From Pseudomonadota bacterium (GTDB taxonomy: Bacteria > Desulfobacterota > Anaeroferrophillalia > Anaeroferrophillales > Tharpellaceae): 57,051 nt of DNA. Numbering within the stretch: position 1 is the first letter of the stretch; each line of letters begins with the position of its first letter. The DNA is taken from the NCBI GenBank assembly GCA_011049115.1, contig DSCM01000006.1, positions 1 through 57,051 of the forward strand, read 5' to 3'. A program made the position numbers and the translations under genes. This document shows, one piece after another, positions 1 through 57,051 of the stretch. Under the pieces are notes generated by a model. That model ran no database searches, was not told the origin of the DNA, and saw only the letters and a program-made list of their open reading frames with translations.

Positions 1-417
1 CTGCAGCCCGATTTTCTGCTTGATGATGGTCAGGAGCTGCCCGGCTTTCCCGACTGGCGGGCCTATGCCGCTCCGGGTCACACCCTTTACGACATGGTTT
101 TTTATCAGGAAGCGGAACGTTTGTTGTATGTCGGCGACCTGCTGGTTCGTATCGGCGATCGCATCGTATTGCCTTTTCCCACCCTTTTCCCGGAGCTGAT
201 GCAAAACACCCTGCGCCGCATGGCGGAATTGCCGGCCTGCCGTTTCCTGCTGGCCCATGGCGGAGAACTTGAGTTGCAAGACGGCGGCAGTCGTGATTTT
301 TTTCTGGGAATGCTTCCACAGGTCGGCAGTCTCGGGCTGCCTTCCTTCAAATTTATCAAGCCCTTTTGTTCGTTGGCGCCGGATGTGCGCCGGCAGCGAA
401 AACGGACGGAAAAGTAA
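1..417 (+). CDS. MBL-fold metallo-hydrolase, C-terminal part (5' end cut by window)
   Basis: The reading frame is open from the first base and stops at 415-417, so only the last 138 residues are present. The fragment carries the second half of a metallo-beta-lactamase fold: an APGHT motif followed by LYDMVFY and then YVGDLL, which matches the family pattern of a metal-binding His in a PGHT turn and a metal-bridging Asp in a GD turn. A later LLAHG stretch fits the last metal-binding His. These enzymes hydrolyse thioesters, phosphodiesters or other bonds with two metals; the substrate cannot be told from this part. The N-terminal HxHxDH motif lies outside the window. The tail is basic (RRQRKRTEK). 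Confidence 0.7.
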   Translation: MQPDFLLDDGQELPGFPDWRAYAAPGHTLYDMVFYQEAERLLYVGDLLVRIGDRIVLPFPTLFPELMQNTLRRMAELPACRFLLAHGGELELQDGGSRDFFLGMLPQVGSLGLPSFKFIKPFCSLAPDVRRQRKRTEK

Positions 418-575
418 TCATGATAAATTTGGTTGTCTTAGGGGGTGTGATGTGTTAGGGAAAAGGCGGTGCGCTGAAGCCGCCGCTTTCAGCCCCGGGC
501 TTTCCGGCAGCGTCATGCGGGGATTGGTGGCTCGCGAAACCGAGCCGTAGCCGAAATCGGGGGCGTGTCGGTCCG

Positions 576-615
576 GGCACAAGGTCGGTTCCGACTTTGT
601 GCCTTATGTTTTTCT
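576..615 (+). terminator. Hairpin followed by T-rich stretch, probable terminator
   Basis: Arms 576-587 and 592-603 pair over 12 bp with one G-T wobble around a 4-base loop, and are followed by a T-rich stretch (TTATGTTTTT). It lies about 160 bases after the MBL gene and 80 bases before the DUF255 gene. The T tract is broken, so efficiency is uncertain. Confidence 0.45.
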
Positions 616-695
616 GGGGTCAGCGCTTTAGTCCGGGCAAAGACCAGCCGCAAAATAAATTTAAAACCCGGGGTTATTTGCAGAAGGGATTTTCC

Positions 696-2495
696 ATGGC
701 CAACCATTTGCGGTTTGAAACCAGCGCCTATCTGAGACAGCATGCCGAACAGCCGATTGACTGGTATGTCTGGGGGCCGAAGGCCCTGGAGCGGGCCCGC
801 CTTGAAGATAAGCCGATTTTTTTGTCGATCGGTTATTCCTCCTGTCACTGGTGCCACGTCATGGCGCATGAGTCTTTTGCCGACGAGGAGGTGGCCGCTC
901 TGTTGCGTCAGTATTTTATCGCGGTCAAGGTCGATCGCGAGGAGCGCCCCGATCTCGATCAGCTTTATATGTTGGCCTGTCAGTTTCTGACCGGCTCCGG
1001 GGGCTGGCCGCTGTCGGTTTTTATCACGCCCGAAGGGCTTCCCTTTTTTGCCGGAACCTATTTCCCGAAACAGGGCGGTTATGCACTTAATGTTCCCGGC
1101 TTTATCGAAATCCTCAGTTATCTGGGGCCGCGCTGGCGCACGCACCGCGAGGAGCTGCTTGAAAACGGCCGGGAAATCGCCAGGATTCTGCGCTCGCTTG
1201 AGCAACCGCGCCCCCTGGACGAGGTCCTGAGCGTGGATCTGCTGGCGGACGGTGCCTTTCAGCTCGCGGAAAATTTTGATCATGAAAATGGTGGCTTCGG
1301 GGGCGCGCCTAAATTCCCCACCCCACACCAGTTGCTTTTTCTGCTGCGCTGGCATCGGCGCAGCGGGGCCGAGACGGCGCTGGGAATGGTTGAGAAAACC
1401 CTGGTGAAAATGGCTGACGGGGGCATTTTCGATCATCTGGGGGGTGGCTTTCATCGCTACGCGGTCGATAAAAAATGGCAGATTCCTCATTTTGAAAAGA
1501 TGCTTTACGACCAGGCCGGGATGATTCTGCTGTATACGGAGGCCTACCGGATTTCCGCCAATCCGTTCTACTCCGAGGTGGTTGCCGCGATAGTCGCCTA
1601 TCTGGAGCGCGAGCTGCAAGGCGAACATGGCGCCTTTCGTGCGGCTCAGGATGCCGACAGCGAGGGGCGGGAAGGGGCCTTTTATGTCTGGACTAAAGCT
1701 CAGATTGCCGAGATCCTCGGGGATGGCGACGGAGAGCTTTTCTGCCGGGCTTACGGGGTTTCGAAGGCAGGGAACTTTTCGGAAATCAAGGGTGCCGGCG
1801 TGCTGCACCGAAGGCGTGGAGAAAACCCGGCCGCAGCCTCTCCGGAGTTGGAGGAACAGCTTTTGCTGGGTTGGCGGGATCGGCTTTTGGCGGCGCGCGG
1901 CCAAAGACCGAGTCCGTTAATTGACGGTAAGATTCTGACCGCCTGGAACGGCCTGCTGATCGCAGCCCTGGCCCGGGCGGCGGTGGTCTTTCAGGAATCC
2001 CGTTATTGCCGGTTGGCGCAGGCGGCGCTCGGCGCGCTGGAAAAAAATCTGTGGCGCCCGGAAAACCGTCTGTGGCGGTGCTGGGTGCCGGAAGGAAGCG
2101 CCGGGATTCCGGCTTTCTTAGACGATTATGCTTTTTTGATCGCGGGTCTGCTTGAACTGGACGCCGCCGGGGCCGGACCGGCCTTTCGGCATCAGGCTCG
2201 GTCTCTGACGACCACGGTCAACGAACTTTTCTGGGATGATGAAGGGGAGCGTTTTTTTTACAGTGGGAGCGAGGCGGAACAGCTGATCGCCCGCAACCTC
2301 GAGCTGCATGACGGGGTGCTCCCAAGCAGTAATGCGGTCATGATTATGAACCTGTTGCGTCTTTTCGCGTTGACCGGGGAGCAAACCCTGCATGATCAGG
2401 CCGAAAGAGCCTTGGGACGCATGGCCGGCCTGGTTGCGCAGAACCCTTTGCTCTATCTGCACACCCTCAGCGCCCTGGACGAATATCTGTCCTGA
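696..2495 (+). CDS. Thioredoxin-fold DUF255 / YyaL (SPATA20) family protein
   Basis: A 599-residue protein of the YyaL/SPATA20 family. The N-terminal thioredoxin-like DUF255 domain (about residues 1-165) begins MANHLRFETSAYLRQH and has the active-site-like CHWC at residues 50-53 (SSCHWCHVM). The rest is an alpha/alpha-barrel region resembling the N-acylglucosamine 2-epimerase/glycosidase fold, with motifs GGFGGAPKFP, HFEKMLYDQA and DADSEG typical of the family. Length is normal. The biochemical role is unknown; a redox or glycan-related role is inference. The ATG at 696 is chosen because AGAAGGGA sits 6 bases upstream and homologues start at this motif; the frame also stays open further upstream. 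It overlaps the end of the convergent amidohydrolase gene by 29 bases. Confidence 0.9.
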   Translation: MANHLRFETSAYLRQHAEQPIDWYVWGPKALERARLEDKPIFLSIGYSSCHWCHVMAHESFADEEVAALLRQYFIAVKVDREERPDLDQLYMLACQFLTGSGGWPLSVFITPEGLPFFAGTYFPKQGGYALNVPGFIEILSYLGPRWRTHREELLENGREIARILRSLEQPRPLDEVLSVDLLADGAFQLAENFDHENGGFGGAPKFPTPHQLLFLLRWHRRSGAETALGMVEKTLVKMADGGIFDHLGGGFHRYAVDKKWQIPHFEKMLYDQAGMILLYTEAYRISANPFYSEVVAAIVAYLERELQGEHGAFRAAQDADSEGREGAFYVWTKAQIAEILGDGDGELFCRAYGVSKAGNFSEIKGAGVLHRRRGENPAAASPELEEQLLLGWRDRLLAARGQRPSPLIDGKILTAWNGLLIAALARAAVVFQESRYCRLAQAALGALEKNLWRPENRLWRCWVPEGSAGIPAFLDDYAFLIAGLLELDAAGAGPAFRHQARSLTTTVNELFWDDEGERFFYSGSEAEQLIARNLELHDGVLPSSNAVMIMNLLRLFALTGEQTLHDQAERALGRMAGLVAQNPLLYLHTLSALDEYLS

Positions 2496-3657
2496 GCGCG
2501 GTTTGCACTTTCCGCCCGCTGAGCGCGATGGCAAACAGGGTTTGCAGGGCAATTTCCAGGGCCTTTTCATCTAGATCGAAAAGCGAACTGTGCAGCGGAT
2601 GGACCAACCCCCGGGCCTGATTGCCGCAACCGAAAAAAAGGTAACCGCCGGGGACCAGCTCCGCAAAACGGGCAAAGTCTTCGCCTCCGAGCATGGGCTG
2701 GCCGTTATCTTCAACATGGGTAATGGCGGGGCAGGGGCTGAGAATGTCGACCATCAGGTCACAGAGCCGGGGATCGTTGCTCAGCGCCGGCGCGGCCTGG
2801 CTGATCAGGATTTCCGCCTCGGCGGCAAAGGCCTGCGGTAACTCACGGACGATTCTTTGCAGGGCGTTGTGCAGGCGTTGATGCTGGGTCTGAGAAAGGG
2901 TGCGGATGGTTCCGGTCATGATTACCCGGTCGGCGATGATGTTGGAGGCCTGTCCGCCGCTGATTGTGCCGATGGAGATCAGGGCCGGGTCAACCGGGTC
3001 GATATTTTTGCTGGTCAGGTGGTTCAGGGCCAGAACCAGATGGGCTGCGACCTGAATCGCGTCGATCGATTTCTCCGGCATACAGGCATGAGCGGAACGG
3101 CCCTTGATCGTAATCGTGAAATGTTCGGTTGCGGCCATAAATGGCTGTCGGTGCAGGCGGACGCTGCCGGTTTCCATTTCCGGGAAAAAGTGGAAACCGA
3201 AGATGGCCAGTGGGGGGCTCTGAAAAAGACCGTCTTCCAGCATCGCCGTCGCCCCTTGCCCGTTTTCTTCGGCGGGTTGAAAGATCAGGCGGACCGGGCC
3301 GGGCAGGCTGGTTGCGTGTTGGTCCAGGGTGACGGCCAGGCCTAACAGGACCGCGGCATGGCCGTCATGGGCGCAGGCATGCATGACTCCGGGGTTGACC
3401 GACGCATAGTCGCTATCCTTGTGGTCGGATAATGGCAGGGCGTCAAAATCGGCGCGAAAGGCGAGTTCGGGCCCGGGGCTTTGACGGTTGATCCAGGCAA
3501 CCAGGCCGTGGCCGCCAATGCCGGTTTCGTGTTCGATGTGATGGTGGCTCAGGATCCGGCTGATGAATTGGGCGCTCTTTTTTTCCTGGCCGGAAATTTC
3601 CGGATGGCGATGCAGATGGCGGCGCCATTCCTTGACGAGAGGGAAAATATTGTCCAT
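2467..3657 (-). CDS. M20-family amidohydrolase (N-acyl-amino-acid/hippurate hydrolase type)
   Basis: A 396-residue cytoplasmic metallopeptidase-like enzyme. It starts with WRRHLHRHPEISGQE, the family opening, and has the metal-binding motif CAHDGHAAVLLG, the catalytic EENGQGA, GFHFFPE, and the dimerisation-domain motif HACMPEKSIDAI. These define the M20D amidohydrolases that release amino acids from N-acyl conjugates (hippurate, N-acetyl amino acids, IAA conjugates); the true substrate is not readable. Start chosen at 3657 because AGGA lies 8 bases upstream; an in-frame ATG at 3666 has poorer spacing. It is transcribed alone and divergently from the carbonic anhydrase-like gene. Confidence 0.88.
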   Translation of the reverse strand: MDNIFPLVKEWRRHLHRHPEISGQEKKSAQFISRILSHHHIEHETGIGGHGLVAWINRQSPGPELAFRADFDALPLSDHKDSDYASVNPGVMHACAHDGHAAVLLGLAVTLDQHATSLPGPVRLIFQPAEENGQGATAMLEDGLFQSPPLAIFGFHFFPEMETGSVRLHRQPFMAATEHFTITIKGRSAHACMPEKSIDAIQVAAHLVLALNHLTSKNIDPVDPALISIGTISGGQASNIIADRVIMTGTIRTLSQTQHQRLHNALQRIVRELPQAFAAEAEILISQAAPALSNDPRLCDLMVDILSPCPAITHVEDNGQPMLGGEDFARFAELVPGGYLFFGCGNQARGLVHPLHSSLFDLDEKALEIALQTLFAIALSGRKVQTALRTDIRPGR

Positions 3658-3900
3658 GGTGATCATCCTGTGGCCTGCGGCTGGGGTTGTTAAAGAACAT
3701 TTCTATCATAGTTGACTCGGTCGTTTCGGTCAAGCGGCTAAACCCAAAGGCGAAATCTTTTCATGTTCAGCCTGCCGGTTTGGCCGGGACGCCTGCTGTT
3801 TTTTCTGCAAGCATGACGGGCGCATTAGCGCGTGAACCAGAGATGGTGTGGAAATGGGTGAGTTTGGTTGTTTCATGAAAAGATAAGGGGAAAATAAGTA

Positions 3901-4425
3901 ATGCCGATTTATGAATTTGAAGGTCGTCGGCCGACCTTGGCTCCGGGTGCCTATGTTGCTGACACCGCGATTGTGGTTGGTGATGTGCGGCTGGCCGCCT
4001 CGGTTTACATTGGGCATGGCGCCATTCTTCGTGGTGATTACGGGACGATCGAGATCGGCCTGCAAAGTGCTGTTGAGGAGGGCGCCATTCTGCATATTAA
4101 CCCAGGAATGTGCATGTCTCTGGGGCACCGGGTAACGGTTGGACACGGAGCCAAACTGCATTGTCTGGAAATTGCCGATTCGGCCGTGATCGGTATCGGG
4201 GCAATCCTGTCTTTCAACGTCAAGGTCGGCGAATGGAGTATCGTGGCCGAAGGGGCAGTGGTGCCCCATGGTCGAGAGATTCCGGCCGGAGTCATTGTCG
4301 CCGGTAATCCGGCCCGGGAGATCGGACGGGTTGACAGCCGTCACCGTGAATTCTGGAATTATGGGAAGGATCTCTACGTCGATCTCGCGTCCCGTTATCC
4401 GCGGGGGTGTAAAAGACTTGATTAA
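3901..4425 (+). CDS. Gamma-class carbonic anhydrase-like hexapeptide protein (YrdA/PaaY type)
   Basis: A 174-residue left-handed beta-helix protein built of hexapeptide repeats (VGDVRL, IGHGAI, VTVGHG, IGIGAI). The three zinc ligands of gamma carbonic anhydrases are in place: His65 (AILHINPG), His82 and His87 (VGHGAKLHCLEI). The protein lacks the long acidic loop of the methanogen enzyme Cam, so it belongs with the shorter CamH/YrdA/PaaY group, whose anhydrase activity is variable. AAGGGG precedes the ATG with good spacing. Its end overlaps the beginning of the following FliK-like frame, so the two are probably co-transcribed. Confidence 0.88.
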   Translation: MPIYEFEGRRPTLAPGAYVADTAIVVGDVRLAASVYIGHGAILRGDYGTIEIGLQSAVEEGAILHINPGMCMSLGHRVTVGHGAKLHCLEIADSAVIGIGAILSFNVKVGEWSIVAEGAVVPHGREIPAGVIVAGNPAREIGRVDSRHREFWNYGKDLYVDLASRYPRGCKRLD

Positions 4426-5587
4426 GGTCTTTGGCGCAGCGCCGTCCGATCCGACCTCTCTTTTCCGGGTCGCGCCTCAGGATAACGCCGGTGCGGTGGC
4501 CGCAGGTCTGAAAGAATCTCTTTCCAGCCACCTGGGGGAAGACTTTGCGGTTCGCATTCTTGAGACCCTGGGCCCGGAAAGATTTCTGATTGAGATCGCC
4601 GGTGCCGAGGTTGTGGCTCAGGGCGCGGTTCCGCCGGCGGGTGAGGGGCTTTTTGTCGCCCGCCTTGAGAGCCTGGAGCCTCTGATCAGGTTTCGACTGC
4701 TTGGCGCTGACTCGGGAGCGGTGCCGGAGGCCTGGCGTCGGCTTCTGGGTGAGGTCGTCAATCGACCCAATTTTTTTTCCGAACGGATTTTGTCTCTGCA
4801 GCGGTTTTTACTGGCTGACTCCGGACTCCTGTCGCCGTCTCTGAGCAAAGCCCTGGCATCTCTGGTGGGACGTTTTTCTGCCGGAGACCTGTTGGCCGGA
4901 CTTCGCTCCGGAGCCGGATTGCCTTTGGAACAGCTGGGTCTCTTTTATGAGCAGCAGCTGGCGCAGCTCCTGACCCTGGACCCGCGAAACTTCATGCGGC
5001 AGGACCTGCGAAATCCACGAAACCTGAAAGAGTCGTTGCTGCGTTTATTGATGGATCTTCGTCAGGAACCGGCCGAAAGCGGTTCGACCTTCATGGCGAG
5101 GCGCGCCGTCCTGGTCACGGAGATCGCTGGTGTTCTGCGTTCACTGCTCGATTTGGTGGAGCTTAATCAACTTCTCAATAACCCCGGGCTGCGCCGCGAG
5201 CCGGGTCTGTTTTTACTGCTGCCGTTCCTGGGCTGGGGAACCGAGGCTGATCTTTGGCTGCGTTGGAGCCGTGAGCGGCAGTCGCCGGGGGCGGAGGCAA
5301 GCCCGGCCTGCAGCCTGATGATCTATCTGGATATGGACAGTCTCGGTCCGATCGGGGTCTTGCTTCGGGCCGGGAACGATGACCTGCAAGGGAAAATCAT
5401 GGTTGTCGGGGGCTCCGCGGTGCAAAGTTTGCAGACTCTGCTGCCGGAGTGTCGGCGAGAGCTGGCGGATCGTTTTGTCCGTGGTGTCGGTTTGGTCGTG
5501 GAGGAAGTTGGCAAGAGCGGGGTCGAAGACTTTCGTCGCCGGGCTTTTCTTTCCACGTTACCGGCGCTTTTTCAGGCCTCGGGATGA
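4361..5587 (+). CDS. FliK-like flagellar hook-length control family protein (putative)
   Basis: About 408 residues. The early part reads like the OB-like module of many FliK-type proteins (LETLGPERFLIEIAG then VARLESLEPLIRFRLLG). The C-terminus has a Flg_hook-like pattern: FLLLPFLGWG, then MIYLDMDSLGPIGVLL, then GSAVQSLQTLLPECRREL, matching LG-x-hydrophobic and the final Leu-rich helix. In FliK this domain signals the export gate to switch substrate once the hook is complete. The assignment rests on pattern, not alignment. Start uncertain: ATG 4361 has only a weak ribosome site; TTG 4418, with GGGGG 10 bases upstream, is a fair alternative. It lies far from the flagellar operon at 14.7-21.2 kb. 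Confidence 0.5.
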   Translation: MGRISTSISRPVIRGGVKDLIKVFGAAPSDPTSLFRVAPQDNAGAVAAGLKESLSSHLGEDFAVRILETLGPERFLIEIAGAEVVAQGAVPPAGEGLFVARLESLEPLIRFRLLGADSGAVPEAWRRLLGEVVNRPNFFSERILSLQRFLLADSGLLSPSLSKALASLVGRFSAGDLLAGLRSGAGLPLEQLGLFYEQQLAQLLTLDPRNFMRQDLRNPRNLKESLLRLLMDLRQEPAESGSTFMARRAVLVTEIAGVLRSLLDLVELNQLLNNPGLRREPGLFLLLPFLGWGTEADLWLRWSRERQSPGAEASPACSLMIYLDMDSLGPIGVLLRAGNDDLQGKIMVVGGSAVQSLQTLLPECRRELADRFVRGVGLVVEEVGKSGVEDFRRRAFLSTLPALFQASG

Positions 5588-5694
5588 AGACCGAAGCGCA
5601 AATATTTGCTTGCAAAGAGCTGTCTTCTGTTTTAAGTGTCATGGCAAGGAGCTCTTTTGCCAATTGGTTTATCTTTTGATTTCAGGTGAAGCCG

Positions 5695-6843
5695 ATGATT
5701 GTGACTTGCCCGCGTTGCCGGACTAAATATAATTTGTCTGAAGCCATGCCTGGGGGAGATTCCGGGTCTCGACTCAGATGTTCCCGTTGTGGCTGGGAGT
5801 TTTCGCTGGATTCAGCCGAAGTGGAGCCTAGTTTTTCACTCGACGATGCGCCGGACATGGTCGTCGAGAACCAGCCTGAAGCCCTGGGGAAAACAGAAAG
5901 TGGGTTTTCCCAGCGCAAGGCGGTTTCTGATGGCCCTCTGGAAGCGTTTGAACTGGACGACGATTATTACGGAGGCGAAACCTTTTCGGAGACGGGCGCT
6001 GGCGCGGATGAGGTTATCCCGGCCGAAACGGAAGTCGGCTTCTCGGCGAGCTTAAGGTCTGACGAGAAAACCGCGAGGGGTGAAGCTGGGCTGGATGAAC
6101 TTTCCCTGGATCTTGATGATTTGAATCTTGACGATGTCGAGTTCGACAGCTTTGACGACGCCATTGATTCTGCGGTGGTCGACGGCAGCTCCTTGCCGTC
6201 GGCGGGGGGGCAGCCGACTCGCATTGATCTTGACGGTGATCTCGAGATGCTGGGCTCTCAGGATAGCGATCGGGTGCAACAGGATGAGAGGGAAAAATCT
6301 GTTGCGGCGGCCGTAGCTTCCGGAGGAAACCAGGACCAGGCCGACGAAAGGGGAAAATCACCGGCTACGCGGCGAGCTTTTTTCCTGGCCCTGGGCTGTT
6401 TCGTGGTTATGAGCCTGGGTTTGTGGGTTGGGTACGGTTTGTGGCAGCGCTTTTCGATAGATATGAAAAAGCATTTGCGGCTGGTCGAGGTCAGCAACCA
6501 GCGGCTGCTTTTACCTTCGGGACGAAAGCTCGTGATTTTACGGGGCAAGGCGACCAACTCCTCTTCGCGGATGGTTTCCGATCTGCAGATTAAAGGGGTT
6601 CTGCTGGACGGAAACGGTCAGGCGCTGGTTTCCGTGATCAGCGCCGGAGGCGTCAGCTTTTCCGAAGAAGAGCTTGATCTGCTGGACGGCAGTAAGCTGC
6701 AGATGCTGGAAAGCGCCGATGTCACCCTGGCTCCAGCCGGCGAATTACCGTTTATGATCGCTTTTTATGATTATCCCGAGGCGGCTCGTGATTGTTATGT
6801 CGAGATATCTTCCTTCAAGGTTAAAAAAGGTTCCAGGCCCTGA
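5695..6843 (+). CDS. Zinc-ribbon (MJ0042-type) and DUF3426 membrane protein
   Basis: A 382-residue protein in three parts. The N-terminus is an MJ0042/zinc-ribbon motif (MIVTCPRCRTKYNL and LRCSRCGWEF), with two CxxC knuckles near residues 5-8 and 30-33. Residues about 45-220 are very acidic and low in complexity. A single membrane helix (FFLALGCFVVMSLGLWVGYGL) precedes a C-terminal DUF3426 domain with the pattern LVILRGKATNSSSRMVSDLQIKGVLLD. Such proteins are common in Proteobacteria but their role is unknown. Start taken at ATG 5695, with AGGTGA 6 bases upstream, rather than GTG 5686. It is followed by the TPR lipoprotein gene after 51 bases. Confidence 0.82.
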   Translation: MIVTCPRCRTKYNLSEAMPGGDSGSRLRCSRCGWEFSLDSAEVEPSFSLDDAPDMVVENQPEALGKTESGFSQRKAVSDGPLEAFELDDDYYGGETFSETGAGADEVIPAETEVGFSASLRSDEKTARGEAGLDELSLDLDDLNLDDVEFDSFDDAIDSAVVDGSSLPSAGGQPTRIDLDGDLEMLGSQDSDRVQQDEREKSVAAAVASGGNQDQADERGKSPATRRAFFLALGCFVVMSLGLWVGYGLWQRFSIDMKKHLRLVEVSNQRLLLPSGRKLVILRGKATNSSSRMVSDLQIKGVLLDGNGQALVSVISAGGVSFSEEELDLLDGSKLQMLESADVTLAPAGELPFMIAFYDYPEAARDCYVEISSFKVKKGSRP

Positions 6844-6894
6844 GCTCTCGCCGGCCGAGAACATTTTCTGGCGAAACCGGAAAGTTATAAGTTT

Positions 6895-8688
6895 ATGAAT
6901 TTTGTGCAACCGGCAGCTCCATTGAAGAAGGCCCCGGTGTCCAGAGAAGCCGGGCTGGTTTTCTTTTTCCTGGTTTTATTTGGTGTCATCTTTTGTGTTA
7001 CTTCCGTGAGTGGCTGTAGCTTCGCCCGGGCCCGTGAACCTGAACCGGAAGTCTTTTCGAGGGCTGAGCCTGGGGCGGCGCAGGTAGATTTTTCTCCCGA
7101 GGCGGCTTATTATTTTTCAGTGTATAACTGGTTGCGTTATCAGGATGACAAGGAGTCCCGGGCGGGAGCGCTGCTGAGTTTGCAGGAGGCGGTCAAGGTC
7201 GACTCGGCCTCCGCCTATCTTCGGCTGGAGCTGGCGGAACAACTGCTTCGTATAAGAAGGGTGGAAGATGCGCAAGTCCATGCCGCGGCCGCCCTGGAAC
7301 TGGAACCGGAAAGCCCCCGCGCCCGAAGACTGCTCGCCGGAATTTATTCAATGACCGGCAGGCATGAGGCCGCAATCTCGCAGTATGAAAAACTGCTGGC
7401 CGAAGATTTTGGTGACGGGGACACCGTTTTTTTTCTGGTGGCGCTCTATGTAGAAACCTTGAACTACGAAAAAGCCCTGGAAGTTTTAAAAAAATATCGT
7501 GAGGATCGTCCGGAAGATGCTTTAGGGCCTTTTTATCAGGGCAAGGTTTATTCCGAGCTTAAACTGTATCAGGAGGCCGAACGCTATTTTCACGAGGCCT
7601 TGGAAATTGATCCGGAGATGGCGGAAGCTTGGTTGCACTTGGGCTCGATCTATGAGTTTACGGAACGGCGTGAGGATGCGGTCACAGTTTATCGTCGCCT
7701 GCTGGAGCTGGACGGAGACGACCGACAGGTTCTGGAGAGGCTGGGCCAATTACTGGTCGGGGAAGGCCGGCTGGATGAAGCCCTGACCACTTTTCTCAGA
7801 CTGCGTGGTCTGGGACAGGTTCCGGTTAGTATCGAAATCAAGATCGCCCTGATTTATTTTCAGCAGGGTGACTACGAGATAGCGGCTTCTATTCTGCAGG
7901 AGTTGCATGAGCAGTATTCCGAGCAGAATCGAGTGACCTTTTATCTGGCTTCCAGTCTGGAGGCCCTGGAACGTAAAACGGAAGCGCTGTCTCTGTTTCT
8001 TGCCATCCCGGAGCATGATGAGCTTTTTTACGATGCCAGGATTCGCGCTGCGTTTATTTACGAGGAACAGGGAGATTATTCTGCCTGCGAGAAGGTTCTG
8101 CGTGAGTTGATTGTGTCTTATCCGGAAAAGCTCGGGCTTTACCGGATGCTTTCTTCGCTGCGCCGCAAACAGGATGACAATCAAGGGGCGCTGTTAGTTT
8201 TGCAGGAGGGCCTGGCTCGATATCCGGATGATTATAAGCTCCGTTTTGCCCTGGGTGTGGTTTACAATGATCTCGGGCGGGTAGCTGATAGTATCGCGGT
8301 CATGCAGGTTTTGTTGCGGGAGAATCCGGACGACGCCGTTGTTTTGAACTTTGTCGGCTATACCTACGTCGAACAGGGGATTCAGCTGGACGATGCGGAA
8401 AAATTGCTCGTTAAAGCGCTTTCTCTGCAACCGGATAGCGGCTACATTCTTGACAGTATGGGATGGCTTTATTATGCTCGCGGAGATTATGAGAAGGCGT
8501 TGACCTTTTTGCAAAGAGCCCGGGATCAGGCGCCTGATGATCCGGTTATTTTCGATCACCTGGGTGATGTTGCCGCGGCTCTCGGGCGCCCGGGAGAAGC
8601 CGTGGAGTATTATCGTCATTCCCTGCGTTTCAAGGATGTTGACAAGGTCAGACTGAAGATCGAAAAACTGTTGCAAAAGGAAAGGTGA
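6895..8688 (+). CDS. Tetratricopeptide-repeat lipoprotein
   Basis: A 597-residue protein. The N-terminus has a hydrophobic signal (LVFFFLVLFGVIFCVTSVSG) and a lipobox VSGC with the acylated Cys at 41, so it should be anchored to a membrane. From about residue 60 to the end it is a run of TPR units (patterns such as A-x-Y-x-L-G-x-x-Y and repeated ALELEP, ALEIDP, ALSLQP), about 14 in all. TPR arrays are protein-protein scaffolds; in Gram-negatives, lipoproteins like this often act in envelope assembly, but nothing here names the partner. It probably shares a transcript with the upstream zinc-ribbon gene. Confidence 0.85.
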   Translation: MNFVQPAAPLKKAPVSREAGLVFFFLVLFGVIFCVTSVSGCSFARAREPEPEVFSRAEPGAAQVDFSPEAAYYFSVYNWLRYQDDKESRAGALLSLQEAVKVDSASAYLRLELAEQLLRIRRVEDAQVHAAAALELEPESPRARRLLAGIYSMTGRHEAAISQYEKLLAEDFGDGDTVFFLVALYVETLNYEKALEVLKKYREDRPEDALGPFYQGKVYSELKLYQEAERYFHEALEIDPEMAEAWLHLGSIYEFTERREDAVTVYRRLLELDGDDRQVLERLGQLLVGEGRLDEALTTFLRLRGLGQVPVSIEIKIALIYFQQGDYEIAASILQELHEQYSEQNRVTFYLASSLEALERKTEALSLFLAIPEHDELFYDARIRAAFIYEEQGDYSACEKVLRELIVSYPEKLGLYRMLSSLRRKQDDNQGALLVLQEGLARYPDDYKLRFALGVVYNDLGRVADSIAVMQVLLRENPDDAVVLNFVGYTYVEQGIQLDDAEKLLVKALSLQPDSGYILDSMGWLYYARGDYEKALTFLQRARDQAPDDPVIFDHLGDVAAALGRPGEAVEYYRHSLRFKDVDKVRLKIEKLLQKER

Positions 8689-8909
8689 TGTGTTAAGCAA
8701 CTGCACTTGTCGGTCGGAAAATGATTCTGAAGGTTTCGAAAACCCGCCTGCTTGAATGTTCTGCAACACTTCCGCGCCCTTGCTGGGGCCCGTTGTTTGG
8801 GGTGCACGCAGCTGGTTTTACGTGTTCGGAGGGGTTGTTTTCTGCGGCGTCATCGGTTTTGTCTGGATTTATATTAATTTTTAATTTGGTTTTAAATGGA
8901 GGAACGACG

Positions 8910-9122
8910 ATGGCAGAGGTAACTTCCCCGATGGTGGGTAAGATTTTCAAAATTGAAGTCAGTGTTGGTGATCAGGTTGCCGAGGGCGATGAGGTTGTAA
9001 TCCTCGAAGCCATGAAGATGGAAATGCCGGTGGTTTCGCCCGTCGATGGTACCGTGAAGGCGATTAAGGTGGCGGTTGGTGATGCGGTTGAATCAGATAC
9101 GGTTATCGCGATTATTGAGTAA
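8910..9122 (+). CDS. Small biotin carrier protein (biotinyl domain of a carboxylase/decarboxylase)
   Basis: A 70-residue stand-alone biotinyl domain. It contains the biotinylation motif EAMKMEM with the target Lys at residue 36, flanked by the hammerhead beta-strands SPMVGKIFKIEVSVGDQV and SPVDGTVKAIKV. Domains of this size are the gamma or 1.3S-type carriers of transcarboxylase, oxaloacetate, methylmalonyl-CoA or glutaconyl-CoA decarboxylases, and of two-part pyruvate carboxylase. The start at 8910 is fixed by GGAGG at 8898-8902. The next gene is a carboxyltransferase that lacks a biotinyl domain, so this is its probable carrier, although a terminator lies between them. It could also serve the GcdA-like protein at 53 kb. 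Confidence 0.92.
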   Translation: MAEVTSPMVGKIFKIEVSVGDQVAEGDEVVILEAMKMEMPVVSPVDGTVKAIKVAVGDAVESDTVIAIIE

Positions 9123-9135
9123 AAAAGGTGCGCAG

Positions 9136-9167
9136 GCGTGACTCGTTGACAGGGTCACGCTTTTTTT
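9136..9167 (+). terminator. Rho-independent terminator after the biotin carrier gene
   Basis: GCGTGAC (9136-9142) and GTCACGC (9154-9160) pair perfectly and are followed at once by seven T (9161-9167). It begins 13 bases after the biotin carrier stop codon, so it should end that transcript before the carboxyltransferase gene. Confidence 0.8.
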
Positions 9168-9174
9168 ATATCCT
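9146..9174 (+). promoter_or_regulatory. Candidate sigma-70-type promoter for the carboxyltransferase gene
   Basis: TTGACA at 9146-9151 and TATCCT at 9169-9174 are 17 bases apart. The -35 box lies in the loop of the preceding terminator, and the -10 box falls in the left arm of the palindrome at 9167-9206. Transcription would start near 9180. Inferred from pattern only. Confidence 0.45.
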
Positions 9175-9206
9175 TGTGTACGGTATACAGTGTACACAAG
9201 GATATA
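9167..9206. promoter_or_regulatory. 15+15 bp perfect inverted repeat, probable operator
   Basis: TATATCCTTGTGTAC (9167-9181) is repeated in exact reverse complement at 9192-9206, with a 10-base centre that itself contains GTATAC. The repeat overlaps the likely -10 box, as expected for a repressor site. The core ACTGTATAC (read on the minus strand) occurs again at the malate dehydrogenase promoter near 41212. The regulator is not encoded in the window as far as I can see. Confidence 0.6.
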
Positions 9207-9210
9207 TGCC

Positions 9211-9252
9211 ATGGCTTGCCACAATCTAAGCAAAGGGAGTAGTTATGGGTAA
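9211..9252 (+). other. Possible 13-codon leader reading frame overlapping the carboxyltransferase start
   Basis: ATG at 9211, preceded 8 bases upstream by AAGGA, opens MACHNLSKGSSYG and stops at 9250-9252, just inside the start of the next gene (ATG 9245). The AAGGA lies in the right arm of the palindrome. Translation of it could couple to the downstream gene, but such short frames arise by chance. Confidence 0.25.
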
Positions 9253-10612
9253 ATTATATATTACCGACACCGTATTGCGGGACGCACATCAATCTTTGCT
9301 GGCAACTCGAATGCGGACCAAGGATATGTTGCCGATCGCTGAAAAGCTTGACCGGATCGGCTATTGGTCTCTTGAGGTCTGGGGGGGGGCGACCTTTGAT
9401 ACCTGCCTCAGATTTTTGAAGGAGGACCCCTGGGAGCGGCTCAGAATTCTGCGCAAAGCCATGCCTAATACCCGTCTGCAGATGCTTTTGCGGGGGCAGA
9501 ATATTCTGGGCTATCGGCATTACGCCGATGATGTTCTGGAGGCCTTTGTTGAGCGGGCGGCCGCCAATGGTATGGATGTCTTTCGTATCTTTGATGCCTT
9601 GAATGATCCCCGCAATATGAGAACGGCGATGGATGCGGTTAAAAAAGCCGGCAAGATTGCCGAAGCCGCCGTCAGCTATACCATCAGTCCGGTTCACAAT
9701 AATGAATATTTTGTCAATATGGCTAAAGAACTTGCCGGGATGGGAGCCGATACAATCTGTATTAAGGATATGGCCGGCTTATTGGCGCCCTATGATGCTT
9801 ATGCTCTGGTTAAAGCCATCAAAAGCGAGGTCGATATTCCGATCCATCTGCATTGTCACTGTACCAGCGGAATGGCGCCGATGACTTACCTGAAAGCCAT
9901 TGAGGCTGGAGTAGATATTGTCGACTGTGCGATTTCGGCCCTGGCTTCGGGGACCTCGCAACCGCCGACCGAAAGTTTGGTGGCCTCTCTGCAGGGCACG
10001 GAATACGATACTGGTCTGGATCTGGAAGCGATGGCGGAAATTGCCGATTATATCAAGGACGTGCGCAAAAAATATAATGCCTATGAAAGCGGTTTTACCG
10101 GGGTCGATACCAATGTTCTGATTTACCAGGTACCCGGAGGCATGATGTCGAACTTGGAAAGTCAGTTGCGTGATCAGGGGGCTATCGGTAAACTTAAAGA
10201 CGTGCTGGAGGAAATTCCGCGAGTGCGCAAGGATTTCGGTTATCCGCCGCTGGTTACCCCGAGCAGCCAGATTGTCGGCACCCAGGCTACCCTCAATGTA
10301 ATTACCGGCAAACGTTATATGATGATTCCGAAAGAGTCGAAGAACGTTCTGAAAGGCATGTATGGTCGCTCGGTGGCGCCTTTCAATGAAGAAGTGCAAA
10401 AAAAGGCGTTAAAGAATGAAGCACCGATAACCTGTCGGCCGGCGGATCTGTTGCCACCGGAGATGGAAAAACTGACCGCCGAGTTGGGCTCTCGAGCCCG
10501 AAGTATCGAGGATGTTCTTTCCTATGCGCTTTTTCCCGAGGTCGCCCTCGCGTTTTTTACTGAGCGTGAAGCCGGAGAATTCAAGCCGGAGGCTAAGCTA
10601 CCTCAGGATTGA
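9245..10612 (+). CDS. pycB: Biotin-dependent carboxyltransferase subunit (PycB / OadA / transcarboxylase 5S type)
   Basis: A 455-residue HMGL-like TIM-barrel carboxyltransferase that moves CO2 between biotin and pyruvate/oxaloacetate. Visible family motifs: TDTVLRDAHQSLLATRM (metal Asp and substrate contacts), GYWSLEVWGGATFD, RLQMLLRGQN, the carbamylated-Lys motif CIKDMAGLL, and metal-binding LHCHCTSG. The second half has the PycA-like domain (PGGMMSNLESQLRDQG, PPLVTPSSQIVGTQA). It ends without a biotinyl domain, so it needs a separate carrier, most simply the protein at 8910-9122. The same fold serves pyruvate carboxylase B, oxaloacetate decarboxylase alpha and the 5S subunit of transcarboxylase; motifs do not separate these. 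AAAGGGAG precedes the ATG. Confidence 0.85.
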   Translation: MGKLYITDTVLRDAHQSLLATRMRTKDMLPIAEKLDRIGYWSLEVWGGATFDTCLRFLKEDPWERLRILRKAMPNTRLQMLLRGQNILGYRHYADDVLEAFVERAAANGMDVFRIFDALNDPRNMRTAMDAVKKAGKIAEAAVSYTISPVHNNEYFVNMAKELAGMGADTICIKDMAGLLAPYDAYALVKAIKSEVDIPIHLHCHCTSGMAPMTYLKAIEAGVDIVDCAISALASGTSQPPTESLVASLQGTEYDTGLDLEAMAEIADYIKDVRKKYNAYESGFTGVDTNVLIYQVPGGMMSNLESQLRDQGAIGKLKDVLEEIPRVRKDFGYPPLVTPSSQIVGTQATLNVITGKRYMMIPKESKNVLKGMYGRSVAPFNEEVQKKALKNEAPITCRPADLLPPEMEKLTAELGSRARSIEDVLSYALFPEVALAFFTEREAGEFKPEAKLPQD

Positions 10613-10694
10613 GATTGTGTGTAACTAGAGGAGTGAGGTCGTCGCGATAACATAAGTGGTTGCGAAGCCGCTTTGAGTTATAGTCGAATGATTG

Positions 10695-10728
10695 CGGCTA
10701 CATCCTGAGGGATGTGGCCGTTTTTTTT
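10695..10728 (+). terminator. Rho-independent terminator after the carboxyltransferase gene
   Basis: CGGCTACATCC (10695-10705) and GGATGTGGCCG (10710-10720) form an 11-bp stem (one G-T pair) with a TGAG loop, followed by eight T. It lies 83 bases after the stop codon. Confidence 0.88.
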
Positions 10729-10792
10729 GCGGATGTGTACTTGAAAAAAGACGATAATGCTTGCCGGTTTTGTTTTTAGGTGGGCATATTTT

Positions 10793-11377
10793 TTAATAAA
10801 GCCGGTTCTCTTCTCCCCGACAGAGGCGCAGCAGATTGTCACGATGTCGATAGACAATCAACCCCGCAATTAAAACTGAGGTGAAAACTATCTGCCAGCC
10901 TGCTTTGAATTGGCAAATCAGAACCGGCATGATCAGGGCGGCGCAGATCGAACCCAGGGAAACAAAGTGTGAGGCGGCGGTGACGACCGCAAAAACCAGG
11001 ACGCCGCAGACGGTTGCTCCCGGATTTAAGGCGAGAAACACCCCCAGCGCCGTGGCTACGCCCTTGCCGCCTTTGAAATCAAGGAAGATCGGGTATAGGT
11101 GACCCAGGAAGGCAGATAGTCCGGTCAGGGCCGCGAGCCCGTCTCCGGCTCCGCAGAGCCGGGCGATCCAAACCGCGAGCAGGCCTTTAAGACAGTCTCC
11201 GCCCAGAGTGATCAGACCGGCCTTTTTGCCGGCTGTTCTGGCCACATTGGTTGCCCCGATATTGCCGCTGCCGAGTTTTCGGGGATCGCAGTGGCTGAAA
11301 TAGCCGGCAACGATCACGCCGACCGGGGTTGAGCCCAGAAGGTAGGCCATAAACCAGAGCAAAACCGCCTTAAACAT
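10793..11377 (-). CDS. plsY: Acyl-phosphate:glycerol-3-phosphate acyltransferase PlsY
   Basis: A 194-residue polytopic inner-membrane enzyme that acylates glycerol-3-phosphate from acyl-phosphate, the first step of phospholipid synthesis. Family motifs are all present: YLLGSTPVG near the N-terminus, KLGSGNIGATNVAR (motif 1), GHLYPIFLDFKGGKGVATALG (motif 2), and a final HRDNLLRLCRGEE. Length matches the family, with about five membrane segments. It is the last gene of the run pilB-like - queD - folE2 - plsY, 36 bases after folE2. Confidence 0.95.
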   Translation of the reverse strand: MFKAVLLWFMAYLLGSTPVGVIVAGYFSHCDPRKLGSGNIGATNVARTAGKKAGLITLGGDCLKGLLAVWIARLCGAGDGLAALTGLSAFLGHLYPIFLDFKGGKGVATALGVFLALNPGATVCGVLVFAVVTAASHFVSLGSICAALIMPVLICQFKAGWQIVFTSVLIAGLIVYRHRDNLLRLCRGEENRLY

Positions 11378-11413
11378 GCTTTTCCCTTTCGCTAGTCATC
11401 AGATCGGGTGGGC

Positions 11414-12193
11414 TCAACGATATTTTTCGACATAGGCGTAAGCGCTGTGATTGTGAATGCTTTCCATATTCTCCGCCTCGATTGTGAACCAGGTGATGTT
11501 TTTGTCGGCCTGCAGCCGTTGGAAAAGATCACGGACCATGTCTTCGACGAACATCGGATTGTTATAGGCCTTTTCTGTGACATGTTTTTCGTCAGGGCGC
11601 TTAAGTAGAGGATAGATTTCGCAGCTTGAGGCATTTTCAATGGTCTTGATCATATCCTCAATCCAGACAAAGTTTTTAAAACTGAAATTGACGGTAACCA
11701 GGCTGCGCTGGTTGTGCGCCCCATTTTCACTGATTGCCTTTGAACAGGGGCAGAGACTGGTCACCGGAACATTGATCCTGACCATGAAATCAATTTTATC
11801 GGCGCTTTGGCTGCCGATAAAAGAACATTCATAAGCCATCTTGCTTCTGGCGCGCGAAACCGGCGCTTCCTTGTCGATGAAATAGTCGAAAGTGATTTCA
11901 AGGTGAGCGAATTCGGCTTCAAGATGTTCGCGGATGTCGCCGAGAATTGTCGGAAAAACATTGATCCCGATTTTTTTGTGGTATTGGTTGATAACCTCGA
12001 CAAAACGGCTCATGTGCGTGCCCTTGAAATGATGGGGCAGGCCGACGTAAATATTAAAGGTGCCGATCGTATGCTGAACCCCGTTGGTTTTGTCGAGAAC
12101 CGTGATCGGGTACTTTACCCCTTTTACTCCCACCTTGTTGATCTCGATCTGGCGGAAGTCACGCATCTTCTGGGTGTCATGAATAGGAGCCAT
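11414..12193 (-). CDS. folE2: GTP cyclohydrolase FolE2 (type IB)
   Basis: A 259-residue FolE2 (COG1469) protein that converts GTP to 7,8-dihydroneopterin triphosphate, the precursor of folate and of the queuosine intermediate made by QueD. Diagnostic features: SLCPCSKAISENGAHNQR, which carries the catalytic Cys and part of the metal site, plus GLPHHFKGTHMSRF and the C-terminal TIEAENMESIHNHSAYA. FolE2 does not strictly need zinc, unlike FolE. It starts 8 bases after the queD stop, so the two consecutive pathway enzymes are co-transcribed. Confidence 0.96.
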   Translation of the reverse strand: MAPIHDTQKMRDFRQIEINKVGVKGVKYPITVLDKTNGVQHTIGTFNIYVGLPHHFKGTHMSRFVEVINQYHKKIGINVFPTILGDIREHLEAEFAHLEITFDYFIDKEAPVSRARSKMAYECSFIGSQSADKIDFMVRINVPVTSLCPCSKAISENGAHNQRSLVTVNFSFKNFVWIEDMIKTIENASSCEIYPLLKRPDEKHVTEKAYNNPMFVEDMVRDLFQRLQADKNITWFTIEAENMESIHNHSAYAYVEKYR

Positions 12194-12201
12194 TGCGCCC
12201 C

Positions 12202-12579
12202 CTACAATTCTTCGAAGTAGGCGGCGGCGGCCTTTTCCGACTCCCAGGCAATAACCCTGCAGACTTTGACGGGAAGTTGGCCCAGAGATCTTTTCAGCTC
12301 GGTGAAAATGTATTCGGCGATCAGCTCGGAAGAGGGGCTGCGCCCCTTGAACATCGGCAGTTCATTCAGGTAGCTGTGGTCAAGGCGGTTCAGAATCTCT
12401 TCGGTGTGATCCTTGAGAATTTTGAAATCAATCAGCATGCCGCTTTTATCGAGCTCGTTGCCGCCGACATAAACTTCGATTTTCCAGTTGTGCCCATGCA
12501 GTTTTTCGCACTGACCGCAGTAGTTAAGCAGATTGTGGGCCGCGGCAAAGGCGGTTTCTATCTTGAGTTCATAGGACAT
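12202..12579 (-). CDS. queD: 6-carboxytetrahydropterin synthase QueD
   Basis: A 125-residue enzyme of the PTPS/QueD family that turns dihydroneopterin triphosphate into 6-carboxy-5,6,7,8-tetrahydropterin, the first committed step to queuosine (7-deazaguanine) in tRNA. Zinc ligands His15, His28 and His30 (FAAAHNLL, KLHGHNW) and catalytic Cys24 in CGQCEKLHGH are present; the CxxxHGH spacing fits QueD. LDHSYLNELP and the terminal WESEKAAAAYFEEL also match. It lies between the ATPase gene and folE2 on one strand with short gaps. Confidence 0.95.
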   Translation of the reverse strand: MSYELKIETAFAAAHNLLNYCGQCEKLHGHNWKIEVYVGGNELDKSGMLIDFKILKDHTEEILNRLDHSYLNELPMFKGRSPSSELIAEYIFTELKRSLGQLPVKVCRVIAWESEKAAAAYFEEL

Positions 12580-12617
12580 TGTTATCTCCGGGCTTTATCG
12601 TAAGGGTGTTTTTCGTT

Positions 12618-14630
12618 TTATTTTCGATTTGGAAATTCCTGGGAGTGCTGTCGATACTCTTCGATGAAAGAGTAGGGCAGAATTCGAATCAGTTCCTCGA
12701 TCGTTGTTTCACCCTCTCTGAGTTTGATGATGGCTTCGTTGATGATCGGAACGGTCGATTTTCCGGCACTTTCACGCAATTCGTTGAGCGGCGCTTTCTT
12801 GTTGATCAGGAGAATGTCATGCTGGCTGGGCTCCCAGAGCTCGGCGACCGGCAGGCGACCATTGAAACCAGTATAGTTGCATTCCTTGCACCCCCCCCCT
12901 TTGACCCAGTTAATATCGTCGGGCACGGTTACGAAGAACTCTCCGAGAGCCTCCGGGGATGGGGTATAAGGTTTCTTGCAATGCGGACAGATTCTGCGGG
13001 CCAGGCGCTGAGAAATAACCCCGATCAGAGTAGATGTAATCATATTGGGGTCGATGCCGAGCCCCGTCAGGCGGGTGATCGCGCTGACCGAGTCGTTGGT
13101 GTGCAGCGTGCTTAAGACCAGATGTCCGGTCTGGGCGGCCCGAATCGCCATCTCCGCGGTTTCATCATCCCGGATTTCGCCGATCATGATGATTTCCGGA
13201 TCGTGGCGTAGAAAAACCCGAATATAGCTGGCAAAAGTCAAACCGATTTTTTCGTTGACTTCACATTGCATGAAGTTTTCATGAACATATTCGATCGGAT
13301 CTTCAGCGGTCAGCACCTTCAGGCCGGGACGGTAGGCGGTCAATAAACCGGATTGCAGGGTGGTGCTTTTGCCGGAACCGGTCGGCCCGGTGACCAGGAT
13401 GATGCCGGTGTTCTTGTTGAAAAGCCGGGTCAGTCTGCCGGTGAGTTCGCTGGAAAAGCCCATCTTTTCAATGGTGGAAGGGGCTTGCCTGGAGTCCAGG
13501 ATGCGAATGACGACATTTTCTCCATAATATGAGGGGATGATTGAGACCCTGAAATCGATATTGACCTTTTTCCCGTCGCGCTCAGTCTTGGTGCGAAAAC
13601 TGCCGTCCTGGGGCAGTCTCTTTTCGGCGATATCGAGTTTGGCCAGGATCTTGATGCGTGAGACAATTTCTCGCTGGAAGTGATCAATGTCATTTTGCAG
13701 GTTTTCCAGACCTAAATCCTGCAGAAGACCATCGATACGAAAGCGGACGATCATTTTTCGATCGAGATTCTCGAGGTGAATATCAGAGGCATGTTGCTTA
13801 ATGGCCCAGCTGATGATGCGCTGGACCAGAAAATCCGCTCGTTTACTTTCCTGGGCCTCGATATATAATGATTTGCGAATAGTCCGATGGTCTTCCTCAT
13901 CCAAACTGATTGAAAAGTCCACAAGTGTTTCCTTGTTGCCGGATTCGAGTCGGGCGCGTTGGGGGGTGCTTGCATACAGGGTATTGAAGGCTTCGTCGAT
14001 GTTTCTGCGGGAAGAGGTGACGATGTTGATTTTCAGGCGGGTGAACATCTCGAGCTCGGCCACAACACTGGTATCCGTCGGATCGTCCATGGCCAGAGTG
14101 ACGCTGCCGTTACTGAACGAAATGGGAATGATTTTATGGCGAAAAGCGTAATCCCGATTGATTATCTTGGCAAGGTTCTGGTCCAGAACTATCCGGCTGA
14201 TGTCTATATAGGGAATATTGAGCTGGGTGCAGATTGCCTGGCGCAGGGTTTCTTCGGTGATCAGGGCTTTTTTCCGTAGGATGTCGCCCAGCCGCATGCC
14301 GCTGTCTTTTTGTTCTTTCAGCGCGTTTTCCAGGTCTTCTTTCGAGATCGCCCGGCTGCGCAGCAGGATATCTCCCAGCCTGGTTTTCTTGTCGTGTTTT
14401 TTTATGATATATTGCAGTTGGTCGGCGTCAATATATTTCTTATCTATCAGGATCTGGCCCAGATGCCGATAGTCTGTCGCATTTTCCGGATGTTCTTTTT
14501 GAATGCGCAAGGCTTCCTGCAATTGGTTGAAGGTGATAAATCCTTCTTCAACCAGAATCAATCCCAATCTGGTTTGCTTACCTTGATCCAAAGTGTTTGT
14601 CTGATGGTCTTTCAGCGCTGCTTTTATCAT
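12618..14630 (-). CDS. Type IV pilus / type II secretion ATPase (PilB/GspE/MshE family) with repeated MshEN-like N-terminus
   Basis: A 670-residue assembly ATPase. The C-terminal half has Walker A GPTGSGKSTT, the Asp box TAEDPIEYV, Walker B-like IIMIGEIRDDETAE, the His box TGHLVLSTLHTND, and the zinc module CPHCKK...CKECNYTGFNGR. The N-terminal 140 residues hold four repeats of the form RLGxxLxxxGxIxxxxLxxALxxQ (about residues 21-44, 57-78, 84-107, 113-136), the pattern of MshEN c-di-GMP-binding modules. No other pilus or secretion genes are nearby, so the machine it powers is unknown. It is followed by queD after 38 bases. Confidence 0.88.
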   Translation of the reverse strand: MIKAALKDHQTNTLDQGKQTRLGLILVEEGFITFNQLQEALRIQKEHPENATDYRHLGQILIDKKYIDADQLQYIIKKHDKKTRLGDILLRSRAISKEDLENALKEQKDSGMRLGDILRKKALITEETLRQAICTQLNIPYIDISRIVLDQNLAKIINRDYAFRHKIIPISFSNGSVTLAMDDPTDTSVVAELEMFTRLKINIVTSSRRNIDEAFNTLYASTPQRARLESGNKETLVDFSISLDEEDHRTIRKSLYIEAQESKRADFLVQRIISWAIKQHASDIHLENLDRKMIVRFRIDGLLQDLGLENLQNDIDHFQREIVSRIKILAKLDIAEKRLPQDGSFRTKTERDGKKVNIDFRVSIIPSYYGENVVIRILDSRQAPSTIEKMGFSSELTGRLTRLFNKNTGIILVTGPTGSGKSTTLQSGLLTAYRPGLKVLTAEDPIEYVHENFMQCEVNEKIGLTFASYIRVFLRHDPEIIMIGEIRDDETAEMAIRAAQTGHLVLSTLHTNDSVSAITRLTGLGIDPNMITSTLIGVISQRLARRICPHCKKPYTPSPEALGEFFVTVPDDINWVKGGGCKECNYTGFNGRLPVAELWEPSQHDILLINKKAPLNELRESAGKSTVPIINEAIIKLREGETTIEELIRILPYSFIEEYRQHSQEFPNRK

Positions 14631-14690
14631 GATTGTCGCCTGAAGAATGATAAAAAAGATATCGTTGCCGTAGTCTTGGTAAGAGTCGCC

Positions 14691-14720
14691 ATACTAGAGC
14701 ATCGGTGCCGCTTTTGTCAA
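14691..14720 (-). promoter_or_regulatory. Candidate sigma-70-type promoter for the ATPase-queD-folE2-plsY run
   Basis: On the minus strand TTGACA (14720-14715) and TAGTAT (14696-14691) are 18 bases apart, giving a leader of about 55 bases before the ATPase start codon. It falls in the 120-base gap after fliI, which suggests this run is separate from the flagellar operon. Confidence 0.4.
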
Positions 14721-14750
14721 TCGGCAACTTGACGATTGATGCTTATCCTT

Positions 14751-16064
14751 TCAGGTCTTGATTATTTTTTCGAGACGGGCGATGCTGTCCGCCAGGGAGG
14801 CGGGCTGGTCGGTTTCCTGGCGCAGATAACTGATGATCCGGTCACGCAGGGCAATGGCCCGGTCGATGCGCGGGTTACTGCCTTTAAGGTAAGCCCCGAT
14901 GTTTATCAGATCTTCCGCTTCCTGATAAGCGGCCATCAGATTAAGAAACTCTCTGGCCTGATGTTGTTGCTCGCGGGTGACGATGTCGATCATGACCCGG
15001 CTTTTACTGCTCAGAGGGTCAATGGCGGGGAAGATATTGCGATCGGCCAGCCGTCGGGAAAGAACGATGTGGCCGTCCAGGACTGAACGGGTGGCGTCGG
15101 CTATGGGTTCGCTCAGGTCATCGCCCTCGACGAGGACCGTATAAATGCCGGTGATACTGCCCGGGCCGGCATCACGGCCGGCCCGTTCCAGAAGCCTCGG
15201 GAGCAGGGAAAAAACTGATGGAGTGTAACCTTTACTGGTCGGCGGTTCCCCGGCGGCTAGGCCGATTTCGCGCTGGGCCATGGCAAAACGGGTTAAAGAG
15301 TCCATCATCAGGAGAACGTCGCGGCCGAGATCGCGAAAATATTCGGCGATGGCGGTTGCCAGAAAAGCGCCGCGCAGACGCATCAACGGTGCCTGGTCCG
15401 AGGTGGCGACCACCACTAGGCTGCGTTGAAGGCCCTCGGGTCCGAGGTCCCGTTCGATGAATTCACGCACTTCGCGTCCGCGTTCGCCGACCAGGGCAAT
15501 GACATTGACATCGGCTCTGGTGTAACGAGCCATCATTCCCAGGAGCACGCTCTTGCCGACACCCGAACCGGCCATGATCCCCAGGCGTTGTCCCTTGCCG
15601 CAGGTCAGAAGACCATTGATTGAGCGAATGCCGAGATCCAGCGGGGTGGTGATCCGGCGGCGTAAGAAAGGGTTGATCGGGTCACGGTGAAGCGGGATTT
15701 TTTGTGGGCAGTTGATTTCGCCAAGGTCATCCAGGGGGTGTCCGAGAGCGTCGATGACGCGGCCGAGCATGGCTTCACCCACCGCGATGGTCGCCGGCCG
15801 GCGCAGGGAAAAAATCTGGTTTCCCGGGGCCACCCCCTGAAGATCGCCCAGTGGCATCAACAGAATGCGCTGATCCCGAAAGCCCACGGTTTCGCAGAGA
15901 ATGTTGGTTTTTGTTTGCGGGTTTTCTATGCGGCAGAGATCGCCAATTGAAACCGGAGGGCCGTCGCCTTCAATCACCATACCGGTCAGGCTCAAAACCT
16001 GACCGGTATGGCGAAAAAGTTTTTTTTTCTCGATGCGCTTGCGGAGCTCGGCGATGTCCATCAT
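14751..16064 (-). CDS. fliI: Flagellum-specific ATPase FliI
   Basis: A 437-residue F1-beta-like ATPase that energises the flagellar type III export apparatus at the cytoplasmic face. It carries Walker A MAGSGVGKSVLLG, VALVGERGREVREF, Walker B DVLLMMDSLTRFA, AQREIGLAAGEPPTSKGYTPSVF and the FliI hallmark LSRRLADRNIFPAID. It begins 8 bases after fliH, its regulator and partner. The usual fliJ does not follow; the next gene is an unrelated ATPase with its own likely promoter. Confidence 0.97.
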   Translation of the reverse strand: MMDIAELRKRIEKKKLFRHTGQVLSLTGMVIEGDGPPVSIGDLCRIENPQTKTNILCETVGFRDQRILLMPLGDLQGVAPGNQIFSLRRPATIAVGEAMLGRVIDALGHPLDDLGEINCPQKIPLHRDPINPFLRRRITTPLDLGIRSINGLLTCGKGQRLGIMAGSGVGKSVLLGMMARYTRADVNVIALVGERGREVREFIERDLGPEGLQRSLVVVATSDQAPLMRLRGAFLATAIAEYFRDLGRDVLLMMDSLTRFAMAQREIGLAAGEPPTSKGYTPSVFSLLPRLLERAGRDAGPGSITGIYTVLVEGDDLSEPIADATRSVLDGHIVLSRRLADRNIFPAIDPLSSKSRVMIDIVTREQQHQAREFLNLMAAYQEAEDLINIGAYLKGSNPRIDRAIALRDRIISYLRQETDQPASLADSIARLEKIIKT

Positions 16065-16072
16065 GATTGAGC

Positions 16073-16939
16073 CTAGCGCCCCAGCAAACGCTGGAGCTCT
16101 TCGAACTTTCCGCGCAGGCTGGCATCAATGCGGCCGGTCGGTGATTCAAGAATGCAGCCTCCTTTTTCCAGACCCTCGCCGATTTCGATTTTCAATTCGT
16201 GAATGCGCGGAGCCGCAGCCAGCAGGCGCCCTTTTTCCTGATTGATCAAGGCGAAATCCTCGCGGTTTAGGAACAGGGTTACCCGGCCCTGGACGCTGCT
16301 TTCCTTGAAAACTTCTTCGACGCAGCTGGTAATGATAGTTTCATCCAGGGAAAGTTCGCGACCAACCAGTTTGCGGGCGCAATCGATGGCCAGACCAACC
16401 ATGGCTTCTTCATGTTGCCGACGGCACTGTTGTTCAATGGTGCTGATCCGCTGAAGTAAGTCATCAAAATCAGCCAGGCGTTTTTTTATTTCCGTGTCCG
16501 CCGCCGCCAGCCCCTCTTCGTGGGCCTGGCGGCGAATTTCAACCTGTGTCAGGCGGGCCTCAGTTTGGGCCGCGGCGATTATGGCGTCGGACTCTTCCCG
16601 TGCCAACCGCAGCAGCTCATTTTTTTCCGCAACCGCCTGGTGATGATAACTTTCAATGATCTCCCGTTTTTTCAGCAGGAGGGCTTCCTGCTCAAGCCGG
16701 TTCCCGTTTTCGGCGAAGTCTTTCTCAAACTGCGGATATGCCGTTGTTTTGAAAGGCTTTTCGGCAAGCGAAGGCTTTCCCCTTCTTCCGCTTCCGGCGC
16801 CATGCTGAGACAGGCAGGGCAGGTTAAGGGGTTTGATCTCCGAACCGGTTTGAGGTTTGCCGGCCTCAAGCCGGGAATAGGTCGTGGTTTTAAAGGAGGG
16901 CGGCAAGCCGCCTTTAGTATGACTAGACAACGATATCAC
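16073..16939 (-). CDS. fliH: Flagellar assembly protein FliH
   Basis: About 288 residues: a low-complexity N-terminus, a long charged coiled-coil region (about residues 85-185) and a C-terminal domain like that of V/F-ATPase subunit E (VGLAIDCARKLVGREL, VTLFLNREDFALI, GGCILESPTGRIDASL). FliH holds FliI and docks it at the export gate. Position between fliG and fliI supports the call. The start is best at GTG 16939, because AAGGAGG, which lies inside the last codons of fliG, is 5 bases upstream; TTG 16930 is the alternative. The gene therefore overlaps fliG by 17 bases. Confidence 0.9.
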   Translation of the reverse strand: MISLSSHTKGGLPPSFKTTTYSRLEAGKPQTGSEIKPLNLPCLSQHGAGSGRRGKPSLAEKPFKTTAYPQFEKDFAENGNRLEQEALLLKKREIIESYHHQAVAEKNELLRLAREESDAIIAAAQTEARLTQVEIRRQAHEEGLAAADTEIKKRLADFDDLLQRISTIEQQCRRQHEEAMVGLAIDCARKLVGRELSLDETIITSCVEEVFKESSVQGRVTLFLNREDFALINQEKGRLLAAAPRIHELKIEIGEGLEKGGCILESPTGRIDASLRGKFEELQRLLGR

Positions 16940-17942
16940 CTCCTCCTCCTTTTGAGGCGATGATGATTTTACCCTCATCCTCAAGTTTGCGGGCAACCTT
17001 AACAATTCCCTGCTGAGCTTTTTCGATATCGGAGAGTCTTACCGGCCCCAGGGCTTCGAGGTCGTCCTGAATCATGCTGGCGGCGCGTTGCGACATGTTC
17101 CGGAAAATCTTCTCCTTGACCTCGTCGATGGCCGATTTAAGGGCCAACAGCAGGTCTTCGTTGTTGATTTCCTTGAGAATCGCCTGAATGCCCCGGTCGT
17201 CGACATGGATCAGGTCGTCAAAGGTAAACATCAGTTTGCGAATCTCATCGGCCAGCTCGGGGTTGTGCTCCTCGACGACAGCCATGATTGATGCCTCCGA
17301 GTTCTTGTCGAGGTTGTTGATTACCTCGGCGACCGCCTGGACCCCGCCCAGTCCCTCGCTGGCCATGCCCCCGGTATTTTTGAGTTCGCCATCGAGGACG
17401 GTCTCGATTTCATCAATCATTTCCCGGGGGACCGCTTCAAGGGAAGCGATGCGCAGCATGATATCGCCCTGAATGCCTTCCGGCAGCAGGGTGATGATTT
17501 CGGCCGCCTTTTCCGGATCAAGGTGAGCCATAATCAGGGCGATGGTCTGCGGATGCTCATTCCGGATAAAAGAAGCGATAACCTTGGCGTCGACATGAGC
17601 GAGGTTGCCGAAAGGTTTATGGCGCAGGGAATCACGCACTTTATCGAGGAAGCTTTCCGCCTTGTCGGTTCCCATGGTCTTGATCAGGATATTACGCAGG
17701 TAGTCCCGGCCGCCGGAAAAGATCACTTTGTGGCCGACGGTTTCGGCGAATTCCCGAGCGATGTTTTCCGTCACTTCTCCGGGAATGTCACCGAGGTGGG
17801 TGATTTCCTGGCTCAGCTGCTGAAGCTCAAATTCGCTGCAATGCCGCAGAACACGGGCGGCGACATCCTCGCCCAGTCCGAGCATCAGGATCGCCGCTTT
17901 CTGCCGACCGCTGAGCGTGCCTTCTTTTTTGTTTAGTGCCAT
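16923..17942 (-). CDS. fliG: Flagellar motor switch protein FliG
   Basis: A 339-residue rotor protein that links the MS ring to the C-ring and meets the stator. Motifs: GRQKAAILMLGLGEDVAARVL at the N-terminus, the EHPQTIALIMAHLDPEKAA middle-domain motif, and the C-terminal FTFDDLIHVDDRGIQAIL with the charged torque helix that follows. Length is typical. The last codons (KGGGGDIVV) double as the ribosome-binding site of fliH. It follows fliF after 81 bases. Confidence 0.97.
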   Translation of the reverse strand: MALNKKEGTLSGRQKAAILMLGLGEDVAARVLRHCSEFELQQLSQEITHLGDIPGEVTENIAREFAETVGHKVIFSGGRDYLRNILIKTMGTDKAESFLDKVRDSLRHKPFGNLAHVDAKVIASFIRNEHPQTIALIMAHLDPEKAAEIITLLPEGIQGDIMLRIASLEAVPREMIDEIETVLDGELKNTGGMASEGLGGVQAVAEVINNLDKNSEASIMAVVEEHNPELADEIRKLMFTFDDLIHVDDRGIQAILKEINNEDLLLALKSAIDEVKEKIFRNMSQRAASMIQDDLEALGPVRLSDIEKAQQGIVKVARKLEDEGKIIIASKGGGGDIVV

Positions 17943-18023
17943 GTCTTTTTCAGGTTTTCGTCAGGTTGCCGGCGCGGTTATCAGGAGGCTCCGGTCTTGG
18001 TTGCTGGGTTTTTCTTGCCGGTG

Positions 18024-19607
18024 CTATACCGCCTGTCCCTTTAACCACAGTTTAACAACTTTGGCAACCTCCTCAGGACTCTTGGACGCAAACTCGGCAA
18101 CCTGGTCCATGACCGTCTCATGGCGGGAAATCTCGACCTTTTCAGAGATGTCATCGGCCAGTTTTCCCAGGCCTTTGCCGGCGGTCATGGTGCCGGCGGG
18201 TCGAGACCCGAAACTGCCGCTGACGCCGTGCCAGGCCGGTTTAAGGATTTTAAAGTAGAAAAAAAGAGTCGCCAGAGCGATGGCAAAATATTTAAGCCCC
18301 TGATAGATCATACTGTAGAGATTGGCTTTTTTGAGTTCTTCGACCTCGGTCTGAAGACTTTCATTATTGAAAGCAAGATTCGCGACTTCGACCTGATCAC
18401 CGCGTTTTTGGTTGAAGCCGATCGCTTTTTTGATCATGCTGGTATAGACCTGAAGCTCGGCCTCACTTCTGGGAACATAGTTTTTCTCTTTGTCGGCACC
18501 GTTCTCATACTTGCCGTCGACCATGACCGCGACGCTGATTTTTTTTACTGCTCCGACCGGCATGATCGTGCGACTGACCAGCTTGGAAATCTCATAGTTG
18601 CGGATCTCATCGGCTTTGTCAAGGTTCCTGTGTTTGCCGGCGCCGGGGCTTTGCCCAAAATCCCGGCCCGGAACATTGCTGTTGACTCCCGGAACGCCGG
18701 CTTCGCCGCCGTCCTGGCTAAGTTGTTTTTCCGTGAGGCGGTGCTCGCTGCGAATCGCGACCTGGTCCGGATCAAAAATTTCTTCAGTTTTTTCAACCTT
18801 GTTGAAATCAAGGTCGGCGGACACCCTGACCACCACCTTTTGTCTGCCGACTACCCGTTCAAGCATGGATTGCAGACGTTCTTCCAGGCTGTGTTCGTAT
18901 TCCTTGCGAAAATTCATTTCGTTGACCGACAGCTGATCCTGGCCGGGCCGCGGGCCCAGGTCTTTGGACAGCACCGATCCATAGGTGTCCAGAACCGTGA
19001 TCTTCCCTTGTTCAAGACCGGCCACGCTGCCGGCCACCAGCGACATGATGCCTTCGACCTGCTCGTTTTTCAAACGAGCCCCGGGATGAAGTTTGACGAT
19101 GACCGAGCAGGTGGCGTCTTGCTGGTTTTCACTGAACAGCCTTTCCTTGGGCAGAACCAGATGCACTCGGGCCGATTCAACCTGTTTGATTTCCGTGATC
19201 GTTCGGGCGAGCTCTCCCTGCAGGGCGCGTTGAAAATTGATGTTCTGGACAAATTCGGTGACCCCGAGATTGCTTTTGTCGAAGATTTCAAAGCCGACTC
19301 CGCCGCTCATGACCTGACTGCCGGCCAGCTCCAGGCGTACTTCATAGACATCGTTCCGGGAAACCTTGATCGTGCGTCCGGCATCGGCCAGACGGTAAGG
19401 AATGCGGTTGCGTTTGAGGTAATCGACAACCTCGGCCGCGTTTTCCGGGGAGAGGTTATAGTAAAGAGGGGTGTAAATCGTGGTCAGGGAAACCAACAGG
19501 GCCGTAACCAGGCCGATGATGATAATCGCCGAGCCTCCGAGCAGACCGATTTTCTGGCCGGTGCTCCGTGATTTAAACCACTCTATGAACGCTTTGAAAT
19601 AATTCAT
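18024..19607 (-). CDS. fliF: Flagellar MS-ring protein FliF
   Basis: A 527-residue protein that builds the membrane-supramembrane ring. It has two membrane segments (IGLLGGSAIIIIGLVTALLV near residue 25 and GLKYFAIALATLFFYFKIL near 440), the YscJ/FliF domain (YTPLYYNLSPENAAEVVDYL, ESARVHLVLPKERLF) and the FliF C-terminal collar region. The final helix (AEFASKSPEEVAKVVKLWL) is the FliG-binding end. Start chosen at 19607 because GAGGA is well spaced upstream; the in-frame ATG at 19631 is less likely. A 219-base gap separates it from fliE. Confidence 0.97.
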   Translation of the reverse strand: MNYFKAFIEWFKSRSTGQKIGLLGGSAIIIIGLVTALLVSLTTIYTPLYYNLSPENAAEVVDYLKRNRIPYRLADAGRTIKVSRNDVYEVRLELAGSQVMSGGVGFEIFDKSNLGVTEFVQNINFQRALQGELARTITEIKQVESARVHLVLPKERLFSENQQDATCSVIVKLHPGARLKNEQVEGIMSLVAGSVAGLEQGKITVLDTYGSVLSKDLGPRPGQDQLSVNEMNFRKEYEHSLEERLQSMLERVVGRQKVVVRVSADLDFNKVEKTEEIFDPDQVAIRSEHRLTEKQLSQDGGEAGVPGVNSNVPGRDFGQSPGAGKHRNLDKADEIRNYEISKLVSRTIMPVGAVKKISVAVMVDGKYENGADKEKNYVPRSEAELQVYTSMIKKAIGFNQKRGDQVEVANLAFNNESLQTEVEELKKANLYSMIYQGLKYFAIALATLFFYFKILKPAWHGVSGSFGSRPAGTMTAGKGLGKLADDISEKVEISRHETVMDQVAEFASKSPEEVAKVVKLWLKGQAV

Positions 19608-19826
19608 GGGTTGATCCTCAAAATTTTCCATCGATAAATATTCGTCCGGATGTGAAACCTCGCGGACGTATGGTCGGCGCGGGCCGTTGTCCTGCCCCGG
19701 GGTGAACCTTGCCGGAGTTTAAATACCTTGAAATGTTCTGATAAACTTATCGCTTTGCGACCACCGGAAGTGCCTTCAGATGCGGGCCGCAGGAAACGCT
19801 TTCGAGTGGCGGGACGCGCTCCTGCA

Positions 19827-20153
19827 TTAGACCGGCATTTTAATGATTTCTTCATAGGCCTTGATAGCCTTGTTGCGGACCTGAGCCAGAAATTGTAAGG
19901 AAAGATCGGCCTGCTGCAGGGCCACTACCGCGCCCAGGGTGTCTTGGGAACGACCGGTGCTGACGTCGTTAATCCTGGTGTCAGCTTGCTGTTGCAGCCG
20001 GTTGACCTCGTTCAGAGCTCGGTTCAGGGTCGCGGAGAACCCGGGCTGACCGTTTTTCTCCGAAGCCGGTGGGAGGCCTTCGGCCTCCCTTGTCAGACGC
20101 TGCATTTCCTGTAAGGGCGATGTGAAGGGGTTATCGGTTCTGGTGATATTCAT
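19827..20153 (-). CDS. fliE: Flagellar hook-basal body protein FliE
   Basis: A 108-residue basal-body adaptor that joins the MS ring to the proximal rod. The family core is clear: GFSATLNRALNEVNRLQQQAD, then QDTLGAVVALQQADLSLQFLAQVRNKAIKAYEEIIKMPV at the C-terminus, with the family's closing M-P-V. It lies between flgC and fliF, as in many Proteobacteria. Confidence 0.96.
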   Translation of the reverse strand: MNITRTDNPFTSPLQEMQRLTREAEGLPPASEKNGQPGFSATLNRALNEVNRLQQQADTRINDVSTGRSQDTLGAVVALQQADLSLQFLAQVRNKAIKAYEEIIKMPV

Positions 20154-20240
20154 GGGGTAGCCTTTCTCTGGTCAGCAACGAAGTTGAAGCTTTTTCCCGC
20201 AGGTGAAACCACGGTTTGTGGGCTTAAAGCTCGCATGAAC

Positions 20241-20684
20241 CTATTTTAGCAGATCAATGGTTTTATCCGCCATTTCCTTGGCGCTTTTCATGATGGTCGC
20301 GTTGGCTTCGTAGCTGCGGGTAGCGGAAAGCATGTTGACCATTTCCTCAAAGGTGTTGACATTGGGATAGGCGACATAGCCGTCGGCGTCGGCATCCGGA
20401 TGTCCGGGTTGATATTTGAGTATCGGCGGCGCCGGATCGGTAATGATGTCGATCACCTTGACCGACATCGGTTGCGAGTCGAGGGCTGCAGCAGCTTGCC
20501 TGGGGTCGGTGTCTTTCGGCTCCGGCGGGCTGGTTTGAAAAACCACGTCCCGTCGCCGGTAAGGGCCGCCCTCCGGGGTCCGGGTGGTGTTTTGGTTGGC
20601 GAGATTGCTGGAAATGACATTGAGCCGGTAACGCTGGGCCGCCATGCCGTCGGCGCTGATCTTCATCATACCGTCAAAACCCAT
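20241..20684 (-). CDS. flgC: Flagellar basal-body rod protein FlgC
   Basis: A 147-residue proximal rod protein. The N-terminal flagellar rod motif MKISADGMAAQRYRLNVISSNLANQNT and the C-terminal VNTFEEMVNMLSATRSYEANATIMKSAKEM define the FlgC family. The central GYVAYPNVN motif is also typical. Only 2 bases separate it from flgB, consistent with coupled translation. Confidence 0.97.
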   Translation of the reverse strand: MGFDGMMKISADGMAAQRYRLNVISSNLANQNTTRTPEGGPYRRRDVVFQTSPPEPKDTDPRQAAAALDSQPMSVKVIDIITDPAPPILKYQPGHPDADADGYVAYPNVNTFEEMVNMLSATRSYEANATIMKSAKEMADKTIDLLK

Positions 20685-20686
20685 GC

Positions 20687-21106
20687 TTATTTACCTCCTT
20701 CGATAATGGCGTTTTTGAGAATCGCCATTTTGCTTTTTAGCATCTGCATGGTTCGGTTGTAGGCCCCGCTGTTGATGGCCTGGTCGGCCATCTCCTGATC
20801 AAGGTTGACCGTGTTGCCGTCGAAACCGCCCAGCTGATTATGCTTGAGAGTATATGTTCCGCGAATTGCACCAAGTGAGTTTCGTCCGCCCAGGTGAGTG
20901 GCATGCGTGGTGAGCATGGATGGCGAGCTTGTCGGGTTAGCCGTTGCCTGCCGCAGGGCGTCGGCAAACCTGAAATCGCGGGCCTGATAACCGGGGGTTT
21001 CCAGATTGGCGATGTTGGCGGCGATGACTTCGCCTTTTTTCTGACGCAACGCGGCTGTGTTGATCAGGAGCTGGCAGGTACTGTCAAAAAGTTTGTTGAT
21101 AGTCAT
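20687..21106 (-). CDS. flgB: Flagellar basal-body rod protein FlgB
   Basis: A 139-residue proximal rod protein. It has the family motif LRQKKGEVIAANIANLETPGYQARDFRF and the C-terminal QEMADQAINSGAYNRTMQMLKSKMAIL. The ATG at 21106 is chosen because homologues begin about there and GGAGCG lies upstream; the frame stays open for 49 more codons. As first gene of the operon it follows a sigma-54 promoter about 80 bases upstream. Confidence 0.96.
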   Translation of the reverse strand: MTINKLFDSTCQLLINTAALRQKKGEVIAANIANLETPGYQARDFRFADALRQATANPTSSPSMLTTHATHLGGRNSLGAIRGTYTLKHNQLGGFDGNTVNLDQEMADQAINSGAYNRTMQMLKSKMAILKNAIIEGGK

Positions 21107-21185
21107 GGGATTGACGCTCCAATGGTAAAAGAATGAGGCAGAATCAGCCGGTTTGATTCTCCTGGGCTGACTCAGGGCTTTTGGT

Positions 21186-21202
21186 ATGCAATCCGCGTGC
21201 CA
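21186..21202 (-). promoter_or_regulatory. Sigma-54 (RpoN) promoter of the flgB operon
   Basis: Read on the minus strand the site is TGGCACGCGGATTGCAT, which fits the RpoN consensus TGGCACG-N4-TTGCW with the invariant GG (-24) and GC (-12) correctly spaced. It lies 80 bases upstream of the flgB start. Flagellar rod and hook genes are commonly RpoN-dependent, so an FlrC/FleQ-type activator is expected elsewhere. Confidence 0.88.
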
Positions 21203-21490
21203 TTTTGTTTGGAAGCCGGAGCTTGTGTGGAACGGGTTGATCTGGCCCCGCATGGCCGGGACAGGAGAGCAGAAGATAATGAAGTGAAACTGCAGAAAGG
21301 ACGAGCCTGCGGCTTGGGTTGGCGACTACATTCGAAGTATCATAACGGTCATTTCTGTGGGCGCTTGGTGGAAAGGCTTCTTTTTCTGACCGTAAAAAAC
21401 GGGACCCGCGATCCCGGTAAACCGGTCCACCGGAATCATGTGGATGGTCAGGCTAAATTCCCGGTCTCGGAAGAAAACGCCGTGGCGCAT
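21203..21490. other. Intergenic region between flgB promoter and glycerol dehydrogenase gene
   Basis: This 288-base stretch holds the terminator at 21394-21417 and whatever activator sites serve the RpoN promoter. Nothing else in it can be named; no convincing small gene is visible. Confidence 0.5.
21394..21417 (-). terminator. Rho-independent terminator after the glycerol dehydrogenase gene
   Basis: On the minus strand CGGGA and TCCCG flank a short GC-rich loop and run straight into six T (21399-21394). It lies about 75 bases after the dehydrogenase stop. Confidence 0.7.
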
Positions 21491-22591
21491 CTATGTTGAG
21501 GGCGCGGCGGTTCGAGCGGATTTTTTACGGTTTTCGCCAATGGCGTCAGCTGCCAGAATGGCATGAAGTACCTTTTCCGGCGTGATTTTTCCGGCTTCGT
21601 GATGAATGCCTTCGTCGGGAGCGCAGGCCTTTTCCGCGACGGCCATCAGTCGGTCGCGGTCGCAGTTTCGCAGACCGATGTCCGCGAGGGTGGTTGGCAG
21701 ACCCACGGCTTCGCAAAATGAGAACACGGCGGTCGTTTCCTTCGGAGAGGCAGCGGTAATTTGGAGGCCGGTCAGAACCCCAAAAGCCACCTTCTCACCA
21801 TGGTAATAGGCGTGGGTTTCTTTCAGGGCGGTGAGGCCGTTGTGAAGCGAGTGGGCGCTGGCCAGGCCACCGCTTTCGAAGCCGATGCCACTTAACAGAA
21901 TATTCGCTTCTACAATATGTTCAAGCGCCGGGGTGATGATCTGTCGTTCGGCTGCAATTTTGGCAAGCGTGCCATAGTTGCGCAAGGTATCGTAGCAGAG
22001 CCGGGCCAGGTTCAGTCCCGCCAATGTGCTCAGCCCACCGCACTCATTTCTGGATTGAGTGTGGTCACAGGACTTGGCTTCGAACCAGGTCGCCAGCGCA
22101 TCGCCCATACCCGCCACCAGAAAACGGACGGGGGCGTGGGCGATAATTTCCATGTCGACCAGCACGGCCGCCGGGTTTGACTTCTGATAATAGACGCGTT
22201 CGAAAATGCCATGCTCTGAATACAATACGGCACAGCCGCTGCAGGGAGCGTCGGTTGAGGTGATGGTAGGGATAATCAGCATCGGAATGTTTGCCCGGTC
22301 GGCGGCAATCTTGGCGGTGTCGATGGCTTTGCCGCCGCCCATACCCACAAGAACATCCACTTGTTTCTCTTGCAGGACTGTCGCCAGTCGCGACAATTCC
22401 TTTTCGCAGCATTCCCCATTGAATCGCTCAACCGGCAAGGCGGCCTTTATTGATTCCATGTTCCGGTTGAAAAGGATGGTTTTATGCGCGCTTGGTGAGG
22501 CCAGAATCAGCCCCCGTTTGCCGAACCGTGAGACCAGCGATGGCAATTCTCTGAGCGCATGGCGGCCTTGAATATATTTTCCGGGGAACAT
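21491..22591 (-). CDS. gldA: Glycerol dehydrogenase-like iron/zinc-containing alcohol dehydrogenase (GldA family)
   Basis: A 366-residue enzyme of the GldA branch. It begins MFPGKYIQGRHAL, has the NAD site VGMGGGKAIDTAK, the TSTDAPCSGCAVLYSE motif typical of GldA, and the metal ligands in GMGDALATWFEA (Asp), ASAHSLHNGL (His) and YYHGEKVAFG (His). It oxidises glycerol to dihydroxyacetone with NAD or works in reverse; related 2,3-diol substrates are possible. It lies 57 bases after the hybrid kinase gene on the same strand, so the upstream sensor may control it or respond to its substrate. Confidence 0.9.
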   Translation of the reverse strand: MFPGKYIQGRHALRELPSLVSRFGKRGLILASPSAHKTILFNRNMESIKAALPVERFNGECCEKELSRLATVLQEKQVDVLVGMGGGKAIDTAKIAADRANIPMLIIPTITSTDAPCSGCAVLYSEHGIFERVYYQKSNPAAVLVDMEIIAHAPVRFLVAGMGDALATWFEAKSCDHTQSRNECGGLSTLAGLNLARLCYDTLRNYGTLAKIAAERQIITPALEHIVEANILLSGIGFESGGLASAHSLHNGLTALKETHAYYHGEKVAFGVLTGLQITAASPKETTAVFSFCEAVGLPTTLADIGLRNCDRDRLMAVAEKACAPDEGIHHEAGKITPEKVLHAILAADAIGENRKKSARTAAPST

Positions 22592-22648
22592 GGCTTTTTT
22601 TTTAACATGTAATCATCCTTTTGCTGCAGGGCTAAAGCGCTGGTCAGG

Positions 22649-25237
22649 TTACGAACTTGGTTGCCAGATAATCGGAGTATAAAACCTCTGCATAATCCTG
22701 CTTTGATCTGAGTGACTCAGGTTGAGGTTCTTATCCTTGGTCAGGAGACGGTGCAGGGTCAGGGCCAATTCCCGGATCAAGATGGGTTTGCTCAGGTAGG
22801 CTTGGATGCCGATGGCGTAAGCCTGTTCCTGGTTGATCAGTTCGCTGAAACCGGTGCAAAGGATGATGGGCAGCTCCGTATTTAAAGCCATAGCCTTTTG
22901 CGCCAGCTCAATACCGGTCAGGTAGGGCATGGTCATATCTGTGATCAGCAGATCGAAAAAGGACGGTTGGGCCTCGATCAGAGACAGGGCTTCACGGCTG
23001 TCGTTGGTAACGGTCGCCTGATAGCCGAGCCCTTCCAGGATTTTCCGGAGCATGGCCGTGATGGTCTGCTCGTCATCAACGACCAGTATCCGCCCCTGGC
23101 CGGAGGGCAGGCGAAAACCCGCTGTCACCTCGTCAAGTATCGGCTGGTCGGCCGTTCGAGGCAGATAGACGCGGAAGGTCGTGCCCTTGCCCGGCTCACT
23201 GTAGACTCCGATCTGGCCGCCGTAGCTTTTGACGATACCATGTACCACGGAAAGTCCCAGGCCGGTGCCTTTGCCAGCGATCTTGGTCGTAAAGTAGGGC
23301 TCAAAGATTCGTTCTAAAGTCCTGCGGTCCATGCCGCAACCGGTATCGCTGACACTGAGCATGATATAGTCGCCCGGTATGAGTTCTGAACTGGCCACCT
23401 TGTGGTCATCTTTATCAATGATTACCCGGCTGAGGCCAAGGCCCAGAATGCCGCCGGTTTTCTCCATGGCATGGTAGGCGTTGGTACAGAGGTTCATGAT
23501 AATCTGGTGAAACTGGGTCGAATCCGCCAGGATGGTACCGCAGTTATCATCGATATCGGTTTTGAATTCGATGGTGCTGGGTAGGGAGGAGCGCAGGAGC
23601 TTGAGCACCTCTTTGCCCACCACGTGTGGGTGAAATGTTTTTTCGTCCTGTGGACCACGGCGACTGAATCCCAGGATTTGCTGGACCAGATCCTTGGCGC
23701 GCCCTGCGGCCGCGCAGATCTGCTGCAGTTCCTGAGCCAGGGGTGAGCCTGGATCGATGTCGGTCAGAGCCATTTCCGCATAGCCCAGGATAGGGGTTAA
23801 AATATTATTGAAGTCGTGGGCGATACCTCCGGCCAGGGTGCCGATCGCTTCCAGTTTTTGAGATTGTCGGAGTTGTTCTTCCAGCATCAGACTTTTTGTG
23901 ATGTCTTTGGCGATATGAACAAAACCGGAAAGCCGGCCGTTGTCGATAAAGGGGAAGGAGGCGACCTCAAAGGATTTCCCCAGTTTCTGATGGTGGATGA
24001 TGGCTTGATGATGCCTCTGATCATGCCGGCTTCGCAGTTCGGGGCACCCGGAGCAGGGTGCGGACGCCTCACAGAACACTTCATAACAGAACCTGCCGAT
24101 CAAGGCCTCGGGCGCCACCTGGAACATTCTTCCGGCAGCCTGGTTGGCTCGGACGATCCGCATGTCTGGGGTATGGATGGTGATGATATCGGCAATCGCG
24201 TCAAAGGTTTGCTCCCATTGATCCTTGGCCTCGGTGGCGTTTTTTTCCGACTGCTTGCGTTCGGTGATGTCGTGAACAAAGGTACAGATCAGATTGGGGC
24301 GGCCGTGATCATTATGGGCAATGGCGAATTTACTGACGTGCCAGATTCGCTTATGCCCATGTAATTCAATCTCCAGCTCCAGTTCCACCGCTTGACCGGT
24401 AGTGAAGATGGCGTCGTTGGCCTGGGACAGGCGCAGAATGTCCGGGGGAGAGAGATGACCCTCCAGATATTGTTTCAGGGTGCGTCGGTCGGGAAGAGAA
24501 CCAAACAGTTCATCGCACTGCTTGCTGCAATCCAGCAACCGGCCATCCTGGTTGGTGATGGTTATCAGCAGTGGGGCGTGGGCTAAAATTCCCCGCAACT
24601 GGGTGGCGAGGATGCGGTGGGCGTCGCCGAAATGGCGGCTGAGCAACAGGATGCCACCGATTGCTATCAAGGTCAGGATGATAATCAGGATGATCAGTCT
24701 GATTATGGTTTTGCGTTGCTCCTTGTGGACTTTATCCATCTTGATGCCGATTCGCACCACGCCCATAAGCTCGTTATCCAAGGTGCTGCGGTAGGGTGAA
24801 ACCACCTCCTTGATTACCTGGCCGTCGCAAATGCGATCAGCCGAAACAATTGTATTGTGATTCAGACTCAGGTCGCGAAGCCTCGTACTTTCCCGGCCCT
24901 GGAGGTAGGTGTTGTTTTCACCGGACCGGCTGTGGGCCATGATTTTCCCCTCCTTGTTCTCCACCGAGATAAAGGCCAGGGCGGGGATGCGGTCCTGGAT
25001 TTCCTCAACAAACAGGCGCGTATGGTATTTGCCGGAAAAGCTGACTTTGGCGATGGAATCGGCAAAGATAGTGGCGAGCATCGAGGACAGGCGATCCTCT
25101 TTCTTCTCGTACAGCTGGATGAAAAGGTGGCTGGCCAGACTGAAAAGGGCCAGCATCAGCAGGAGGACGATGGCGCCGAAACTTAAGGCGAGCTTGCGAT
25201 CATGGTGGTTTTTCGATGAGGTATAAGCCCGGGTCAT
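22649..25237 (-). CDS. Membrane-bound hybrid histidine kinase with two PAS domains and a receiver
   Basis: 862 residues. Order: membrane helix (LALSFGAIVLLLMLALFSLA), an extracytoplasmic sensor of about 140 residues, a second helix (IIRLIILIIILTLIAIGGILLL), PAS 1 (GILAHAPLLITITNQDG), PAS 2 with a Cys cluster (FCYEVFCEASAPCSGCPEL), HisKA (GGIAHDFNNILTPILGYAE, phosphorylated His), HATPase (NLCTNAYHAM, DTGCGMD, GKGTGLGLSVV), and a C-terminal receiver (ILVVDDE, Asp in LLITDMTMP, Lys in YLSKP). No output domain is attached, so it needs a partner regulator. Start at 25237 (GGAG upstream). The broken binding-protein gene directly upstream probably supplied its ligand sensor. Confidence 0.92.
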   Translation of the reverse strand: MTRAYTSSKNHHDRKLALSFGAIVLLLMLALFSLASHLFIQLYEKKEDRLSSMLATIFADSIAKVSFSGKYHTRLFVEEIQDRIPALAFISVENKEGKIMAHSRSGENNTYLQGRESTRLRDLSLNHNTIVSADRICDGQVIKEVVSPYRSTLDNELMGVVRIGIKMDKVHKEQRKTIIRLIILIIILTLIAIGGILLLSRHFGDAHRILATQLRGILAHAPLLITITNQDGRLLDCSKQCDELFGSLPDRRTLKQYLEGHLSPPDILRLSQANDAIFTTGQAVELELEIELHGHKRIWHVSKFAIAHNDHGRPNLICTFVHDITERKQSEKNATEAKDQWEQTFDAIADIITIHTPDMRIVRANQAAGRMFQVAPEALIGRFCYEVFCEASAPCSGCPELRSRHDQRHHQAIIHHQKLGKSFEVASFPFIDNGRLSGFVHIAKDITKSLMLEEQLRQSQKLEAIGTLAGGIAHDFNNILTPILGYAEMALTDIDPGSPLAQELQQICAAAGRAKDLVQQILGFSRRGPQDEKTFHPHVVGKEVLKLLRSSLPSTIEFKTDIDDNCGTILADSTQFHQIIMNLCTNAYHAMEKTGGILGLGLSRVIIDKDDHKVASSELIPGDYIMLSVSDTGCGMDRRTLERIFEPYFTTKIAGKGTGLGLSVVHGIVKSYGGQIGVYSEPGKGTTFRVYLPRTADQPILDEVTAGFRLPSGQGRILVVDDEQTITAMLRKILEGLGYQATVTNDSREALSLIEAQPSFFDLLITDMTMPYLTGIELAQKAMALNTELPIILCTGFSELINQEQAYAIGIQAYLSKPILIRELALTLHRLLTKDKNLNLSHSDQSRIMQRFYTPIIWQPSS

Positions 25238-25271
25238 GAGGCTTACTCCGGGCGCTGCTGGCTGACTATTT

Positions 25272-26325
25272 TCAAATCTCCCTGCCATCGCGGGGCCTGG
25301 CTGGGCCAGCTTTTTTGAACTCGGTCGGAATCGGTCCCTGCCAATCGGGATAGATGTTCAGGCTTTCGACGGTGACGGGGAAAACGGGGACCAAAGCATG
25401 ATAGGGGGGGTGCCTCCAGAGAGCAGGGCAAAGACGGTTTTCATCGCCTGGGCCTCGAGCGGGCCGCAAAATTGAGCGGAATCGATAACGGTCAGGCGGC
25501 CGGCCCTGATGTTTTCCGCTGACGCCGGATCGCCATCAATGGTGGCCACCATGATCTCGCGGCGGCCGGCATGGGCCAGGGCCTCGACCACGGCCAGGCC
25601 GCCGCCGTCATTGACCGTGAAAATGACATCGATACTGTGGGCCTCTGGAAAATCATGGAGGATGTTCAGCCCTGCCCTATGGCCGCCGACCGGTTCGACG
25701 GCGAAATAGGTTTTGAGAATTTTATAACGGCAACCGAGTGCCTGTAGTGCGTCAAGAAAGCCGTTGACCCGCTTCACTGTGGAGGAAACGTGGGGATACT
25801 CGACCAGAACCAGGCGGATCTCATGGTCTGCGGTAAATTTTGAGGAAATGTATTCGCCGTCGAGGTACCCGGCTTGATAATTGTCGGACGTACAGTAGGC
25901 CGCCAGTTGGCCGCCGCTGATATACTGGTCATAGGCAACCACCGGAATTCGCGCCAGGTTGGCGGTGCGCAAGGGGGCCGCCAGGGCGGCATTGTCTGTG
26001 GGCTGAATGATAATGCAATCGACCGGTATCGCCAGTATTTCATACATCTGGTTTATCTGGTTTTCGATACCGGCCTCGCCATCCCCCGCCACCCGGTGCA
26101 ACAGTCTGAGGGTGCCGCCTTTTGCCGCCAAAGCCTGATTGATTTGCTCCGCTTCGGTTTCCAGCCCCCTGCGTATGGCCACCTGGCCGGGATATTCATG
26201 GACCAGTAAAGAACCCCCAGCTGAAATTCCTCGGCCCTGACCATGGCCGCCGCCGTCAACAACAACGCCGCAACTCCAAGCCAGAATGAAGCAGAGGTCA
26301 AAGCGGCGAACCGGAGATTGTTCAT
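25272..26325 (-). pseudogene. Periplasmic sugar/TorT-like binding protein, broken by two frameshifts
   Basis: A type I periplasmic-binding fold protein spread over three frames. Segment 1 (26325 to about 26190) has a clean signal peptide (LGVAALLLTAAAMVRA) and EEFQLGVLYWSMNIP. Segment 2 (about 26190-25395) continues GQVAIRRGLETEAEQI, then DCIIIQPTDNAALAA, VVAYDQYIS and VIFTVNDGGGLAVVEAL. Segment 3 (about 25395-25272) supplies the C-terminus (YHALVPVFPVTVESLNIYPDW). Each join needs one added base, the second at a run of seven G (25404-25410). The pieces together match a full-length receptor of about 350 residues. It precedes the hybrid kinase by 34 bases, an arrangement known from TorT-TorS. 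True decay and sequencing error are both possible. Confidence 0.75.
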
Positions 26326-26699
26326 GGCTTCCCGTTGGCGTGAAATCGCCCGCATCGCTTGCGCTCAAGGTTTGCGCAACGGTTTTCGCGGAAAGAGGTT
26401 TTACGGGCAGGGCCAGTTTTAGAAAGCCCGCAACCTTGTGGAAAAACGGATTCCCGCATTGTACACCCTTCGGCCGACCTAGTGTCAACGGACGAAAAGC
26501 ATTTTGGTGGCCAACGATGTTTCTCTCATAAAACCAAGGTTGCTTGCGGGGAGGGAACGAAAAGGAGAACGTCGGCGCGCCGACCGATTTGATGCCGATT
26601 TGATGCCGATGTCAGAGTGGCGCCGAAGATACAAAAAGGGCGGAGGATGACTCTCCGCCCTTTTAACTTTAATGGCATGGTTGCAAGGCCATTTTTTTC
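26326..26699. other. Intergenic region between binding-protein gene and tRNA-Gly
   Basis: The region holds the terminator at 26634-26664 and a short direct repeat (TTTGATGCCGA twice, near 26588-26609). The part next to the binding-protein gene should contain its promoter, but no convincing -35/-10 pair stands out. Confidence 0.45.
26634..26664 (-). terminator. Terminator of tRNA-Gly (symmetrical hairpin)
   Basis: AAAAGGGCGGAG (26634-26645) pairs perfectly with CTCCGCCCTTTT (26653-26664) around a 7-base loop. With A and T tracts at both ends it can work on either strand; on the minus strand it lies 36 bases after the tRNA 3' end. Confidence 0.8.
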
Positions 26700-26775
26700 T
26701 GGAGCGGGATACGAGATTCGAACTCGCGACTTTCAGCTTGGGAAGCTGACACTCTACCAGCTGAGTTAATCCCGC
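26700..26775 (-). tRNA. tRNA-Gly (anticodon CCC)
   Basis: On the minus strand the acceptor arms GCGGGAT and ATCCCGC pair fully. D arm ACTC/GAGT, anticodon stem TCAGC/GCTGA with loop TTCCCAA (anticodon CCC), and T arm GCGAG-TTCGAAT-CTCGT (one G-T) are all in place. The discriminator base is T, usual for bacterial glycine tRNA, and CCA is encoded at 26702-26700. It reads GGG codons. Confidence 0.96.
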
Positions 26776-26793
26776 GACGATTTCCAGCTGAGC

Positions 26794-26822
26794 TCTTTAC
26801 AATGAAGCGTGGCGGATGTCAA
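26794..26822 (-). promoter_or_regulatory. Candidate promoter of tRNA-Gly
   Basis: On the minus strand TTGACA (26822-26817) and TAAAGA (26799-26794) are 17 bases apart, placing the start of transcription a few bases before the tRNA 5' end at 26775. Confidence 0.5.
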
Positions 26823-26922
26823 TGTTTTTTCCTGGGTTTTTTGCTTCACAAAATCACGTTGATCGTGTAGAATGTAAAAAAAATAGTAAATCTGATGGGT
26901 TATAAATAGGCGGTAGTTTGTT

Positions 26923-28752
26923 TTGAAAAAAGAAGGAGGAATAAGCGCAGGTTTTTCAAAGTTGCTCCTGCGTGAGGTTGTCCCGGAGCTCTTCGCTCTG
27001 GGACATGAGGCTTGTGGCCGCCTGGAACCCTGGCGCCGAAAGTTGCTTGTCTGGCTGGATGAAATTGAAGGTGAGGCCTTGACCCGGTTGGCCCGAGCCG
27101 GTTCCGGGCGGCTGCGTCGGGTAACTTTGTGCGGCACGATTCTGCGTTCGGTGTTTTCCGTGCAGTCGGAAGAGCGCACCGGATTCAGTGTCGCGCAGGC
27201 GCTGTTTGATGTGGTTCGCGGATTGGTCCGGGAAGATCTCAGCCCGGCCTTTTATGCGGAGTTGATTTCCCTTTTTAAGGGGGTAGGCGGGATTGACGTG
27301 GAAAGCCATGCCGTGATCAATGATGACCATGGCGGCAATCAGCTGATCAGTGGTCGTGAAGCGGCGGTTCTGCGTTCGCGCCAACTTGATGCCATAGAGC
27401 GCAGGGTTGGGCGATTTATGGCGCAGTACGATGATGGCCTGAACCAGGAAGCGATAGCTCGGCGGCGCTTGCGTCGCGAGCGCCTGAAAAAATATTTCGG
27501 GGCGGATGAATCTCACTGGCAGGACTGGCGCTGGCAGCTGGCAAACATTGTGCAGGACGCGGAGACCTTGACCCGGTTGGTTACCCTTCGCCCGGAAGAG
27601 GCGGCGGCGGTGCGCCGCGCCCGGCGACATCGGCTGCCCTTTGGCGTGACTCCTTATTACCTTTCCCTGATGGATGATGAGGTGGAAGGCTCCCGAAGGG
27701 ACGCCGCGATTAGGGCTCAGGTACTGCCGCCGCCGGAGTATGTGGAAGGGGTGGTCGATTCCAGATTGGAACAAGGGGATTTGTCAGGACTGGATTTCAT
27801 GCGCGAGGAAGACACCTCGCCGATCGACCTGATTACCCGGCGCTATCCTTCAATCTGTATTTTTAAGCCTTTCAATACCTGCCCGCAAATCTGTGTTTAC
27901 TGTCAGCGAAACTGGGAAATTGAAGATGCCATGGCTCCCGATGCCCTGGCTGCACCCGAAAAAATCGAAGCCGCGCTCAACTGGATTACGGAACATCCGG
28001 CGATTCGCGAGGTTCTGATTACCGGGGGGGATCCGCTGGCGATGAATGATGAGCAGTTTGAGAGCATCGTGACTCGGGTGGCCGCCGTTCCCACGGTCGA
28101 GCGCATTCGTATCGGCACCCGGACTCCAATAACCATGCCGATGCGCATCAGTAACAGACTGGCCGACTTTCTGGGCTCCGTGCGCCGGCCCGGAAAACTG
28201 GAAGTGGCGGTGGTCACGCATGCCGAGCATGCCTATGAGTTGACTCCGGAAGTGGTCGCGGCGGTGGACCGACTTAAACGTCGTGGTATCGGTGTCTATA
28301 ACCAGTTGGTCTACACCTTCTTTGTTTCGCGTCGTTTTGAAGCGGTGTTTTTGCGTCGGCGTTTGCGTCAGGTTGGCATTGATCCGTATTACACCTTCAA
28401 TACCAAAGGCAAGGAGGAAACTTCCGGTTACCGGGTGCCGATTGCCCGGCTGCTGCAGGAACAATCGGAGGAAGCCCGACTGGCTCCCGGCATCGAGCGT
28501 ACCGATGAAGCCGTGTATAACGTTCCCGGTCAGGGTAAAAGTTATATTCGCTCGCTGCGTCATCGTTATATGATCGGTTTGGACGCTAATGGCTCTCGCA
28601 TTTATGAATTCTTTCCCTGGGAGGAAGGTATCGTCAGAGTCGCTCCCGAACCCTATGTCGCCCGGGATGTGCCGCTGCTGGAGTATCTGGAAAGGTTGGC
28701 CGCCATTGGCGAGACGGTGGCGGATTATCAATCAATCTGGTATTATTTTTAG
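26923..28752 (+). CDS. KamA-family radical SAM/PLP aminomutase, glutamate 2,3-aminomutase-like, with N-terminal extension
   Basis: 609 residues. The C-terminal 420 form a lysine-2,3-aminomutase-type enzyme: KKYFGADESHWQDWRWQL opening, radical SAM cluster C320-x3-C324-xx-C327 (CPQICVYC), LITGGDPL for SAM binding, and PLP-Lys539 in NVPGQGK. By eye, the two Asp residues that hold the lysine side chain in KamA/AblA are replaced by Lys495 (FNTKGK) and Asn533 (VYNVPG), the same pair reported for glutamate 2,3-aminomutase, so lysine is an unlikely substrate. Residues 1-185 are an extra domain I do not recognise. The frame opens with TTG at 26923, but a strong AGGAGG lies inside it at 26934-26939 with no ordinary start well placed after it, so the start is uncertain. 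It stands alone. Confidence 0.82.
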   Translation: MKKEGGISAGFSKLLLREVVPELFALGHEACGRLEPWRRKLLVWLDEIEGEALTRLARAGSGRLRRVTLCGTILRSVFSVQSEERTGFSVAQALFDVVRGLVREDLSPAFYAELISLFKGVGGIDVESHAVINDDHGGNQLISGREAAVLRSRQLDAIERRVGRFMAQYDDGLNQEAIARRRLRRERLKKYFGADESHWQDWRWQLANIVQDAETLTRLVTLRPEEAAAVRRARRHRLPFGVTPYYLSLMDDEVEGSRRDAAIRAQVLPPPEYVEGVVDSRLEQGDLSGLDFMREEDTSPIDLITRRYPSICIFKPFNTCPQICVYCQRNWEIEDAMAPDALAAPEKIEAALNWITEHPAIREVLITGGDPLAMNDEQFESIVTRVAAVPTVERIRIGTRTPITMPMRISNRLADFLGSVRRPGKLEVAVVTHAEHAYELTPEVVAAVDRLKRRGIGVYNQLVYTFFVSRRFEAVFLRRRLRQVGIDPYYTFNTKGKEETSGYRVPIARLLQEQSEEARLAPGIERTDEAVYNVPGQGKSYIRSLRHRYMIGLDANGSRIYEFFPWEEGIVRVAPEPYVARDVPLLEYLERLAAIGETVADYQSIWYYF

Positions 28753-28789
28753 TGGTCGCGCCGGTTCTGAAGCGAAGGCGTCTGTCCCT

Positions 28790-31700
28790 CTAGCCTTCCT
28801 TGATTAATTTGAGCAGTTCTCCGGTCGTGAAGCGGGCGCTCTGGTCGCTGGCGGAAAGAATCTGGTCGGCGAGGTTGCGTTTTTCCTGGTGCAGACGCAC
28901 GATTTTTTCCTCAATGGTATCCCGGCTGATCAGCCGGTAAACCGTCACGGGCCGGTTCTGGCCGATGCGATGGGCCCGGTCCGAAGCCTGATCCTCGATC
29001 GCCGGATTCCACCAGGGGTCAAGATGCAGGACATAGTCGGCCGCCGTCAGGTTGAGACCGAGACCGCCGGCCTTAAGACTGATCAGGAAGAGATGGGCCT
29101 GACCTTCCTGAAAGGCGCTGATTTCGGCTTGACGCCGCGTTTTTGGGGTGGAGCCGTCGAGGTAGCGATAGGCGATCTTCTTCTTATCAAAATAGGCGCG
29201 GACCAACTCAAGGTGCTTGACAAACTGGCTGAAAATCAGGGCTTGATGGCCGCCGGCGAGAAGATCGTCTATGATTCGGCCGCAATGTTTGAGCTTGGCG
29301 CTCTCAATCGTGCTTTCGGGCAGGACCAGACGAGGGTTGCAGGCCGCCAGACGCAGCCGGGTCAGCTCTGCCAGGACCTGAATCGAGGTCCCCCCCCGGT
29401 TCTGGTTTTCCTCGGTGTCGGCTTCTTCCAGGCGGTCGATGGCCTGGCGGCGAACGGCTTCATAAAAGTTACGTTCCGCCTCACTCATCTCCACCTGTAA
29501 AACGATTTCCGTGCGTGGCGGCAGTTCTCGCAGAACCTGATTCTTGTGGCGGCGCAGAATATAAGGCTGAATGATTTTCTGTAGAAGCAGCCGGGCCTCG
29601 GTATTGTTTTCCTGCTCGATCGGAATGGCGAAGCGCTGATTGAACTGGTCGAGCGAACCCAGCAGCCCGGGGTTGATGAATTGGAAAAGATTCCACAACT
29701 CCCCGAGATGGTTTTCGATCGGGGTGCCGGTGGTGGTCAGGCGAAACCGGCCCCTCAGGCTCATGGCCGCCTGAGAGCGCTTGGTGTTGAGATTTTTGAT
29801 TGCCTGGGCTTCGTCAAGCACGATAATTTCCCATTCACGGGCGGCAAACATCTTTTTTTCCTGTTGCAGCATGGTGTAGCTGCAGATCAGAAGGTCGTAG
29901 GGTTTGATTTTGTCAAGCAGCTCCTGACGATCGTTGCCGCCGAACTGAATCGGGTTCAGAATCGGCGCAAAGCGCTCACATTCTTTATGCCAGTTGGCGC
30001 AGACTGAGGTCGGCGCCACGACCAGAGCCGGCCCCCTGGCCGCCCGCGACAGAATCAGGGTCAGGGTCTGTACCGTTTTCCCCAGTCCCATATCGTCGGC
30101 CAGACAGGCGCCGAAACCCAGATGGGCCAGGCGTGCGAGCCATGAAAAACCTTCTTTTTGGTAACTTCTGAGTTCGGCCTGAAGCGTGCTTGGAATCTCG
30201 GGTTTGAAGTTTTCCGCTTCCTTGAAACGTTGCAGCTGCTCATGCCAGGAGTGGCTGGCTTCAACCTTGGGCAGGTCGCCCAGGATTTCGGCGACCTTGG
30301 CGGTGGCGGCCTTGTGAATCAGAAGCTCACCGCCCTCGTGATTGAGGTAGAAACTTAGTTCCTGGATGCGGCGCTGCAGGTCCTCGGTCAGGGTTATAAA
30401 ATGATTGTCGGCCAGCGGCAGAAACTGACCCTGTTTCTTTTTCATGCTCTGCAGCAGCTCCCGCAGGTTCAAGGTCTCCTTTTCATCAATCAGAAGCTCG
30501 CCTTCGATTTTAAACCATTCCTGATGCGGCTTTATCCTAAAGCGTAGGGCTGAAGGCCCCGGTTTTTCCTTGAGTCCCAGTTTTCGTCCCGCCGGCCATT
30601 CACAGATCAACCAGGCGGCTTCATCCGGAAGCCTTTTCTGAAGTATTCTGATTTCGTGCAGGATTTGCAGACAGCGTTCGATTTCCGTGATCTGCCAGCA
30701 GGCCTGGGCATTGTCTTCTCCCAAGCCGGGGCAGGCCGCAAGCAGAATGTGCCGGCGCTCCTTTTCAAGCTCAAGATCGCGATTGACGGCGCAAGTTTTT
30801 TCGTCAATCTTGGCGTAAAGATACTTTTTCCCTTCGCCGGGGCGTAACTGTGGCCCCTGGGGACCCAGCGGTTTACTCGTCAGCTCAAAACGCAGGCCGT
30901 CACCGGCAGGAAATATCTGGAGAAAAAGTTGTGCCTCTGAGACGGCTGGGGCCGAGCCTTCCGATGTCAGTGGCAGGTTGCTGTGGACAGGGAGCAACGG
31001 CAGTAGGGATTCCAGAAGGTCGGGAATTTCAGGCTCCGCTTCAGGGGGCATGGCGGAGCCATCCCGGCCTAGCAGACGGGCAATTTCCTCGAGCTGATGG
31101 TTGTTGCGATAAAAGGTGAACCGGGCTGAGGTTTCCTCGACAACCATGAAGTCGCGGCCGTTGAATTCAGGGTAAATTTGCAGAGATATTTCCCCGTCGG
31201 CTGCATTTTTGTCAACCATGATGCGAGTTTGTCCCGCCTGCAGGCTTGCCGGAATCTGGTCGCGTCCGTTGAGAAATAGATATGGATGTCCGGACAGGGC
31301 CGGAATCGCCCGGCTTTGTTCAAAGGTAAAGGTTTCCCCTTTGTCATCGGTTTGGCGTAGCAGGGACTGGAAAATCTGGTGATCCTGCAGGGTGAAAAAA
31401 TTGAAGTGTTCGCCTGCGAAAACCCTTCCCAGAGCGAGGTTGCGCCCCGGACTCCAGCTTTTATCCGACAGCGCTTTCTGGATTTTAGGGGTCAGGGAAA
31501 GCTCACCCGGACTGTTGTAGCTGATGAACCAGGCCAGTCTGGCTTTCTTTTCCGGCTCGGTTTTGCATTCATTCGCTGAGCTTTTCGGAGTCAGCTGTTT
31601 GAGGGCCGTCAGGGTCCGACGCCAGGCCGGTTCAATTGTGACCGACGGACTCAAAGGCTTGAAAGCGGTGGTTTCGGGAGGGGCGGTTGGGGTCGGAATC

Positions 31701-32977
31701 TCGGTGGTTGCGGAACGCTCTTCAAGCTGCAGCAGGTAATTGCACTCGATTTCAATCCAGGGGAAAAATCTTCCTGCCAGCAGTTGTAAGCGGCGCAGAT
31801 TTTCTTGCTCATGCGAATCGATCTGGCCGCTGAGCCAGTATGAGACCAGGGTCTGAAGCAGGGTGAAAATCGAGCGCAGAGGGCGTTTTTCAATAGCGGC
31901 AAAGCTTTTTTCAGCTTCGGAGGTCAGCCCCTGAAAAAGTTTGAGCAGGGTGTCGGCCAGGTGAAAAAGGTCTCGAGTAAAAGGGTTGTAGGCAAACTGT
32001 CGGGCTCCGGCAGCCAAGGTGGTCGCAGTTTCCATCCAGGAGGTCAGGTTGCGGGCCTGGCCGGTCGCCAGGATGTAGAAGAAGGCTATCGGCGCATCGA
32101 AACAGGCGCGGCCTTCGGGATTGCGGAGATGGGCTGATTCGAGATCCTGGTTGAAAAACCGGTTTCCTGCAGAAAAATTCCCCTGACTTGCGGCCAAGGC
32201 TCCGGCAAAGCCGCTGCCTGAGAAAATATCATGATGCTGGTGGCAGAGCTCGGCCAATTCGGGAAGACGACCGCTCAGCAGGAGCTTATGGGCGTAGAGC
32301 AGGATGAAAGGCCGGCTGCCGCTTTTGTCCGCCGGATAATTAGTGACAATGAATCTGTCTAGTTCCGGGGTGTCGACCAAGTCTTCAAGGGCGTGGGTGA
32401 TACAATCGTCAAGGGCGGTAAACTGCAGATGCAGAGGCAGCTTTACAAACCATTGTGGATCGAAAGGGTAGAGAACCAGGCTTGCGAAAGGATGGCGGAA
32501 CCTGGAATCGTAAGGGGCGCGATAAAATATCGGCAGATATTTTTGCAGGGTTTCCAGATCATGACTGTAAAGCGCCAGGCGGAAATTCCGCAGGGTTCGT
32601 TGGCAAAGCTTATGCTCATCGTTGTCCAGGGAGTGATTGTCGATATAGGATGAGCGAATCAGCTGGTGACAGAGATCAAGCGCTCGGCGCTCCAGGGGGC
32701 GGCGGGCGACAATTTCGTTGATTTGCGGGTGACAGCGGTTGTGGTTGTCGATGAGTCCCAGGTTTCTCAGCTTGCGCAGGGTCTCCGTAGCCCGATCCGG
32801 GTCCCACGGGGTGGAGCCCGGGGTTTTCATGGGCAGGGCTTTCATGATGCGAAAGAGTTCTTCCCGTGGGGTCTTACCGTCCAAGAGCGCCGTTATCTGT
32901 AAAAAATATTTTTCCTCTTTATTCAGTTCCAGGAGTTTTTTTACGGGGTCCTGATTTGTTACTTGGGTGTCAGTCAT
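28790..32977 (-). CDS. SNF2-family helicase/ATPase, long form
   Basis: 1395 residues. The C-terminal 460 are a complete SNF2 motor: RSYQKEGFSWLARLAHLGFGA, Walker A DDMGLGKTVQT near residue 960, Walker B IIVLDEAQAIKN, TTTGTPIENHLGELW, FSQFVKHLELV, LKAGGLGLNLTAADYV and DRAHRIGQNRPV. The first 900 residues are helical and poorly conserved; the stretch about 840-910 resembles the SNF2-associated bacterial domain. Such motors remodel protein-DNA complexes or associate with RNA polymerase (RapA/HepA). It lacks a nuclease or methyltransferase partner, so a defence role is not supported. It ends 37 bases from the convergent aminomutase gene and follows the dGTPase-like gene by 51 bases. Confidence 0.92.
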   Translation of the reverse strand: MTDTQVTNQDPVKKLLELNKEEKYFLQITALLDGKTPREELFRIMKALPMKTPGSTPWDPDRATETLRKLRNLGLIDNHNRCHPQINEIVARRPLERRALDLCHQLIRSSYIDNHSLDNDEHKLCQRTLRNFRLALYSHDLETLQKYLPIFYRAPYDSRFRHPFASLVLYPFDPQWFVKLPLHLQFTALDDCITHALEDLVDTPELDRFIVTNYPADKSGSRPFILLYAHKLLLSGRLPELAELCHQHHDIFSGSGFAGALAASQGNFSAGNRFFNQDLESAHLRNPEGRACFDAPIAFFYILATGQARNLTSWMETATTLAAGARQFAYNPFTRDLFHLADTLLKLFQGLTSEAEKSFAAIEKRPLRSIFTLLQTLVSYWLSGQIDSHEQENLRRLQLLAGRFFPWIEIECNYLLQLEERSATTEIPTPTAPPETTAFKPLSPSVTIEPAWRRTLTALKQLTPKSSANECKTEPEKKARLAWFISYNSPGELSLTPKIQKALSDKSWSPGRNLALGRVFAGEHFNFFTLQDHQIFQSLLRQTDDKGETFTFEQSRAIPALSGHPYLFLNGRDQIPASLQAGQTRIMVDKNAADGEISLQIYPEFNGRDFMVVEETSARFTFYRNNHQLEEIARLLGRDGSAMPPEAEPEIPDLLESLLPLLPVHSNLPLTSEGSAPAVSEAQLFLQIFPAGDGLRFELTSKPLGPQGPQLRPGEGKKYLYAKIDEKTCAVNRDLELEKERRHILLAACPGLGEDNAQACWQITEIERCLQILHEIRILQKRLPDEAAWLICEWPAGRKLGLKEKPGPSALRFRIKPHQEWFKIEGELLIDEKETLNLRELLQSMKKKQGQFLPLADNHFITLTEDLQRRIQELSFYLNHEGGELLIHKAATAKVAEILGDLPKVEASHSWHEQLQRFKEAENFKPEIPSTLQAELRSYQKEGFSWLARLAHLGFGACLADDMGLGKTVQTLTLILSRAARGPALVVAPTSVCANWHKECERFAPILNPIQFGGNDRQELLDKIKPYDLLICSYTMLQQEKKMFAAREWEIIVLDEAQAIKNLNTKRSQAAMSLRGRFRLTTTGTPIENHLGELWNLFQFINPGLLGSLDQFNQRFAIPIEQENNTEARLLLQKIIQPYILRRHKNQVLRELPPRTEIVLQVEMSEAERNFYEAVRRQAIDRLEEADTEENQNRGGTSIQVLAELTRLRLAACNPRLVLPESTIESAKLKHCGRIIDDLLAGGHQALIFSQFVKHLELVRAYFDKKKIAYRYLDGSTPKTRRQAEISAFQEGQAHLFLISLKAGGLGLNLTAADYVLHLDPWWNPAIEDQASDRAHRIGQNRPVTVYRLISRDTIEEKIVRLHQEKRNLADQILSASDQSARFTTGELLKLIKEG

Positions 32978-33028
32978 GGGAAATCTGTACTTATTTTCGT
33001 TGGAGGTGAGATGTCATCCTCTGAAAGT

Positions 33029-34087
33029 CTATTTAATGTTCCAGGGGTGGGGCAGGAAAAGTTTTTCGTAAAGCGAAAAAGCATAGCGATCGGTCATGCT
33101 GGCGATGAAATCACGTAAATTGTCTATGAAACTCGTGTCTTCCAGGTACCCTGGGTAATATTTCAACTGCAGTTCACCGGGTTTTTTTGTGAAATAGTGA
33201 TAAATTTCTTCCAGTAGTCGACTGGCCTTGACAAAATCACCGTAAACCTCAGGACTTTCATAAACATGGGCGAAGAGAAAGGAACGCAGGTTGACCATGG
33301 CCTCCAGTATGGGCGGGGAAATTTTTAAAGCGCCCGCCTCGGCCCGGCTCTGGTCGATAATGTCGGTTACCATGGTGTTGATTCGCTGGGTATGGCTTTC
33401 TCCCAAGATGGCGCGACACTCTTTCGGAATCTGGGACGCGGCAATGGTTTTGGCGCGAATCGCGTCATCGAGATCGTGGTTAACATAGGCGATGATGTCG
33501 GCTAGCCGGACAACCTGACCTTCGAGGGTGACGGCGGTATGTTCCGGCGCGGGAGAGATGATCTGCCCCTTGCCTTTCGAGTGCTTGATAATGCCGTCGC
33601 GGACTTCAAACGTAAGATTGAGACCGTGGCCGTCCTTTTCGAGAATGTCGACCACCCGCAAGCTCTGCTGAAAATGGTTGAAGCCTCCGGGGTGCAGACG
33701 GTTGAGGACTGTTTCGCCGGCGTGCCCGAAAGGGGTATGGCCGAGGTCGTGGCCCAGGGCGATGGCTTCGGTTAGGTCTTCGTTGAGAAACAAGGCTTTG
33801 GCGATGGTCCGGGCAATCTGCGCGACCTCCAAGGTATGAGTCAGACGAGTTCGGTAGTGGTCGCCGCTGGGGGCCAGAAAAACCTGCGTTTTATATTTCA
33901 GGCGGCGAAAGGCCTTGCTGTGAATGATGCGATCCCGGTCATGCTGATAGGCCATGCGGTAGGCGCATTCTTTCTCTTTTGTTTGCCGGCCGCGGGAGTT
34001 CTCGCTGAAAGCGGCGAAAGGAGCCAGAAGGCTCCTTTCCCGTAGTTCAAGTTGCCGGCGGATACAGATTTCCGTCTCAGCGTTCAT
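33029..34087 (-). CDS. dgt: dGTP triphosphohydrolase-like HD-domain protein
   Basis: A 352-residue HD-domain enzyme of the deoxyguanosinetriphosphatase-like group. It has RDRIIHSKAFRRLKYKTQVF, the first metal His in TRLTHTLEVAQIAR, the HD doublet in ALGHDLGHTPFGHAGE, and Asp in YVNHDLDDAIRA. It cleaves dNTPs to nucleoside and triphosphate, which helps balance nucleotide pools; short members like this are often annotated as dGTPase-like without proven specificity. Its start overlaps the end of the citrate synthase gene by 11 bases, so the two are probably co-transcribed. Confidence 0.92.
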   Translation of the reverse strand: MNAETEICIRRQLELRERSLLAPFAAFSENSRGRQTKEKECAYRMAYQHDRDRIIHSKAFRRLKYKTQVFLAPSGDHYRTRLTHTLEVAQIARTIAKALFLNEDLTEAIALGHDLGHTPFGHAGETVLNRLHPGGFNHFQQSLRVVDILEKDGHGLNLTFEVRDGIIKHSKGKGQIISPAPEHTAVTLEGQVVRLADIIAYVNHDLDDAIRAKTIAASQIPKECRAILGESHTQRINTMVTDIIDQSRAEAGALKISPPILEAMVNLRSFLFAHVYESPEVYGDFVKASRLLEEIYHYFTKKPGELQLKYYPGYLEDTSFIDNLRDFIASMTDRYAFSLYEKLFLPHPWNIK

Positions 34088-35495
34088 CGATAGCTTGATA
34101 GGTCAGATTGAATTTGCCGGTATAAAGGGACCGGGGCCGAAAAATCCGGTTGTTTTTGATATATTCCAGAACCCGGGCGGTCCAGCCGGCCACCCGACTG
34201 ACGGCGAACAGCGGTGTGAACATGGCCGGGTCGATGCCCAGCCGGCTGTAGATCACCCCGGAATAGTAGTCAACATTGGGGAAAATCCCTTTTTCCTGGG
34301 CCAGGGAGGCGATGACTTCTTGTTCAAGTCGCTCGGCGGTGTTGATCAGGTTCTGAATGTCGGCCTGGCAGCCCAGGCAGCGAAATTTCGCCAGGGGGCC
34401 GAGAATCCGGGCCCGGGGGTCATAGGTTTTATAAACCCGGTGACCAAAGCCCGGAATCTTTTGCTTGGCTTTGAAGGCTTCTTTGACCCACTTTTCGACG
34501 TTGTGGGGATGGCCGATTTCCCGCAGGGTGTGCAGAACGCGTTCGTTGGCGCCGCCGTGTAGGGGGCCGTTCAAAGCGGCGATTCCCGAACCCACGGAAA
34601 AATAGATATCGGACATGGTCGAAGCCACCACCATCGAAGCGAAGGTGCTGGCGTTCATGCCGTGGTCGGCGTGTAGGATCAAGGCGACGTCAAGCACGCG
34701 CTCTTCAATCGGGGAGGGCCTTCGGCCGTTCATCATGTAGAAAAGGTTGCCGGCGTGGCTTAAGTCGTTGAGTGGTTCAAACGGCATCAGGCCGTGACGC
34801 AGGCGGGCAATTGCCGCGGTGATGGTCGGGACTCCGGCGATCAGATGATAGCAGGCTTCAAGGCCGCTGGCATCATCCAAGGACGGTTTATCCTTGCGGC
34901 GGCTTTTCTTTTTCTTCTTTTGTTTGAATTCATAGATGGCATGTTCATCCCCGCGAGGCTTGGTTTCCATGCCGATCGAGTCTTCGTCGGCGCTGATCGC
35001 GTCACTGGGATCGGGTTTGGCCTGTTCCTGGTCGCGGTCTGTAAACTCCTGGCGCATGAAAATGGTGCCCATGCGCAAAGCCGCCATGGCGTTCATCTTT
35101 TCGACCGGAAAGCTCATCAGCAGGCGCAGGGTTTTATTCATGTGCCGGTAGTGGATCAGTTTTTGTTCAAATTCCTGCAGCTCCGCAGCGTTCGGCAGAC
35201 AGCCGTGCAGGAGCAGGAAGGAAACCTCTTCGTAGGTCGAGTGTGCGCAAAGATCGAAAATGTCATATCCCCGGTAAGAAAGCTGACCGGCGGTGCCGTT
35301 GACATAGCCGATTTTTGATTCGCAGGCAATCGCGCCTTCCAGGCCGGGGCCAACCTGACAGTCAATGGGCCACTTAGCCGTTTTAGCGCTGGCCGGATGG
35401 CTGTCGATATGGCCGATTTCAGCCCGAGACCGGGCTGCGGCGTCAAGAATCAGTTCGGTGATCTCAGAGGAATCTTGATATCTGCGGCGGTTCAT
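34077..35495 (-). CDS. gltA: Citrate synthase with a charged internal insertion
   Basis: 472 residues. Catalytic landmarks of citrate synthase are present: NGPLHGGANE (oxaloacetate His), LHADHGMNAST (His), PGFGHRVYKTYDPRA (His) and the late FPNVDYYSGVIYSRLGID. It condenses acetyl-CoA with oxaloacetate. It differs from the usual 370-430-residue enzymes by a hydrophilic segment at about residues 150-210, including KQKKKKKSRRKDK, between AALRMGTIFM and ACYHLIAGVPT, where other citrate synthases have a short loop. GGGAGG lies 7 bases before the ATG. A 2-methylcitrate synthase role cannot be excluded. Confidence 0.9.
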   Translation of the reverse strand: MNRRRYQDSSEITELILDAAARSRAEIGHIDSHPASAKTAKWPIDCQVGPGLEGAIACESKIGYVNGTAGQLSYRGYDIFDLCAHSTYEEVSFLLLHGCLPNAAELQEFEQKLIHYRHMNKTLRLLMSFPVEKMNAMAALRMGTIFMRQEFTDRDQEQAKPDPSDAISADEDSIGMETKPRGDEHAIYEFKQKKKKKSRRKDKPSLDDASGLEACYHLIAGVPTITAAIARLRHGLMPFEPLNDLSHAGNLFYMMNGRRPSPIEERVLDVALILHADHGMNASTFASMVVASTMSDIYFSVGSGIAALNGPLHGGANERVLHTLREIGHPHNVEKWVKEAFKAKQKIPGFGHRVYKTYDPRARILGPLAKFRCLGCQADIQNLINTAERLEQEVIASLAQEKGIFPNVDYYSGVIYSRLGIDPAMFTPLFAVSRVAGWTARVLEYIKNNRIFRPRSLYTGKFNLTYQAIDER

Positions 35496-35701
35496 GTTAT
35501 TGCCTCCCGTGAAATATGCTTTGTATGCGAGGCCCCTTGTTCGGCGATTGCTCCTTAAAAAAAGAGCTGTTGGAGATGAGATGAAAGGTCCCGGCGATGT
35601 CTCGGTTGCTTTTTGTAAAGGGGCTGGGAAACGCGGACCGAAGGGTAAACCTATTATATTTTTTAACTTTTTGTCAAGTAAATATTACTTTTTGGATTTT
35701 T

Positions 35702-36622
35702 ATGCAGGCGCTGGAGATAGAAAATCTCAGTAAGAATTATGGTTTGCTGAAGGCTCTTGATGGCGTCAGTCTGAATCTTGCCGCGGGTTCTTTTTTCGCT
35801 CTCCTGGGTCCCAACGGCGCGGGTAAGTCGACCCTGATCAACATCCTTGCCGGGTTAACCCGGGCCAGCTCGGGCCGGGCCCGGGTGCTGGGTTTCGATG
35901 TTCGAAAACAATGGCGTCAAGCCCGCTATAAACTTGGAGTGGTGCCTCAGGAGCTGGCTTATGATCCTTTTTTTACGATTTGGGAGATGTTGACCCTGCA
36001 ATCGGGTTACTTCGGTCTCGGGCGCGCCAATTTCCCCTGGCTTGAAGAACTGCTGGCGGCCCTGGGTCTTGAGGAAAAGGCCCAAACCTCGATGAATCAC
36101 CTTTCCGGAGGGATGAAACGCCGGGTACTGATCGCTCAGGCCCTGGTTCATCGACCGCCGGTAGTTGTCCTGGATGAACCCACGGCCGGGGTCGATGTCG
36201 CTCTTCGGGTTCGGCTCTGGGACTTTATCCGCGGGCTTAACCGCCAGGGGCACACAATTATCCTGACGACTCATTATCTTGAGGAAGCCGAAAAGATGTG
36301 TGAGAAAATTGCGGTCTTAAATTGCGGCTCCCTGGTCGCCTGCGCCGCCAAGGAGGAGCTTTTAAACCGTTATTCCAAACGTCTGCTGCATTTGCAGTTG
36401 ACCCCTGATAGTTGTCGGAAACTGCCGGAAGCCCTGGAAAAAAATCGGGAAAGCGCGGGTGAGGGGGAGCTCCTCTTACGTTTACACCAGGATAAGGATC
36501 AGGTAGGCGCGGTGCTCGCGGCCCTGGATGCGGCCGGGATCAAGTTTTCTGATTTGAGCCTTCATGAAGCCGGACTGGCCGAGGTTTATGCCGAGCTTAC
36601 AACAGGCCGGCCCGATGTTTAA
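35702..36622 (+). CDS. ABC-2 type transporter ATP-binding protein
   Basis: A 306-residue exporter ATPase. Walker A GPNGAGKST, Q-loop VVPQELAYD, signature LSGGMKRR, Walker B VVVLDEPTAGVD and switch His TTHYLEE are all visible, followed by a C-terminal extension of about 90 residues as in drug/polysaccharide/Nod-type exporters. Start taken at 35702 (MQALEIENLSKNYG), the family's usual opening, although no clear Shine-Dalgarno is seen; the frame stays open upstream. It overlaps its permease gene by 8 bases. Confidence 0.92.
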   Translation: MQALEIENLSKNYGLLKALDGVSLNLAAGSFFALLGPNGAGKSTLINILAGLTRASSGRARVLGFDVRKQWRQARYKLGVVPQELAYDPFFTIWEMLTLQSGYFGLGRANFPWLEELLAALGLEEKAQTSMNHLSGGMKRRVLIAQALVHRPPVVVLDEPTAGVDVALRVRLWDFIRGLNRQGHTIILTTHYLEEAEKMCEKIAVLNCGSLVACAAKEELLNRYSKRLLHLQLTPDSCRKLPEALEKNRESAGEGELLLRLHQDKDQVGAVLAALDAAGIKFSDLSLHEAGLAEVYAELTTGRPDV

Positions 36623-37379
36623 CCTGCATGGGTTATATATTCTTTTTGCCCGCGAAGTCTGGCGTTTTCTGAAGGTTTCGATTCAGACCCTGCTGACCCC
36701 GGTGATTACGGTTCTGCTGTACCTGCTGGTTTTCTCCTCCGTGATTGGTGATGGCCGTCAGATGTTGCCGGGAATTGACTATCTGACCTTTCTGGTTCCC
36801 GGCCTGATGGTCATGGCGATGCTGCAGAATGCGTTTGCCAACAGTTCTTCCAGTCTGTTTCAGTCACGACTGAACGGCAATGTGATTTTTGTCCTGCTGG
36901 CTCCGTTTTCCAATTTCGAGCTCTATCTGGCTTTTGTCGGAGCTTCCGTGGTGCGTGGGGTGCTGGTTGGTTTCGGGGTTTGGCTGACGGCCTTGAACTT
37001 TGTTTCGCTAACCCTGCACCATCCCCTGCTAGCCTTGCTGCTGGCCTTTTTCTGCAGCGGCGCCCTGGGCGCCCTGGGCCTGGTGGCGGCCATCATGGCC
37101 GACAAGTGGGATCATATCGCCGCCTTTCAGAATTTTGTCATCGTTCCGTTTTCCTTTCTCAGCGGCGTTTTTTTTGCCCTGGCCGACCTGCCGCCGTTCT
37201 GGCGGCAGGTCTCTTATCTCAATCCTTTTTTTTATCTGGTGGATGGTTTTCGCCGCGCCTGTCTCGGGGTCTCCGAAGTGGGCTTCGGCCCCAGTCTGTT
37301 GGTGGCCCTGGGCTTTTTTCTGTTGAGCTCAACTTGGGCTTTATGGCTTTTGCACAAAGGCTGTAATCTGCGTGGTTAA
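36615..37379 (+). CDS. ABC-2 type transporter permease
   Basis: A 254-residue membrane protein with about six hydrophobic segments (TPVITVLLYLLVFSSVI, FLVPGLMVMAMLQNAF, LLALLLAFFCSGALGALGLVAAIMA, GFFLLSSTWALWLL). The ABC-2 signature is visible as FQNFVIVPFSFLSGVFFALADLPPFWRQVSYLNPF. It forms an exporter with the preceding ATPase; related pairs carry lipids, polysaccharides or drugs. The ATG at 36615 lies inside the end of the ATPase gene (ATGTTTAA), a sign of translational coupling. Confidence 0.92.
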   Translation: MFNLHGLYILFAREVWRFLKVSIQTLLTPVITVLLYLLVFSSVIGDGRQMLPGIDYLTFLVPGLMVMAMLQNAFANSSSSLFQSRLNGNVIFVLLAPFSNFELYLAFVGASVVRGVLVGFGVWLTALNFVSLTLHHPLLALLLAFFCSGALGALGLVAAIMADKWDHIAAFQNFVIVPFSFLSGVFFALADLPPFWRQVSYLNPFFYLVDGFRRACLGVSEVGFGPSLLVALGFFLLSSTWALWLLHKGCNLRG

Positions 37380-37425
37380 AATCTTCAGGTTGTGGGCTTT
37401 GTTCCCTCGGAACCTAGGTTGAGCC

Positions 37426-40032
37426 TCAATCGGTGGCAAAGATTAAGTTGCCACCTTCGGCCGCAACCCTGACCCGATCGCCTTCCTTGATTGCGCCGCT
37501 CATCAGTTGATAGGCGAGAGGGGTTTCCAGTTGATTCTGCATGGCCCTTTTCAGAGGGCGGGCGCCGAAAGCCGGGTCGTAGCCGACCTCGGCGATAAAG
37601 CGCCGGGCCCCGGCGTCGAGTTCCAGGTGGATCTGTTTTTCCGCCAGGCGTTTTTCCAGAAGTTTGAGCTGGATGGTGATGATCTTTTCCAGATCTTCGC
37701 GACGCAGGGCGTGGAAAACGACAATGTCGTCAACGCGGTTGAGAAATTCAGGGCTAAACTGAGCTTTCAGAGTTTCCATGACCATTCTCTGCATGACGGA
37801 AAAGCTTTCGTCCGACTCTTCCTGTTGCAGGCCTTCGAGAATATAATGACTGCCGAGGTTGGAGGTCATGATAATCACGGTATTCTTGAAATCAACCACC
37901 CGGCCGTGAGAATCGGTCAGGCGGCCATCATCGAGAACCTGTAGGAGAAGGTTGAAAACATCGTTGTGGGCTTTTTCGATTTCATCAAAGAGGATCACCG
38001 AATAGGGTTTGCGCCGCACCGCTTCAGTCAGTTGTCCGCCTTCGTCATAGCCGATGTAACCCGGAGGCGCCCCGATCAGGCGGGAAACCGCGTGTTTTTC
38101 CATGTATTCGGACATATCGATTCGGGTCATGTTATTTTCGTTATCAAAAAGAAATTCGGCCAAGGCGCGGGCTAATTCGGTTTTTCCGACTCCGGTCGGG
38201 CCCAGGAAAATGAAACTGCCCAGCGGGCGCCGGGGGTCGTTGATGCCGGCTCGGGCCCGAACCACGGCATCGGCCACCGAGGTTACCGCAGCCTCCTGGC
38301 CGATGACCCGCTGATGGAGATGGTCGCTCAGATGAATCAGCTTTTCCCGTTCGCCTTGCAGGAGCTTGCTGACCGGAATTGAAGTCCAGCGGCTGATGAT
38401 GGTGGCGATATCCTCTTCATCGACTACCTCTTTCAGCAGACTGCCGCCGTCAGCCTGGTTTTCGCTGATTTTCTGCTGAGCGCTTTCGCGCTCCCGCTCA
38501 AGGCGCGCTAGACGGTCATATTTTAGTTCGGCTGCCTTGTTGAGGTCGTAACTGCGTTCGGCCTTTTCAATCTCCAGTTTGACCGCCTCGATCTGCTGGC
38601 CGATTTCTCGCAGGCGTCCAATCTGTTCTTTTTCCAGTTGCCAACGGGCGGTTAGGGTTTTGCTCTTGAGCCGATAGTCGGCAAGTTCCTTTTCGAGCTT
38701 CTCCAGGCGCTGGCGCGAGGCCTGGTCCTGTTCTTTTTTTAGGGCTTCCCGCTCGATTTCAAGCTGCATGATTTTACGGGTAACCTCGTCCAGCTCACTC
38801 GGCAGGCTGTCGATTTCGGTGCGCAGCCGGGCTCCGGCTTCATCGACCAGATCAATGGCCTTGTCCGGGAGAAAACGGTCGCTGATATAGCGGTGGGAAA
38901 GCACCGCCGCCGCCACCAAGGCGGCGTCCTTGATGCGAATTCCGTGATGTACTTCATAGCGTTCCTTGAGGCCTCTGAGGATGGAAATCGTATCGGCAAC
39001 GTTGGGCTGGTCGACGAAAACCGGCTGGAAGCGTCGTTCCAGGGCGGCGTCTTTTTCAATATAGAGACGATATTCATTCAGGGTCGTGGCTCCGACGCAA
39101 TGGAGTTCGCCTCGGGCCAGCATCGGTTTTAAAAGATTGCCGGCATCCATTGAACCTTCGGTTTTGCCGGCTCCGACCACGGTGTGCAGCTCGTCGATAA
39201 AAAGAATGATTTTGCCGGCTGCCTCCTTGACTTCCTTGAGCACTGCTTTTAGCCGTTCTTCAAATTCACCGCGAAATTTGGCTCCGGCAATCAAGGAGCC
39301 CATGTCGAGTGAGATCAGGCGTTTGTTTTTCAGGTTTTCAGGGACATCCTGAACAAAGATTCTCTGGGCCAGGCCTTCGACGATTGCGGTCTTGCCGACC
39401 CCGGGTTCGCCGATCAGGACCGGGTTGTTTTTAGTCCGCCGCGAGAGCACCTGAATAACCCGGCGGATTTCTTCATCGCGGCCGATGACCGGATCAAGTT
39501 TGTCCTGGGCCGCGGCTTTGGTCAGATCAATACCGTATTTTTCCAGGGCCTGATAGGTGCCTTCCGGGTTCTGTGAGGTTACCCGCTGATGGCCGCGGAC
39601 TTCAGTCAGGACCGAGAGCAGCTTGTCGCGGGTCAGACCAAAGCTTTGCAGTAGTTTGGCCAGGGGGTCTCCGGCGACCGCGACCTGAGCCAGCAGAAGA
39701 TGTTCGACGCTGACATACTCATCCTTGAACTGCGTGGCTTCATCCTTGGCCTTGACAAAGAGTTGACCCAGGCGCGAACTCATATACAGCTGGCCACTAC
39801 CGGTTCCGGTCACGGGCGGGATTTTGGCAAGCTGTTCTTCCAGAGACTTTTCCAGGGCGGTGGGAGCGATCCCGATCTTTTCCACGATGCGGGGAATCAA
39901 ACCCTCGCTTTGTTGCAGCAGGGCAAGAAGCAGATGTTCGTTGTCGATCTGCTGGTGCCGGCGGCGCAAGGCCTGTTCCTGCGCGGCGACCACCGCTTCC
40001 TGGGTTTTTTCGGTAAATTTGCTGCTATCCAT
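37426..40032 (-). CDS. clpB: ATP-dependent disaggregase ClpB
   Basis: 868 residues. N domain with the two Clp_N repeats ([25 protein letters not shown]), NBD1 with [13 protein letters not shown] and [20 protein letters not shown], a coiled-coil M domain (about residues 400-530), NBD2 with [19 protein letters not shown] and LFDEIEKAH, and the C-terminal D2-small domain. It works with DnaK to solubilise aggregates. The M domain separates it from ClpA/ClpC. Start at 40032 is set by GGAGG 8 bases upstream. Confidence 0.97.
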
Positions 40033-40140
40033 AGGGTAATCCTCCATAGATTTGTTTGCTTCTAGCTGGAATCAATTCATCTTTATAAGACAAATATTGT
40101 ATTATTCAGAGCTTGACTCTTAATAAACTCGTTTTCTTTA

Positions 40141-40168
40141 ATAGTAATGATTAATTTGGGGCTGTCAA
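40141..40168 (-). promoter_or_regulatory. Candidate sigma-70-type promoter of clpB
   Basis: On the minus strand TTGACA (40168-40163) and TACTAT (40146-40141) are 16 bases apart, with an AT-rich leader of about 100 bases. I see no CIRCE element, so heat-shock control through HrcA is not supported; a sigma-32 fit is poor. Confidence 0.4.
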
Positions 40169-40238
40169 GGGTGGGGCAGGGACGTCCACGACGCTCGCGT
40201 GACAGGCCCTGTTCGAGAACCTGCCGCGCGGGGGCTAA

Positions 40239-40276
40239 CAAAAACTTTGCTCAGGCGGGGCGGCCAGCCTGAGCAA
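40239..40276 (-). terminator. Terminator after the SIMPL-domain gene
   Basis: TTGCTCAGGC (40247-40256) pairs perfectly with GCCTGAGCAA (40267-40276) around a 10-base loop; on the minus strand the stem runs into AGTTTTTG. Confidence 0.78.
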
Positions 40277-40309
40277 ATGAGGAAAACGTGAGGCCGGCTG
40301 CGACTTAGC

Positions 40310-41029
40310 TTAATCGGAAAGGTAGTACTCAACCGTGGAGACGACGCGAATTCGTTTGATGAAGGGCGTGCTGCGGTCCCGGTCGCTGATGCTGAATTGA
40401 CCTTGAGAGGCGCTTTTTATCTTGCCCAGTTTACTCTGGGAATCCAGGGCGAATTTCAAGGCGACATCCCGCGCCTTGCGAGTGGCTTCCTCGATCATGG
40501 CCGGCTTGATTTCATTCAGGCGGGAAAAAATATATTCCGGTCGGGCATCGTAGTCTTCGTTGCTGAAGGCGATGCCTTGTCGGCCGAGTTCGACCAGTTT
40601 GGCCATGGCCTGGCGAATATTGTCGACCTTGCTGGAATAAACGGTCACGGTTTGAATGGCGCTGTAGCGAAACTGGGCCGGGGCTGAGTTGCCATAACGC
40701 TGGGCCGATTTGTCGGTGACCGTTGGGGGATGGATTGAAATTTCAGTTTCCTTGATTCCTTTGCCCAGAAGAAAGCCTTTTATCTTTTCGGCGTTGTCGG
40801 TGATGGTCTGGTAAAGCTGCTGCAGGTCGTTGTCGGCCGCAGTGAACTGGATCGGCCAGATCACGGTGTCGGCCGGATATTCCTGCTCGGAAAGACCTTT
40901 AACCGTAACGCTGCGTTCCCTTTCTTTTACGGTCAAGGCGGCATTGCCGAGCAGGTAGCCGAGAGCGGTCAGGCCGCAGAACATTGAGAGACCGATGATC
41001 AGGGCCCAGGTCTTACTATTTTCCTTCAT
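40310..41029 (-). CDS. SIMPL-domain (DUF541) exported protein
   Basis: A 239-residue protein with one N-terminal hydrophobic segment (WALIIGLSMFCGLTALGYLLG) that may be a signal anchor, then a SIMPL/DUF541 domain: TVKGLSEQEYPADTVIWPI, then KGIKETEISIHPPTV, FRYSAIQTVTVYSSKVDNI and a final RVVSTVEYYL. Family members (YggE type) sit in the periplasm or envelope and are linked to oxidative stress, but the molecular activity is unknown. Start at 41029 because GGAGG lies 5 bases upstream. It is a single-gene unit, divergent from malate dehydrogenase. Confidence 0.85.
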   Translation of the reverse strand: MKENSKTWALIIGLSMFCGLTALGYLLGNAALTVKERERSVTVKGLSEQEYPADTVIWPIQFTAADNDLQQLYQTITDNAEKIKGFLLGKGIKETEISIHPPTVTDKSAQRYGNSAPAQFRYSAIQTVTVYSSKVDNIRQAMAKLVELGRQGIAFSNEDYDARPEYIFSRLNEIKPAMIEEATRKARDVALKFALDSQSKLGKIKSASQGQFSISDRDRSTPFIKRIRVVSTVEYYLSD

Positions 41030-41349
41030 GGTTTCCTCCGGGGTGAAATGAATCAGGGATTGCTTCTGGCCAAAGCTTCTGGCCAAAGGCTTAGGTTGTT
41101 AGTTACGATGAAGAGGAAGAGCTTTTCACTGGGGTCTAATGATTGAGCGCCCGCCTGTCAAATAAAAATCCTGATTATATATTTTGCTTGACATTTTTGG
41201 GCTCCTTGCATACTGTATACACTTGTTTGGCGGTCGTCGGTTGTGCTCGAAGCCTTATCTGTCTGCGGTTTCGCCGAAGATGTAGAAAATAGAGGGTTGG
41301 TTTTGAACTTTCAGCAGCAGGATCTGGATTGATCCCGGAGGGAGAAAAG
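41030..41349. other. Divergent intergenic region between SIMPL gene and mdh
   Basis: This 320-base region contains the mdh promoter and the ACTGTATAC element. I see no other feature; the promoter of the SIMPL gene is not obvious. Confidence 0.5.
41188..41216 (+). promoter_or_regulatory. Candidate mdh promoter with overlapping operator-like motif
   Basis: TTGACA (41188-41193) and TACTGT (41211-41216) are 17 bases apart. The -10 box runs into TGTATACA, a palindrome whose flanks give ACTGTATAC, shared with the palindrome at 9167-9206. CCTTG also precedes the core at both sites. Confidence 0.45.
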
Positions 41350-42336
41350 ATGAAAAGAGCGAAAATTGCATTGATTGGTGGTGGTCAGATCGGGGGTGTT
41401 CTGGCTCAGTTGTGCGCCCAGAGAGAGCTTGGCGATGTGGTTCTTTTTGATATCGTCGAAGGCTTGCCGCAGGGGAAAATGCTGGACCTGGCCGAGGTGG
41501 CCCGGATCGATCAGTTTGATGTCGAGCTCAAGGGCACCAACAGCTATGGCGATATTGCCGGAGCCGATGTGGTTATCGTCACCGCCGGCCTGCCCCGCAA
41601 GCCGGGGATGAGTCGCGATGATCTGCTCGAAATCAACGCCAAGATTATGAAACAGGTGGCGGAAGGTATCAGGGATTATGCTCCGGAGGCCTTTGTCATT
41701 ATTATTTCCAATCCTCTGGATGCGATGGTGACCTTGTGTCAGAAGATTACCGGTTTTCCGTCGAATCGGGTTGTCGGCCAAGCAGGAGTGCTTGATTCCA
41801 ACCGTTTCTGTTCTTTTATAGCCTGGGAACTGGGGGTTTCGGTGCGCGATGTCAACGCCATGGTCCTCGGCGGGCATGGTGATACCATGGTGCCGATTGT
41901 CCGTTACGCCAATGTCAACGGGGTCCCGGTCATGGAACAGCTGGTGCGCAAATATAACGGCGACGAAAACAAGGCGCGGGCGGTGATGGCGGCCATGGTG
42001 GAACGCACTAAGATGGCTGGCGGCGAGGTGGTCAAACTGCTGGGTAACGGTTCCGCCTTCTACAGTCCGGCCTCTTCGGCGATTGCCATGGCCGAAGCCT
42101 TTTTGCGCGACCAGAAACGGGTCCTGCCGGTCTGCGCCCTGCTGCGGGGAGAATTCGGAGTCGAAAATTATTATGTCGGCGTTCCTTGTGTCCTGGGGGC
42201 GCAAGGGGTCGAGAGAATTGTCGAGTTCGAGCTCAGTCCGGAGGAACGGGAAATGTTTGATAACTCGGTGGCCGCCGTCAAAAAGCTGATTGATGAACTG
42301 CCGAGCATCCTGCCCGAGATGGCTGATCTGTTTTAA
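41350..42336 (+). CDS. mdh: Malate dehydrogenase (LDH-like type)
   Basis: A 328-residue NAD-dependent enzyme of the LDH/MDH fold that interconverts malate and oxaloacetate. Motifs: [19 protein letters not shown] (NAD site), [16 protein letters not shown], the substrate-specificity loop [14 protein letters not shown] with the Arg pair typical of malate rather than lactate, [10 protein letters not shown], catalytic His in [23 protein letters not shown] precedes the ATG at 41350. With citrate synthase (34 kb) and the pyruvate-type carboxyltransferase (9 kb) it makes up part of C4 metabolism in this window. Confidence 0.96.
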
Positions 42337-42360
42337 ATAACGATTAAACAATTTTTATGG

Positions 42361-42404
42361 AATGAGGGTTCCTTGAAGGCTTTCGAACTCAAGGAACCCT
42401 CATT
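42361..42404. terminator. Bidirectional terminator between mdh and cheW
   Basis: A perfect 16-bp stem, AATGAGGGTTCCTTGA (42361-42376) with its complement at 42389-42404, around a 12-base loop. It lies between the convergent ends of mdh (+) and the cheW remnant (-), and A/T tracts flank both sides. Confidence 0.8.
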
Positions 42405-42408
42405 GATT

Positions 42409-42880
42409 TTACTCTGCCGTTCCCACTAACTCCTCGTGGTCGATGACCTTGTCGATATCGAGGAGAATCTTAACCCCGTTTCCGTATTTAGCCAACCCGA
42501 GAGTATACTGTTTATGCAGTGAGGTCTGCATCGTTGGACTCGGTTCAACCTCATCTCCTTTAAGATTGATGACTTCGGAAACCCCATCAATAATCAGGCC
42601 CACCAGGGTTTGATTGTGCTCCTGGTTTTCCGCCAGTGGGGGTGGCCGGTTCGAGATCGAATTTCAGACGAAGATCGATAACCGGAATCACTTTGCCCCG
42701 CAGATTAATGACGCCCTTGACATATTCAGGAGTTTGCGGCAGGACCGTGATCGGCAGAATGCCGATGATCTCTTTGATCTTCATGATGCTGATGCCGTAT
42801 TCCTCGCCGGCCAGGGAAAAGGTCAGAAATTTTTGCGGACCAAGGCCGGAGAGGCTGTTTTCTGCGGTAGTTTTAGTCAT
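42409..42880 (-). pseudogene. cheW: CheW-like chemotaxis coupling protein, frameshifted
   Basis: The first part (from 42880) reads FLTFSLAGEEYGISIMKIKEIIG, LPQTPEYVKGVINLRGKVIPVIDLRLKF, a clear CheW fold. The rest, in another frame down to 42409, supplies GLIIDGVSEVINLKGDEVEPSP and LGLAKYGNGVKILLDIDKVI. The two join if one G is removed from the run of five at 42638-42642. The restored protein would be about 156 residues, normal for CheW, which couples receptors to CheA. It begins 29 bases after the chemoreceptor gene, so the two form a unit. Error and decay are both possible. Confidence 0.8.
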
Positions 42881-42909
42881 CTTGATAACTCCATGATTAA
42901 TGGTGGTCC

Positions 42910-45254
42910 TTAAAATCCATCAAAGTCATCGGTGCTCTGATCTTCATCGAAAGGAATGGCGGCTGTCGCCGACGAGACTGGTTTTTTGAGTTTGCTCGGG
43001 GGCTTGGGCGAGGCCTTTCCGGGTTTATGGTGAGTCAGTTGCCGAACCTGGCTGATTTCCCGGGGCGGCTGCCGGGTTTGGTTGACGGTGACCATGGCGG
43101 TCAGATCGCCGACGAATTCGTTCATCTGCTCGGCCTGGGCATTAAGCTCCTCGGCGTTGGCGGCCGATTCCTCGGCGTTGGCGGCATTCTGCTGCGTTAC
43201 CTTATCCATTTCCGAGACGGCGATGTTGATCTGGCCGATACCATTTGCTTGTTCCTGGGAAGCCGCCGAGATTTCACTGACGAGATTGCCCACCTTGGTG
43301 CTTTTCTCGACGACTTCATTGACGGCGGTCAAGGAATGGGCGGCAATTTCCCGGCTCGAACTGAGACCTTGTTGACGGTGGCTCCGATTAATTCGGCAGT
43401 AGATTTGGCGGCCTCGGCGCTGCGGGCGGCAAGATTTCTGACTTCATCGGCCACCACTGCAAAACCGGCTCCCGCTTCTCCGGCTCGGGCCGCCTCAACT
43501 GCGGTATTCAAGGCCAGAAGGTTGGTTTGAAAGGCGATTTCATCAATGCTTTTGACGATTCTCTGGGTTTCCTGGCTGGCGCTGTAGATCTCTTCCGTGG
43601 CGTTTCGCAGACTGGTGATGGATTCGGCAGCCGAACGAACCGCGGCGATAGTTTCCTTGGTCAGACGATCGGCCTGGTCGGAATTGTCGGCGTTTTGTCT
43701 GGTCATGGAGGCCATTTTCTCGACCGATGAAGAGGTTTCTTCCAGGGAGGCCGCCTGTTGCGACGAGCCTTCAGCCAGAGACTGGCTGGCGGATGAAACC
43801 TGGCCGGCTGCCGCCGCCACCTGGTGCGCCCCTTCGGACAGGGCGTTGATTACCCGAGTCAGGCCGCGGGCGATGCCGTTGCTGATGAAATATGCCAGAC
43901 CCAGACCGATGACGGCGGCGATCAGGCTGAGAATAATGACCGCAAGTCTGGTCCTTTGGGCCGCGCTCAGCATCATTTCGTCGGTCATCACATTCCTGCC
44001 GACCGTTTCGGTGATCTGATGCATCAGTTTTCTGGTCTGGTTCAGGGCGGATTTGGTCTCGCTGGAGAAAATCTGAGTGGCCTGCTGCAGTCCGGCGACC
44101 ATTTTCCGGGCCTGATCCTGCATGGCCTTGAGTCGGGCGGCGGTTTCGTTTAAAGCCGGCATGGTTTCATGTTCGAAAATGTGGAGAGCCTTTTCCTGGC
44201 TCTGAGTGATTGCGGTTTCTGCGGCGATCACCCGGGTAATGAGAGCCTCGCACTGGTTCAGGGCCGGCAGGGTTTGTTCGGTATAAATCTTTCCCGCCTT
44301 CTCGAAATTGCTTTTGCTCAGGGTGTCCTTGATGCTGACGGCGGTGCCGTGCAGTCTCTCGTGAGGGGCGGCGATGGCGCTGATAAAGTCGGCGAAAGCC
44401 GGAAAGTCCTGAGCGTACCGGCCTGCCAGCGGCCCACGTAGAAAGACGCCCAGGGCGCATTTGGCCGGATCGGTTTCAACCCGTAGATTTTGTTGGCGAG
44501 CGATAATCGCTTCGGCGACCTGCTCTCCCCAGACGCGGTGATCATCAAGGCGGGCCCTGAGGGTGTCGTTTAATCCGGGATGGTTTGGTCGCCAGTTTTG
44601 CAGGATGTCTTTGGCTGAATGGTGAAGCGCGGTGTGAAACGGAATGATTTCCTTGATCAGACGGGCCATTTCCGCATTGTCTTGCGTCAGTTTCCGGGCT
44701 TGCTCGCCGGAGAGAAACTGGCCGAAAGAACACTGGCCGAGGTCGGTGATCAAGTTAGAAGTCGGCCGATTGTTGATTATCATGTCATAGAGCTTTTGCT
44801 GCCAGAGCAGGTGGTCGCGCTCTACCCCGATCAGAAAGCCGGGCAGGTTGAGATCCGCCGACAGAAAAACCTGGGCGATCTTGCTGGCCGATTCGTGCAG
44901 CCGCCGATGCGGGGCGTCGATTTGCGCGAAAACCGCTTTCAGCTCCGGAATGCGCTGCTACGCCTGCTGCCGTGCCGGACTGGCCAGCCACTGGCCCAGG
45001 GCGCACTTGTCCGGGTCGGTCTGGACGGTGAGGGTCGTGACGTTGTCGTCGGTCAGCAGCTCGTTGACCTGATTGCCCCAGTGGAGATGGTCGACCTCTT
45101 TCTGCGCGATCTCGCCTTTAAGCTTATTGCCGTAGATGACCTCTGCGGCGTTGTCGACAATGCTGCCGATACCAAGGATCGAACAGATGGCGATGACGAC
45201 CATCAGCAACAGAACGGAAGCGATACCTGCGGCGATCTTTTTTCCAATAGTCAT
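42910..45254 (-). pseudogene. Methyl-accepting chemotaxis protein with three CZB-like sensor repeats, broken by a stop and a frameshift
   Basis: About 780 residues if repaired. It opens with a membrane helix (GIASVLLLMVVIAICSILGIG), then three tandem repeats each with H-xx-W, C-xx-G and H-xxx-H (DHLHW/DKCALG/PHRRLH; DHLLW/GQCSFG/FHTALH; DHRVW/AKCALG/PHERLH), a second helix ([21 protein letters not shown]), HAMP, and the signalling hairpin ([24 protein letters not shown]). An in-frame TAG at 44958-44960 interrupts repeat 1, and one missing base near 43360-43366 splits the signalling domain (second part EKSTKVGNLVSEISAASQEQ). Followed by cheW. Confidence 0.8.
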
Positions 45255-45394
45255 GGGGGCCTCCTTTTACGAGCTGGTTTTTGGCTGACAAGGCCAGGAG
45301 TCTGTTGCTCTGTTTCGTAACCGTGAGGCCTCGGTGGCCGCCCGGCTTGGAAAACTGAAAGATCTGACCTGAAAAGACGGCTTGCCGGCGAAGC

Positions 45395-46582
45395 TCAGTG
45401 TTCTCCCTGGTTTTTTTTCGGGTTTTGCGGCGGGGGAAAATAGCTGTGCTGGCGGCCCTGGCTGTCATTGTAGCAGAAGCATCCTGAGAACCTGTTCTGA
45501 TGTCCTGGCTTGTCGGCTGTGGCGGCCGAGAAGCTGACCTGGCCGCCGGCCGTGGCTAAAGAGGTGTTTTCCAGGGTTCTGATGATGGTTTCCGGTCTGA
45601 AATCGGGGCTGTGGGCCAGGACATGGCGAATGGTTTCCGCCGCGGCATAGCCCACCGCCTGAAGTTGACTGGTAAAGACAGGATAGCGGTTCAGCGTAGC
45701 CGTGGTTGGAGCGGGGCAGGGATAAAGCAGAAAATGGTTGTTCGTCGACGACGGCGGAATCGAGGCTGAAGCCTCCAGCGCGTTCGAAACGACGACGCTC
45801 AGTCTGGGAAAGGTTTGCAGCGGCTCTTTTTGCAGCCAGAGGGAGGAGGCTTTTTCGAGGCTGACGGCCAAAAGGAGCAGTTGGGGCTGTTGTTTTTCAA
45901 TCTGGTCGAGCAGGTCGGCAAGGCTCTTTTCTGGTTCGGGGAACGCTTCCCAGATCGTCAGGTCGACAGGCAGGTCGGCGCAATAATTTCTCAGGCGGCG
46001 GGCCTGCAGCCGGGAACAGGGCTGCGGGCTATAGATAATGCCGAGCTTGGTGATGGCGGGTTGCTGGGAAAGGATCAGATTCTGCAGGGCCGATTTCAGG
46101 GCTGAGCGCGGCGCGGTCAGGCGAAAGCTGAAAAGGCTACGATCGCTGATCAGGTCGTCCTGGTCGGCCCAGACCATGAGAAAGGGCAGGCCCTGTTTCT
46201 CGCAAGTCTTTGCGGTGGTCCAGGCCGTGGGGTTGAGCGGGGTTCCGGCAATCAGTACGGTATGGTTTTGGCTAGATAAAAGTTCAACCAGGGCGCGGCA
46301 GTTTTCCGGATCGCCCCGGCTGTCAAGATAGCTGACGCTGAACCTCTCGGTTTGGGATCCTGCGTCCGCCGGTCCGGCGAAGCCGAGCTCGAAACCGCTG
46401 CGCAGAACCTGTCCGAGTTCCGTGAAAGGTCCGCTCAGGGGCAGAAGCACGGCCACCTGGGGAAGCTTTTCCGGCTGAGAAAAGAAATCCTCGCCGGGCG
46501 AGGTTGCCGGGGAGAGCTGAAATGACAGGAAAAGACCAAGGATCAGAAGGAATTTTTTTTTGCGCAATGATCTGAACCTCAC
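45395..46582 (-). CDS. Periplasmic type I binding protein (branched-chain amino acid/LppC-like fold)
   Basis: A 395-residue exported protein: signal peptide (KKFLLILGLFLSFQLSPATS), then PQVAVLLPLSGPFTELGQVLRSGFELGF, the standard opening of peripla_BP_6 receptors, followed by VSYLDSRGDPENCRALVEL and TVLIAGTPLNPTAWTTAKTCEKQGLPFL. It may bind an amino acid or act like the penicillin-binding-protein activator LpoA C-domain. No ABC permease genes accompany it, so a transport role is doubtful. It lies 140 bases upstream of the chemoreceptor on the same strand and could be its ligand receptor, but this is inference. The C-terminus is Pro/Asn-rich. Confidence 0.7.
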   Translation of the reverse strand: MRFRSLRKKKFLLILGLFLSFQLSPATSPGEDFFSQPEKLPQVAVLLPLSGPFTELGQVLRSGFELGFAGPADAGSQTERFSVSYLDSRGDPENCRALVELLSSQNHTVLIAGTPLNPTAWTTAKTCEKQGLPFLMVWADQDDLISDRSLFSFRLTAPRSALKSALQNLILSQQPAITKLGIIYSPQPCSRLQARRLRNYCADLPVDLTIWEAFPEPEKSLADLLDQIEKQQPQLLLLAVSLEKASSLWLQKEPLQTFPRLSVVVSNALEASASIPPSSTNNHFLLYPCPAPTTATLNRYPVFTSQLQAVGYAAAETIRHVLAHSPDFRPETIIRTLENTSLATAGGQVSFSAATADKPGHQNRFSGCFCYNDSQGRQHSYFPPPQNPKKNQGEH

Positions 46583-46789
46583 AAAGATTTCTATTTCCCG
46601 GTTGAGTCCAGTTCTCGGCGGCGATCGCGGAAGCGCGTGGAGACTATCATAAACCTGGTCTTTATAAAACTTTTATCGGTTCAATGCAACCAGAAAGATG
46701 GGAATCGCTTTTACTTGACCCTGAAGGCAATTATGGTTATTAGTCTGGCGCCGAGATCGGCGGAAAGCGCAACCGGTAATTTAATTTGA

Positions 46790-47548
46790 ATGATGAAAAC
46801 CAGAATCTTATTGACCAACGATGACGGGATAACCGCAGTCGGTCTGCGCGAGCTGGAAGAGGGGCTGCGGGGACTCGGCCGCCTGACGGTAGTGGCTCCG
46901 GACCGGGAGCGCAGTGCCAGCGGGCATTCCCTGACCCTGCAACATCCTTTGCGCATTGATGAACAGGGTCCCGGGCATTATGCCGTGGACGGAACCCCGA
47001 CCGACTGTGTTTTTCTCGGAGTCAACCAGGTAATGCGCCATGAGCGTCCGGATCTGGTGATTTCCGGAATCAATCGCGGTGGCAATCTTGGGGATGATAT
47101 TACCTATTCAGGGACGGTGGCGGCCGCTTTTGAGGCGACCCTGCTGGGAATTCCGGCCATTGCGGTTTCCCTGGAATATGAGCGGGAGTACCATTTCGCC
47201 ACGGCCTCGCGGGTTGCTCGGAAGGTGACGGAAATGGTGTTGGCCCAGGGCTTGCCGCCGGATACGATGCTTAATGTCAATGTTCCGGATCTGCCCTGGG
47301 ATAAACTTGCCGGTTTTCGGGTTACCCGCCAGGGTAAGCGTTTCTATTCCGGGGTGGTGCGGGAAAATGTCGATCCCCGGGGGCGTCATTATTATTGGAT
47401 CGGAGGCGAAGTCCTGCCGGGCCCGGCCGCCGTCGATACGGACGCGGCCCTGGTGCGCCGCGGTTTTGTCTCGATTACCCCGATTCATCTGGATTTAACC
47501 AACCATCGGGCCCTGGCCGCGCTGGCAGAATGGGAGTGGGAGTCTTGA
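46790..47548 (+). CDS. surE: 5'/3'-nucleotidase SurE
   Basis: A 252-residue metal-dependent nucleoside monophosphatase of the SurE family, with the diagnostic opening RILLTNDDGI (metal Asp pair), APDRERSASGHSLTL, DGTPTDCVFLGV, VISGINRGGNLGDDITYSGTVAAA and the late VTRQGKRFY. It removes phosphate from NMPs during stress survival. ATG at 46790 is followed at once by a second ATG; neither has a strong ribosome site. First gene of a tightly packed five-gene run. Confidence 0.96.
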   Translation: MMKTRILLTNDDGITAVGLRELEEGLRGLGRLTVVAPDRERSASGHSLTLQHPLRIDEQGPGHYAVDGTPTDCVFLGVNQVMRHERPDLVISGINRGGNLGDDITYSGTVAAAFEATLLGIPAIAVSLEYEREYHFATASRVARKVTEMVLAQGLPPDTMLNVNVPDLPWDKLAGFRVTRQGKRFYSGVVRENVDPRGRHYYWIGGEVLPGPAAVDTDAALVRRGFVSITPIHLDLTNHRALAALAEWEWES

Positions 47549-48885
47549 CGGAAAAGCTAATTGAGTCGAAAAAAATTTTTATAGAGACCTACGGATGTCA
47601 GATGAACGTTTGTGATTCCGGGAAAATCGCGCACCTTTTCGGCGCACGAAGCTATCAGGTGACCTCGGATTACCGTCAGGCTGATTTGATCGTTATCAAT
47701 ACTTGCAGCGTCCGGGAAAAGCCGGAGCTTAAACTGTTCAGCGCCCTGGGGCGTTATCTGCCGCTCAAACGCGGTCACTTAGGGCTGGTGCTGGCCGTGG
47801 GCGGTTGTGTTGCCCAGCAGTGGGGGGAGAAACTGCAGGAACGCTATCCTGGACTGGACATCGTTTTCGGGACGCACCAGCTTGATGCCTTGCCCGGAAT
47901 GGTGGAGGAGGTCCTGGCAACACGGCAGAGGTTGAGCCGGACCGCTTTTCGGGAAATCCCCGGCGGGCTTGAAGTGCTGGCCCGGCCGGACCCGGCCGTG
48001 CCCAGCGCTATGGTCACGATCATGCAGGGTTGCGATAACTTCTGCACTTATTGTATCGTTCCTTATGTGCGTGGGCGCGAATACAGTCGGCCAAGCGCAG
48101 CGATTATCGCGGAGGTTGAAAAACTGGTTCAGGCCGGGGTCGGAGAGGTGATGCTGCTGGGTCAGAATGTTAATTCCTATGGCTTGAAAACCCCGGGAGA
48201 AATCAGTTTTGCCGAACTTCTGTTTCGGTTGGCCAAAATCGACGGTCTCAAACGGATTCGTTTCACGACCTCCCATCCCAAGGATATGTCGGCCGAGCTG
48301 ATTAAGGCTTTCGCCGAGTTGCCCGGGCTTTGCCCCAGTCTTCATCTGCCTCTGCAGGCCGGCAGTGATGCCGTGCTCAAAAGGATGGGACGAGGCTATA
48401 GCGCCGCCGCTTATCTGGAAAAGGTCGCTGAATTACGCCGGGTGAGACCCGGGCTGGCTTTGACCACCGATATTATTGTCGGTTTTCCGGGAGAGAGTGA
48501 AGCCGATTTTCAGGAAACGCTGAAAATGCTTGAGCAGGTGGGTTATGATCAGATATATTCGTTTAAATATTCGCCGCGGCCGGGAACCAGGGCGGCGGCG
48601 TACAATGATTTGGTGCCGGCGGCTGAAAAGGATGAACGTCTGGCCCGTTGTCAGGCTTTGCAGGATGGGCTTGGTGAAGCCCTGCTGAAAACTCAGGTCG
48701 GGCGGCTGACCGAACTTCTGGTGACCGGTCCCAGTCGGCGGGGGCAGGGCGAGTGGAGCGGGCGCAGTCCGGAGAATCGAATCGTTAATTTTGCCGCGCC
48801 CGAGGGGATTGGGGTGGGCGATTTGTGTCGGGTGCGGATCTGCAAGGCCCTCAAACATTCCCTGAAAGGCGAGGTGCTGTCTTGA
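47530..48885 (+). CDS. miaB: tRNA-2-methylthio-N6-isopentenyladenosine synthase MiaB
   Basis: A 451-residue radical SAM methylthiotransferase that thiolates i6A37 of tRNAs reading UNN codons. Auxiliary cluster Cys are at 23, 59 and 93 (TYGCQMN, NTCSVREK, VGGCVAQQ); the radical SAM cluster is C168-x3-C172-xx-C175 (GCDNFCTYCIVPYVRGRE). HLPLQAGSD and the C-terminal TRAM domain complete it; MiaB rather than MtaB or RimO is supported by SVREKPE and GREYSRP. The start may be ATG 47530, GTG 47536 or TTG 47545 (GGGAG spaced 8 bases from the TTG); all overlap or abut surE. Confidence 0.94.
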   Translation: MGVGVLTEKLIESKKIFIETYGCQMNVCDSGKIAHLFGARSYQVTSDYRQADLIVINTCSVREKPELKLFSALGRYLPLKRGHLGLVLAVGGCVAQQWGEKLQERYPGLDIVFGTHQLDALPGMVEEVLATRQRLSRTAFREIPGGLEVLARPDPAVPSAMVTIMQGCDNFCTYCIVPYVRGREYSRPSAAIIAEVEKLVQAGVGEVMLLGQNVNSYGLKTPGEISFAELLFRLAKIDGLKRIRFTTSHPKDMSAELIKAFAELPGLCPSLHLPLQAGSDAVLKRMGRGYSAAAYLEKVAELRRVRPGLALTTDIIVGFPGESEADFQETLKMLEQVGYDQIYSFKYSPRPGTRAAAYNDLVPAAEKDERLARCQALQDGLGEALLKTQVGRLTELLVTGPSRRGQGEWSGRSPENRIVNFAAPEGIGVGDLCRVRICKALKHSLKGEVLS

Positions 48886-49283
48886 GGGCCGACTGGCTCA
48901 GTAACGGCCGGGGCGGAAAATTTTTTCTCTCCTATCTCGCGCCTTTGCTCCTCTACTGTTGGTTGATCTTCTGGCTTTCGGCTCAGAGCGATCCCGGAGC
49001 TATCAGCCCCTTTCCTTTTCCTGACAAGATCGCTCACCTGATTGAATATGCCGGTTTTGGTTTTCTCCTGATGCGCCTGCTGGCCGTCCGTTTCCCGCAG
49101 GACGATCCGGTAACCCTTCTGGCCTGGGTTTTAGGCGGGGCCTTGCTCTATGGTTTAAGTGATGAAATTCATCAATGTTATGTGCCGGGACGGGAATTCT
49201 CCTGGATGGATCTGCTGGCCGATGGGGCCGGGGCTTATCTTGGTGCCCGCGCTTGGATGCTCTTAAAGAAATCGAGGTCCTGA
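48882..49283 (+). CDS. VanZ-family membrane protein
   Basis: A 133-residue protein with about four hydrophobic segments. Family hallmarks: WLSAQSDPG after the first helix, FPDKIAHLIEYAGFGFLL, and LSDEIHQCYVPGREFSWMDLLADGAGAYLGA. VanZ-like proteins are widespread; teicoplanin resistance is known for one, but the general function is unknown. TTG 48882 is the start: GAGG lies 7 bases upstream, and it overlaps the miaB stop codon (TTGA). Confidence 0.85.
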   Translation: MRADWLSNGRGGKFFLSYLAPLLLYCWLIFWLSAQSDPGAISPFPFPDKIAHLIEYAGFGFLLMRLLAVRFPQDDPVTLLAWVLGGALLYGLSDEIHQCYVPGREFSWMDLLADGAGAYLGARAWMLLKKSRS

Positions 49284-49957
49284 TGATAGATTTGCATACC
49301 CACACGATTTTCAGCGATGGTGTTCTGGTGCCGGCGGAACTGGCTCGCCGGGCCCGGGTCGCCGGTTACCGGGCCCTGGCCTTTACTGATCATGTCGATT
49401 TTTCCAATCTTGATTTCGTTCTTCCACGTCTGCTTACGGTCTGCCGGATCCTGGCCGAAACCATGGAAATGGTGCTGCTTCCCGGGGTGGAGTTGACCCA
49501 TGTGCCTCCCTCCCTGATTCGCCGGGGCGTGGAACAGGCCCGGGACCTGGGTGCGGCCGTGGTGGTGGTACATGGTGAAACCCTGGTTGAACCGGTGGCT
49601 CCCGGAACCAATCTGGCAGCCCTGGAAGCCGGGGCGGATATCCTGGCCCATCCCGGCTTGCTGACCCTGAAAGAGGCCGCACTGGCGGCGGCAAAAGGGG
49701 TTTTCCTGGAGCTTACGACCAGGGGCGGGCACTCTCTGGCCAACGGTCATGTCGCTGCCCTGGCCCGGCAAACGGGGGCGAAACTGCTGCTCAACAACGA
49801 CGCCCACGGACCCGGCGACCTGGTCAGTCTGGAAATGGCCGAGAAGATTGCCTTGGGAGCCGGGCTTACAGCCGACGAGTGGCGGCGTCTGCGGCTTGAC
49901 GTGGTCGCTTTTGTGCGAAGAAAAACCTCCGGCGGGGGACTGGGCGATGCGGAGTGA
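49283..49957 (+). CDS. PHP-domain phosphoesterase
   Basis: A 224-residue PHP-fold metal hydrolase. Motif I is DLHTHTIFSDG, followed by ALAFTDHVDFSN (motif II), LLPGVELTH (motif III), VVVHGE, DILAHPGLL and a late LLNNDAHGPGDL (motif IV), giving the usual trinuclear metal site. The substrate may be a nucleotide, sugar or histidinol phosphate; no his genes are nearby. Start ATG 49283 overlaps the vanZ stop (TGATG), with GAGG 5 bases upstream. Confidence 0.9.
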   Translation: MIDLHTHTIFSDGVLVPAELARRARVAGYRALAFTDHVDFSNLDFVLPRLLTVCRILAETMEMVLLPGVELTHVPPSLIRRGVEQARDLGAAVVVVHGETLVEPVAPGTNLAALEAGADILAHPGLLTLKEAALAAAKGVFLELTTRGGHSLANGHVAALARQTGAKLLLNNDAHGPGDLVSLEMAEKIALGAGLTADEWRRLRLDVVAFVRRKTSGGGLGDAE

Positions 49958-50261
49958 CAATGAACTGGCAAAGAAGCTGCGGGCTGAACAGGGTACGGTC
50001 AGCTGGTCCTGGCTCAGGCCACATGCCAAACGGGGCATGCTTTTTCAGGTGGCGGCTGAGCTTGAACTCTTGGTCGTGGGACTGGCGGTGGCTGAAGATC
50101 GGGTAAAGGAAGTCGCAGCCTGGCTGGATCGGGGAAGGCTGGCGCGGCCGACGTCTGAAGCGCTGGTCGGCTGGGAGACGCGGGGGGGGCTTTTCAAGGC
50201 CTTGATCGTTAAACCCTATGTTTTCTTTCAAGAGCTCAAGCATGCACCGGAAGAACCCTGA
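49947..50261 (+). CDS. DUF2288-family protein
   Basis: A 104-residue soluble protein. NELAKKLRAEQGTVSWSWLRPHAKRGMLFQVAAELELLVVGLAVAEDR and the late ALIVKPYVFFQE match the DUF2288 pattern. The function is unknown. It overlaps the PHP gene by 11 bases, so it belongs to the surE-miaB-vanZ-PHP transcript and ends it. The 167-base gap after it shows no clear terminator. Confidence 0.8.
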   Translation: MRSDNELAKKLRAEQGTVSWSWLRPHAKRGMLFQVAAELELLVVGLAVAEDRVKEVAAWLDRGRLARPTSEALVGWETRGGLFKALIVKPYVFFQELKHAPEEP

Positions 50262-50428
50262 TGGTCGGGGCCGTGCCGGTTTTTCCGGCGGAGCGGTTGT
50301 GGTCATCAGGTACGGTGTGATCGCCATGACGGCGCCCTCTCCCCTTGGCCTGCGGTTCGGTTCATAGATCAGAAAGTAACGGCTTTTCGGTTTCCAAAAC
50401 GCCGCCGGCAGCCCACCGGTGATAAGTA

Positions 50429-51163
50429 TTATTGGTTTCGTCCCGGTATATGGTCGCCTTCCGCTCTGTTCCCCAAAACCTCCTCTTCTTCAGACTCGAT
50501 TTCGTTGATGCCCACGGTGACACAGCTTCCCTGCGGGTAGTAAACCGAGATCAGAGCTGGGGTTCGCGGCATTTTCCGGTTGTCGATTTCATCAAAAAGA
50601 TAGTGCGCAAAGCTGCGGCCGAGACGTTCCGCGTCGGCGACCGGTGTCTTGTCGGTCACCAGTAGGGCAAGATGGAGCGAGTTGTTGATTGCACTGATAT
50701 CGGCATCCCGAACCAGAGGATGTTTTTTGATTAATTGAATGGCTTGTTGCTGCTTTTGCTGACTGGGTGGGGGCGGTGAAGTTCCGAGGACCGTGGTTGG
50801 TAGGGTAGGGGAGGCCTGTCTGGCGGTTTTTCCGGCAAGGCTTTTTCCCAGCGGGCCGCGCCACAGGATGATGGCCAGGAAAATCATCCCCATGCCGCTC
50901 AACAACCAGAATAAAAGATTGGGGAGCGAGAACTGCGGATGAAAATAGGGCTTCCGGCAAGTCTGTTCTTGGGGCATCGAACCTCTTTGACTCCTTCCGG
51001 CGGAAACCTGCGGGTCGGTTTTCTGGCTTTGGCGGCGGAAGGTTCCGGGGGGAATAATTATGCTGTGGCCGCATACGGGACAGGCCAGCGTAGAATTATC
51101 GCAGGGCCAGGTTTTTCCCTGGAAAGAGCACGGTTGGTGGCACTGGGGACAGGTTATTTTCAT
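50429..51163 (-). CDS. Zinc-ribbon single-pass membrane protein, unknown function
   Basis: A 244-residue protein I cannot assign. The N-terminus is a zinc ribbon (Cys5, Cys8, Cys28, Cys31, in KITCPQCHQ and TLACPVCGH) facing the cytoplasm, followed by a polar linker, a membrane helix (LLFWLLSGMGMIFLAIIL) and an outer domain of about 120 residues (QAIQLIKKHPLVRDADISAIN...LALLVTDKTPVADAERLGRSFAHYL) that resembles a small alpha/beta sensor. The acidic tail (EIESEEEEVLG) is notable. The ribosome site is weak. It is a single gene convergent with the surE run. Confidence 0.65.
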   Translation of the reverse strand: MKITCPQCHQPCSFQGKTWPCDNSTLACPVCGHSIIIPPGTFRRQSQKTDPQVSAGRSQRGSMPQEQTCRKPYFHPQFSLPNLLFWLLSGMGMIFLAIILWRGPLGKSLAGKTARQASPTLPTTVLGTSPPPPSQQKQQQAIQLIKKHPLVRDADISAINNSLHLALLVTDKTPVADAERLGRSFAHYLFDEIDNRKMPRTPALISVYYPQGSCVTVGINEIESEEEEVLGNRAEGDHIPGRNQ

Positions 51164-51785
51164 AGTCAGGTTTTATCTGTACAGGTTGCTTGCGGATAGA
51201 GCGAGTCCGATAAAAAGGCGCTTTGAGTTTATTTTTCGACGTCTTTGGTTTTCCGGTAACGTTTACCGATAAACACTCTTAGGTCGTATGTCAAGTTTAT
51301 GTTTGTCGTGGGTTCAGGCGGGGGTTCGTTTTTTGAGCTCTGGATGAGGTTGATTTTTACCTGGAAGGGTAAAAAGTAGGCGGTCCGCCGGGATCGGCTA
51401 AGGGTTATATCTTTGAGGTCTTTGAGGAAGTAACTTGTTATAAGAGAGGAAGCTCGAGGCGCGTGAAATAAAATTTCGTCATTAATTTTTGCCAGGGTTT
51501 TTTGCCTGGCTTTTATACAGGTTGTTCTGTGGTTTCGGACCGGTTTGCTTTTCCGACCTGAAAACTTGCGAAACTAACGATGGAACGTTGTCCGCCGGTT
51601 TCCTCTTTCTTTAACCCTTGTCGGCCGTCGGTATGTTAATTGCAAATTGCACAGGTTTAAATGTGGTTGTTCACGGAAAAAACAGGAACCCGCGGGTTTC
51701 TTTGTCGTTATCCCTGGTAAAAGTTTTTAATGTTAATGAACCTTTTGTTTTCTTAGTAAAAATCAAGCTCTAGGAGGGTAGGTTG
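51164..51785. other. Long intergenic region before the glutaryl-CoA dehydrogenase-like gene
   Basis: 622 bases without a supported gene. It contains a small palindrome CGGTAA-CGT-TTACCG (51254-51268), a hairpin TTTTTACC/GGTAAAAA (51354-51375), and a weak terminator-like hairpin GCCAGG/CCTGGC followed by TTTT (51491-51514). The last 130 bases are AT-rich and should contain the promoter. The length of the leader leaves room for a regulatory RNA, but I can name none. Confidence 0.5.
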
Positions 51786-52949
51786 ATGGATTTCAAGCTG
51801 ACTGATGAACTGACGATGCTGCGGGATACGGTGCGTGATTTTGCGGCCGAAAAGATTGCTCCTTTTGCCGAGGAATGGGATAAAAAACACTATTTCCCTT
51901 ATGAAGAGGTGATTAAGCCGATGGGCCGGCTGGGTTTTTTCGGCACCGTGATTCCGGAGGAGTACGGCGGCAACGAAATGGGTTGGTTGGCGGCGATGAT
52001 TATTACCGAAGAAATCGCCCGGGCTTCAAGCTCCCTTCGGGTTCAGGTTAACATGCAGGAATTGGGCTGTGCTTTTACGATTCTCCGCTATGGCAATGAC
52101 GAACTTAAGCGAAAATATATCGAAAAATTGGTGAACGCCGACATTCTCGGAGCTTTTGCGATTACGGAGCCGGGGGCCGGCTCCGATATCATGGCCATGA
52201 AATCAACGGCCGTCGACAAGGGGGATCACTGGCTGCTGAATGGCCAGAAAACCTGGATTTCCAACGCCACGATCGGAGGCATTAATATCTTTTATGCTTA
52301 CACCGATCGCTCCGCCGGTGGTCGCGGTCTTTCCGCTTTCGTGGTTGATCTTGAAGAAAGTGAAGGTATCACGGTCACCGAGCTGAGTAAAATGGGTTCT
52401 TTGTCTTCGCCTACCGGGGAGATTGTGCTTGAAAATACCAAAATTCCTAAAGGGAATATCCTGGGTAAACCCGGTGACGGAGCCAAGATCGTTTTTGGTT
52501 CTCTCAGCCAGACGCGGCTTTCGGCCGCCGCCGGCGGTATTGGTTTGTCTCAGGCCTGTCTCGATTCGGTAACCAGGTATGCCATGGAACGGGAACAGTT
52601 CGGTCAGCCGATTGGCAACTTTCAGATGAACCAGTCGATGATCGCGGAAATGGTAGCCGAGATTGAGGCGGCCCGTCTGATGGTCTACAAGGCCGCCTGG
52701 CAGAAGGATCAGGGAGACCTGAGTAACAACCTGGAAGTGGCCGCGGCCAAATATCTTTCCGGTGAGCTGGCTTATAAATGTACTCAGTACGCCATGCGGA
52801 TTCTCGGGGCTTACGGTTATTCGACTGAATATCCGGTCGAAAGATATTTCCGGGATGCCCCCACCTACGCCATGGTTGAAGGCTCGACCAATATTTGTAA
52901 ATTTATCATGGCCCAGGATCAGCTTGGCATTCGCAAAGCAAATCGCTGA
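51786..52949 (+). CDS. Acyl-CoA dehydrogenase, probably non-decarboxylating glutaryl-CoA dehydrogenase
   Basis: A 387-residue FAD enzyme. It shows AFAITEPGAGSDIMAMKSTA and GQKTWISNATIGG (FAD and substrate contacts), MEREQFGQPIGNFQMNQSMIAEM, and the catalytic Glu in TYAMVEGSTNICKFIM. The residue before the catalytic Glu is Val; decarboxylating glutaryl-CoA dehydrogenases have Tyr there, and Val was reported for the non-decarboxylating enzyme of a sulfate reducer. The glutaconyl-CoA decarboxylase alpha subunit gene downstream supports this reading; a plain short-chain acyl-CoA dehydrogenase remains possible. AGGAGG lies 8 bases before ATG 51786. No electron-transfer flavoprotein genes are in the window. 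Confidence 0.82.
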   Translation: MDFKLTDELTMLRDTVRDFAAEKIAPFAEEWDKKHYFPYEEVIKPMGRLGFFGTVIPEEYGGNEMGWLAAMIITEEIARASSSLRVQVNMQELGCAFTILRYGNDELKRKYIEKLVNADILGAFAITEPGAGSDIMAMKSTAVDKGDHWLLNGQKTWISNATIGGINIFYAYTDRSAGGRGLSAFVVDLEESEGITVTELSKMGSLSSPTGEIVLENTKIPKGNILGKPGDGAKIVFGSLSQTRLSAAAGGIGLSQACLDSVTRYAMEREQFGQPIGNFQMNQSMIAEMVAEIEAARLMVYKAAWQKDQGDLSNNLEVAAAKYLSGELAYKCTQYAMRILGAYGYSTEYPVERYFRDAPTYAMVEGSTNICKFIMAQDQLGIRKANR

Positions 52950-53204
52950 GAAAACAGGCGGGATTGGCTTGGGGAGGCTTTGTGCAGGTTTTTATATGTA
53001 AAGCCTCTTGCATTCTCCCAGCTTATCTGCTATCTGTCCCGCCTCGCGCCGCCGCCGCGTATGGTTTTGCTTGCTCAAGATATTGCCGGTCGGGTGGTCG
53101 CTAAAATTAAGGGAACGGAGTTTTTCAGCCGTTGTCCGGGTGGAAATTGCCAATTCTAATTTCAGGAATATACGCGACTCTTTTGGGGCCGCAAGGAGTG
53201 AACT

Positions 53205-54938
53205 ATGAAGCAGTATTTTGCGGAGATGCCTTTGTTCGGAAAGGAACTCAAAGACAAGCAGAAAGAGAAGGCGGCTGAAAGTGCGGCCCAGATTAAAAAG
53301 GTCGAAGAACACTATGCCGCTGAGGTTGAGCGGGTCAAAAAAGCCGGTTTGCCGGCCGAAAAAATCAATCAGCGGGGGGAAATGACGGCCTGGCAGCGAC
53401 TTGAATACCTGCTTGATCCGGGAACCTTTCTGCCGATGAACACAACCTTTAATCCGCTTGGCAACGAGGAAGGCACGACCGGGGTTATCAATGGTCTTGC
53501 CAAAATTCGTGGTCGCTGGGTTTCGGTTATCGCTTCCGATAACAAGGTTTTGGCCGGCGCCTGGATCGGCGGCCAGGCCGAGAATATTTTTCGGGCCCAG
53601 GATATGGCCGAACAGATGCGGATTCCGCTGGTCTGGGTTTTAAACTGCAGTGGGGTTAAGCTGACCCATCAGCAGGAGGTTTATGCCGGACGGCGTTCCG
53701 GGGGGCGCACCTTTTTTCGTCACGCCGAGCTGGCGCAAAAAGGGATTCCGGTGATTGTCGGTATGTACGGCACCAACCCGGCCGGAGGGGGATATCATGC
53801 GATCAGTCCGGCAATTATTTTCGCCCATGATAAGTCCAATATGGCGGTTGGCGGCGGGGGGATTGTCAGCGGTATGAGTCCGAAAGGTCATTTCGATCTT
53901 GAAGGGGCCGAAGAGCTGATTGCCAATACTCGTCACCTCAAAGTCGTGCCTCCGGGAAGCACGAAAGTTCATTACGAAAAAACCGGTTTCATGCGTGAAA
54001 TCTTTGCCACGGAAGAAGGCGTGCTGGATGCGATCAAGGATTGCGTGGCCGGGCTTCCGTCCTATGACCCGGCGGCTTTTCGGGTTGCGGAACCGAAGGC
54101 GCCCCGTTTTTCGGGTGAGGATCTGAATTATCTGGTACCCTACAATCAGAAATCGACCTATAATATGGACGAGGTTATTGCTCGTCTGGTGGATAATAGC
54201 GAGCATACGGAATTTCGTCCCGACTACGGTCCGGAGATTTATTGTGGCCTGGTCAAGATCGATGGGTTCCCGGTGGGAGTGGTGGCCAATCGTCAGGGTT
54301 TTCTCGGGGCCAATTATCCAGAGTATGCCGATTATACGGGGATCGGTGCCAAGCTTTACCGGCAAGGTCTGATCAAAATGAGTGATTTCGTGAACTATTG
54401 CGGTCGGGACCGGGTGCCGATGATCTGGCTGCAGGATACTTCCGGAATTGATGTCGGTGATATTGCGGAAACGGCCGAACTCCTGGGGTTGGGCATGTCC
54501 TTGATCTATTCGATTGAAAGTTCCATGTTGCCGATGATGACCGTGGTTCTGCGCAAGGGCACGGCCGCGGCTCATTACGTCATGTGCGGTCCCCAGGGTA
54601 ATCGTAATAATGTTTTCACCCTTGGGGTACCGACTACCGAAGTCGAGGTTATGCATGGCGAAACGGCGGCCACGGCGGCTTTTGCCCGCCGCCTGGTCAA
54701 GGAAAAAGATGCCGGCAAGGATCTGCAGCCGGTTATCGACAAGATGAATAAACTGGCGCAGCAGTATTATGATCAGTCCCGACCGGCTTATTGTGCCGAA
54801 CAGGGGTTTGTGGATGAAATTGTTTCCCTGCCGAAACTGCGTGAATATATGGTTGCTTTCACTCAGGCGGTTTTTCAGAATCCGGGATCAATCTGTCCGC
54901 AACATCAGATGCTTCTGCCCAGAATTATTCGCGGGTAG
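53205..54938 (+). CDS. gcdA: Glutaconyl-CoA decarboxylase alpha subunit (GcdA-like carboxyltransferase)
   Basis: A 577-residue protein that closely follows the pattern of GcdA, the carboxyltransferase that moves CO2 from glutaconyl-CoA to biotin in a sodium-pumping decarboxylase. Shared stretches include RGEMTAWQRLEYLLDPGTF, ASDNKVLAGAW, QAENIFRAQD, IPLVWVLNCSGVK, RRSGGRTFFRHAEL, GTNPAGGGYHAISP, DTSGIDVGDIAETAELLGLG and the ending SICPQHQMLLPRIIR. GcdA length is normal. It follows the dehydrogenase by 255 bases. The beta (membrane pump) and gamma/delta genes are absent here; the biotin carrier at 8.9 kb is a possible partner. AAGGAG lies 6 bases before the ATG. Confidence 0.88.
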   Translation: MKQYFAEMPLFGKELKDKQKEKAAESAAQIKKVEEHYAAEVERVKKAGLPAEKINQRGEMTAWQRLEYLLDPGTFLPMNTTFNPLGNEEGTTGVINGLAKIRGRWVSVIASDNKVLAGAWIGGQAENIFRAQDMAEQMRIPLVWVLNCSGVKLTHQQEVYAGRRSGGRTFFRHAELAQKGIPVIVGMYGTNPAGGGYHAISPAIIFAHDKSNMAVGGGGIVSGMSPKGHFDLEGAEELIANTRHLKVVPPGSTKVHYEKTGFMREIFATEEGVLDAIKDCVAGLPSYDPAAFRVAEPKAPRFSGEDLNYLVPYNQKSTYNMDEVIARLVDNSEHTEFRPDYGPEIYCGLVKIDGFPVGVVANRQGFLGANYPEYADYTGIGAKLYRQGLIKMSDFVNYCGRDRVPMIWLQDTSGIDVGDIAETAELLGLGMSLIYSIESSMLPMMTVVLRKGTAAAHYVMCGPQGNRNNVFTLGVPTTEVEVMHGETAATAAFARRLVKEKDAGKDLQPVIDKMNKLAQQYYDQSRPAYCAEQGFVDEIVSLPKLREYMVAFTQAVFQNPGSICPQHQMLLPRIIRG

Positions 54939-54968
54939 TTCCCCAGGCGGACGCCAGGGAACTTTAAA

Positions 54969-55018
54969 CCAGCAAAAAACCGGTTGTGCCAGGCATGGCG
55001 CAACCGGTTTTTTGCTGG
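54969..55018. terminator. Strong bidirectional terminator after gcdA
   Basis: An 18-bp perfect stem (CCAGCAAAAAACCGGTTG at 54969-54986 with its complement at 55001-55018), extended inward by about 4 more pairs around a short loop. The A and T tracts in the stem can act on either strand. It begins 31 bases after the gcdA stop. Confidence 0.82.
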
Positions 55019-55079
55019 TGGTTTTTATGGTGAAATTGGAAGTTGCCAGTTTCCCATGAAATTTGCTATAAGGAAGTCC

Positions 55080-56813
55080 ATGAAAGCTATTTCAAAAGAA
55101 CCGTTCCCGATCATCCGCAGGTGGCGCGGAAAACTTTCCCTGATGGGTTGGTGGGTATTGTCCTTGTGTCTGTTCGGCGTAGGCTGTAATGGCCGGCTGG
55201 GTGGGGAAGGGACGCTTTGTCGCCCGATCACTTTGTCGGAAGCGGTTGAAAACGCCGCTCCGGAGTTCCCGGTTGTTGAATGGCAGGAGAGCCTGGATGG
55301 AGACATCGGTGAGGGCTCGGCCCTGACGGTTTTTTTGGAATATCTTGATGAAATGGGGTCTTTTTCTGTGGGGGATCCGTCGGACTCCGTGGCCGACATT
55401 GAGCTCGAACTGCAGGCGCGGACTGTTGCCCGTTATCAGTTTCCGCTGGTTATGAACGCTCGGGTTCAGCACTTTATCTCTTATTACAGCACGGTGCAGA
55501 ACCGGTTTATGCATCGTTCACTGGCTCGATCCCACCGTTATCTGGGAATGATGCGTAAGGTTCTGCGCGAGCATGATATTCCGGAAGAATTGGCTTACAT
55601 GGTTTTGATTGAAAGCGGTTTCACGAACCATGCGTACTCGTCGGCCCAGGCCTGTGGGCCCTGGCAGTTTATCAGCGCCACCGGCAAGCGCTACGGGCTT
55701 AAAATCAACGCCTGGGTGGATGAACGCCGCGATCCGGTCAAGGCGACCTATGCGGCGGCAGCGTATTTGGTGGACCTTTATACAATGTTTGATTCCTGGT
55801 ATCTGGCCGCTGCCGCCTACAACGCCGGAGAGGGCAAGATTCAGCGAGCCATGCGTCGACATCAGACCGATGATTTCTGGGAAATGGCTCGCTTTAATTA
55901 TCTCAAACGTGAAACCAAGGATTATATTCCGCGTCTGATCGCGGCCATTATGATCGCTCGGGAGCCGGAAAAGTATGGTTTTGTCGAGATCGAGTACGAA
56001 GATCCGTTCGCCTTTGATCTGGTCAGGCTTGAGGACGCGACGGATCTCAAGGTGATTGCCTGGGCGGCGGGGGTGCCGGTGGAAGAGCTTCGCAAACTCA
56101 ATCCCGAACTCAGCTATTGGTGTACTCCGCCGGGAGCCGGGAACTATGAACTGCGGGTTCCTGAAGGCTCCGGTCAGGTTTGTCAGCAGGTTTTGTCCGG
56201 GCTGTCGCCGGAGAAAAGGATAACCTTTCGCAAACATCTGATAGCGCCCGGGGACACCCTCTCAACCATTGCCCGGCGTTATCGTACCGGAGTCAGTCAG
56301 ATCAAGGAGTTAAACGGGCTTGCCGGAACTCGTATCCGGGCCGGCCGCGAGCTTTTGATTCCGGTGCGGGTTGCCGGCAGCGGGCCGGTGGTTTTTGATC
56401 AGGCGATCTATCGTTCAGGCAGTCCTGCCGCTCTGCCGCCGGTGCCGTCAGGATCAGGTGGGCAGACTGCGTACCGGGTGCGCACGGGCGACAGTTTATG
56501 GAAAATAGCCCGGCGTTACAATCTTAGCGTGGCGGAGCTTCAGCTTTTTAATGATCTGGGCCAGTCAACCACTATCAAGCCGGGACAGGTCCTGCGCTTG
56601 CGGCCTGCGGCTGCCAACCGGATAAAGCCGAAGCCGGTTCCCGTGGTTAAAGGCAAAAAGGAACGCCAGGAGATCGTGACCTTGAATAGGGGTGATAATC
56701 TCTGGCGTATCGCCCGGCGTTATCAGGTGACGGTGTCCGAACTTGAGAGCTGGAACCGCTTGCCGCCGGGAAAGATTCTCCAGCCGGGCCAGCAGCTGGT
56801 TGTTTACCGCTGA
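55080..56813 (+). CDS. mltD: MltD-like lytic transglycosylase with three LysM repeats
   Basis: A 577-residue lipoprotein. Signal (WWVLSLCLFG) with lipobox FGVGC near residue 37; a transglycosylase SLT domain about residues 150-300 with catalytic Glu in MVLIESGFTNHAYSSAQACGPWQFI, AYLVDLY and AAAYNAGEGKIQRAM; then three LysM domains (HLIAPGDTLSTIARRYRTG, YRVRTGDSLWKIARRYNLS, VTLNRGDNLWRIARRYQVT). It cleaves the peptidoglycan glycan chain and binds it through LysM. ATG 55080 is favoured (AAGGA 5 bases upstream) over ATG 55056. Confidence 0.93.
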   Translation: MKAISKEPFPIIRRWRGKLSLMGWWVLSLCLFGVGCNGRLGGEGTLCRPITLSEAVENAAPEFPVVEWQESLDGDIGEGSALTVFLEYLDEMGSFSVGDPSDSVADIELELQARTVARYQFPLVMNARVQHFISYYSTVQNRFMHRSLARSHRYLGMMRKVLREHDIPEELAYMVLIESGFTNHAYSSAQACGPWQFISATGKRYGLKINAWVDERRDPVKATYAAAAYLVDLYTMFDSWYLAAAAYNAGEGKIQRAMRRHQTDDFWEMARFNYLKRETKDYIPRLIAAIMIAREPEKYGFVEIEYEDPFAFDLVRLEDATDLKVIAWAAGVPVEELRKLNPELSYWCTPPGAGNYELRVPEGSGQVCQQVLSGLSPEKRITFRKHLIAPGDTLSTIARRYRTGVSQIKELNGLAGTRIRAGRELLIPVRVAGSGPVVFDQAIYRSGSPAALPPVPSGSGGQTAYRVRTGDSLWKIARRYNLSVAELQLFNDLGQSTTIKPGQVLRLRPAAANRIKPKPVPVVKGKKERQEIVTLNRGDNLWRIARRYQVTVSELESWNRLPPGKILQPGQQLVVYR

Positions 56814-56818
56814 TTTCT

Positions 56819-57051
56819 TTACAATCCTCGCATCCACTCTTCCCGTAAGGGTACGTTTCCGTTTAAGGCTTGGTCAATCATCTGCAGAGCGGCTTCGCGC
56901 TGAGCCGGCGAATGGATTTTGATCGGCAGATAGTTGGAGGCGTGGTTGGCCATAAACATGCCTCGGCTCAGATTGGTCCAGGAAATCATCTCCTTGAGTT
57001 CCAGGAGGAGGCCGTGCTGATCGGGGAGTTCGAAACGGCCGTTCCGCCGGC
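56819..57051 (-). CDS. Probable radical SAM protein, C-terminal 76 residues (5' end outside window)
   Basis: The minus strand is open from the window end to a TAA at 56821-56819. It reads ISWTNLSRGMFMANHASNYLPIKI, then SPAQREAALQMIDQALNG and ends LREEWMRGL. This ending (Ile/Leu-D-x-A-L-x-G and EWMRGL, with a leading FxANHASNY motif) is one I associate with radical SAM proteins of Desulfobacterota, but the cluster-binding part is not present. It faces the end of the transglycosylase gene with 5 bases between. Confidence 0.5.
   Translation of the reverse strand, partial: RRNGRFELPDQHGLLLELKEMISWTNLSRGMFMANHASNYLPIKIHSPAQREAALQMIDQALNGNVPLREEWMRGL

Follow-up and report, generated by a model that had tools for sequence, protein, structure and literature searches.

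The locus and its family

The window analyzed here, a stretch of 57,051 nucleotides (contig DSCM01000006.1, assembly GCA_011049115.1, from a Pseudomonadota bacterium), carries a gene of the KamA family of radical SAM aminomutases (Table 1). The question it raises is which amino acid the encoded enzyme rearranges. The original prediction, drawn from an alignment by eye, was a glutamate-type enzyme whose product, beta-glutamate, could serve osmoadaptation.

Table 1. Positions of the aminomutase gene and its features in the window
Feature	Position	Strand	Basis or remark
KamA-family radical SAM aminomutase gene	26923..28752	+	609 aa counted from TTG 26923
Extra N-terminal all-helical domain, about residues 1-140	26923..27342	+	predicted model, no fold match
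EAM N-terminal-extension match, about residues 141-199, ending at DW motif	27343..27519	+	hhalign
KamA catalytic fold, residues 182-570	27466..28632	+	superposition on 2a5h
Radical SAM CxxxCxxC, C320/C324/C327, then Gln328 (EAM-like) and Arg329	27880..27909	+	triad in 82/82 long rows
Lys495 (LAM Asp293, EAM Lys)	28405..28407	+	phmmer, MAFFT, profile-profile
Asn533 (LAM Asp330, EAM Asn)	28519..28521	+	MAFFT, profile-profile
Lys539, presumed PLP lysine	28537..28539	+	80/82 long rows, two gaps; 30/30 EAM

The gene stands alone, with a minus-strand tRNA-Gly gene upstream (26700-26775) and a convergent ORF of 1395 aa downstream, helicase-like by inspection. In the near relatives L003-L013 (11 of 11, by eye), a TTG start lies a few bases downstream of a GGAGG-like ribosome site. 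The window has the ribosome site, at 26933-26939, but the TTG after it is missing. Translation may start at TTG 26923, which lies upstream of the site, or at TTG 26962; residues are numbered from TTG 26923 by convention, the start codon being unsure.

Only one NCBIfam model was passed, the generic KamA model TIGR00238 (311.6 bits, cut-off 199.2). The protein missed the equivalog cut-offs for glutamate 2,3-aminomutase (EAM; TIGR04368, 219.4 versus 650 bits), lysine 2,3-aminomutase (LAM, AblA; TIGR03820, 175 versus 525), arginine 2,3-aminomutase (TIGR04468, 158.1 versus 600) and EpmB (TIGR03821, 129.6 versus 369.3), as well as the AblA-like-2 cut-off (133 versus 396). The top-scoring named family was EAM, at 219 bits against 175 for AblA. 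Because no NCBIfam model names the subfamily and only the generic one is passed, its members are likely to carry a generic or lysine-enzyme label.

Pairwise, the window protein is 34% identical to the EAM homologue L134 over 314 alignment columns and 26% identical to E. coli EpmB, also of the KamA family, over 305. EAM has reportedly been characterized from Clostridioides difficile. Arginine 2,3-aminomutase belongs to the KamA family too and shares the chemistry of its other members. No EpmB was found at an E-value of 1e-90 or better in 148 genomes of the phylum.

Substrate and cofactor residues

To place the active-site residues, we aligned 82 sequences of the subfamily (hereafter the long forms) with 30 EAM homologues and 25 other KamA proteins using MAFFT. 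The long-form rows comprised the window protein, 80 loci from a scan of genome contigs and one protein of genome G018, the truncated L106 being excluded; the EAM rows were the best-scoring loci from the 104 genomes with an above-cut-off match among 299 searched.

Against 2a5h, the solved structure of lysine 2,3-aminomutase, phmmer pairs D293 with K495, R134 with R329 and R112 with R307. This alignment ends at residue 509, and the pairing of N533 with D330 rests on the MAFFT and profile-profile alignments. The latter give the same placement of K495 and N533 whether EAM or LAM is the partner. With the EAM profile, K539 also falls on the EAM PLP lysine; the LAM profile gave no clean pairing for the PLP lysine, since the stretch from N533 to K539 has one residue fewer in the window protein. 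We take Lys539 to be the equivalent of LAM K337, the PLP lysine, and Arg329 that of the carboxylate-binding LAM R134.

Among the long forms, Lys and Asn occupy the two positions in 81 of 82 rows each, with one gap in each column. All 30 clostridial EAM homologues have the same Lys, Asn, PLP lysine and Cys triad, and the 25 other KamA proteins have Asp in 17 and 18 cases at the K495 and N533 columns, respectively. According to passages of the SFLD paper (PMC3965090), EAM enzymes throughout have Lys and Asn where LAM has its aspartates, a pair linked to glutamate binding, and this signature was used to correct a misannotated LAM. The alignments thus bear out the original prediction that the EAM pair stands at the LAM aspartate positions, and the Cys triad and PLP lysine are intact, as it also proposed (Table 1).

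The likeness to EAM extends beyond the pair. At core columns fixed at 95% within both EAM and LAM yet differing between them, the long family is EAM-like in eight (R306, I313, Q328, I333, T367, F492, K495 and N533), LAM-like in none and neither in one. Lowering the threshold to 90% gives 8, 2 and 3, and lowering it to 80% gives 8, 6 and 6 (binomial p 0.40). P371, I395, H433, R504 and V531 follow LAM rather than EAM.

A second shared element is the N-terminal extension of EAM. By hhalign it matches the window protein with a probability of 97.1% (E 5.5e-11), whereas the LAM profile gives only a 6-column match there (1.0%), LAM being without such an extension; the TIGR04368 match itself begins at residue 147. 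The window protein thus has in common with EAM the Lys/Asn pair, CQR after the Cys triad, a TGGD motif, F492 and the extension. It differs in its extra domain of about 140 residues, in a loop before the PLP lysine that is one residue shorter, and in the loss of Arg116, which EAM keeps.

With LAM (KamA/AblA, 2a5h), the protein shares the fold, the Cys triad, R134 and the PLP lysine. It differs by K/N for D293/D330, Q for T133, F for Y290 and R for H111, and it lacks the C-terminal Cys cluster seen in the sequence of its own genome's AblA. EpmB, by eye, keeps Asp at the K495 column.

Three arginines of LAM and EAM are replaced in the window protein (Arg116 by Ile, Arg130 by Val and Arg136 by Trp), and therefore its site is unlike both. 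On the pocket side, K315, N330, W331, K497, R509, R519 and R526 are invariant and specific to the family. An inactive or re-purposed KamA-fold protein would account for the lost Arg116, the shortened loop before the PLP lysine and the seemingly missing start codon of the window copy. We consider this highly improbable, since the Cys triad, R329, K495, N533 and K539 are invariant over the 57 rows of an alignment (A1) that reaches down to 45% identity to the window protein.

A KamA fold preceded by a helical domain

An AlphaFold2 model built from the 57-row alignment has a mean pLDDT of 90.8 and a pTM of 0.91. Its catalytic part superposes on 2a5h with a Z-score of 42.3 and an rmsd of 1.9 Å over 338 residues, the next entry reaching a Z-score of 14.4; the VIA-align rows for the full model barely extend into the N-terminal domain. 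Modeled alone, the first 192 residues are all-helical (pLDDT 82.9, pTM 0.65). A Foldseek search of these residues against PDB chains returned no match with an E-value below 1.4, which is not in itself proof of a new fold.

Phylogenetic placement

A quick tree of 113 rows sets the long forms apart as one side of a branch (support 99) with a stem of 2.39 changes per site. Four rows with very long branches (L128, L114, L126 and L099) were then dropped for the careful trees, which were also thinned from 67 to 23 long rows and from 21 to 11 EAM rows; L106 was excluded from all trees. The careful tree, with 55 rows, recovers the long clade at 100/100 on a stem of 2.82 changes per site, and the EAM homologues form a separate clade (99/85) that does not include the window protein.

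The long forms, EAM and L048 together form one side of a branch with support of 92/63, a grouping that is neither shown nor rejected; a long-plus-EAM group without L048 is not rejected either (p-AU 0.13). When E. coli EpmB and a 2a5h fragment were added, 2a5h fell nearest the LAM rows and EpmB joined the LAM-like rows, as a single EpmB sequence on a long branch. Rooted at EpmB, the long forms, EAM and L048 stay together (87/65). The placement next to EAM, at 87-92% bootstrap, is not decisive, and the long family is best called EAM-side rather than EAM.

The trees also bear on whether the protein could be a lysine 2,3-aminomutase or an EpmB-type enzyme. Its fold and cofactor residues are like theirs, and the five residues named above (P371 to V531) are LAM-like, but both substrate aspartates are replaced family-wide, the AblA and EpmB cut-offs are missed (175 of 525 and 130 of 369 bits), and the genome has a true AblA elsewhere. 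A tree constrained to hold the long forms and LAM together was rejected (p-AU 0.0002), and the single EpmB sequence included lies among LAM-like rows. We therefore rejected both assignments as extremely improbable. In the trees the protein does not group with the lysine aminomutases nor, as far as one EpmB on a long branch can indicate, with EpmB; it lies in a clade of its own outside EAM. Its glutamate-type identity is likewise qualified: the Lys/Asn pair is the published EAM signature, but by score and by tree the protein is not a member of the EAM family.

Gene neighborhood

Clustering of neighboring genes revealed no conserved operon, the largest clusters covering 8 of 82 loci. This lack of a fixed operon would suit a 2,3-aminomutase for another substrate, in which the Lys/Asn pair would hold some other polar or acidic side chain. 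Possible substrates include 2-aminoadipate, glutamine and an amino acid attached to a protein or a small carrier that the N-terminal helical domain would bind. The long separate stem, the invariant pocket-side residues (K315 to R526 above), the lost Arg116 and an added domain without a recognized fold all agree with this reading. The eight EAM-type columns, which include both side-chain residues, and the EAM-type extension speak against it, and we regard a different substrate as unlikely.

The window's own genome encodes one other KamA protein, on another contig. This protein is a true AblA (758 bits), and the gene after it encodes AblB (312 bits, cut-off 205). These two enzymes constitute the N-epsilon-acetyl-beta-lysine route. 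The pair lies at L002:848-3262, on a 3.5 kb contig, downstream of an ORF that is MarR-like by inspection. In L022 (Candidatus Anaeroferrophillacea), ablA, ablB and the long gene lie in this order on a single strand, nearly or directly adjoining, ablA being cut by the contig end.

Overall, another KamA-family gene flanks the long gene at 3 of 80 loci (L022, L048 and L076), and the density in seven genomes would predict about 0.15 (Poisson p 0.0005, a rough estimate); most long-form loci have no such neighbor. The L048 gene (Latescibacterota; L048:4032-5336, minus strand) is divergent from the long gene and encodes an EAM-like paralogue (595 bits versus the 650 cut-off) with a Lys/Thr pair, possibly representing a third specificity. 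In L076 the neighbor is a fragment of 132 aa at a distance of 5.6 kb. Genome G018 has, 55 bp after the long gene, a KamA gene that scores best as arginine 2,3-aminomutase, below the cut-off.

AblB genomes carry a long gene in 3 of 8 cases, compared with 25 of 247 genomes overall (Fisher p 0.037); this co-occurrence is weak, as two of the three genomes belong to one genus.

Other neighbors vary by lineage. A class I aminotransferase gene lies upstream of the long gene in L015, L016 and L019. In two Eisenbacteria loci (L041:4741-5943 and L045:4570-5967), a gene with a deoxyhypusine-synthase domain ends directly before it, and in the Omnitrophota loci L040, L044 and L063 two shared genes, encoding up to 1390 and 472 aa, lie upstream. 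The 472-aa product had no match among Pfam or NCBIfam families.

Riboswitches and the proposed osmolyte role

In the literature, beta-glutamate is described as a solute (PMC1224877), and eam, for beta-glutamate, is placed among osmoprotectant genes under Na+ riboswitches (PMC9337991). Upstream of the clostridial EAM (TIGR04368) loci L129-L148, we found a c-di-AMP riboswitch (RF00379) in 15 of 20, which fits an osmotic role for the EAM family. No riboswitch adjoins the long gene in 36 sequences (the window and 35 others, a few of them maybe from one genome); one c-di-GMP-I match, in L034, is 3.7 kb from it.

At the window locus, then, neither a riboswitch nor an operon supports osmoadaptation. 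Circumstantial support comes from the ablA-ablB genes adjoining the gene in L022 and from the weak AblB co-occurrence. The osmolyte role put forward in the original prediction is plausible as a reasonable inference, and we put the chance that cells retain the product as a compatible solute, alongside N-epsilon-acetyl-beta-lysine, at a little short of even.

A glutamate aminomutase could instead supply beta-glutamate for the biosynthesis of cofactors, natural products or components of the cell envelope. The lineage-dependent neighbors (the aminotransferase, the deoxyhypusine-synthase-like protein and the large genes in Omnitrophota) and the missing osmotic riboswitch are in line with such a pathway. 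The abl neighbors in L022, the excess of KamA genes in the flanks and the published solute and Na+-riboswitch links of beta-glutamate point the other way, and we judge a biosynthetic use somewhat unlikely.

A probable glutamate-type aminomutase

Taken together, the window protein is best read as a deep branch beside EAM, in an unnamed subfamily with an extra N-terminal helical domain, and it is probably a radical SAM, PLP-dependent 2,3-aminomutase with glutamate-type chemistry. This rests on the conserved K495/N533 pair and its published meaning, the 8-to-0 column count at 95%, the EAM-type extension, EAM as top named family, the branch uniting the long forms with EAM and L048, the LAM fold and the ablA-ablB-long arrangement in L022. 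Against it stand the TIGR04368 score far below cut-off, the very long stem (2.4-2.8), the three replaced arginines, the 80% column count, the branch joining the long forms to EAM, which is not starred, and the contrast in riboswitches between the long genes and the clostridial EAM loci.

By analogy with the known families, the cluster on Cys320, Cys324 and Cys327 would be an iron-sulfur cluster that cleaves SAM to give a 5'-deoxyadenosyl radical. Glutamate would be held as an aldimine on PLP, which is otherwise bound to Lys539, with its alpha-carboxylate on Arg329 and its gamma-carboxylate on Lys495 and Asn533. Hydrogen abstraction at C3 would then lead, through an azacyclopropylcarbinyl radical, to transfer of the amino group from C2 to C3 and thus to beta-glutamate.

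Distribution of the long forms

Of 247 genomes sampled from the phylum, 25 encode full-length long forms (above 560 bits), with 27 copies in all. The scan of genome contigs yielded 212 relatives, of which the best 80 were kept. Record titles among these 80 name Deltaproteobacteria, Thermodesulfobacteriota, Zixiibacteriota, KSB1, Omnitrophota, Eisenbacteria, Latescibacterota, Spirochaetota, Acidobacteriota, Sumerlaeota and others; lineage names of relatives are taken from these titles, which can be wrong for binned genomes. In the literature outside subscription journals, we found no title or abstract on the subfamily.

Tentatively, the long forms may constitute an undescribed, deep-branching clade, spread by title over many uncultured phyla, whose product in anaerobes is beta-glutamate or some new beta-amino acid, with the helical domain serving as a regulatory, oligomerization or partner-binding module absent from LAM and EAM. 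If they are glutamate aminomutases, a beta-glutamate route open to metabolomics can be predicted for many uncultured anaerobes, and the family offers a second sequence set for studying substrate choice in radical aminomutases.

In one Zixiibacteriota record (L050:5749-7623), the long gene is split over two frames, by a frameshift or an assembly error. The best 80 relatives also include an isolate, Desulfonema magnum 4be13 (L058).
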